Below, piece after piece: positions 1-41,722 of a stretch of DNA of 41,722 nucleotides (within the stretch, counting starts at the first letter, position 1; the number at the start of each line of letters is the position of its first letter). The DNA is taken from positions 1-41,722 of the forward strand of contig JADLHC010000275.1 in assembly GCA_020849035.1 (NCBI GenBank), given 5' to 3'. The position numbers were made by a program, and so were the translations under genes. This DNA comes from Planctomycetia bacterium (GTDB lineage Bacteria; Planctomycetota; MHYJ01; WSZJ01). The notes under the pieces are model-generated. The model did not search any database. It saw only the letters and a list, made by a program, of their open reading frames with translations, and had not been told where the DNA came from.

Positions 1-1
1 C

Positions 2-745
2 GTCACTGCGTCCGACCCGATTCCCGCCGGAATCCTGACCATCACGATTGCCTCGACCGGCCAGATCTACCGCGAGGGGGCCCTGACGACGATTGCGGAC
101 CTTCCGGAAGCCAGGAACGATCTCCAGCGAGGCGTCATCCGTCAGCCGATCCTCCTTGCAGCGGACTCCACGCTGTCGATGCGCTCCGTCATCCCGCTAT
201 TCCGCGAACTGGTCGAACAAGGCAAGTGCAGCGACATCTCCTTTGCCGTTGAGCGGTCGGGCCAGCGTTCGAGAGTCCCGATCTGCATTCCCATCGCGTA
301 CTCCCCGCCCGGGCTGCGATTCATGGACGGCCCCCGGGAAATCAATGAACTGGGCTCCTACAAGACTCAATTCGGCGCGGAAGGCGGTTTCAACCGTTCG
401 ATCTTCATCGAGAAGAGCCACATCTGGATCGAACTCCGCACAGAACCACTCAGGGTCGAGAGTGTGACAATCGGCGGGTGGGAATCCTGCAGGCCGCTCA
501 TCTGGACTCACACGATTGATGGAAGGAGACCGGGAGGGAAGTTCTGGTCCGGGGACTGGCCCGAGAAAGGTTCGTTGACCCTCGAGACGTTGCAGGACTT
601 TGTCCGACGGCCGGAGGTCGCGCATGAAGCCCCGGTTCTTCTGCTGTTTGCCCTGCCGGAAGATAGTGTGGACACCTGTGTCCGGCGGGCCGCCGAACTT
701 CGCAGCATCGGTCCCCAGGTGATGTTCATGCTTCGCGAGAAGTAA
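2..745 (+). CDS. ExbD/TolR-like biopolymer transport protein (5' truncated by window edge)
   Basis: Frame is open from base 2 (VTASDPIPAGILTITIASTGQIYREGALTTIADLPEARNDLQ...QPILLAADSTLSMRSVIPLFRELVEQGKCSDISFAV), resembling the ExbD periplasmic domain; stop at 745. Confidence 0.6.
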   Translation, partial: VTASDPIPAGILTITIASTGQIYREGALTTIADLPEARNDLQRGVIRQPILLAADSTLSMRSVIPLFRELVEQGKCSDISFAVERSGQRSRVPICIPIAYSPPGLRFMDGPREINELGSYKTQFGAEGGFNRSIFIEKSHIWIELRTEPLRVESVTIGGWESCRPLIWTHTIDGRRPGGKFWSGDWPEKGSLTLETLQDFVRRPEVAHEAPVLLLFALPEDSVDTCVRRAAELRSIGPQVMFMLREK

Positions 746-754
746 TGCACCGGA

Positions 755-783
755 AGTGGTATAGTGACCACTAGGGTGACCAC
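755..783 (+). promoter_or_regulatory. Putative TA autoregulatory operator overlapping a -10 box
   Basis: Inverted repeat AGTGGT-atagtg-ACCACT (755-772) overlaps TATAGT (760-765); direct repeat GTGACCAC at 764-771 and 776-783, directly before the ATG at 784. Confidence 0.55.
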
Positions 784-1044
784 ATGAGATTCACATCCGT
801 CCGTGAGTTCCGCGACAAGGCGACGGCGATGCTCCGCTCCCGCGAGCCGGTGCTCGTGCTGCGGCGCGGCCGGGTGGCGGGGGTATTCCTGCCGCAGCTG
901 GGAGAACAGCTGCCGCTCGACCTGCGACGGCAGGTGTTCCAGATGCTGACGGCGGACATTGCGCGGCAACTGAAGAAGAAGGGCGCCAGGGAGGCCGAAA
1001 TCCTTGCCGACTTCAGGCAAACCCGTCGCGCTCGTCGTCGCTGA
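784..1044 (+). CDS. Phd/YefM-like antitoxin
   Basis: 86 aa, MRFTSVREFRDKATAMLRSREPVLVLRRGRVAGVFLP; overlaps the downstream PIN gene. Confidence 0.7.
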   Translation: MRFTSVREFRDKATAMLRSREPVLVLRRGRVAGVFLPQLGEQLPLDLRRQVFQMLTADIARQLKKKGAREAEILADFRQTRRARRR

Positions 1045-1429
1045 CGCGAACGTCCTGCTCTCGGCGATCGTCGGCGGCGCGGCGGCGACGGTCTTCGCGG
1101 CGCCCGGGCTGACCGTCCACGTGGCGGAGCCGACGCTGGACGAGGTCGCCCGCTATGCGTCGTCCATGGCCGCACGGAAAGGCCTCGACGCCGGCATCGT
1201 GGCGCTGGCGCTGGCGGCGCCTCCGGCCACGGTTCACCCGGCGGCGAGCTACGTCGGGTCACTTGCGGAGGCCGCCCGGCGCCTGCGAGGGCGCGATGTC
1301 GACAACGCCGACGTGCTGGCCCTCGCCCTTCACCTCGATGCGCCGGTATGGTCGAACGATCATGACTTCGATGGCACGGGCATCGAAGTGCACACCACTG
1401 CAAGACTTCTCAAGCGGCTTGGGCTCTGA
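1004..1429 (+). CDS. PIN-domain toxin (VapC-like ribonuclease)
   Basis: VVADANVLLSAIVGG, conserved acidic residues (DVDNADVLALAL, WSNDHDFDG); probable TTG start; 41-nt overlap with antitoxin. Confidence 0.75.
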   Translation: MPTSGKPVALVVADANVLLSAIVGGAAATVFAAPGLTVHVAEPTLDEVARYASSMAARKGLDAGIVALALAAPPATVHPAASYVGSLAEAARRLRGRDVDNADVLALALHLDAPVWSNDHDFDGTGIEVHTTARLLKRLGL

Positions 1430-1447
1430 CCGACCACTTTGCCGCGC

Positions 1448-1972
1448 TCAGGGTCGGTATCGTCTCAGTTCCGCCTCCCCCGCCAGCACGCTTCCGAATC
1501 CGCGGTCGCCGGTGAGGCTGTAGAACGGCTGGCGTTTGGAGCGCGGGCGGAGCTGCTGGGCGGCGAACCAGCCGGGGCCGACGAGGCCGCAGAGGACGGC
1601 GGACCGGAAGTTGCGGTGGAGGGCGGTGACGACGCCGCGGAAGTCCCACGGGGCGGTGGCGGAAGCGCCGAGGGGGAACTTCGTCGGGGCCGAGCGGCCG
1701 GAGACCAGTTGCAGTTCCGCCTCCGCGACGAACCCGCCCGTCGCCCCGCTCACGACGAAGTAATGGAATGCGGGACGCGGGAAGGGGCGGCCGACGCGGG
1801 GCCGCGGGAGGCGGGTGGGATCCTGGTCGGGAACTCTCGCCCGAAGCCGGAAGCGCGGCCTCGCGATCTGGGCCATCCAAGCGTGTGCGGCGGTGAGGAA
1901 GACGGACTCGACGGTGCCGCGGAGGCCGTCTGCCGTCGCCACGCGCTGCCCGAGCCCGAACTTCGGCCCCAC
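1448..1972 (-). CDS. Conserved hypothetical protein (174 aa, GTG start)
   Basis: GTG overlaps the TAG stop of the upstream gene (TAGTG); MVGPKFGLGQRVATADGLRGTVESVFLTAAHAW...; coding-like composition. Confidence 0.55.
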   Translation of the reverse strand: MGPKFGLGQRVATADGLRGTVESVFLTAAHAWMAQIARPRFRLRARVPDQDPTRLPRPRVGRPFPRPAFHYFVVSGATGGFVAEAELQLVSGRSAPTKFPLGASATAPWDFRGVVTALHRNFRSAVLCGLVGPGWFAAQQLRPRSKRQPFYSLTGDRGFGSVLAGEAELRRYRP

Positions 1973-2364
1973 TACAGCCCCGCCATCAGCTTCTCGCGGA
2001 TCTCGTTGTCCGAGAACGCGCCCGACAGCCCCGCCGCGTAGGCGCCGGTCATCGTGAACACGCCGCCGCCGAACTCGAGCTTTTTCCCGGCCGCGTCCTT
2101 CACGTTCACGATGCGCACCTTCTTGAGGCTCTCCTTGATCGCGTCCTTCCCCAGCTGGTCCGCGCAGATCACGCGCAGCGCCATGTTCAGCCGGTGGCAC
2201 GCGACGTTGTCGAGGAAGTTCAGCGCCTCGTACGTGTCCTGGAACGTCGCCCAGTCGATGTCGTACGTCACCGCCGACCCCGTGATCTCCAGCAGCTCCT
2301 TCGTCCGCTCCGGGATCGCCCCGTCCTGCAGCTCCTTCATCTTGCGCTTCTCGTTCAGCCCCAT
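1972..2364 (-). CDS. Conserved hypothetical protein (130 aa)
   Basis: MGLNEKRKMKELQDGAIPERTKELLEITGSAVTYDIDWATFQDTYEALNFLDNVACHRLNMALRVICADQ...; RBS-like GAAAGGAG upstream. Confidence 0.65.
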   Translation of the reverse strand: MGLNEKRKMKELQDGAIPERTKELLEITGSAVTYDIDWATFQDTYEALNFLDNVACHRLNMALRVICADQLGKDAIKESLKKVRIVNVKDAAGKKLEFGGGVFTMTGAYAAGLSGAFSDNEIREKLMAGL

Positions 2365-2480
2365 GCGTCCGCTCCTTTCGCTGTCCGGTATGTAACCGGA
2401 GGCGACGCGCGCAGACTTGAAATTCCTGCAAATCGGGCCGGCCGGGGGGAGGCGGCGCGGTCTCCGCCTCCCCGCTCGCG

Positions 2481-2987
2481 CTATCCCTTCACAACCAGCG
2501 CTTCCTTCCGCTCGCCCGCGGGCAGTTCCCTCTGCGTCCGGGGGCGGCAGATGGCGTCGACCAGCGGGACCGTTTCGGACCACGTGAGGTCGCCGGCGCG
2601 GGCGCCGCGGGTGTCGCGGGAAGCGAGGATGACGTCGGTGAGGGAGAGGATCCCGGCGAGGGAGCCCTTTTCGTCGAGGACGGGCAGGCGGCGGACGCCG
2701 TTGGCGGACATGGTGCGGAGCGCGGTGCGGACGTCGTCGGAGAGGCGGCAGGTGAAGACCTTTCCGCTCATGACCTCGGCGGCGGAGATCTGTGAGGCGA
2801 GCCGGTTGCGCGTGCCGACGGCCATGCAGACGTCGCGGTCGGTGACGACGCCGAGGATGTGGTTGCTGTCGTCCACGACGGGGACGACGCCGCAGTCGTG
2901 CTCCCACATGACGGAGGCGACGGCGGCCAGGTTGGTTTCGGGCCGGCACGGGCGGACGTCGAGGGTGGCGATGTCGCTGACTCTCAT
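2481..2987 (-). CDS. CBS-domain-pair protein
   Basis: Two CBS motifs: DCGVVPVVDDSNHILGVVTDRDVCMAV and GVRRLPVLDEKGSLAGILSLTDVI. Confidence 0.9.
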   Translation of the reverse strand: MRVSDIATLDVRPCRPETNLAAVASVMWEHDCGVVPVVDDSNHILGVVTDRDVCMAVGTRNRLASQISAAEVMSGKVFTCRLSDDVRTALRTMSANGVRRLPVLDEKGSLAGILSLTDVILASRDTRGARAGDLTWSETVPLVDAICRPRTQRELPAGERKEALVVKG

Positions 2988-3045
2988 GGGAGGCTCCTTT
3001 TGGGAAATGGGGCGGCGCGTGAGGGGGCGCGCCGCCCCTGCCGGG

Positions 3046-3492
3046 CTACGAGACCTTCACGTCGATCGTCTTCGGCCTGGCCTTCTCCGTCTTGGGCAGG
3101 TGGAGGTTCAGGACCCCGTCCTTGAAGTCCGCACGGATCTTCGTCTCGTCCACCTCGGCCGGCAGCGTGAAGCTGCGCAGGAAGGACCCGTAGCTCCGCT
3201 CGACGCGGTGGAACTTCTTCCCCTTCTCTTCCTTCTCCAGCTTGCGCTCGCCCTGGAAGGTCAGGGTGCCGTGCTCGATCGTGATCTTCACGTCCTCCTT
3301 CCTCACCTCGGGGAGCTCGGCCTTGATGAGGTATTCCTCGGGCGTCTCCGTCACGTCGGTGCTGGGCGACCAGTTCGCGAGTTTGACGTCCTCCTCGCCG
3401 TTCGTGCGGGCGAAGGCCTTGCCGAACAGCCGGGAGAGGCGGTTATTGACCTCTTCGAGTTCCTTGAGCGGTTCCCACGTGACCAGGTTCAT
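3046..3492 (-). CDS. Hsp20/alpha-crystallin small heat shock protein
   Basis: MNLVTWEPLKELEEVNNRLSRLFGKAF...DVTETPEEYLIKAELPEVRKEDVKITIEHGTLTFQGERK...FTLPAEVDETKIRADFKDGVLNLHLPK. Confidence 0.95.
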   Translation of the reverse strand: MNLVTWEPLKELEEVNNRLSRLFGKAFARTNGEEDVKLANWSPSTDVTETPEEYLIKAELPEVRKEDVKITIEHGTLTFQGERKLEKEEKGKKFHRVERSYGSFLRSFTLPAEVDETKIRADFKDGVLNLHLPKTEKARPKTIDVKVS

Positions 3493-3843
3493 GCGCGGTC
3501 CTCCTGAATGGAATGCGGGGGCGCGAAGGGCCCGGGCAAGTCCGGGGACCAGGCCGGCGGCGTTCCGCAGATCAGAGAGCAATCCGAGAGCCCTGAAGTC
3601 CCGGAGGCGAGCGCGGCCTGCGCCCTTAAGGCCGACTCCCGGAGCAACGAACGTGCCGGTCAGTCCGACGGTTCCGGCACCCCTGAAGCCGGCGACGGGC
3701 GATCCTCCGCACACCATGCGCCCGATTCCGCAGGCTCCAAGCCGACATGCCGATCCGGAATGGCGGGCGCCCCGCCCGCGCGGGATTCGCGGAACTCGCA
3801 CCCGGCGAGCCGCGTCTCATCGGACACCCGAAAGGAGACCTCG

Positions 3844-4716
3844 ATGAAGCGCCTGGCCGCCGCCCTGCTCGCCGCGATTCTCCCGCTGCCGTTCGTGTTC
3901 GCGGGCGACCCGGAACCGGTCGCGGACCTGATCGACGGCCTGCGCGCCGAGGACGCCGCGCGGCGCGAAGCCTGCGAGGAGGAGCTGGACCGGCGCTGGG
4001 AGGAAGCGAAAGCGGCGATGGAGGCCGCGCTTCCCGGAGAAAAGGACGCCGAGGCAAGGGCGCGGCTGAAGCGGCTGCTGGAGCACGGCGGACCCACCGT
4101 GTGGGAGGAGACGGTCGAGGCGGGTCTCAAGCGGGCGGGGAAGCTGGGATGGCCGTGCCTGGTCGTGCGCGGGGACGGACCGCTCGCGGAGGGCGCGACG
4201 GTGGAGGGACTGAATCTCAGGGCGGAGTTGAAGGCGCCGGACACCGTCCGGGCGCTGCGCGGCTACGTGGCGGTCTGGGTTTCGTCGAAGGACGTGCCGG
4301 GCATCGACGCGCGGAAGGAGCTGGAGCGCCCCTACGCGCCCGAAGGTCACGGCGGGATCGAGCTCTACGTGGTGCATCCGAAGCGCGGGGTGTGCCACTA
4401 CCTGCGCGGCTGGTGGAAGGCGGAGCGGCTCGCCGCGGAGCTCGAACGCGGGCGCGAATTCGCGCGGATCGAAGGCGCCGAGGAACTGCGCCGCGCGCGG
4501 GCGGCGGCGCTCGAGGAACTCAAGCAGCGGCCGGGCGCCGATTCGTGCGAGAACGTACGGCGCCACCTTCACCCGTGGAACTGCAGCGCGACGGAGTGCA
4601 CGCTGAAGCGCCTCGCGCTCTGCTACCGGCAGGGGGACGGGATCCTGGGCGCGGACGTCGGTCAGACGCTCCCGGACCCGATGGCGGGCGGGCTGGACGC
4701 AAACCTCGGCTGGTAG
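3844..4716 (+). CDS. Secreted hypothetical protein
   Basis: Signal peptide MKRLAAALLAAILPLPFVFAGD preceded by GAAAGGAG RBS; Cys-containing C-terminus; ends at TAG 4716. Confidence 0.6.
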   Translation: MKRLAAALLAAILPLPFVFAGDPEPVADLIDGLRAEDAARREACEEELDRRWEEAKAAMEAALPGEKDAEARARLKRLLEHGGPTVWEETVEAGLKRAGKLGWPCLVVRGDGPLAEGATVEGLNLRAELKAPDTVRALRGYVAVWVSSKDVPGIDARKELERPYAPEGHGGIELYVVHPKRGVCHYLRGWWKAERLAAELERGREFARIEGAEELRRARAAALEELKQRPGADSCENVRRHLHPWNCSATECTLKRLALCYRQGDGILGADVGQTLPDPMAGGLDANLGW

Positions 4717-4771
4717 CCGATCCGTCGGTCCCGCATTTCGAGGCGCTTTCGCGTATCATCCGGGAACCGCC

Positions 4772-5320
4772 ATGGCCCCCGAATCCCATTTCTTCGACTT
4801 CGTTCTCAGCGAGAAGGACTACCGCTTCCTGGACGCCCTCGCCGGCGCCGTCGCCTCGGCGGGGACCCCGGACCTTGCGATCGCGACGGGGCTGCGGGAG
4901 ATCTGCATCTACGGGCACTGGGACTTCGGCCAGGCGTGGATTCCCGACGCGACGGAACAGCGGCTGGACCCGGGCCCGTACTGGATGGCCGATTCAAGGA
5001 TGCAGACCTACCGCGACGCGAGCATCTCGAGCCCGACGAAGTACGGGATCGGCCTGCTCTGGGGCGCCTTCCTGAACCGGCGGCCGGTCATCTGCCTCGA
5101 CTTCGCGTCGGAAATGACGTTCCGCCGGAAGGAGGGCGCGGAGGCGGCGGGCCTGCGCGGCGGGATCTTCGTGCCGATCGTCGAGGGCCCGCAGACGCGC
5201 GGAGTGGCGGAGTTCCTCAGCCGCGCGCCGCGCGCCGAGGATGCCCGGCGCGGTGGATTCGCGATGACGGCCGCGGGGAAGCTGGCCTCAGCCGCGGTCG
5301 CCCGGCGCCCGCGCGCCTGA
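4772..5320 (+). CDS. Stand-alone GAF-like domain protein
   Basis: Pattern HWDFGQAWIPD...YWMADSRMQTYRDAS...GIGLLWGAFLNRRPVICLDFASEMTFRRKEGAEAAGLRGGIFVPI resembles the GAF modules of sensor kinases. Confidence 0.5.
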   Translation: MAPESHFFDFVLSEKDYRFLDALAGAVASAGTPDLAIATGLREICIYGHWDFGQAWIPDATEQRLDPGPYWMADSRMQTYRDASISSPTKYGIGLLWGAFLNRRPVICLDFASEMTFRRKEGAEAAGLRGGIFVPIVEGPQTRGVAEFLSRAPRAEDARRGGFAMTAAGKLASAAVARRPRA

Positions 5321-5326
5321 GAGACC

Positions 5327-5437
5327 TCAATGGTGGTGGAGGCGGTGCGGATGGTGCGGGCATCCGCTGGCCAGGACGACAATACCCACCAGCGCCACGG
5401 CCATCAGGACCCCACGAAGCAGCCTTGTCACGCGCAT
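5327..5437 (-). CDS. 36-aa His-rich lipoprotein-like small ORF (not in ORF track)
   Basis: MRVTRLLRGVLMAVALVGIVVLASGCPHHPHRLHHH*: basic N-terminus, hydrophobic core, LASGC lipobox; preceded by GGGGAGGGGACC-ATG. Confidence 0.6.
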   Translation of the reverse strand: MRVTRLLRGVLMAVALVGIVVLASGCPHHPHRLHHH

Positions 5438-5480
5438 GGTCCCCTCCCCGGTTCAAGGTTGAGTCGCCGCGGCGGTTCCG

Positions 5481-6500
5481 TCACCGCCCGGTGTGCTTCT
5501 TCGGAATCCGGCCGCTCTTGATGCTCTCGCTCCTCAGCCGCCGGCCGACGATGCGCTCGACCATCCGCCCCGTCGCCAGCACGCGATCCACGTCCAGCCC
5601 GTGCTCGATCCCCATCTCGTCCAGCATCACCACCAGGTCCTCCGTCGAAATCAGCCCGACGTTGTTCGGGTCCTGGTAGTAGTAGCTTCCCGTCCCCGGC
5701 ACCGGCGAGCCCTCGAAAAAATTCGCCGGCTGCCCGCCGATCCCGCCCAGCGTGCTCTCGAACCGCGTGATTCCCGCCTGCAGCGCCGCGACCACGTTCG
5801 CCATGCCCCAACCGCGCGTCACATGGAAGTGCGCCACGTGCTTCCGCGGGTCCGGGATCGCGTCGAGCACCATCGAGAAGTAGTCGAACACCTTGTTCGG
5901 CGGCGCCGAGCCGTCGTGGTCCGCGTGCTCCACGTCGTCCGCGCCCAGCTCGAACCACCGCTTCGTGAACGTCACCGCGTCCTCGAGCCGGGTCGGCCCC
6001 TCGATCGGGCACCCCCAGATCGTGCTCACCGTCCCGTTGAACTTCATCCCCTCGGCGTGCGCCCGCTTGATGCACCGCGCCGCCTCGTCCCAGTAACCGT
6101 CGTGGTCCAGCCCGCTGTTCTTCTTCATGTGCGACGGCGACGTCGACACCATCATCAGGATCCGGTCCGGACCGTGGCCCTTCGCCCGCAGCTCGATCGC
6201 CTCGTCCACCGCCTTCTCGCGAATCGTCACCGCCGTCAGCTCCACGCCCTGCATCTTCGGCGCGAGCTTCTTGCTCGTCCGCAGTTCCTTCAGCACCTCC
6301 GCCGCGTCCTCGAACTGCGGCATCGCCCGCTTGCTCCCGAGGTTCGTCACCTCGAGCCTCCTGTACCCCGCGTGAGCCAGCTCCTCCGCAATCCATAACT
6401 TCGCGCCCGTCGGGATCCACTTCTCCTCGTGCTGGAACCCGTCCCGGATCGTGATGTCCGCCAGCTCGACCTTCTTCGGAATCTTCTTCCAGCCGCTCAA
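5481..6500 (-). CDS. HMG-CoA lyase-like / pyruvate carboxyltransferase-domain enzyme
   Basis: VELADITIRDGFQHEEKWIPTGAKLWIAEELAHAGYRRLEVTNLGS...STLGGIGGQP (HMGL-like TIM barrel motifs). Confidence 0.85.
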   Translation of the reverse strand: MSGWKKIPKKVELADITIRDGFQHEEKWIPTGAKLWIAEELAHAGYRRLEVTNLGSKRAMPQFEDAAEVLKELRTSKKLAPKMQGVELTAVTIREKAVDEAIELRAKGHGPDRILMMVSTSPSHMKKNSGLDHDGYWDEAARCIKRAHAEGMKFNGTVSTIWGCPIEGPTRLEDAVTFTKRWFELGADDVEHADHDGSAPPNKVFDYFSMVLDAIPDPRKHVAHFHVTRGWGMANVVAALQAGITRFESTLGGIGGQPANFFEGSPVPGTGSYYYQDPNNVGLISTEDLVVMLDEMGIEHGLDVDRVLATGRMVERIVGRRLRSESIKSGRIPKKHTGR

Positions 6501-6697
6501 GCGCTTTCTCCCTCGCGACGGAGGCGCTCGCGGGCCGCCTCGACCGTGAATGCGTGCGTCTCCAGCCCGGCCGCGACGCTGTCAATGTACCCGCTCGAAA
6601 GGAACTCGACGCCCAGCGGGTGCTGCTTCGCGCGCTCGATCAGGTCGTCCACCACGCGCGGGTCCCTCGGGTTTCCGGAATGACGCGAGTCGGTCAT
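6497..6697 (-). CDS. Small protein translationally coupled to HMGL-like enzyme (66 aa)
   Basis: MTDSRHSGNPRDPRVVDDLIERAKQHPLGVEFLSSGYIDSVAAGLETHAFTVEAARERLRREGESA; ATGA overlap at 6497-6500; GGAGAG upstream. Confidence 0.6.
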   Translation of the reverse strand: MTDSRHSGNPRDPRVVDDLIERAKQHPLGVEFLSSGYIDSVAAGLETHAFTVEAARERLRREGESA

Positions 6698-6877
6698 GCA
6701 GGCTCTCCCTGAATGGACGATGGGAAGCGCTCAACCGCGGAACGAGCCGACGATGCTAGTTTCAGCCGGTGGGGGATGTCAATCGCATCGGGGCTTCCCC
6801 GTTCCGCGGAACGTTCTCGCTCCGGTCCCGCGGCGGAACCTGCTGTTCTCCCTGCGGGGGCGGACCGGAGTCGCTCG

Positions 6878-8200
6878 ATGAGAACCACGCTGTCCTGTCT
6901 CGTGCTGTTCGCCTCCGCAAGGCTGGCCCTGGCGCAGGGGGCGGGATCGCCGCCCGAGGAGAAGCCGGACGTTCCCGACGGCTACGTCTGCGTCGACGTC
7001 TGCGGGCGCCTGCCGATCTTCGCGAAGAACAAGTCCGTCCTCGCGCCCTTCCGGACAGACCTCAAGGCCGGGCTCGCCGACATCGCCTCGGAACTGGAGA
7101 AGCAGTTCGGGCTGACGAAGGAGACGCTGAAAGTCGGGATCGGGCTCGACCAGGGACTGTGGAAGGACGAGCGACGCGAGGCGGCGTTCCTCGTCGTCTT
7201 CACGGACGCCGCGGAGTTCGCCGCGTGGGAGAAGAAGGCCGGGGCCGACGGCGACCGTCACATTGCGGCGGGGTACAGGAACACCGTCGGGATCCTGGTC
7301 GAGGCGAAGTCGCTGACCCAGGACGACTGGGCCGGTCTCTGGCACCGCTTCTCGCACCTTCTCTACCGTCACTGCCTGCGGACCGGGTCGCCGACGTGGC
7401 TGGACGAAGGGCTGGCGCGTTACCTGTCGTGGGCAAACCGCAGGGTGAAGCCGGAGCAGACCGCTGATTTCCCGGAGACGCTCCGGAGGCTCAAGGAGCA
7501 GAAGGCCTCGGGCGGATTGCCGACGATCGCCGACCTGTTGATGCGCAAGGCGGGCGACTTCAGCCAGGAGGACGCCGACGCGGCCTGGGTGCTCGTCCAC
7601 CTGCTCGTCACGCACCAGTCGGCCCTCGTGAACGCCCTCACAAACGCGCTGGCCGGGCTCGAGCGATGCGCCGTCGACCGCATGGACGGCGTCCGGCACG
7701 ACCTCCACCGCTACGCGGCCTGGCTCCTCACCAACGTCTTCGGCGACGCGTCGAAGCTCCAGGCGGCATGGGACCAGCACCTCGAGGACATCTTCGCCGA
7801 CCCGGCGCGCCCGAAGAAGCGCACGCTCTCGGTCGGCGAGATCGTCGGGGACATTCTCCCGGGCTTCGACGGGGCGGTGAGCGGCCGGGGGCTCGAGATC
7901 ACCGACCCCCGGACGGGCATCCGCTACGAAGCGCGCCGGTGGCTCGGCAGCGTCGTGTACCGGGCCCCGTGGGACGGACGCATGGGCGCACTCGCCCAGA
8001 CGGAGGACCGGCACGACGACCGGTCGGCCCCCGTGCAGATCCTGGCGGAGCGAGGCGCCAAGAACGGGCAGAAAGAGCGGTGCGACAACGAGTCCCTCCC
8101 CTTCGTCGGCGGGCAGGTCTGGGCCGTCATCACGGTCGCCTGGTCCATCGACGAGGGCGGCGCGTACCGGACTTCGCGGAAGTACCCGCTCTCGCGCTGA
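6878..8200 (+). CDS. Secreted gluzincin-like (peptidase MA-type) protein, probably catalytically degenerate
   Basis: Signal peptide MRTTLSCLVLFASARLALAQ; HRFSH...WLDEGLARYLSW in place of HExxH...E. Confidence 0.65.
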   Translation: MRTTLSCLVLFASARLALAQGAGSPPEEKPDVPDGYVCVDVCGRLPIFAKNKSVLAPFRTDLKAGLADIASELEKQFGLTKETLKVGIGLDQGLWKDERREAAFLVVFTDAAEFAAWEKKAGADGDRHIAAGYRNTVGILVEAKSLTQDDWAGLWHRFSHLLYRHCLRTGSPTWLDEGLARYLSWANRRVKPEQTADFPETLRRLKEQKASGGLPTIADLLMRKAGDFSQEDADAAWVLVHLLVTHQSALVNALTNALAGLERCAVDRMDGVRHDLHRYAAWLLTNVFGDASKLQAAWDQHLEDIFADPARPKKRTLSVGEIVGDILPGFDGAVSGRGLEITDPRTGIRYEARRWLGSVVYRAPWDGRMGALAQTEDRHDDRSAPVQILAERGAKNGQKERCDNESLPFVGGQVWAVITVAWSIDEGGAYRTSRKYPLSR

Positions 8201-8334
8201 CCCCAGGTCCCTGCCTTCCCCCCTCAAAAGCTCTTCCACCCCCCGCACCCGCCGCCTATAGTGTCGGGCCCTTCCAACGGGGAACTCGTCTCCGCGAAGG
8301 GAACCGGTGAACAGACCCAAGCTCTGGGGGAGTC

Positions 8335-8589
8335 GTGGTGGAAACCAAGTGCACCTCGTGTGAGGAAGTGAAGGAGATTTCGGGCGACTCGGACGGCGAG
8401 GTGCGTCTGTGCGACGACTGCATTTCGCAGGCGATGGAGGGAGTCGAGGTCCTGTACACGTGCCCGGTGTGCGGCATGCAGATGGGGATCGCGTTCCCGG
8501 CCGGGTACTTCGAGGACGTCGAGGAGGCGCGCCAGCTCTACCTGGCGGCGGTGGAGTCGCACCGCAGCGGCTGGTGCAAGAAGTCGTAG
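8335..8589 (+). CDS. Small zinc-ribbon-like protein (three CxxC pairs)
   Basis: 84 aa; KCTSCEE, LCDDCIS, TCPVCGMQ; TATAGT at 8257-8262 as possible -10 box. Confidence 0.6.
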   Translation: MVETKCTSCEEVKEISGDSDGEVRLCDDCISQAMEGVEVLYTCPVCGMQMGIAFPAGYFEDVEEARQLYLAAVESHRSGWCKKS

Positions 8590-8626
8590 CGGAGGCGCCC
8601 GGCGGCGGAGCCGCGGGCGCGCGGCC

Positions 8627-8989
8627 ATGAACGTCGACCTGGTCCACGAGTTCGGATTCGAGAGCGCGCACGCGCTGCCGAACGTGCCCGAGGGGCACAA
8701 GTGCCGACGGATGCACGGGCATTCGTTCCGCGCCGAGGTGCGGGTGAGCGGCGCGGTCGACCCGAAGCTCGGGTGGTTCCTGGACTACGCGGAGGTGAAG
8801 GCGGTGATCGAGCCGCTCCGCGAGCAGCTCGACCACCGGACGCTGAACGAGGTCCCGGGGCTGGACAACCCGACGAGCGAGATGCTGGCGAAGTGGATCT
8901 GGGACCGGGTGAAGCCGAAGCTGCCCGCGCTGGCGTGCGTGACGGTGCGCGAGACCTGCACGAATCGCTGCGAGTACCGAGGCCTGTGA
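8627..8989 (+). CDS. queD: 6-pyruvoyl-tetrahydropterin synthase / QueD family
   Basis: FGFESAHALPNVPEGHKCRRMHGHSFRAEV (CxxxHGH), LDHRTLNEVPGLDNPTSE, VTVRETCTNRCEY. Confidence 0.92.
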   Translation: MNVDLVHEFGFESAHALPNVPEGHKCRRMHGHSFRAEVRVSGAVDPKLGWFLDYAEVKAVIEPLREQLDHRTLNEVPGLDNPTSEMLAKWIWDRVKPKLPALACVTVRETCTNRCEYRGL

Positions 8990-9840
8990 GCCTCGCCATC
9001 GGCGGCTGGCAAATAGACCCGGTCGACACGGGCCGCTTCTGGCTCGACGGCGGCGCGATGTTCGGCGTGGTGCCGTGGACGATGTGGTCGAAGCTGAACC
9101 CTCCGGACGCAAAGAACCGCATCGAGCTGGGAATGCGGGCGATGCTGCTGCGCGGGCACGGTCGGACCGTGCTCGTGGACTGCGGGGCGGGCGAGAAGTG
9201 GTCGGCGAAGCTTGCGGAGATCTACGGGATGACGCCCGCGGGCTCGGCGGTGGAGCGCGGGCTGGCGGCGCTGGGAGTGAAAACCGCCGACGTCACGGAC
9301 CTCGTCCTCACACACCTCCACTTCGACCACGCCGGCGGCCTCTCGCGCCTCGGCCCCGACGGCGCGCTCGAACTCGTCTTCCCGCAGGCCCTTCACTGGA
9401 TCCAGCGCACGAACCTCGACTGGGCGCGGAAGCCGCACGAGCGGGAGAAGGCGAGCTACCTGGAGGAGCACGTGGGGCCGCTCGGGGAAGCGCCGGGGCT
9501 GCGGGCGATCTCGGGGCCGGAGCCGATCTACCCGGGGCTGTCGTTCGTCTGCTGCGACGGGCACACGTTCGGGCAGCAGCTCCCGCTGGTGACCGGGCCC
9601 GAGGGGACGCTGTTTTACTGCGCGGACCTGATCCCGACGTTTTCGCACCTCCCCGTGCCGTGGGTCATGGGGTACGACCTCAATGCGCTGCTGTCGATGC
9701 GGGAGAAGCGCGGGGTGCTGGAGCGGGCCGCGAAGGAGGGCTGGATCGTCTTCTCGGAGCACGACCCGGGGACGGCAGCCGCGCGGGTGACCCTGGACGA
9801 CAAGGGGCGCTTCTCTCCGGGACCCGCCGTCGCCTTCTGA
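8986..9840 (+). CDS. MBL-fold metallo-hydrolase
   Basis: LVLTHLHFDHAGGLS (HxHxDH), SEHDPG; GTG start overlaps the queD stop (GTGA). Confidence 0.85.
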   Translation: MSLAIGGWQIDPVDTGRFWLDGGAMFGVVPWTMWSKLNPPDAKNRIELGMRAMLLRGHGRTVLVDCGAGEKWSAKLAEIYGMTPAGSAVERGLAALGVKTADVTDLVLTHLHFDHAGGLSRLGPDGALELVFPQALHWIQRTNLDWARKPHEREKASYLEEHVGPLGEAPGLRAISGPEPIYPGLSFVCCDGHTFGQQLPLVTGPEGTLFYCADLIPTFSHLPVPWVMGYDLNALLSMREKRGVLERAAKEGWIVFSEHDPGTAAARVTLDDKGRFSPGPAVAF

Positions 9841-9901
9841 CGGCCGGGAAATCCCCGCCCCACCCTTCGCCGCCGCGCACGCGCTTGGCTACACTGGCGT
9901 C

Positions 9902-12733
9902 ATGGCGGGGCTGATCCGCAAATGCACGAACTGCGGCAAGCTCGTCCCGATCGGGACGGAGGGGCGGCTGTGCCCTGATTGCGCGCCGGCGGTGCCGTCC
10001 TTCGCTCCCGACGGCGCGGGGGCGGAGACGCGCGGGGGCGGGGCCGAGCGGCCGCTTCCTTCGAGCATCGGCGACCACGCGATCGAGAAGCTGCTCGGGC
10101 GGGGCGGCATGAGCGACGTGTACCTGGCGCGCGAGCCGGTTCTGGGGCGGCAGGTGGCGCTCAAGCTTCTGCGTCCCGAGTTGCGGAACTCGGGGGTGGC
10201 GCGGAAGATCCTGGAAGAGGCGGCGCTGTCGTCGAAGCTGTCGCACCCGGGGATCGTGCCGATCTACCGCGTCGGCGTGGACCCGGGGCTGGGGATCTAC
10301 TACACGATGCGGTACGTCACGGGCCGCTCGCTGGCCGAGGTGCTGACGGGCCTGCGGGACGGGATCGCGGCGGACGTGAAGCGTTACTCGCAGCGGGCGC
10401 TTCTCGAGGTGTTCCAGCGCATCTGCGAGGCGATGGCGTTCGCGCACCACCTGAACATCGTGCACAGGGACCTGAAGCCGGCGAACGTGATGCTGGGGGA
10501 GTTCGGCGAGGTGCTCGTGATGGACTGGGGGTTGTCGCGCATCGCGGACGTGACGGGAGAGCGCGTCGAGGTGGCGGACCCGGTCGCGACGGAGCTGGGT
10601 GTGAAGCTCGGGGCGGACCCGAACCTGTCGCGCGACGGCGCGGTGCTGGGGACGCCCGGGTACATGTCCCCGGAGCAGGCGTCGGGGCACGCCGCGCTGG
10701 CGCGGCCGTCTTCCGACGTCTACTCCCTGGGCGCGATCCTGTACCAGATGCTCACGCTGCGCCTTCCTGTGGACGGCCGCGCGGACGAGCTCGTCTCGCG
10801 GACCATCAAGGGGCAGATCATCCCGCCGGAGAAACGTCCGCTCGGGCAGGACGCCCCGCGCGCGCTCTGCCAGATCGCGATGCGGGCGCTGTCGCTGCAG
10901 CCGGAAAAGCGCTATGCAAACGCCGGCGAGCTGGCGGAGGAAGTCCGCGTGTACCTCGAGGGCTGGGTGCCCTGGTCGGCGCGGACGGAGGGCTGGGAAC
11001 AGTCGCTCGGTCGCTGGTCGACCGAGGCCGGCGCCCTGGTCTGCGCCGAAGGCCCCCGCGCGCGCCTTCACTCCAAGGCCCGCCTCGCGGGCGACCTGCG
11101 CCTGTCCGCCCGCGTGACCGGCCCTGCCGGCAGGCCCGGGTGGCGCCTCGACATCTCCATCGGCTCCCGCGAGGAGTTCGGGCCGGACGGCTACATCCTG
11201 CGCTTCTATGGCGGAGAGGACGCCCGCGTCGAGCTGGTGCGCGACGGCGTCGTCGTCGCCCGCAGCCCCGACCTCCAGGCCGGAGTGCGCACCCCCCACG
11301 ACATCGTGCTCACCCGCGAGGACGACGCGCTCTCCGTCGAAGTCGACGGCGCCCGCGTCCTCGACTTCCGCGACGTCTTCCCCCCGCGCGGTTCCCACGG
11401 CGGATTCGAGACCCAGTTCGTCGGCCTCCGCCTGGGCTCCCTCCGCGTCGAACACAAGGGCGTCCCCCTCCGCGTCGACTTCTCGGAGGTGCCCGACCGG
11501 CTCATGGCCCTCGGGAAGCTCGACGAGGCCCGCTCCCTCTACCTCGAGCTCGCCTCCTCCCACGCCGACCGCACCGAGGGCTACGTCGCCCGCTTCAAGG
11601 CCGCCCTCTGCGCCCTGCAGCTCGGGCAGACCGCGAAGGCTGCTTCGGAATTCGCGACCCTCAAGGACACGAGCCACCAGGCGCTGGAAGCGGTGGGAAG
11701 GGCCAAGGTGGCGCTGGCGGCGAAGAACGTCCGTGACGCCTGGACGGTGCTGATGCAGGAGCTCGACCGGCGGCGCGGAGACCCGCTGCGCGTGCCGGTC
11801 TGGACCATGCTCCACGAGGTGCTGGCGGCCGCGGAGGCGGAGGCGCCCGCGCTGGCGGCGTCCCTGGCCGTGCAGCTCCTGCGGGGCGCGCGGCTGGAGC
11901 TTCACGAGACGACCGAGATCTGCAGCAGGATCATGCGAATCGCCACCTCGAAGGGCGGCGTCCAGCAGGCGCGCTCGGAGGCCCTGTCGATCCTGCAGGC
12001 CCACCCGACGCAGCTCGGCGCCCGCATGGAGTTCCACGAGCATCTCTCGCGCATCGGGCTCGAGCCGGCGCAGCAGAAGGCCTCGCGCGTCGAGCTGCAG
12101 AAGTCGCTGGACCTCACCGACCAGATCACGCGCCGCGACCGCGCGCGGCTCATGCTCTGGACGATCGAGTCGCTGCTGGCCGAGGGGCAGCTGGCGGAGG
12201 CGGAGAAGCGGCTGGCGGCGGCGCAGGGGTCGATCACGCATCCCTCCCAGGCCGGGTTGTGGGCGCGCAACTGGCGCGCGCTGGTGGCGGGGGCCCAGGG
12301 CAAGTGGCCGGAGGCCGCTGCTGCACTGGCGCCCCAGGCCCCGACCTACGCCTCGGGACGCACCGCGCAGCACTTCCTCGCCGTCCTGCTCGAATGCCTC
12401 GCCGCGACGCCCTCCTCCGGGCAGGAAGCCCTCGTCGCGGCGCTTCAACAGCGCGTAAAGGACATCCCTGAGTGGACGACGCCGGTGGCCGCGATTGCGG
12501 GGACGAGCCGCTCGTCGGAATTCGAGGGGTGGTGCGAGGAGCAGCCGCGGGACGCGCGCGGGGGGCTGCTGCTGGCGGGGGCGATGGCGTTCGGGGTCCT
12601 GGGGCATGCGGCTGCGGAGAGGCTGGTGGCGCGCGCGGTGCGGGAGCCGGACGTGCGCGCCTTCGCGACGTGGTTCATGAGCCGGCCCCAGAAGCCCCGC
12701 GACGGGGGGAAGACGTCGATCACGCGGAAGTAG
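9902..12733 (+). CDS. Ser/Thr protein kinase with N-terminal zinc ribbon, C-terminal beta-sandwich-like and TPR-like regions
   Basis: CTNCGKLV...CPDC; LLGRGGMSDVYLA; HRDLKPANVML; DWGLSR; GTPGYMSPEQA; then a lectin-like segment (ARVELVRDGVVVARSPDL...EVDGARVLDFRDVF) and helical repeats. Confidence 0.92.
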   Translation: MAGLIRKCTNCGKLVPIGTEGRLCPDCAPAVPSFAPDGAGAETRGGGAERPLPSSIGDHAIEKLLGRGGMSDVYLAREPVLGRQVALKLLRPELRNSGVARKILEEAALSSKLSHPGIVPIYRVGVDPGLGIYYTMRYVTGRSLAEVLTGLRDGIAADVKRYSQRALLEVFQRICEAMAFAHHLNIVHRDLKPANVMLGEFGEVLVMDWGLSRIADVTGERVEVADPVATELGVKLGADPNLSRDGAVLGTPGYMSPEQASGHAALARPSSDVYSLGAILYQMLTLRLPVDGRADELVSRTIKGQIIPPEKRPLGQDAPRALCQIAMRALSLQPEKRYANAGELAEEVRVYLEGWVPWSARTEGWEQSLGRWSTEAGALVCAEGPRARLHSKARLAGDLRLSARVTGPAGRPGWRLDISIGSREEFGPDGYILRFYGGEDARVELVRDGVVVARSPDLQAGVRTPHDIVLTREDDALSVEVDGARVLDFRDVFPPRGSHGGFETQFVGLRLGSLRVEHKGVPLRVDFSEVPDRLMALGKLDEARSLYLELASSHADRTEGYVARFKAALCALQLGQTAKAASEFATLKDTSHQALEAVGRAKVALAAKNVRDAWTVLMQELDRRRGDPLRVPVWTMLHEVLAAAEAEAPALAASLAVQLLRGARLELHETTEICSRIMRIATSKGGVQQARSEALSILQAHPTQLGARMEFHEHLSRIGLEPAQQKASRVELQKSLDLTDQITRRDRARLMLWTIESLLAEGQLAEAEKRLAAAQGSITHPSQAGLWARNWRALVAGAQGKWPEAAAALAPQAPTYASGRTAQHFLAVLLECLAATPSSGQEALVAALQQRVKDIPEWTTPVAAIAGTSRSSEFEGWCEEQPRDARGGLLLAGAMAFGVLGHAAAERLVARAVREPDVRAFATWFMSRPQKPRDGGKTSITRK

Positions 12734-12786
12734 GCCGCGCCTTTTGCGTGCCTTCGCGGGCGGTCGGCGGTATATCGGGCGGTGCC

Positions 12787-13365
12787 ATGACCGACAACGC
12801 GCAGGGCCTCCTGTTCGGAGCCCCGAAATCCAAGGCCCGGACGCTCGTCTTCGACCTCGAGACGCAGAACTCGTTCGACGACGTCGGCGGCCGCAACAAG
12901 ATGGCGGAACTCCGGATGTCGGTCGGCGTCACCCTGGCCCTCGAAACACAGGAGTTCGCCGTGTACCGCGAGGGCGACGTCAACGCGCTCATCGAGGACC
13001 TGCGCGCGGCCAGCCGCGTCATCGGATTCAATCACAGGAACTTCGACTACGCCGTCCTGTCGCGCTACACGAAGCTCGACTGGTCCACGGTGAAGTCGTT
13101 CGACATCCTCGAGGATCTGACGCGGATCCTCGGCCACCGCGTCAAGCTCGACTCGGTCGCGGCGGCGACGCTGGGGACCAAGAAGAGCGGGCACGGGCTG
13201 CAGGCAATCGAGTGGTTTCGGAAGGGCGACTGGGACACGCTGATCCGGTACTGCAAGGACGACGTGAAGATCACGGCGGACGTGTGGAGGCACGGGGTTG
13301 ACAAGAAGTTCGTGATGATCGAGACGTGGGGAGGGCCGAAGAAAGTGCCGGTGGAGTGGAAATAG
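12787..13365 (+). CDS. RNase H-fold exonuclease-like protein
   Basis: LVFDLETQNSFDDVGGRNKMAELRMSVGV...VIGFNHRNFDYAVLSRY...LIRYCKDDVKITADVW (DEDD-type acidic motifs). Confidence 0.7.
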   Translation: MTDNAQGLLFGAPKSKARTLVFDLETQNSFDDVGGRNKMAELRMSVGVTLALETQEFAVYREGDVNALIEDLRAASRVIGFNHRNFDYAVLSRYTKLDWSTVKSFDILEDLTRILGHRVKLDSVAAATLGTKKSGHGLQAIEWFRKGDWDTLIRYCKDDVKITADVWRHGVDKKFVMIETWGGPKKVPVEWK

Positions 13366-13408
13366 GCGACGGCGAAACCCCGACGCCGGGACTGCTGTAT
13401 TCCCCCTC

Positions 13409-14917
13409 ATGAACCGGCTCATCGCCTGCGCCTTCGCCCTCCTCGCGGTCGCCGCCTCTGCCGAAGAGAAACCGCTTCCGTCGTGGACGTTCGACCGCGA
13501 CGCGCAGGGCTGGGCGACGATCCCCGGGACGGTCACGAGGACCGTGTGGGAGGACGGCTCGCTGCGGTGGGACTATGACCGCGACGCGAAGGGGCAGACA
13601 TTCGGGGTGTCGGTCGGCGGGTTGAGCCTCCCCGACCGTCCCTCGGTCTACCTGAAGTTGCGGGTGAAGGCGGAGGGAACGGACTTCCTGCTCGTGGCGG
13701 CGAAGACCGGCGCTGGGGCCGTGTTCTGCACGAAGTTCCCCGTGGCGAAGGGCGCGTGGCAGGACGTCTGGGTCTCCACCGAGGTGTTCATCCCGGGGGA
13801 GCAGGCCGTGAAGCCGGCGGAGATCCGGGAGCTGCTGCTTTGGGACGGGGACGACGGCGTGGCGAAGGGGCACGTGACGTTCCGGCTGGACGCGCTGTCC
13901 GTCGCGACGGACCCGCCGAAACCGGCCGCCGTGGCGATGCCGGCGCCCGTCGCGCCGCACCCGAAGCTGTCGGTTTGCCTCTCGTTCCGCGCGCTGAACG
14001 ACCCGAAGCAGGCGGCCGTCGAGCTCGACGAGGCGAAGAAGCTCGGGATCTCGCTCGTCGAGCTCGCGAACGGCGAGTGGACCGACTACGAGGTCGCGCC
14101 CGGCAAATGGGACTGGTCGAAGCTCGACGCGCTCGTGAAGGAAGTCGCCGCCCGCGACCTCAAGCTCGTCGCGTGCATGGGCGGCATCCTCAACATCAAG
14201 TACGACTGGAAGGTCCACACTCCGTCGGACGTCGCGTTCTCAGGCGACTTCACCGCCCTCCTCCCCCGCTACCGCGCGTACCTCGACCGCTTCTTCGAGC
14301 GCTACGGCAGACACATCCGCTTCTTCACGTTCCACAGCGAGGCCTGCGGGAAGTACTTCGCGCAGCACCCGGCCGAGCTGGATTCCTACGAGAAGTTCCT
14401 ACGGGAAGCCGCGACCCACGTGGCGAAGATCGCGCCGGGCGTGAAGACGGGGGTCTGCCTGCAGAGCGAGGAGCGGCCGGAAGTGCTGAAGCGCCTGTCG
14501 CGCGTGGGCGACGTGACGACGATCCTGTACGACCCGCCTCGCACGCCGGATCACGCCGCTGAGGAGATCGCGTCCTTCCTCGAGCTCGCCGGCGACCGGC
14601 CCTTCGCGTTCAACGAGGTCTTCACGCAGGGCTCGCCTCTGGCCGGGCGCGGCGAGGAGGCGCAGGCCGCGTTCGTGCGGGAGCTGTTCGCGGCGCTGGC
14701 GAAGCACGAGAAGCGCCTCGCGTGGTGCACGTGGTGGTGCCTGCGCGACGACGACCCGGCGATCTGGGACTACCTCGGGGAGTACCTTGCGGGCGGCAAG
14801 GGGCCCGCGGCGACCTCGTTCCGCGCGCTGGCGACGTGCGGCCTGCTCCGCGGCGACGGGACCGCCAAGCCGGCGACGGCCGAGTGGGCAAAAGGCGCCG
14901 CCGCGCTGCCCCGGTGA
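13409..14917 (+). CDS. Secreted TIM-barrel glycosidase-like protein with N-terminal carbohydrate-binding-like region
   Basis: Signal peptide MNRLIACAFALLAVAASAEE; beta-sandwich-like N-terminal half; barrel-like C-terminal half (GKWDWSKLDALVKEVAARDLKLVACMGG...FNEVFTQGSP). Confidence 0.55.
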   Translation: MNRLIACAFALLAVAASAEEKPLPSWTFDRDAQGWATIPGTVTRTVWEDGSLRWDYDRDAKGQTFGVSVGGLSLPDRPSVYLKLRVKAEGTDFLLVAAKTGAGAVFCTKFPVAKGAWQDVWVSTEVFIPGEQAVKPAEIRELLLWDGDDGVAKGHVTFRLDALSVATDPPKPAAVAMPAPVAPHPKLSVCLSFRALNDPKQAAVELDEAKKLGISLVELANGEWTDYEVAPGKWDWSKLDALVKEVAARDLKLVACMGGILNIKYDWKVHTPSDVAFSGDFTALLPRYRAYLDRFFERYGRHIRFFTFHSEACGKYFAQHPAELDSYEKFLREAATHVAKIAPGVKTGVCLQSEERPEVLKRLSRVGDVTTILYDPPRTPDHAAEEIASFLELAGDRPFAFNEVFTQGSPLAGRGEEAQAAFVRELFAALAKHEKRLAWCTWWCLRDDDPAIWDYLGEYLAGGKGPAATSFRALATCGLLRGDGTAKPATAEWAKGAAALPR

Positions 14918-14953
14918 GAGCGCGTGAAAAAGTCGGGCGCCGTCGGCGGCCGG
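14915..14953. repeat. Possible degenerate or truncated third copy (left half) of the palindromic element
   Basis: GTGAGAGCGCGTGAAAAAGTCGGGCGCCGTCGGCGGCC resembles the left arm plus core (GAGAGCG...GTCGGGCGGAGTCGGCC) and begins at the TGA stop of the upstream CDS. Confidence 0.35.
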
Positions 14954-15054
14954 ACCACGGGACCGGCAGGCCGCGGCGAATCTCGGCACATCCAGCTTGC
15001 TTGCCATGTCCCAGAGCGCCCGCGCCGGTTGGTCCGCGGATTGCCGTTGTCCTT

Positions 15055-15177
15055 CAGAGAGCGTGAGAAAAATCCTCGTGGGCCGGGCGGAGTCGGCCCT
15101 CAAACCGCAAGCCGCTCGACAAGTGACAGCCCAAGGCCGACGCAGCCTGGCCCGCGAGGATCTTTTCTCGCTCTCTG
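15055..15177. repeat. Structured palindromic element, copy 1
   Basis: CAGAGAGCGTGAGAAAAATCCTCGTGGGCC (15055-15084) pairs with GGCCCGCGAGGATCTTTTCTCGCTCTCTG (15149-15177); conserved core GGGCGGAGTCGGCCC...AGGCCGACGCAGCCT. Confidence 0.85.
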
Positions 15178-15178
15178 A

Positions 15179-16465
15179 CTACTTCGCCGGCTTGAGCTCC
15201 GCGTCGAAGAACTCGTACGTGGCGTCCAGCGTCCGCGTCAGCTCCGGGTCCTTCCAGCCGTGCCCCGCGCCATCGAGGATGTCGCAGCGCGACTTCACGC
15301 CGGCCTTCCGCAGCGCCTCGTCCATCACCGTGGCCTGGCCCGTCGGGATCAGCGGGTCCTTCGTCCCCTGGAACATCAGCACCGGCGCGTCCCCGGCCGA
15401 GACGTGCGCCAGCGGCGAGGCCGCGCGGTAGGCGTCCGACTTCTCCTCCTGCGTCCCGCCGAGGAACTCCTTCAGGATGCCGAGGCTCTGCTCCGGCAGG
15501 TCCTTCGCCAGCAGGTCCGTCGGCCCGAAGAACGACACCGCCGCCTGCACCTTGCTCGACTCCTTCTCCCACCCCCCCTTCCCTTCCAGCGCCGGGTCGT
15601 CCACCGTCCCGAGCATCAGCGCGAGGTGTGCGCCGGCGCTGAACCCGACGACGCCGATGTGCTTCCCGTCCAGCCCGTACTTCTCCGCGTTCGCGCGCAG
15701 GAACCGCACCGCGCACTTCACGTCCTCCACCTGCGCCGGCCAGCGGTACTTCGGGGCAAGCCGGTACTGCACCGTCGCCGAGGCGTAGCCCCTCTGAGCG
15801 AACAGCCACGTCAGGTTGTCGTGCGCCTTGCGGTCCCCCGCCTGCCAGCCGCCGCCGTGGATGACCACGATCGCGGGAAGGGGCTTCTTCGCGTCCTTCG
15901 GTCGCGAGAGGTCGAGCCGGAGGTCCTCGTCGCCGCCCCTGCCGTAGACGATGTCAGGTTCGAAGAGCACTCCATCGGGTGCGGCGGCGCCTTTCGCGAC
16001 GCGCACGCGACCGTTCACCTCGAGCTCCGCCTGCGCGAGGCAGGTCTCCTCGGTGCACATCATGTACGTCAGGACGAGCGTGAATTCCGCATCCCCGGGA
16101 CTCGCCTCCGCCGCCACCGTGAGCGGGATTTCGAACACCACCGTCCCCACGTGCGCCTCGTACGAGTCCGGGTCCGTCCCGAATTTCCGCGGAGCCGGCT
16201 CCTTCACGCCCTTGCCCGCCGTCACCGGGCCCGACTTCGCCTCGACCGTCGTCGGCAGCCCCGCCCGCGTCGGCGCGAACGGGTAGATGTGGTACCCCTC
16301 CGGGATCGCGACCTCGACCTTCGCCACGACCGCGCCGCCCGGCGCCGCCGCCGCAGGCTCCACCGCCGTCACGCGCCCTTCCGCGTAGGGCCGGTCCCCC
16401 TCGTCCTGCGCGAGCGCCGGAACCGACGCCGCCAGCAGCAGCCACGCCCGGAGAAGCGCCCGCAT
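15179..16465 (-). CDS. DsbD-alpha-like domain fused to alpha/beta-hydrolase (BD-FAE-like esterase)
   Basis: N-terminus VEVAIPEGYHIYPF...LTYMMCTEETCLAQAELEV parallels the DsbD N-terminus in this operon; C-terminus has VIHGGGWQAGD and GFSAGAHLAL. Confidence 0.85.
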   Translation of the reverse strand: MRALLRAWLLLAASVPALAQDEGDRPYAEGRVTAVEPAAAAPGGAVVAKVEVAIPEGYHIYPFAPTRAGLPTTVEAKSGPVTAGKGVKEPAPRKFGTDPDSYEAHVGTVVFEIPLTVAAEASPGDAEFTLVLTYMMCTEETCLAQAELEVNGRVRVAKGAAAPDGVLFEPDIVYGRGGDEDLRLDLSRPKDAKKPLPAIVVIHGGGWQAGDRKAHDNLTWLFAQRGYASATVQYRLAPKYRWPAQVEDVKCAVRFLRANAEKYGLDGKHIGVVGFSAGAHLALMLGTVDDPALEGKGGWEKESSKVQAAVSFFGPTDLLAKDLPEQSLGILKEFLGGTQEEKSDAYRAASPLAHVSAGDAPVLMFQGTKDPLIPTGQATVMDEALRKAGVKSRCDILDGAGHGWKDPELTRTLDATYEFFDAELKPAK

Positions 16466-16502
16466 GCCCCACCTCCCGCCGGCGTCCGGGCCCCGGCGCG
16501 CC

Positions 16503-16820
16503 CTACCCCGTGATCTTCTCCAGGCGCTTCTTCATCGCGTCAAGGGAGGCGCCCCCGACGACCCTGTCCATCTCCCGGCCGTCCTTGAAGAACACGAACG
16601 TCGGCAGGCCCATCACGCCGAGCTGCGAGGCCGCACCGGTCGCGTCGTCGATCTTCGCCTTCACGATCTTCGCCTTGCCGCCCGCCTGCGCCGCGAGCTG
16701 CTCCAGCACGGGAGCCATCTTCGTGCAGGCGTGTCAGCCGTCCCCCCAGAAGTCCACGACCGTCACGCCCTTCGCGACGGCATCCTGGAACTCCGCATCC
16801 GTCACCGTTGCGAGGTCCAT
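16503..16820 (-). CDS. Selenocysteine-containing thioredoxin (in-frame TGA at 16734-16736 read as Sec)
   Basis: MDLATVTDAEFQDAVAKGVTVVDFWGDG-U-HACTKMAPVLEQLAAQAGGKAKIVKAKIDDATGAASQLGVMGLPTFVFFKDGREMDRVVGGASLDAMKKRLEKITG; aligns gap-free with DFWATWCGPCKRVAP of the neighbouring Trx. Confidence 0.85.
16684..16730 (-). promoter_or_regulatory. Putative bSECIS of the Sec-thioredoxin
   Basis: Transcript: UGA-CAC-GCCUGC-ACGAAGAUG-GCUCC[CGUGCU]GGAGC-AGCUCGCGGC-GCAGGC; 5-bp upper stem, 6-bp lower stem, apical loop starts 23 nt after UGA with G at loop position 2. Confidence 0.65.
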
Positions 16821-16822
16821 GG

Positions 16823-17146
16823 TTACCCGATCAGCTTCTTGAGCTTGTCTTCGAAGTACGCCTTCGACTGCGCGCCCACCACCCGGTCGACTTCCTTCCC
16901 GTCCTTGAACAGCACGACCGTGGGGATCGACATCACCCCGAACCGCGCGGGCGTCCCCTGGTTCTGGTCGACGTCCATCTTGTAAATGCGCGCCTTCCCG
17001 GCGTACGCGCCGGCGAGATCCTCGACAATCGGCGCCACCCGCTTGCACGGCCCGCACCAGGTTGCCCAGAAGTCGACCATCGCCACGCCCTTGGCGCCGA
17101 CTTCCGCTTCGAATGCGTCGTCCGACAGTTCCTTCGCGTTGCCCAT
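16823..17146 (-). CDS. Thioredoxin (canonical CGPC)
   Basis: MVDFWATWCGPCKRVAPIVEDLAGAYAGKARIYKMDVDQNQGTPARFGVMSIPTVVLFKDG. Confidence 0.96.
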   Translation of the reverse strand: MGNAKELSDDAFEAEVGAKGVAMVDFWATWCGPCKRVAPIVEDLAGAYAGKARIYKMDVDQNQGTPARFGVMSIPTVVLFKDGKEVDRVVGAQSKAYFEDKLKKLIG

Positions 17147-17206
17147 CGTCGCTCTCCTGAGATTGCGTTTCGGTTTTCTATCGCATTTCGCCGGGCTCTT
17201 CGAGTT

Positions 17207-19051
17207 TTACTTCCCCGCGCCCGCCGCGTCCCGGAGCGCGTCCACCACGAGCCCCGGCGTCAGCACCTCCGGCAGGAGGAACACCTCGCGCGCCGGGTCC
17301 GCCGGGATCACGACGTACATCGGCACGCCGGCCTTTCCGTGCTTCTTCAGCCACGCGCTGATCACCTTGTTCGGCTTCGTGAAGTCCGCCTTGAGCGGCA
17401 CCACGCCCAGCTTCGCCATCTCCTGCCGGACCGCGTCGGTTTCGAGCGCCACGCGCTCGTTCGTCTTGCACGTGAGTCACCAGTCGGCGGTGAAGTCGAT
17501 GAACCCGGGCTTGCGGGCGGCGCGGATGGCGGCGACGTTCTCCTCGGAGAAGGGCTGCCAGGGGAGGTGCGGCTGGTACTGCAGCCCCTCGGTGCGGAAG
17601 GCGGCGGTGGCGGTGCCGGCCTCGACGATCTTCGTCACGAGGAACAGCTTCCCGGCGGCGATCGAGACGAGGAGCGCGGCGGTGATCGAGAGCCACCGCG
17701 CGCGCGGCGTCGAGACCTCGGTGCCCCACTTTCCGTAGATCCACGCCCCGAACGAGACCGCCGTCAGGAACGCGAGGTACCCGATCACCCCGGAGGTGCC
17801 GGTCAGGGTCGCGATCGTGTCCATGAGCCACACGGCCGTCGCGACGAGCCCGAAGCCCATGATCTTCTGGAACGGCTCGATCCAGGGGCCGGGTTTCGGG
17901 AGGAAGCGGAAGAGGGCGGGGACGAAGCCGATGACGAGGAACGGGAGGGCGAGGCCGCGGCCGGCGGCGGACATGAAGAGGAAGACGCCCCAGCCCGGGA
18001 GGGTGAGGGCGAAGCCGAGGCCGGTGCCGAGGAAGGGGGCGCTGCACGGGGTGGCGATGACGGTGACGAAGAGGCCGGTCATGAGGTGGCCGACCCATCC
18101 CTGCTTGCGCCCGGCCTGGGAGGCGACGCCGGCGCCCATCTGCGGGACTTCGAAGACGCCGAGGAGGCTGAGGGCGAAGACGAAGATGACGGTCGTGAGC
18201 CCGATCACGAAGCCGGGCGCCTGGAACTGGAAGCCCCAGCCGACCTGGCTCCCGAGCGAGCGGAGAATCACGACGGCGAGCGCGAACGCGTTGAGACAGA
18301 TCAGGACGCCTGTCCCGTAGGCGAGGGCCGCGCCGCGCCGCGCGCCGGGGGTGACGTGCTTCTGCTCGACGATGCTGAAGAGCTTGAGCGTGAGCACGGG
18401 CAGCACGCACGGCATGATGTTGAGCAGGAGGCCGCCGAGGAAGGCGAGGCCGAGCATCCCGAGGAACGAGGCGTCCGCGGGCGGGCCGGTCGGCGGGGCG
18501 GGGCCCGCCGCGGGTCCCGGCTTCTTCTGGTCCGGGGGCGGCGCCGTGCCGCCCTCGAGGACCGTCACCTTGCCCTCGAACTCGATCTCCCGCTCCTCGA
18601 GGCACACCGACATCGTGCACAGCATGTGCTTGACCGACACCTTGAACACCGCCGGCCCGGGCTTCGCCGCCTCCGTCACCACCAGCGGCACCTCGAACGT
18701 CACCGTCTCTTCGTGGAACAGGTACTCCTCGACAGTTCCGTTCTCGTAGGTCTCCCTGTGCAGCTTCGGCTCCGCCTCCTTCACGCCCTCCGCCACGCGC
18801 ACCGGCCCGGCCGTGACCGAGAACGACGTCGGGATCCCCGCCGTGCCCTTGCGGATCGAGTAGATGTGCCACCCCTTCGGGATCGCCACCTCGATCTTCG
18901 CCGTCACCGTGTCGCCCATCCGCGCCTCCGCGGGCGTCACCGAGACGAGCTTCCCCTGCAGCGCCGCAAAGTCCGCCGGCACCTCGTCCGCGTCCTGCGC
19001 GAAGACGCGGGAAGCCATCAGCACGGCCGTCAGCAGCGAAACGAGGCGCAT
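17207..19051 (-). CDS. dsbD: Selenocysteine-containing DsbD-family protein (in-frame TGA at 17477-17479 read as Sec)
   Basis: N-terminal DsbD-alpha domain, membrane core with NIMPCVLPVLTLKLFSI and VIATPCSAPFLGTGLGF, C-terminal FIDFTADW-U-LTCKTNERVALETDAVRQEMAKLGVVPLKADFT...; both ORF pieces are in the same frame. Confidence 0.85.
17443..17459 (-). promoter_or_regulatory. Putative bSECIS of the Sec-DsbD
   Basis: Transcript CGAGCGC[GUG]GCGCUCG: perfect 7-bp stem, G-initial triloop starting 24 nt after the UGA. Confidence 0.65.
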
Positions 19052-19203
19052 CAGGGGCGCGCATCGTAAGGAACACGCGCTCCTCCCGCAACGCATGGCG
19101 CCGCCCCGAAATTCCCCCCGGCGCGCGGCGGCATCTGCGCGGTTGAAGCGCGGTCCCCCGGCTGCTATCGTCTAGCCCCTCACCCGCGCGACGGAGCCCA
19201 CTG

Positions 19204-20328
19204 ATGCCAGACGCCGTCCTCATCTACGCCGCCTCGTCCCACGACAAGAACCTCCTCTGGAAGACGCGCTTCCTCGCGGGCGACCCGGTCATCTACATCG
19301 AGGCGGGCGGCAGGAACATGCTCGTCCTGAACGACCTCGAGCTGGGCCGCGGGAAGACGGAGGCGAAGGTGGACGAGGTGCTGTCGCTCTCGGACATCGA
19401 GAAGGAGCTGAAGGATGCGGGGGTCAAGGCGCCGGCGGTCGCGGACGTGATCGTGAGCGTGTTCAAGAAGCGCGGCGAGGACCGGGTGTTCGTGCCGTCG
19501 ACGTTCCCGTTCGAGCTGGTGGACCAGCTGCGCGGCCGCGGGCTGACGCTGACATGCCGGAAGGACCCGTTCTACCCGGAGCGGACGACGAAGACCGAGG
19601 AGGAGATCGGGCACATCCGCGAGGCGGTGAAGTTCACGGAGCAGGCCTACGCGAAGGCGGAGCAGGCCCTCCGCGAGACGGAAATCCGCGGGAACGAGCT
19701 GTGGTGGAAGGGCGCGCCGCTGACGAGCGAACGGTTGCGGAACGTGATCGACCTGTACCTCTACGAGAACGGCCTCCTCGCCGACCACACGATCGTGGCG
19801 GGCGGCGAGCAGGGGGTGGACCCGCACTGCCGCGGCTTCGGGCCGCTGCGGCCACACCAGCCGATCATCCTCGACGTGTTCCCGCGGCACCTGAAGACCG
19901 GCTACGTCGCGGACATGACGCGGACGTGGGTGAAGGGAAAGGCCTCTGACATGGTCAGGCGGATGGACGCGGCCGTGAAAGCCGCGTGCGAGACCGCGTT
20001 CCGGACGATCAAGGCGGGCGTCGAGTCCACCGACGTGCACAAGGCCGTGCAGAAGACGATCGAGGACTCGGGCTTCAAGACCGAGACGATCAACGGCAAG
20101 CCGCAGGGGTTCTTCCACGGAACGGGCCACGGCATCGGGCTCGACGTGCACGAATCCCCGGGGATGGGCAAGCGCGGCTCGACGCTCAAGGCCGGCATGG
20201 TCGTGACCGTCGAGCCCGGGCTCTACTACCCGGGCGCCGGCGGCCTGCGGATCGAGGATGACGTCGTCGTGACCACGGATGGCTGCGTCAACCTCTGCTC
20301 CTACCACAAGAACCTGGAGATCCCCTAG
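19204..20328 (+). CDS. M24 family Xaa-Pro aminopeptidase-like
   Basis: GFFHGTGHGIGLDVHESPGMGKRGSTLKAGMVVTVEPGLYYPGAGGLRIEDDVVVT; metal ligands D/D/H/E/E. Confidence 0.9.
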   Translation: MPDAVLIYAASSHDKNLLWKTRFLAGDPVIYIEAGGRNMLVLNDLELGRGKTEAKVDEVLSLSDIEKELKDAGVKAPAVADVIVSVFKKRGEDRVFVPSTFPFELVDQLRGRGLTLTCRKDPFYPERTTKTEEEIGHIREAVKFTEQAYAKAEQALRETEIRGNELWWKGAPLTSERLRNVIDLYLYENGLLADHTIVAGGEQGVDPHCRGFGPLRPHQPIILDVFPRHLKTGYVADMTRTWVKGKASDMVRRMDAAVKAACETAFRTIKAGVESTDVHKAVQKTIEDSGFKTETINGKPQGFFHGTGHGIGLDVHESPGMGKRGSTLKAGMVVTVEPGLYYPGAGGLRIEDDVVVTTDGCVNLCSYHKNLEIP

Positions 20329-20888
20329 TGGGCCTCAACCGCTTCGAGCACGCCGAGTTCTACCTCGACCAGGGCTACCGCTTCCAGATGCAGGGAGACC
20401 TCGAGCGCGCCGCGGATTCCTACCGCAAGTCCATCGCCGCGCACGCCCTTCCAGAGGCGCACACGTTCCTCGGCTGGACGTACTCCTTCATGCGGCGGAT
20501 GCAGGACGCGATCGACGAGTGCCACAAGGCAATCGCCATCGACCCGGAGTACGGGAACCCGTACAACGACATCGGCGCGTACCTGATCGAGCTGGGGAAG
20601 CTCGACGAGGCGATCCCGTACCTGCAGCGCGCGATCCGCGCGACGCGCTACGAGGCCCGCCACTACCCTCATTTCAACTTGAGCCGCATCTGGCTGCAGA
20701 AGAACAGCCTCGCCGAGGCGATCCACGAGCTGGAGGAAGCCGTCCGCCTCTGCCCCAACTACCCCGCGGCGCTCAAGGAGCTCGCGCGCCTGCGCGACGA
20801 GGAGTCCCGCCGCGCACGCATCACCCCCCCAGCCCCGCCCGCCCCCGCCGGACCCGCCACGAAGTCCCCCTCGCAGGGAAACGCCTGA
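20328..20888 (+). CDS. TPR repeat protein
   Basis: GYRFQMQGDLERAADSYRKSIAAHALPEAHTFLGWTYSFMRRMQDAIDECHKAIAIDPEYGNPYNDIGAYLIELGKLDEAIPYLQRAI; GTG start overlaps upstream TAG. Confidence 0.85.
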   Translation: MGLNRFEHAEFYLDQGYRFQMQGDLERAADSYRKSIAAHALPEAHTFLGWTYSFMRRMQDAIDECHKAIAIDPEYGNPYNDIGAYLIELGKLDEAIPYLQRAIRATRYEARHYPHFNLSRIWLQKNSLAEAIHELEEAVRLCPNYPAALKELARLRDEESRRARITPPAPPAPAGPATKSPSQGNA

Positions 20889-20901
20889 TTCCGGAGGTCC
20901 C

Positions 20902-21237
20902 GTGCCCGTCACCCTTCGCGACATCGCCCACGCCGTGAAGCTGGAGGTCGAGCAGGTCCGGCGCATCCTCAGCGAGTCCGCGGGCGCCCCGCGCCTGCCG
21001 AAGGATCTCCTCGACCGGGTGTTCAGCACCGCGCGGAAGCTCGGGTACGACTTCAAGAAGCTGAAGATCGGGAAGCAGATGAACCTCCGGAAGGCGATGT
21101 TCGAGGAAGTGCTGCAGCAGCTCGAGTCGCACCCGTCGTGGGGACGGACGGACATCGTGAAGTACCTGAAGCAGTCGAGCGAGATGATCGACCGCGTGCA
21201 CCGCCGCTCCTTCCGCGAGGAGTTCGGCGCGGACTAG
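20902..21237 (+). CDS. LacI-type HTH domain-only protein
   Basis: MPVTLRDIAHAVKLEVEQVRRILSESAGAPRLPKDLLDRVFSTARKLGYDFKKL resembles LacI VTLYDVAEYAGVS...LNY; no effector-binding domain. Confidence 0.65.
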   Translation: MPVTLRDIAHAVKLEVEQVRRILSESAGAPRLPKDLLDRVFSTARKLGYDFKKLKIGKQMNLRKAMFEEVLQQLESHPSWGRTDIVKYLKQSSEMIDRVHRRSFREEFGAD

Positions 21238-21252
21238 CCGCGCCCGAGGATC

Positions 21253-21900
21253 ATGTTCTGCAACAAGTGCGGCGTCGAGCTTCCGGAGGGAAGCGCCTTC
21301 TGCAACAAGTGCGGGGCGCCGCAGGGCGGGGCCGCGCCCGCCGAGGCTCCCGCGGCCGCGATCACGGGAGGAGCGAAGCCGCCGGACGCGGCGCCGCAGA
21401 AGGAGGAGGACGTCTGGCGCGGGGGTTACAGCCCGCGCGCGATGGGGATGGCGTTCGTGGGCGGCGCCGTGTGGCTCGTCGCCCTCTGGATCGGCTACTT
21501 CATGCTCACGCGCAAGGGCAGCTGGTTCGCGGACAAGGGCTGGGTGGTGTACGTCTTCGCCGTGCTGTCTCCCATCCCGCTTCTCTACGCCTCCGCGGTC
21601 GCGCTCTGGCGCCGCCTGACGATCCACTACCGCCTGACGACGCAGCGGCTGTTCGTGCAGGTGGGGCTGATTGCGCGGCGGATCGAGGAGGTCGAGCTGA
21701 TCCGCGTGGACGACGTGACGACGGAGCAGGGGATCGTGGAGCGGATGTTCGACGTGGGGACGGTGAAGGTCGCCTCGAGCGACACCTCGACCCCGGAACT
21801 GCACCTCGTGGGGCTGCGCGGCCCGGTGTCGACGAAGGAGATGCTGCGGCACCAGGTGCAGGAGCGGCGCAAGCGGATCGTCAATCTGAATCAGGTGTAG
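21253..21900 (+). CDS. Zinc-ribbon plus bacterial PH-domain (DUF304-like) membrane protein
   Basis: MFCNKCGVELPEGSAFCNKCGAPQ; two TM segments; LTIHYRLTTQRLFVQVGLIARRIEEVELIRVDDVTTEQGIVERMFDVGTVKVASSDTS. Confidence 0.85.
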   Translation: MFCNKCGVELPEGSAFCNKCGAPQGGAAPAEAPAAAITGGAKPPDAAPQKEEDVWRGGYSPRAMGMAFVGGAVWLVALWIGYFMLTRKGSWFADKGWVVYVFAVLSPIPLLYASAVALWRRLTIHYRLTTQRLFVQVGLIARRIEEVELIRVDDVTTEQGIVERMFDVGTVKVASSDTSTPELHLVGLRGPVSTKEMLRHQVQERRKRIVNLNQV

Positions 21901-21910
21901 GGCGGCGCGT

Positions 21911-22771
21911 TCAGGTCGCCGAGCGGGCGAGAAGCCGGTCGAGCCGGGGCTTCTCGTTCGCGGCGAGCCAGGCGTCCGCCGAGAGTTCCGCGTGCGCCTT
22001 TCCGAACCACGGCTTCGCTTCGTCGCCGCGTCCAAGGGCAAGCAGGCACTCCGCGATCTCCTCGAAGACGTAGCCGTCCGTCTTCTTCGCGGCCTCGAAC
22101 TCGGCGAGCAGGGCGCGCTGGCGCTCCAGCGCCTCGTCCAGCCGGCCCATCGAGCGCAGGCAGCGCGCGATCGTCCACTTCGCGATGCGCGTCTCGGCCT
22201 CCTGCTTTCTCGCGGTGCGGAACGCCAGCGATTTCTCGAACAACTCGAGCGCCTTCGCGTACTCCCCGCGGTCGTGGTGCGTCCAGCCGGTGTTGTTGTA
22301 GAGCGGCCCGAGCCAGTTCTGCGCGCGCTCGGACTTCGCCGCTTCCGCCATCGCGATCCCGCGGTGCGCCCACTCGAGCGCCGCGTCGGGGGGCTCGATG
22401 ATCCCGAGCATGTGGACGGCGTCCACCGCGAGGTTCTCCTCGCCGGCGGCCCGGGCCAGCTCGAGCGCCCTGAGGAAGTCGGCGCGCCCGCGGTCGCCGG
22501 TCTTCGAGGAGTTGTCGTTGCGCCCGCGCTCGAGGTGCCACCGCACCCGCGCCACCGGCGCGCCCTCCAGCAGCGCCTCCGTCTCCGCCAGGGTCCGCCG
22601 CGCCTCGTCGAACTTCCGCTGCAGCCCCTCCGACCGCGCGACTTGCGTCAGCAGCTCGGCCCTTGCCGGACCCGCGGAGAACTCGGGCGTCCCGAGGAGT
22701 TCGCGGAACTTCCCCTCCGTCCCCGCGGGGTCGCCGAAGTTCCACAGCCGGTTGATGCGGTCGTCTTCCAT
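21911..22771 (-). CDS. TPR repeat protein
   Basis: Helical repeats such as LYNNTGWTHHDRGEYAKALELFEKSLAFRTARKQEAETRIAKWTIARCLRSMGRLDEALERQRALLAEF. Confidence 0.8.
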   Translation of the reverse strand: MEDDRINRLWNFGDPAGTEGKFRELLGTPEFSAGPARAELLTQVARSEGLQRKFDEARRTLAETEALLEGAPVARVRWHLERGRNDNSSKTGDRGRADFLRALELARAAGEENLAVDAVHMLGIIEPPDAALEWAHRGIAMAEAAKSERAQNWLGPLYNNTGWTHHDRGEYAKALELFEKSLAFRTARKQEAETRIAKWTIARCLRSMGRLDEALERQRALLAEFEAAKKTDGYVFEEIAECLLALGRGDEAKPWFGKAHAELSADAWLAANEKPRLDRLLARSAT

Positions 22772-22774
22772 GCG

Positions 22775-23599
22775 TCAGCTCCCGTCCCGCGCCCATTCCA
22801 CCACGCGGCGCCAGAACGGATGGTAATGCGGCTCGTCGCCGGACTGGAAGCGCCATCGCCAGGTCTCGTCGGTGGCGGAGAAGAAGACGCGGCCTTTCCC
22901 GTACCGCGACGTGGCGAACACCGGCGCCCCGCCGCCCTCGACCAGCACGGTTGCGCCGGCCGCGGGTCGGGTCGCCAGTCTCCAGTGGAGCGCGGGAAGG
23001 GCCTTCGCGAACGGCATCGCCCGGACGAGGGGCGACCGCGCCCCGGCATCCGTGAGGCGGCACGGGATCTCCTCCTCCTCGAGCCCCTCCTCCGCCGGCC
23101 GCACCGGGATCGCCGGCGCGAGCTCCGAGTCGAGCCACGCCCCCGGCATCCGGTCCTGCCCCGCGATCAGCACCAGCCCGCCGCCGCCCTCGACGAACTC
23201 CGCCAGCAGCTTCGCCCCGCCCGGCCACGACGCCGGGTCCACGTCCCCCAGCACGACGACGTCGTAGAAACAAAGCTCCTCCACCGTCGCGGGGAGCGCC
23301 GGCAGCGGTCTCGAGAAGGCGTCGTCGTCGGAGCGAAGCGAGTGCGGCTGCGTCCATGCCGGATCCGCGGTCGTGAGCCAGCACTGCACGTCGAGATTGC
23401 CGTCCCGGATCATCACGTTGTGCAGGTACCGGAACTCCCACCGCGGCGCGCCGTCGACGTACAGGACGCGCGTGCGGTGCGCCGCGGGGTCGCGCCTGGC
23501 CTCCACGGGCGCCGCCGGTTTCTCCGGCTCCTGCGGATCCGAAGCGCATCCGGACACCAGAAGGAGAGCGATCGCAACCGCCACCCGGTTCGGTTTCAT
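22775..23599 (-). CDS. Glutamine-amidotransferase-like lipoprotein
   Basis: Lipobox MKPNRVAVAIALLLVSGCAS; RVLYVDGAPRWEFRYLHNVMIRDGNLDVQCWL; VVVLGDVDP; GGGLVLIAGQ. Confidence 0.75.
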   Translation of the reverse strand: MKPNRVAVAIALLLVSGCASDPQEPEKPAAPVEARRDPAAHRTRVLYVDGAPRWEFRYLHNVMIRDGNLDVQCWLTTADPAWTQPHSLRSDDDAFSRPLPALPATVEELCFYDVVVLGDVDPASWPGGAKLLAEFVEGGGGLVLIAGQDRMPGAWLDSELAPAIPVRPAEEGLEEEEIPCRLTDAGARSPLVRAMPFAKALPALHWRLATRPAAGATVLVEGGGAPVFATSRYGKGRVFFSATDETWRWRFQSGDEPHYHPFWRRVVEWARDGS

Positions 23600-23717
23600 G
23601 TCCCCTCCTCTCTTCTGCCCTGCCCTCACGACGGCGCGGGGACCCGCGGCGTTCAGGGGTTCCGGACGTCGGTCGACAGCGCTGCTCCGGGTTCACTGTA
23701 CGCTGCGGCAGGGGCGT

Positions 23718-24521
23718 TCACCGCCGGCTTCGAACGACAGCCACGACCGGACGATGGTCGGATACCTTCGAGTCGATCCTCCGGGCAGTTTCGGCCGACC
23801 ACTCGCGCGTCCCGAAAACGTAGTCCACCCGGAGCAGGGGAATAGGATTCGGAAGAGTCGCACCCGATCCCGCGCTGAGGTCGATCAGCCGGCCCGTCAG
23901 GAGATCGTAGTTCCCGCCCAACGGCGGATTGTTGAAGGCGCCGGCGATCAGGGCCGGCGCGCCCGCGGCGTCGATCGCGGCCAGAAGCGACCGAATCTCG
24001 CGCTCCCGCGCGGCGAACCCCGCGCCGTCCGTCTTCATGTGCATCAGGTGCACCGATCCCACCACGAATCGCGCCCCGTCCAGCTCTACGGCTGCCCAGA
24101 CGCCGAAGGACCCCGCGGGCGCGCCGGGAATCGAGTGAGCCTCGAGCACCTTCCCGCGCGACAGCACGACGTTGCCCCACTCTCCGCCACCGAACAGGTT
24201 GAACGAACCCCACCACACGCCGGACATACCGAGTTCGCGTTCGAGCGCGGGCAGTTGCGCCTCGCGGATCTCCTGAAGGCAGACGACGTCGGGACGCTCG
24301 CGTCGGATGACCTCTATGGCCTCCGGCAAGCGATTTCCGAATTCGACGTTGTAGGTGACAACGGTGAGGGAGGTCGCGGGAAGTGACCAGTTCCCCGAGA
24401 ACCTTTCGGCGTAACGGCCCCTGGGCAGGCGCCAGAGTTTCCAGGCGAGCACACCTGTTCCGGCGATCGCGACCGAGGCGAGGAGGATCCGCGCACCCAG
24501 CGGCATTCTGCGTCCAGACAT
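23718..24521 (-). CDS. Endonuclease/exonuclease/phosphatase family protein
   Basis: LTVVTYNVEFGNRLPEAIEVIRRERPDVVCLQEIRE...VGSVHL...DYVFGTREW...SDHRPVVAVV. Confidence 0.9.
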   Translation of the reverse strand: MSGRRMPLGARILLASVAIAGTGVLAWKLWRLPRGRYAERFSGNWSLPATSLTVVTYNVEFGNRLPEAIEVIRRERPDVVCLQEIREAQLPALERELGMSGVWWGSFNLFGGGEWGNVVLSRGKVLEAHSIPGAPAGSFGVWAAVELDGARFVVGSVHLMHMKTDGAGFAAREREIRSLLAAIDAAGAPALIAGAFNNPPLGGNYDLLTGRLIDLSAGSGATLPNPIPLLRVDYVFGTREWSAETARRIDSKVSDHRPVVAVVRSRR

Positions 24522-24543
24522 GGAGCGGCCTCGACAGTGCAGA

Positions 24544-25656
24544 CTATGGCTTCAGGACGATTCTCTCCCTCCGCCTCCGTCTCAGGACGTCCTGCCGCAC
24601 GTCCGCGCCGATGCCCGGCCGGCTGCGCAGCGCGATCGTGCCGTCCGGGGCGACGGCGACGGGCTCGTCGATGACGTCGGGCGAGTAGTAGCGGTCGCTG
24701 CCGGAGAGGTCGCCGGGCTTCGTGAACCCGGGAAGCGCCGCGATGGCGACGTTGTGCAGCCGCCCGACGCCGGACTCGAGGAGGCCGCCGCACCAGACGG
24801 GGATGCCCGCCTTCCGGCAGAGGTCGTGGATCTCGATTGCCTTCGTCGGGCCGCCGACGCGCGACGGCTTGATGTTCACGACGCGGCACGCCTTCATGCG
24901 GACGGCGTTGCGCGCGAGGTCCGCCGAGGTGATGGACTCGTCGAGGCAGATCGGCGTGCGCAGCACTTTCGCCAGCGCCGCGTGGTCCGCGAGGTCCTCG
25001 TGCCCGAGCGGCTGTTCGAGGTAGTCGAGCCGGAAGCGGTCGAGGCGGCGGAGGTGCGCGGTGTGGGCGGGGGTGTAGGCGGCGTTGGCGTCGGCGGTGA
25101 GCGGGAATCCGGCGGGAAGCCGCTTCCTCGCCTCCGCGAGCGGCTTCCCGTCCCACCCCGGCTTGATTTTGAGCTTGATGCGCCGGTAGCCCTTCGCGGC
25201 GAAGTCCTCGACGCGTTTCATCAGGAGGCCCATCGGGTCGATGCCGAGCGACACGCCGCTCTCGATGAACTTGCGCGTCGCGCCGTAGAGCTTCGCGACC
25301 GGCACGCCGCGCCGGCGCGCTTCGAGGTCCCAGAGCGCGGTCTCCAGCCCGGCCTTGGCCATGGCGTGGCCGCGGACGCGGTGGAACAGCGCGGGGCAGT
25401 CGGCCGGCGTCCGGAGCCTCGACGCGAACAGCGCCGGCGCGAGGAAGTCGCGAATCACGTACGCCGCCGTCACCACCGTCTCGCTCGAGTAGTGCGGCTG
25501 CGCCGACGCCGGCACTTCGCCCCACCCGGACAGCCCGTCGTCCTCCGCCTCGACGAGGATCGTCTCCTGCTGCGTCACCCGCCCGAACGACGTCTCGAAC
25601 GGGAACCGCAGCGGCATGTGCAGGACATGGAGGACGATGCGGGTGGGGAGCTTCAT
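24544..25656 (-). CDS. Enolase-superfamily enzyme (o-succinylbenzoate synthase / dipeptide epimerase-like)
   Basis: IKLKIKPGWD, LTADANAAYTP, DYLEQPL, ICLDESITSADLARNAV, VNIKPSRVGG. Confidence 0.88.
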   Translation of the reverse strand: MKLPTRIVLHVLHMPLRFPFETSFGRVTQQETILVEAEDDGLSGWGEVPASAQPHYSSETVVTAAYVIRDFLAPALFASRLRTPADCPALFHRVRGHAMAKAGLETALWDLEARRRGVPVAKLYGATRKFIESGVSLGIDPMGLLMKRVEDFAAKGYRRIKLKIKPGWDGKPLAEARKRLPAGFPLTADANAAYTPAHTAHLRRLDRFRLDYLEQPLGHEDLADHAALAKVLRTPICLDESITSADLARNAVRMKACRVVNIKPSRVGGPTKAIEIHDLCRKAGIPVWCGGLLESGVGRLHNVAIAALPGFTKPGDLSGSDRYYSPDVIDEPVAVAPDGTIALRSRPGIGADVRQDVLRRRRRERIVLKP

Positions 25657-25799
25657 GGGGGCATCGTCCGGGAGAGCCGCGGCGAGGTCAAAGGTTCAGG
25701 GAGCGCGAACCAATCCAACGATCCTGCGTCTCACGGCGGCCTGCGCACACCTCCCCGCCGGCCCCAACCTCCTCGCCGCCTTGGCCCGGCTGTTTTCCG

Positions 25800-25912
25800 A
25801 GAGCGCGCCGGAAATCCTGCGAGTCGGGCGGAGTCGGCCCGACAACGAGCCAGTTCTCCCAAACAATCAGCAGGCCGACGCAGCCTGACTCGCAGGATTT
25901 CCGGCGCGCTCT
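25800..25912. repeat. Structured palindromic element, copy 2
   Basis: AGAGCGCGCCGGAAATCCTGCGAGTC (25800-25825) is perfectly complementary over 26 bp to GACTCGCAGGATTTCCGGCGCGCTCT (25887-25912); same core as copy 1. Confidence 0.9.
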
Positions 25913-26543
25913 AACGCCGCTCGAACTCCAGCATCCCGCCCTTCTCGTGAATCGTCAGCTTCGGCCCCGCCGGCGCGCCTTTCCGCGCAATCCGCGCGAG
26001 GTTCACGCCGTTGATCAGCGCGTGGGCGAGCATCGGCCCCGCGATGTTGCCGGTCCAGGCATAGATCGCCCCGAAGGCGACGGACGTGCCGACGGCGAAG
26101 ATCGTCCAGGGGAAGAGCTCGCGTCGGAACGGGAGGTGGACGGCGCCGAACGCCAGGGAGGTGAGGGCGATGCCGAGCGTGGTGGAGTGGGTGAGCGCGA
26201 TCGCGGTCGGCTGGAGCGCGGCGCGGAAGAGCATCTCCTCGCCGATGCCGGACGCGAGTGCCGTGGCCGCGCAGTGGAGCAGCGAGAACCCGCCGAAGAC
26301 CTGCGCGAAGAAGGCGTCGAGGGTGCGCCCCCAGTTCGTGTGCGCGGCGGACCAGCCGGAGTACCACAGCACCGCCGTCGCGAGGCCGACGCCCAGCCCG
26401 AGCGAGGACCACAGGTCGTTCGCGGCGATCTGCCAGAAGGCCTCGCGCCCGTCGCGGGCGATGACCCACAGGACGCCGGCCGCCGTCATCACGGAGTAGA
26501 CGACGCCGACGGCGATGACTTTTGCCCAGTTGCGGCCGCGCAT
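25911..26543 (-). CDS. CPBP-family intramembrane metalloprotease
   Basis: GIGEEMLFRAALQP (EExxxR), SLAFGAVHLPF, AHALINGVN. Confidence 0.88.
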   Translation of the reverse strand: MRGRNWAKVIAVGVVYSVMTAAGVLWVIARDGREAFWQIAANDLWSSLGLGVGLATAVLWYSGWSAAHTNWGRTLDAFFAQVFGGFSLLHCAATALASGIGEEMLFRAALQPTAIALTHSTTLGIALTSLAFGAVHLPFRRELFPWTIFAVGTSVAFGAIYAWTGNIAGPMLAHALINGVNLARIARKGAPAGPKLTIHEKGGMLEFERR

Positions 26544-26589
26544 GGGGGAAAGGTAACGGAATCGGCAGGAGGCGGCGAGGGTGAGAGGG

Positions 26590-26672
26590 GGTTGATCGGT
26601 TGATGGGTTGATGAGTTGAGAACGGCGCCTGCCGCGCAGGTCTCAACCCATGAACCTATCAACCCATCAACC
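26590..26672. repeat. 8-nt-periodic long inverted repeat downstream of phoH
   Basis: GGTTGATCGGTTGATGGGTTGATGAGTTGAGA (26590-26621) versus TCTCAACCCATGAACCTATCAACCCATCAACC (26641-26672): 28/32 complementary; inner hairpin CCTGC-CGC-GCAGG. Confidence 0.9.
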
Positions 26673-26680
26673 GCCCTTCC

Positions 26681-27706
26681 CTACCTCCGCGGCTGCTTCT
26701 TCCGCTTCAACGCCGCCTCGCGCCGCTCGTACGCGTCCACGATCTTCTGCACGAGCGGATGGCGCACGATGTCCGCACGGCCGAGATAGATGAACGAGAT
26801 GCCCGCGATGTCCGGCATGAACGCCTGCGCCTCGATGAGCCCCGAGGTCTTGCCGACGGGCAGGTCCACCTGCGTCACGTCTCCCGTGACGACGATCTTG
26901 GAACCGGTGCCCATGCGGGTCAGGAACATCTTCATCTGCTCGGGCGTCGTGTTCTGTGCTTCGTCGAGGATGATGAACGCGTCGTCGAGCGTGCGGCCGC
27001 GCATGTAGGCGAGGGGGACGATTTCGACGACCTCGGCATCCAGCAACCGCTTGAGCTGGCCGGTCTCGAGGATGGCGTTGAGGCCGTCGTAGAGGGGGCG
27101 GAGGTACGGGTTGACCTTGGCCTGGATGTCGCCGGGGAGGAAGCCGAGGCGTTCGCCGGCCTCGACGGCGGGGCGGGCGAGGACGATGCGGCGAACGCGG
27201 CCGCCCTTGAGGGCCTCGACGGCCATGGCGACGGCGATGTAGGTCTTGCCAGTACCGGCGGGGCCGATGCAGAAGGTCACGTCGTGGTTACGGATCGCGT
27301 CGATGTAGGCGCCCTGGCCGCTGCTGCGCGGTCCGAATTTCGCCCCCCGGCGCGACATCTCGACGCCCTCGCGGCGCCGGCGCTCGACGAACTCCGTGCC
27401 CGGGTCGGCCTCGTCGGTCACGTGCCGCTCGCCGGCGTCGCCCTCCTCGGCGATGAACTCCTTCACACGCTCCGGCGCGATCCACCCCTCGTCCATCACG
27501 TGCTGCAGCATCCGCTCCAGCACCTTCAGCGCCTTCTCCACCTTCAGCGCCTGGCCGGAAATCTTGATCTCCGTCCCGCGCGCCATGATGTTCACGCCGA
27601 ACGCGTCCCGCACGACCCGCGCGTGGCGGTCCCCCGCCCCCAGCAGGCCCACGATCTGGTCCCGGTCTTCCACCGCCATCGTTTTCTCGACGCGCGACAT
27701 GGACAC
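26681..27706 (-). CDS. phoH: PhoH-family ATPase
   Basis: FCIGPAGTGKTYIAVAMAVEALK, RIVLARPAVEAGERLGFLPGD, FIILDEAQNTTPEQMKMFLTRMG. GTG at 27706 or ATG at 27700. Confidence 0.93.
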   Translation of the reverse strand: MSMSRVEKTMAVEDRDQIVGLLGAGDRHARVVRDAFGVNIMARGTEIKISGQALKVEKALKVLERMLQHVMDEGWIAPERVKEFIAEEGDAGERHVTDEADPGTEFVERRRREGVEMSRRGAKFGPRSSGQGAYIDAIRNHDVTFCIGPAGTGKTYIAVAMAVEALKGGRVRRIVLARPAVEAGERLGFLPGDIQAKVNPYLRPLYDGLNAILETGQLKRLLDAEVVEIVPLAYMRGRTLDDAFIILDEAQNTTPEQMKMFLTRMGTGSKIVVTGDVTQVDLPVGKTSGLIEAQAFMPDIAGISFIYLGRADIVRHPLVQKIVDAYERREAALKRKKQPRR

Positions 27707-27707
27707 C

Positions 27708-28565
27708 TCAGTGGGGTTGCGTGAACCGAAGGGCCGTCAGGAACCCGAAGTACGCGACGGGCGCGGACAGGAGCAGGCAGTCGATCACGTCCAGCACGCC
27801 GCCCAGGCCGGGCAACAGCGCGGAACTGTCCTTCGCCTGCACCGACCGCTTCATCAGGCTCTCCACCAGGTCCCCGAACTGCCCGGTGACCTGGACGACG
27901 AGCGACAGGGGAATGAACACGTGAAGAGGCACGTGGGTTCGCAGCGGCGTGAGGTACCACGGGATCAGGCCGCCCGCGCATCCGAGGATGAGCCCGCCGA
28001 CGAACCCCTCGATCGTCTTCCCGGGCGACACCTTCGGGATCAGCTTGTGTCTCCCGAACGCCTTCCCGGTGAAGTACGCCGACGCGTCGGTCCACTTCCC
28101 GACGACGATGTACCAGATGAACGCGCCCTCGCCGATCACGGGAAGCGCGCGGATCTCCATCGAGTAGGAGCCGAGCCACCAGATGTAGAAGAAGCCCAGG
28201 AACTGGAGCGCGACGCTGCGGAAGCGCTCGGGCTCGCCGCGGACGACCTCGACGCAGAGCGAGAGGACCATCGCCATGACGAGCACGGCGTGGGGGAGCG
28301 ACGAGCCCGCGGGCCCGAGCGGGCGCTCCTTCCAGAGCTCGGCGACGTGCGCCAGGCAGAGGAGCATCGTGGCGCCGCACATCGGCACCAGCGACAGCTT
28401 CGCCCCGCCCGCCTGCTGGAGTCGCACGTACTCCTTCATCCCCCAGGTCAGGCCGAACGCGTACAGCACCCACGCGCCGCGCGCCCATTCCATCCGGTGG
28501 TCGAACACGAACAGCCCCACCGTGAGGATCGCCATCGGGATGCCCGTCAGCAGCCGCGCCTTCAT
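27708..28565 (-). CDS. cdsA: Phosphatidate cytidylyltransferase
   Basis: Multi-TM; VVGKWTDASAYFTGKAFGRHKLIPKVSPGKTIEGFVGGLILG and DLVESLMKRSVQAKDSSALLPGLGGVLDVIDCLLLSAP signature. Confidence 0.95.
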   Translation of the reverse strand: MKARLLTGIPMAILTVGLFVFDHRMEWARGAWVLYAFGLTWGMKEYVRLQQAGGAKLSLVPMCGATMLLCLAHVAELWKERPLGPAGSSLPHAVLVMAMVLSLCVEVVRGEPERFRSVALQFLGFFYIWWLGSYSMEIRALPVIGEGAFIWYIVVGKWTDASAYFTGKAFGRHKLIPKVSPGKTIEGFVGGLILGCAGGLIPWYLTPLRTHVPLHVFIPLSLVVQVTGQFGDLVESLMKRSVQAKDSSALLPGLGGVLDVIDCLLLSAPVAYFGFLTALRFTQPH

Positions 28566-29290
28566 CTCTCGGCAAGCCCCCCGAAACGCCGCTCCCGCCG
28601 CGCGAAGTCGTCGATCGCCGCGTGCAGCGTCGCGACGCTGAAGTCAGGCCAGTAGTCCTTCGTGAACCACAGCTCCGCGTACGAGATCTCCCAGAGCAGG
28701 AAGTTCGACACGCGGTGGTCGCCCCCGGTGCGGATCAGCAGGTCCACCTCCGCCGCCGCCGGGTCGTACAGGTACCTCGCGAACTCGTCCTCCGTCAGCT
28801 CCGGCACCTTCCCGCGCCGCAGCGCGTCCCCCGCGAACGCCCTCGCCGCATCCACGATCTCGCCGCGCCCGCCGTAGTTCAGCGCGAGCGTCATCGTCAT
28901 CTTCGGGTTCTCGCGCGTCACCGCCTTCGTCTTCTCCAGCTCCGCCAGCACCTCCGGCGACAGCTCGTGCAGCCGCCCGATCGCCGCGAACCGGATCCCG
29001 TTCTTCATCAGCGACGGCCGCTCCCCCGCCAGGTACCTCTTCAGCAGCTTCATCAGGAAGTCGATCTCCCGCTTCGGCCGCTTCCAGTTCTCCGCCGAGA
29101 ACGCGTACAGCGTCAGCCGCTGCACCCCGATCCGCGCGCACTCCTCCGTGATCGTCCGCACCATCCGCGCGCCCGCCTCGTGCCCCTTGTGCCGCGGAAG
29201 TCCCTTCTGCTCGGCCCATCGCCCGTTGCCGTCCATGATGATCGCGATGTGGCGCGGGACGTGCGCGGGGGCGGCGGGAAGCGCGGGCAT
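28562..29290 (-). CDS. uppS: Isoprenyl transferase (undecaprenyl diphosphate synthase)
   Basis: HIAIIMDGNGRWAEQKGLPRHKGHEAG...LTLYAFSAENWKRPKREI...DLLIRTGGDHRVSNFLLWEISYAELWFTKDYWPDF; ATGA overlap with cdsA. Confidence 0.96.
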   Translation of the reverse strand: MPALPAAPAHVPRHIAIIMDGNGRWAEQKGLPRHKGHEAGARMVRTITEECARIGVQRLTLYAFSAENWKRPKREIDFLMKLLKRYLAGERPSLMKNGIRFAAIGRLHELSPEVLAELEKTKAVTRENPKMTMTLALNYGGRGEIVDAARAFAGDALRRGKVPELTEDEFARYLYDPAAAEVDLLIRTGGDHRVSNFLLWEISYAELWFTKDYWPDFSVATLHAAIDDFARRERRFGGLAER

Positions 29291-29395
29291 GGCCCCCAAG
29301 GGTAGCGGCGCCCCGCGAAAGCGGCGAGGGATCGCGCAGGGCGCTTCGCGCGCGCCGCCCCGCGTCGTACGATGCCGCAGCCTCCCGGGGCACCC

Positions 29396-30940
29396 ATGCG
29401 CACCTTCGCCATCGCCCTGCTGCTCGCGTTGTCCTGCGCCGCGGAAGACGCGGAACGGCCGAAGCCGTCGGCACGGTTCGACATGCCCGGGGGCGTCGGC
29501 GACGTTCGCTTCTCCCCCGACGGCCGCGAGCTCGCGGTGACGGGATTCCGGAAGACGGCGGCGGTGTTCGAGCTGGAGAAGGGCGAATCGCGCGGAAGCC
29601 TGGTCGGGCACACGGGACGCGTGACCTGCGTCGCGTGGTCGGCGGACGGTAAGGCGCTGGCGACAGGAAGCGACGACGGGTCGGTGCGGCTGTGGGACGC
29701 CGTGACGCTGAAGGCGGCGGGATCGAAGGAGGATGCGCACGGCCGCGGGAGCCACGGAACGGGGACGACGGCGCTGGGCTTCTACCCCGACGGGAAGTCG
29801 CTCTTCTCGACTGGCTACGACACGACGGTGCGCATCTGGGAGTCGGCGACGCTGAACGAGATCCAGGCGCTGGAGGGGCACGGTGACTGCGTGATGGGGG
29901 CGCTGTCCGCCGACGGGCGCCTGCTGGCGACGGCGAGCCAGGACGGCACGGCGCGGCTCTGGAACGCGGTGACCGGGGAGGTGCTCGGGGAGCTCGAAAT
30001 CGCCCCCGCGATCGAGGCGACCAGCCCGCACCTCGGATACCCGGTGTTTTCGCCCGACGGCCGACGCCTGTTCGCCGGCGGCGGCGACGGACGCGTGCGC
30101 ACGTGGTCCCTCCCGGACCGAATGCCCGGGCCGTCCTGGACGGCCCACCGCGGGTTCGTCGGCGCGCTCGACCTGTCACCGGACGGCTCCCTCGTCGCCA
30201 CCGGAGAAATGCACCCCGAGGGCGCCGCGCGCCGGCCGGACAAGACCTGGGACAACTCCATTCGTTTCTGGGATGCCGCGACCGGCTCCCTCCTCCTCGA
30301 GATCGACGGCCACTCCCTCTCCGTCTGCCGCTGCCGCTTCTCCCCCGACGGCCGCCGCCTGGCGACCGCGTCGTGGGACGGAACCGTGCTGGTGTGGGCC
30401 CTCGCGGCGCTGGACCTGAGCGCGGAGAGCGCGGCGGCGGAGGACGCGGAGACGATGTGGAAGCGGCTGGGGCGGGAGGACGGGCCTGCGGCGTGGTCGG
30501 CGACGCGCGCGCTGGCGGCCGACGCGCGGAAGGCGATGGACTTCTTCGAGGCGAGGCTGAAGCCCGCGGGGCCGGACCCCGGGTTCGCGGATCGTCTGGA
30601 GGCGCTGGTTCTCGGGCTGGACGACGACGACCCCGCCGTGCGCGACCGCTCGCAGGACGAGCTGGCGCGGCTGGGGCCGCGCGCGACGGCGCGGCTGCGC
30701 GCCGCGCTGGCCTCGCCGCCGTCGCCGGAGGTCAAGATGCGGGCGCGGGCGATCCTCGAAGCGGGGACGGAGTGGAAGCCCGGGACCGAGGACGAGCGTC
30801 GCTGGGCCCGGTGCGTGGAGGTCCTGCGCGCCGCCGGCGGGGAGCGCGCGCGGGCGCTGCTCGAGAAACTCACGGAGGGCGCGCCCGACGCGGTGCTGAC
30901 CGGGCTGGCGCGGACGGCGCTCGACGCGAAACCGAGGTAG
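29396..30940 (+). CDS. WD40-repeat protein with C-terminal helical repeat region
   Basis: Repeats such as GHTGRVTCVAWSADGKALATGSDDGSVRLWDA and GHGDCVMGALSADGRLLATASQDGTARLWNA; signal peptide MRTFAIALLLALSCAAE. Confidence 0.92.
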   Translation: MRTFAIALLLALSCAAEDAERPKPSARFDMPGGVGDVRFSPDGRELAVTGFRKTAAVFELEKGESRGSLVGHTGRVTCVAWSADGKALATGSDDGSVRLWDAVTLKAAGSKEDAHGRGSHGTGTTALGFYPDGKSLFSTGYDTTVRIWESATLNEIQALEGHGDCVMGALSADGRLLATASQDGTARLWNAVTGEVLGELEIAPAIEATSPHLGYPVFSPDGRRLFAGGGDGRVRTWSLPDRMPGPSWTAHRGFVGALDLSPDGSLVATGEMHPEGAARRPDKTWDNSIRFWDAATGSLLLEIDGHSLSVCRCRFSPDGRRLATASWDGTVLVWALAALDLSAESAAAEDAETMWKRLGREDGPAAWSATRALAADARKAMDFFEARLKPAGPDPGFADRLEALVLGLDDDDPAVRDRSQDELARLGPRATARLRAALASPPSPEVKMRARAILEAGTEWKPGTEDERRWARCVEVLRAAGGERARALLEKLTEGAPDAVLTGLARTALDAKPR

Positions 30941-30953
30941 CCGGGCCCCCCGC

Positions 30954-31430
30954 CTATCTTGTGGACACGCCCTCGAGCCCGAGCAGGACGCGCTTCCGGT
31001 CCAGCCCGCCTCCGTATCCGCCCAGCGTCCCGTCGGCCGCGATCACGCGATGGCACGGCACCACGATCGCGATCGGGTTGCGGCCGTTCGCGAGGCCGAC
31101 CGCGCGGAAGCCGCGCGGCGAGCCGACGCGCCCCGCGATGTCCGCGTAGCTGCGGGTCTCGCCCCAGGGGATCTCGAGCAGCGCCTCCCAGCCGCGCCGC
31201 TGGAACGCCGTGCCGCCGAACGCCAGCGGCACCGTGAATGTCCGCCGCTTCCCGGCGAAGTACTCCTCCAGCTGCTTCCGCGCCGCGGCGAAGGGCTCCG
31301 CCCCGTCGTCCCGGCGCCAGTCGGACCCCGCGGCCGCGGGCGGCAGGTGCAGCCCGGTCAGCGCGCGGCCGTCGGAGCACAGGACCAGCCGGCCGACCGG
31401 GGACTCCACCGTCGTCGTGAATGTCGTCAT
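30954..31430 (-). CDS. ogt: Methylated-DNA--[protein]-cysteine S-methyltransferase
   Basis: IPWGETRSYADIAGRVGSPRGFRAVGLANGRNPIAIVVPCHRVIAADGTLGGYGGG (PCHR motif). Confidence 0.95.
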   Translation of the reverse strand: MTTFTTTVESPVGRLVLCSDGRALTGLHLPPAAAGSDWRRDDGAEPFAAARKQLEEYFAGKRRTFTVPLAFGGTAFQRRGWEALLEIPWGETRSYADIAGRVGSPRGFRAVGLANGRNPIAIVVPCHRVIAADGTLGGYGGGLDRKRVLLGLEGVSTR

Positions 31431-31990
31431 GCCGGTCTCCCTTTCTGCTGCCGGAATGCGCGCGGGGTCCGCCCGAACCGCGCGCGGAAGGCCTCATTGA
31501 AGCGCCGCACGCTGCCGAATCCGCTGGCGTGGGCGACCTGGGTGACGGTCAGCGCGGGATCGCCGAGGAGGCGGCGTGCCCGCAGGAGCCGCCGGGCGCC
31601 GCGGATCGCGACCGGAGTCAGGCCGAGGCGCGCCCGCACGGCGCGCCGCAGGTGCCTGCCCGAGACGCCGAGCGAGCGCGCCACCTGTTCCAGCGTCCCG
31701 TCCGCGGTTCCGATCGTTGCGGCAGCCGCCGCGGCGAGGCGCGCCACCGCGTCCACGGGCGCCCGCCCCGGCGCTCCTCCGGGCCGGCATCGCAGGCAGG
31801 CCCTGTACCCGGCGAGCTCCGCGTCCGCCGATCCGGGGTAGAACTCGCAATTCTCGCGCTTCGGCCTCCGCGCCGGGCACACGGGCCGGCAGTAAATCCC
31901 GGTCGTGCGCACGGCGACCACGAAGGCTCCGTCGAAGCGCGGGTCGTGCTCGACCAGGGCGCGCCAGCATCGGGCGGGGCTTGGGCTCAT
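31427..31990 (-). CDS. AdaA-like: Ada zinc-binding domain plus AraC HTH
   Basis: TTGIYCRPVCPARRPKRENCEFYPG...YRACLRCRPG, then AraC HTH (LTVTQVAHASGFGSVRRFNEAFRARFGRTPRAFR); ATGA overlap with ogt. Confidence 0.92.
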   Translation of the reverse strand: MSPSPARCWRALVEHDPRFDGAFVVAVRTTGIYCRPVCPARRPKRENCEFYPGSADAELAGYRACLRCRPGGAPGRAPVDAVARLAAAAAATIGTADGTLEQVARSLGVSGRHLRRAVRARLGLTPVAIRGARRLLRARRLLGDPALTVTQVAHASGFGSVRRFNEAFRARFGRTPRAFRQQKGRPA

Positions 31991-32115
31991 GGAGGCGTTC
32001 TACCGCGGCGAGGACGGCGCGTCTCGCCGTTTTCGGACCCGGTAATCGGAATTTCGGCGGCGCCGGGCGCGTTCGGGGGACACTGTCGCGCGTTCCCCCT
32101 CTTCCGGAGAATCCC

Positions 32116-32358
32116 ATGGCCGATCCGAAGATCGCCGACCGCAGGCCCGCCGTCCTGGAACTCGACCCGGGCAATTACTACTGGTGCAGTTGCGGGCAGT
32201 CGAAGAAGCAGCCGTTCTGCGACGGAACGCACAAGGGCGGGCCGTTCGCGCCGAAGCCGTTCACGCTGGCGGCGAAGACGAAGGTCGCGCTCTGCCAGTG
32301 CAAGCACTCGAAGAACGGCCACCTCTGCGACGGGTCGCACAAGACGCTGGCGCCGTAG
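32116..32358 (+). CDS. Double CDGSH iron-sulfur protein
   Basis: WCSCGQSKKQPFCDGTHK and LCQCKHSKNGHLCDGSHK. Confidence 0.93.
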   Translation: MADPKIADRRPAVLELDPGNYYWCSCGQSKKQPFCDGTHKGGPFAPKPFTLAAKTKVALCQCKHSKNGHLCDGSHKTLAP

Positions 32359-32396
32359 CGGGCGGAACCGGGCGGCGCGGCGTACCATGCGGCCCC

Positions 32397-33248
32397 ATGC
32401 CGCCGCCGCGCCGCCACGAACGCCCCCCGGGCTTCCACTACGACGCGGGTTTCGTCGGCCCGAAGGACTACGAGGCGATCCTCGCCTGGCTGCGCAGGAT
32501 CCACCCGATCTGGGAGCAGCGCTTCTCCACGCGCCGCCCGTCCCCCGCCGGCCAGCCCCAGCGCGGCCTCCTCCGCCCCGTCTACTGGCTCGGCAACTGG
32601 CAGTTCGCGTGCCTCGACTACTACCGCCCCCCCGAGGGGATCCTCGACCGCTGCGTCCAGGCCGAGCCCTTCCCCGCCGTCCTCGCGAAGCTCGTCCGCC
32701 GCATCGAGGACCTCGTCCACCGCCGGCTCCCGCCCGCGGCCCTTCCCGAGGGCTGGCACCTCAACACCTGCCTCGTGAACCTCTACGGCGACCGCATCGA
32801 GGACGGCAAGCGCACCGACGTCGCCCGCGTCGGCGAGCACAAGGACTTCGAGCCCGGCCCCGTCGCCTCCGTCTCGGTCGGCGAACGCGCGCTCTTCCAG
32901 TTCGTCTCCAGCCGCAAGCCCGGCAGCCGCGACGCCGTCGTCCTCCAGCAGTGGCTCGACGACGGCTCGCTCTGCGTGTTCGCGGGGAACTACTGGAAAC
33001 GCAAGGTGTTCCACCGCGTGCAGCGCGTGGACCGCCGCGCCGGGGCGACGTTCCCGTTCCCCGTCGAGGGCTTCGTGACGCGCCGCGTCAATTTCACGTT
33101 CCGCTTCGTGCCGGACGAGCACGTCGTGCAGTTCCGCGACCTGTCACCGGAGGCCCGGGAGGACGTGCGGGACTACGTCGCGGAGCTCGCGAAGCACTCG
33201 CCGTTCTTCGCGGACGCCCTCGCCGGCGAGGTCAGGGCAGGATCGTGA
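32397..33248 (+). CDS. AlkB-like 2OG-Fe(II) oxygenase
   Basis: NTCLVNLYGDRIEDGKRTDVARVGEHKDFEPG (HxD), KVFHRVQRV, RVNFTFRFV. Confidence 0.85.
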   Translation: MPPPRRHERPPGFHYDAGFVGPKDYEAILAWLRRIHPIWEQRFSTRRPSPAGQPQRGLLRPVYWLGNWQFACLDYYRPPEGILDRCVQAEPFPAVLAKLVRRIEDLVHRRLPPAALPEGWHLNTCLVNLYGDRIEDGKRTDVARVGEHKDFEPGPVASVSVGERALFQFVSSRKPGSRDAVVLQQWLDDGSLCVFAGNYWKRKVFHRVQRVDRRAGATFPFPVEGFVTRRVNFTFRFVPDEHVVQFRDLSPEAREDVRDYVAELAKHSPFFADALAGEVRAGS

Positions 33249-33636
33249 AGTGCCCGATCCCCTTCGGCCGGTAGCGCTCGAAGTCGCGCCGGTCGATCGT
33301 GAAGATCCGCGCGATCTTTTCGCGCTCCGCCACGCAGACGAGCGCGGCGTCGGCGAGGTCCATCGGGAGGTCCTGGTACTTCCGCATGAGCTCGCGCATG
33401 CGCTCGAGGTCTGCAGGCTCGAGCGGGAGAAGAACGAGGCGCCCGCTGATGATCTGCTCCCACAGGCCGTCCTGGACCCGCCAGGAAGACCCCAGGAGGT
33501 ACATGGCTTCTGTCACGACCGGCCAGACCGTTGCGATCGGTTCGCGAAGGGACTTCAAGACCCGCACGCAATCTGCGCGGCGATCGTCCGACTCGCGCAT
33601 GATTGCAACGAGCGGACCCGCGTCAATGAGCAGCAT
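33232..33636 (-). CDS. PIN-domain toxin (VapC-like)
   Basis: MLLIDAGPLVAIMRESDDRRADCVRVLKSL...PMDLADAALVCVAEREKIARIFTIDRRDFERYRP. Confidence 0.9.
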   Translation of the reverse strand: MLLIDAGPLVAIMRESDDRRADCVRVLKSLREPIATVWPVVTEAMYLLGSSWRVQDGLWEQIISGRLVLLPLEPADLERMRELMRKYQDLPMDLADAALVCVAEREKIARIFTIDRRDFERYRPKGIGHFTILP

Positions 33637-33895
33637 TCCGGGCCCTCTTCCGCATCAGGGCCTCCCTGAAGTACTTCTTGTGATTCGTCGCGAGGTCCGG
33701 CGGTCCGCCCTTGAGGATGCCGATGAGGTGCTTCCAATCGTCATAGGGGCGCCAGTCTTTCCCTTGCGCCTTTCGCAGGCGATCGAGATTCTCAATGGCC
33801 TCCTCGATCACTGCGGATCGAGTCTTGCCGGACTCGCGGGTAAGTCGGGCCAGGATGGCCTGGATCCTGGGGTGAGGCCTGAAGCTCACGATCAT
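33623..33895 (-). CDS. CopG/RHH-like antitoxin
   Basis: MIVSFRPHPRIQAILARLTRESGKTRSAVIEEAIENLDRL; overlaps the PIN gene by 14 nt; AAGGAG RBS. Confidence 0.75.
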   Translation of the reverse strand: MIVSFRPHPRIQAILARLTRESGKTRSAVIEEAIENLDRLRKAQGKDWRPYDDWKHLIGILKGGPPDLATNHKKYFREALMRKRARNAAH

Positions 33896-33907
33896 GGGGG
33901 CGCTCCT

Positions 33908-33928
33908 TGTATTACCGAAGTGTATTAC
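33908..33928 (-). promoter_or_regulatory. Putative antitoxin operator (direct repeats)
   Basis: TGTATTAC at 33908-33915 and 33921-33928 (GTAATACA on the coding strand, 13-nt spacing), just upstream of the antitoxin ATG at 33895. Confidence 0.5.
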
Positions 33929-34010
33929 ATCCGCCTCCGGCATAAAAGGCCGATGCCCGCGTCCCCGTCCGGTCGGAAAGCCGCGGGACTGATGCCGCCC
34001 GCCGGGGATA

Positions 34011-34508
34011 TCAGTGTTGCCCGGGCTCGAGCTCGGCGCGAAGAGCGCGAAGGTCGTCGAGGTCCGACTCCAGGTTCGCGATGCGGTTGCCGACGACTCG
34101 AGTCAACCACTCCTGATCGCGCAGTCGGAAGTGCACGAGCAGCTCGAGCGCCCGGAGATCCACTCCCCAGTCATCACGCCGCATCGTCAGCGCCTCAAGT
34201 TCGTCCGACAGCTGCTGCAGGTCTTGCCGGGGCCACGTTTCGACGACCCCCAGCAGCTGGAATCGAATGTCGTCCGGACCGTCTTTCAGAACACGCTTCA
34301 CGTGGGGTGCGAGTGCGCCTCCGACCGACTTGAGGAACTCCAGGGCGACCCGGCAACCCGTGCAATTCGGATCTTCAAGCCAGGAGGAGACTTCAGCAAT
34401 TCTCGGTTCCACGGACGGCCGTCCGGGGGGAGACCAGCTTCCTGACCGTCTCCGCATGGTCACGTTCCATGTCCCCGGATTCGGGCGCGCCCATGGATTA
34501 CCCCTCAC
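34011..34508 (-). CDS. DUF5071/HEAT-like hypothetical protein (start uncertain)
   Basis: WLEDPNCTGCRVALEFLKSVGGALAPHVKRVLKDGPDDIRFQLLGVVETWP is DUF5071-like; N-terminal ~30 aa may be untranslated. Confidence 0.5.
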   Translation of the reverse strand: MRGNPWARPNPGTWNVTMRRRSGSWSPPGRPSVEPRIAEVSSWLEDPNCTGCRVALEFLKSVGGALAPHVKRVLKDGPDDIRFQLLGVVETWPRQDLQQLSDELEALTMRRDDWGVDLRALELLVHFRLRDQEWLTRVVGNRIANLESDLDDLRALRAELEPGQH

Positions 34509-34518
34509 TGCAGCTTGA

Positions 34519-36920
<2,402 letters not shown>

Positions 36921-37129
36921 GACAGGTCCTTATGGGGAAGGTCGTGGTTCGCCGCGTGCAATGCCGAGCACCGGATCATAGGGGGGCGAAGGGCCCCCGC
37001 AAAGGAATCTCAAATGGCGGCCGGCTTCCGCCCGCAGCGCGGTCCGTTCCAGGCGCGCCACCCGAAGCTTCTACGCTTCCGTCGTTCCCCGTATCCTTGC
37101 CGCCAACCCGATCCGCGAAAGGTCCCCGC

Positions 37130-37807
37130 ATGCGCCTGCCGCGCATCACCGCCCTGCTGGTCGCCCTGGCCGCCGCACCCGCCTTTGCGATGGAGGCGGC
37201 GCCCGACGAGTCCGTCGAGGAGGATTCCGAGACCGACTCCTACATCCCCAACCGGTTCGCCATCTCCCTCCACGGCGAGTGGGCCCACTTCAACCAGCAC
37301 CGCGACGTCGAGGACACGGGCGGCGGCGGCCTGCGCATCGGGTTCCGCGTGAACCGCTGGGTGGAGATCGAGCTCGGCGCGGACTTCTACCAGACCAATC
37401 TCGACGCGCACGACGACGGCGGGAACGTGCACGACCTCGGCGAGGTGCGGTACTTCCCGGTCTACGCGGAGCTGCGCATCGACGTCACGAACATCGACAA
37501 GGCGATCCCGTGGCCCTGGCCGTGGTGCCGCCCCATGCTCATCGGCGGCGGCGGCTTCGGCGTCCGCCACCTTCGCAGGGAGATCGACGCGCCGGTGGAG
37601 CTGAAGGGCCGCCGGACGGGCGTGATCGTGCGCGGGGGCGCGGGAGTGGAGTTCGGGACCGTGGAGTCGCGGATCGCGGTCGGGGTGGAGTGGATCTACA
37701 CCTGGGTCGGGAACGACATCCGCGTGAGCGATCCTTCCGGCGTCCTGCCGTCGAGAATCAACCTCGACTACTGGACGCTCGGGGCCTACGTCGTGCTCCG
37801 GTTCTGA
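37130..37807 (+). CDS. Outer-membrane beta-barrel-like protein
   Basis: Signal peptide MRLPRITALLVALAAAPAFA; alternating amphipathic strands and C-terminal LDYWTLGAYVVLRF ending in Phe. Confidence 0.7.
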   Translation: MRLPRITALLVALAAAPAFAMEAAPDESVEEDSETDSYIPNRFAISLHGEWAHFNQHRDVEDTGGGGLRIGFRVNRWVEIELGADFYQTNLDAHDDGGNVHDLGEVRYFPVYAELRIDVTNIDKAIPWPWPWCRPMLIGGGGFGVRHLRREIDAPVELKGRRTGVIVRGGAGVEFGTVESRIAVGVEWIYTWVGNDIRVSDPSGVLPSRINLDYWTLGAYVVLRF

Positions 37808-37811
37808 AGCG

Positions 37812-40616
37812 CTACTTCTTCAGCTCCCCCTTTTCGTCCACCGGTCCGCTGACCACGCGCCACAGCGCGTTCGGGTCGAGGTGCTTCTGCGCGGCGGCCA
37901 GCACCTGTTCCGCCGTCACGGCACGGACGTTCTTCACGAACGTCTCCGGGTAGTCGAAACCGAGCCCGTAGCGCTCCACCATCACCAGCATGTCGGCCAG
38001 CTGGCCGCTCGTCTCCATCTCCAGGGCGAAACTCCCCGTGAGGTACGCCTTCGCCGCGTCCAGCTCCGCCGACGGGACCGGCTCCTTCCTGATCCGCTCG
38101 ATCTCCGCCAGGACCATCGAGAGCGCCTGCGCGTACTTTTGCGGCGTCGTCGCGAAGAACGCCCGGAACGTCCCGGGCTCGGCGCCCGCGCTGTAACAGA
38201 TGTTCGCGCCGACGCTGTACACCAGCCCTTTCTCGTCGCGGATCGTCCGGCTCATGCGGTCCGTGAAGCCGCTTCCGGTCCCGAGCACGTTGTCCATGAC
38301 GAGCAGCGTGTAGAAGTCGTGGTCGTCGCGGCGGATCCCGAGGTGACCGATGTAGGTATTGAGCTGTTTGGCGTCGGGAAGCGGGACGCCTTTCGATCCG
38401 CCCTGCGCCGCCTTCACGGCCCCGGGGAATTCGGGGAAGTCGATGAGGCCGACTTTCCAGGACTTCGTCAGGTCGCGGACGCGGGCCTCGAGGGCCGCGG
38501 GATCGAAGTCGCCGACGACGGCGACGAGCGTGTTGTTCGGGACGAAGAACCGGCGGTAGTGGGTCAGGCAGTCGTCGCGCGTGAGGGACTTGACGGTATC
38601 CGGGTAGCCCTCCGCGGGGCGGTGGAGCGGGTGGCGCGCGTAGACCGTTTCCATGTACGCGTCGCGCGCCAGCTGCTGGGGGTTGTCGTTCTTCGCGGCG
38701 ATCCCTGCGAGGATCATCTGGCGTCGCTGCTCGACCCACTCCTCGGGGAACGCAGCGTGCTGGAGGATGTCGAACACGAGGTCGAGGGCGAGGTCGCGGT
38801 CCTTCGAGACGACCGTCGCCTCGACACCCGTCGCGGTCGTCGAGAGCCGCCCGCCCACGTTCTCGATCGAAGCCGCAATGTCCTCGGCCGTCCTCCGGGT
38901 CTTCCCGTCCGCGTCCGCGGTCCCGTCCTCCAGCAGCTGCCCGACGAGGTTCGCGAGCCCCGCGTGGTCCTCGGTCTCGCACAGCAGGCCGGAGCGGCTG
39001 AACGTCTGCATCGCGAACACGGGCAGGTCGTGATTCTCCAGCATCAGCAGGATCAGGCCGTTGTCGAGCACGACGCGCTTTGCAGCCGAGAGCTTCACCG
39101 CCCCCGCGCCCCCCGCCGCCGCCTCCCCCTCCTTCCGCGCGCGGTCGGGCCGGGCTTCGTCTTCGTTCCCCACCCCGTCCTTGTCGCTCCCCTCCTGCGC
39201 CACTGACCAGCACACCGTCCGCGACTCCGGCCTGAGAATCCGCTTCGCCGCCTCCTTCACCGCCTCCGCCGTGACACTCTCGATCCGCGTCACGTACTCG
39301 CCGAGGTCGTCCAGGGTCATCGTGCAGGCGTACGTGGCCAGGAGGTCGGCCAGGGAAGACGAACTCTCGGCCCTGAAGATGAACGCCGCGATCGCGCCGT
39401 TGCGGGCCTTCGTGAGCTCGTCCGCGGTCGGACCGTCGGCCGCCAGCTTCGCGACCTCCTCGCCGATCGCCGCCTCGATCTTCGCCCGGTCCGCGCCCGG
39501 CAGCGCCTCGACGGTCACCATGAACGTCCCGGGGAAGCGCCCGCTGTAGTTCGAGACGTCGGCGCCCGAGGCGACCTGGTCCTGCTCGACCAGGCGGCGG
39601 TACAGCCGTGCCGTGCGCCCGGTCCCCAGCACGCTGCTCAGGATGTCGCAGACGTAGTCGTCGTCCTGCCCGACCGCCGGCCCGCGCCAGCAAGCGATCA
39701 TCCGGTCCACCTTCACCTTCTCCGGCACCTCGACGCGCTTCTCGCGCTCCTGCGCCGGCTCCGCCACGTCCAGCTTCGGAACCGGCGTGCCGGAGGCAAT
39801 CCCCCCGAACATCTCCGCCACCTTCGCGAACGTCCGCTCGCCGTCCACGTCCCCCACGATCACCAGCACCGCGTTCGCCGGCTTGTAGTACTTGTCGTAG
39901 AACTCCTTCATCTGCGCCCGCGTCATGGCGGTAATCTCCGCCTCGTACCCGATCACCGGGTGCCTGTACGGGTGCTTCCCGTAGACCTCCGCCATCGACC
40001 GCTCCCAGAGACGGTCCCAGGGATCGTCCTGCCCCGAGTGCAGCTCCTCCAGGACCGGCCCCTTCTCCGCCTCGAACTCCTTCTCGTCCAGCGTCGACTG
40101 CCCGAGCATCTCCGACAGGATCTTGAGCGCGGCGTCGAGGCCGGAGGCGGGCATGGTGAAGTGGTAGGCGGTCATGTCGCGCGTCGTGTAGGCGTTGTTC
40201 TGGCCGCCGTTCTTCGACGTGTAGGCGTCGATCTCACCCTTGCGGAAGCTGGTCGAGCCCTTGAAGAGCATGTGTTCGAGGAAATGGGCCATGCCGCGTT
40301 CGGCGTTACGCTCGTCGACGGCGCCGACCTTGAAGGCGAGCTCGCAGGTGACGACGGGGGCGCCGTGGCGCTCGCGGACGAGGACGGTGAGGCCGTTGGC
40401 GAGCTGGCGCGACTCGACGGCGGCGGCGACGTCCCACGCGTTCCGCGGGGCGCGCGGCTTGCGGACGTTCCGCCAGGGAGAGGGAGGGCGCGGTTTGGCC
40501 GCATCGCCGTCCTTCCTGTTCTCTCCCTCCGCTGCACCGCCCGAGGGCGCCGGGTCGCTTCCGCATCCGGCAAGGGACAGGGCGAGGCCGAGGGACAGCC
40601 ACGGAAGGGCGCGCAT
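37812..40616 (-). CDS. M16 (insulinase-family) metallopeptidase, two tandem M16 units, lipoprotein
   Basis: Lipobox LSLAGCGSD; HFLEHMLFKGS (HxxEH); second unit (VLDNGLILLMLENHDLPVFAMQTF...LANLVGQLLEDGT) lacks HxxEH. Confidence 0.93.
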   Translation of the reverse strand: MRALPWLSLGLALSLAGCGSDPAPSGGAAEGENRKDGDAAKPRPPSPWRNVRKPRAPRNAWDVAAAVESRQLANGLTVLVRERHGAPVVTCELAFKVGAVDERNAERGMAHFLEHMLFKGSTSFRKGEIDAYTSKNGGQNNAYTTRDMTAYHFTMPASGLDAALKILSEMLGQSTLDEKEFEAEKGPVLEELHSGQDDPWDRLWERSMAEVYGKHPYRHPVIGYEAEITAMTRAQMKEFYDKYYKPANAVLVIVGDVDGERTFAKVAEMFGGIASGTPVPKLDVAEPAQEREKRVEVPEKVKVDRMIACWRGPAVGQDDDYVCDILSSVLGTGRTARLYRRLVEQDQVASGADVSNYSGRFPGTFMVTVEALPGADRAKIEAAIGEEVAKLAADGPTADELTKARNGAIAAFIFRAESSSSLADLLATYACTMTLDDLGEYVTRIESVTAEAVKEAAKRILRPESRTVCWSVAQEGSDKDGVGNEDEARPDRARKEGEAAAGGAGAVKLSAAKRVVLDNGLILLMLENHDLPVFAMQTFSRSGLLCETEDHAGLANLVGQLLEDGTADADGKTRRTAEDIAASIENVGGRLSTTATGVEATVVSKDRDLALDLVFDILQHAAFPEEWVEQRRQMILAGIAAKNDNPQQLARDAYMETVYARHPLHRPAEGYPDTVKSLTRDDCLTHYRRFFVPNNTLVAVVGDFDPAALEARVRDLTKSWKVGLIDFPEFPGAVKAAQGGSKGVPLPDAKQLNTYIGHLGIRRDDHDFYTLLVMDNVLGTGSGFTDRMSRTIRDEKGLVYSVGANICYSAGAEPGTFRAFFATTPQKYAQALSMVLAEIERIRKEPVPSAELDAAKAYLTGSFALEMETSGQLADMLVMVERYGLGFDYPETFVKNVRAVTAEQVLAAAQKHLDPNALWRVVSGPVDEKGELKK

Positions 40617-40674
40617 GGGGAATCTCCGAGATCGGTGGGGTGCTGGGCGCCGCCCGGGGCGGCGCGGGGCGGGA

Positions 40675-41055
40675 TTATGCCATCCCGAGGAGTTCGAGGA
40701 CGGCCTGTTTCACGACGGCGGGGGCGACCGGCTTGACGAGGCAGGTCGTCACGCCCGCGGCGGCGGCGAACCCGCGGTCCCGCGCGCGCCAGTCGGGTGT
40801 GAGCAGCACGATGGGAATGGTCTCGAATCCAGGGCGCAGGCGAAGGTCGGCCGCGAGGGCGACCCCGTCGGTCGTCGGCCGCTGGACGTCCAGCACGAGC
40901 AGCGAGATGCCCCCGCGATCCGCGGCGTCGTCGACCTCGCGAAGCGAGCTGGCCTCGATGACGTCGAGGCCCTCGGGGACGAGGCAGCCGCGCAGCGTGC
41001 GGCGAACCGTGTCGGACTCGTAGAGCACGAGGATGGCGCCGGGGATCGCAGGCAT
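40675..41055 (-). CDS. Single-domain response regulator (CheY-like)
   Basis: ILVLYESDT...SLLVLDVQRPTTDGVALAADLR...PIVLLTPDWRARDRGFAAAAGVTTCLVKPVAP. Confidence 0.85.
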   Translation of the reverse strand: MPAIPGAILVLYESDTVRRTLRGCLVPEGLDVIEASSLREVDDAADRGGISLLVLDVQRPTTDGVALAADLRLRPGFETIPIVLLTPDWRARDRGFAAAAGVTTCLVKPVAPAVVKQAVLELLGMA

Positions 41056-41168
41056 CGGCAGGGTCTCCGGGGTCTCTCGGCGGCCGGGCCGGTGGAAGAC
41101 CCGATGGGCGTGCGCGTCCGGCGAGTCTGCGGCGAACGGCCGGGCCGTGTCAACGACCGGGACGGGCG

Positions 41169-41722
41169 TCAGGGTTTGCGGGGGCTGCGGTCACGCGGGC
41201 CGCCGCCTTCGCGTTTCGGGCCGCTCCACGGTCGCCCGCCGCCGCCTTCGCGCCTCGGTCCGTTCCACGGCTTCCCGCCGCCGCCCTCGCGCTTCGGGCC
41301 GCCCCACGGCTTCCCGCCGCCGCCATCGCGCTTCGGGCCGCCCCACGGCTTTCCGCCGCCGCCTTCGCGCTTCGGGCCACCCCACGGCTTTCCGCCGCCG
41401 CCCTCACGCTTCGGGCCGCTCCACGGCTTGCCGCCGCCGCCTTCGCGCTTGGGACCGCTCCACGGCCTGCCTCCGCCGCCCTCAGGCTTAGGGCCGCCCC
41501 ACGGCTTTCCACCGGCGTCGTCGCGACGGGGACGCTCCCAGGGCTTGCCTCCACCTTCGCGACGCGGGCCGCTGAAAGGCCGGCCTCCGCCCTCCCCGCG
41601 ATCACGCTCCCACGGCTTTCCGCCGCCGCCGTCGCGCCGCGGGCCGCTCCACGGCCGGCCGCCGCCCTCGCCCCGGGCGCGCTCCCACGGCGTCCCGCCG
41701 CCCCCCTCGCGCCGCGGGCCGC
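41169..41722 (-). CDS. C-terminal repetitive tail of an RGG-like (probably RNA-binding) protein, truncated by window edge
   Basis: Open frame without stop: ...GPKREGGGGKPWGGPKRDGGGGKPWGGPKREGGGGKPWNGPRREGGGGRPWSGPKREGGGPRDRSPRKP* (TGA at 41169-41171); ORF track missed it for lack of a start. Confidence 0.7.
   Translation of the reverse strand, partial: GPRREGGGGTPWERARGEGGGRPWSGPRRDGGGGKPWERDRGEGGGRPFSGPRREGGGKPWERPRRDDAGGKPWGGPKPEGGGGRPWSGPKREGGGGKPWSGPKREGGGGKPWGGPKREGGGGKPWGGPKRDGGGGKPWGGPKREGGGGKPWNGPRREGGGGRPWSGPKREGGGPRDRSPRKP
41205..41722. repeat. 36-nt tandem coding repeat
   Basis: Repeated unit approx. CGGGCCGCCCCACGGCTTTCCGCCGCCGCCTTCGCGCTT in the + orientation, encoding ~12-aa GPKREGGGGKPW(G/S) on the minus strand. 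Confidence 0.85.

Follow-up and report, generated by a model that had tools for sequence, protein, structure and literature searches.

DsbD is a membrane protein that moves reducing power out of the cytoplasm, acting as a conductor of thiol:disulfide reductant and as a main gate for such power across the inner membrane. Cytoplasmic thioredoxin reduces its membrane Cys pair, from which electrons pass to the gamma domain, then to the alpha domain and finally to extracytoplasmic thiol proteins; in the Escherichia coli enzyme, the first Cys of the gamma domain (C461) forms a mixed disulfide with the alpha domain. We take the CDD model cd02953 to be that of the DsbD gamma domain. Selenoproteins with a UxxC motif, in which U is selenocysteine (Sec), have been listed under the name 'thiol:disulfide interchange protein' in surveys since 2006 (PMC1794560; PMC13188914 Table 1), and an ocean survey (GOS) included 22 UxxC sequences of 'Trx-like 2 (thiol disulfide interchange protein)', assigned to cd02953 (PMC2398784). 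Taken together, these entries and the cd02953 assignment indicate that Sec at the DsbD gamma site was already known. In the accessible portions of the three papers, these families are given without domain architecture, the GOS sequences being metagenomic, and there is no account of how they are distributed in planctomycetes, of a mosaic gene or of Sec acquired a second time. A 2026 inventory of prokaryotic selenoproteins, with 119 families and subfamilies, does not contain full-length DsbD under that name, and gives Sec-thioredoxin (UxxC) as an experimentally verified family (PMC13188914). A planctomycete genome paper tabulates selenoprotein candidates (PMC4807772). In the open-access literature we found no description of Sec in full-length planctomycete DsbD or of its repeated gain, an earlier mention being possible in PMC4807772. 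What is new here is the mosaic nature of the gene described below and a gain of Sec separate from that in the Sec-DsbD of its genus-mates.

The window, i.e. the whole stretch of DNA that was analysed, comprises 41,722 nucleotides of a Planctomycetia bacterium (GCA_020849035.1, contig JADLHC010000275.1). It very probably encodes a full-length DsbD in which Sec, specified by UGA 17477-17479, takes the place of the first catalytic Cys of the gamma domain (UxxC). The features of the locus are as follows.

17207-19051, minus strand: putative Sec-DsbD read-through frame, from ATG 19051 to TAA 17207-17209, with Pfam DsbD_N, DsbD_TM and Thioredoxin_7
18587-18931, minus strand: DsbD alpha (N-terminal periplasmic) domain, with the CTMSVC pair C160/C165 (DsbD_N at 56-170), of native planctomycete type
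17813-18454, minus strand: DsbD beta (transmembrane) domain, with PCVLP (C230) and TPCSAP (C351) (DsbD_TM at 215-428), Myxococcota-like
17303-17560, minus strand: DsbD gamma (C-terminal thioredoxin-fold) domain, with U540 and C543, Myxococcota-like
17477-17479, minus strand: in-frame TGA, codon 540, in place of the leading catalytic Cys of gamma and here taken as Sec
17468-17470, minus strand: TGC for the second catalytic Cys (C543) of UxxC
17443-17459, minus strand: predicted hairpin, candidate bacterial SECIS, with a 7-bp stem (CGAGCGC/GCGCUCG) and a GUG loop
16823-17146, minus strand: ordinary thioredoxin (WCGPCK) directly downstream of DsbD, over the TIGR01068 cut-off
16503-16820, minus strand: second Sec candidate, a thioredoxin with TGA 16734-16736 in the motif GDG-U-HACTK

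A reading of the window from the sequence alone had noted that the DsbD frame stops at TGA 17477-17479 and resumes in the same frame. Indeed, the 539 codons from ATG 19096 to this TGA on the minus strand are followed, after this only interruption, by 89 further codons in an unchanged frame (LTCKTNERVALETDAVRQEMAKLG...) up to TAA 17207-17209, giving a product of 629 aa when TGA is counted as a residue. ATG 19096 is a second in-frame start further upstream, from which the residue numbers used here (C160, C165 etc.) are counted; ATG 19051 is the better start and opens the signal peptide MRLVSLLTAVLMASRVFAQ. With TGA read as a residue, DsbD_N, DsbD_TM and Thioredoxin_7 all score above their Pfam gathering thresholds in a single chain, the Thioredoxin_7 match at 513-598 running across the TGA. 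Each of the three domains holds a redox pair (C160/C165, C230/C351 and U540/C543), and all these columns are invariant across nine aligned Sec-DsbD sequences. The first reading had assigned the TGA to the first catalytic Cys from the family motif, and alignment with DsbD gamma domains of known structure agrees: residue 540 falls on the leading Cys of their WCxxC (ADWCVACK in 4ip1, for instance; DFTADW-U-LTCK in the window).

The window protein thus resembles DsbD of known structure (1uc7, 2fwe, 4ip1) in the order of its three domains, in the Cys pairs of alpha and beta and in a gamma thioredoxin domain aligned over CxxC, but differs in having UGA as the codon of the first catalytic residue in gamma. 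It shares UxxC at the homologous site with the survey families (PMC1794560, PMC13188914 and PMC2398784). Since it misses the NCBIfam DsbD cut-off (NF001419; 128 bits vs 330), it is a member of the DsbD family in the wide sense, outside the NF001419 subfamily. A related DsbD-like membrane and thioredoxin part is found in TsoB (NF045694), a rhodanese/DsbD fusion-like selenoprotein, which the window protein matches with 118 bits against a cut-off of 805; TsoB has two Sec in a UxxxxU motif, unlike the window protein, in which Pfam detected no rhodanese domain.

The in-frame TGA in DsbD is real and not an error. The catalytic codon is TGA in 5/5 genomes of the genus and also in four genomes of other families (G008, G009, G011 and G023), whereas some 85 homologues outside these groups have a Cys codon, TGC or TGT; at 21 further planctomycete loci it is TGA in 13 and TGC in eight, with no other inner stop. 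Searching for homologues with U or C at this site, as the first reading had suggested, thus gave either TGA or a Cys codon in each. That all genus-mates and other planctomycete families share TGA at this codon, with a Cys codon in the remaining homologues read, is more than chance would give; the DsbD frame has a single stop within about 600 codons. A sequencing error or a recent nonsense mutation from TGC to TGA would take only one base and the draft assembly is split into 349 contigs, but the TGA recurs in the separately assembled genome of G003 and in three genus-mates of a different DsbD lineage, and a second TGA occupies the homologous catalytic position one gene away; independent genomes refute this explanation, whose probability we regard as negligible.

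The part downstream of the TGA is maintained as protein, as indicated by a pN/pS of 0.24 over these 89 codons, vs 0.39 over 339 codons before the TGA (window vs G003), and by the identity of 78 of the 89 residues between the same two genomes. The same purifying selection rules out a pseudogene, in agreement with the earlier view that both error and pseudogenisation were improbable. Were the TGA a true stop, the product would be a DsbD without a gamma domain and the 89 downstream codons a remnant, in line with the use of TGA to end ordinary conserved genes in the window; that the protein evolves more slowly after the TGA than upstream of it, that the C543 partner and the domain fold are retained, and that the TGA position is conserved over several families of the phylum make such a termination very unlikely. 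Under the standard code, the protein is read as a truncated DsbD plus a fragment.

At least five window genes, including conserved ones, terminate in TGA, so that the genetic code has not been changed genome-wide. A general reassignment of UGA to Trp or Gly would likewise open the frame through the TGA, but these termini, the lack of inner TGA in long conserved genes such as selA and selB, the location of the TGA exactly at a catalytic Cys, and the tRNA-Sec and Sec enzymes in the genome leave it with hardly any credibility. The Sec machinery, proposed earlier as a check on the reading, was found in the same assembly: SelA (E 1.8e-159), SelB and SelD (E 4.3e-106) each exceed the curated cut-off, and genes for tRNA-Sec (anticodon UCA) score 77 and 73 bits. 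SelD has one inner TGA itself, as in Sec-SelD. We infer that UGA 17477-17479 would be decoded as Sec by the SelA, SelB, SelD and tRNA-Sec of this genome. Overall, the source genome (G000) harbours three tRNA-Sec-like genes, at C207:368-459 (L008), C85:90747-90838 (L009) and C110:51733-51811 (L010). The third has 79 nt, is devoid of a D arm, lies just at the Rfam cut-off and was not called by ARAGORN; possible readings of it are a reduced tRNA-Sec, a pseudogene or contamination.

The distribution of the TGA across Planctomycetota was examined by searching 392 genomes with a profile built from nine Sec-DsbD sequences. Among the best matches listed, 100 of 149 genomes carry one in-frame TGA, 95 of these 100 also having SelA; conversely, TGA occurs in 95 of the 134 SelA-positive genomes among these matches. 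In a panel of 80 SelA-negative genomes, 69 had a DsbD match and three of these a TGA, all three being drafts of 87-91% completeness. The association between TGA and SelA is strong (Fisher p about 8e-22 for 95/134 among the matches listed vs 3/69 in the panel), its effect size being inflated because matches are ranked by similarity to the Sec sequences from which the profile was built; within the matches listed alone, p is 0.007. These counts refer to one TGA in frame, the exact codon having been read in the retrieved loci. The five genomes with Sec-DsbD and no SelA match among the matches listed (G014, G082, G222, G224 and G269) have completeness values of 67-91%, and their missing SelA presumably reflects incomplete assembly. 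As judged from these genome sequences, the results indicate that Sec in the DsbD gamma domain is common in Planctomycetota, a breadth which adds to the interest of the locus, as does the separate, second acquisition of Sec by its mosaic gene.

Decoding of the UGA as Sec would probably be guided by the predicted hairpin, which starts 17 nt past it, with 24 nt from UGA to loop and G as the first loop base; an identical stem with a GUC loop is found at the corresponding locus of G003 (L013). PMC13188914 gives the limits of bacterial SECIS elements as a distance of 16-37 nt, a loop of 3-9 nt, a stem of 4-16 bp and a G in the first two loop positions, and the window hairpin lies within all of them. 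When hairpins downstream of the codon were compared with synonymous shuffles, the mean z was -0.96 in Sec genes (n=23: 22 DsbD and the window's Sec-thioredoxin) vs 0.02 in Cys homologues (n=40), a difference with p 0.0004. The window hairpin alone did not exceed its shuffles (p 0.3, and 35/200 shuffles in a second run). The excess over shuffles in the group, combined with this single-gene value, supports a SECIS for the group and makes one plausible for the window gene. Rfam and tRNA scans of the window returned no matches, and the Rfam SECIS_1 model had none anywhere in the genome, a negative result that is uninformative because this narrow model found no match in control genomes either.

The neighbourhood of DsbD contains other candidate components of the same redox circuit. 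The first reading had reported a second TGA at the equivalent position one gene away, and this was verified: it lies at 16734-16736 in a thioredoxin separated from DsbD by one ordinary thioredoxin, and is kept in 3/4 genus-mates (G001, G002 and G003); in G004 no Sec-thioredoxin was matched beside the thioredoxin. The gene at 16503-16820 is of the Sec-thioredoxin type but, unlike the known family, has UHAC in a degenerate GDG context and not WCGPC. In the electron route that we propose, a cytoplasmic thioredoxin, perhaps that of the adjoining gene at 16823-17146, which is a possible donor to DsbD, would reduce the membrane pair C230/C351, from which electrons would pass to U540/C543 of the gamma domain, then to the alpha pair C160/C165 and finally to substrates outside the cytoplasm; U540 would bond transiently with the alpha domain as a selenenylsulfide. 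If Sec did re-evolve at this position, as discussed below, the planctomycete DsbD circuit, with its adjoining Sec-thioredoxin, would favour selenium at the gamma step.

Other unusual genes accompany DsbD in this and related genomes. In the window, the DsbD-thioredoxin cluster ends downstream with a gene at 15179-16465 (minus strand) that joins a DsbD_N (alpha-type) domain to an esterase-like alpha/beta hydrolase (BD-FAE); the combination is unusual, and its product could accept electrons from DsbD. G023 has, close to its DsbD, a thioredoxin with U (FWGPG-U-TSC) that is related to the Sec-thioredoxin of the window. Just upstream of the Sec-DsbD of G011, a thioredoxin-like frame (L027, ~3534-4040) has TGA at its first catalytic Cys (FWAEW-U-GYCK) and is likely to be another selenoprotein.

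Within the genus, gene order is conserved as exonuclease-like, Sec-thioredoxin (not matched in G004), thioredoxin, DsbD, Xaa-Pro peptidase and TPR, and two kinds of DsbD occupy the same slot: a planctomycete kind (FLEFTAFS-U-TNCR) in G001, G002 and G004, and the kind with FIDFTADW-U-LTCK in the window and G003. The alpha domain of the window protein is 54% identical to that of a genus-mate (L014) and has no match in the Myxococcota-like loci; its membrane and gamma domains are nearest to Cys-type DsbD of Myxococcota/'Deltaproteobacteria' (about 50-61%; membrane 54-61%). On these comparisons, the window DsbD is a mosaic of a native alpha domain and a Myxococcota-type membrane/gamma unit. No further DsbD of the native kind was found in G000 or G003.

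Phylogenetic trees of the membrane and gamma unit place the window sequence and that of G003 (L013) inside the Myxococcota-like Cys group with full support, and constraining all Sec sequences to a single clade costs 413 log units (AU test, p-AU 4e-66). Rejection of a single Sec clade indicates at least two origins of Sec in these sequences. The Myxococcota-like relatives have kept Cys, with a SelA match in 10/12 genomes (nine over the cut-off). A search of 379 genomes of their phylum for the TGA motif gave no hit with a strict pattern, which would miss variants of the motif; viral contigs did not match it, and plasmid records yielded only partial DsbD matches of <60% identity. In the simplest scenario, a foreign unit of Cys type took over the position of the membrane/gamma unit, and its Cys then changed to Sec anew. 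It is likely that two species of the genus exchanged their native Sec-DsbD membrane/gamma unit in this manner and then converted Cys to Sec again, the mosaic gene taking over the slot of the native Sec-DsbD, an anciently diverged form that genus-mates retain there; the direction of transfer and the order of events are inferred.

Two other histories bear on this second gain. Sec might possibly have been acquired from an unsampled Sec-bearing donor. Alternatively, the Sec codon could have been kept from the native Sec-DsbD through a small local recombination, as the DsbD that genus-mates have in this slot carries Sec at the equivalent residue; the flanks of the codon, which are of Myxococcota type (FIDFTADW-x-LTCK-NE) and differ from the native ones (FLEFTAFS-U-TNCR-LE), and the trees, which join the whole membrane and gamma unit with Myxococcota-like sequences, make retention of the old codon unlikely. 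With Sec gained anew after in-place replacement, the repeated gain would constitute a natural test of why some sites keep Sec, in which Cys and Sec forms of the same DsbD membrane/gamma unit are directly comparable. Besides that, in G002 (L015/L111) and G004 (L016/L112), two adjacent DsbD alpha domains were observed at the N-terminal end of the native Sec-DsbD.
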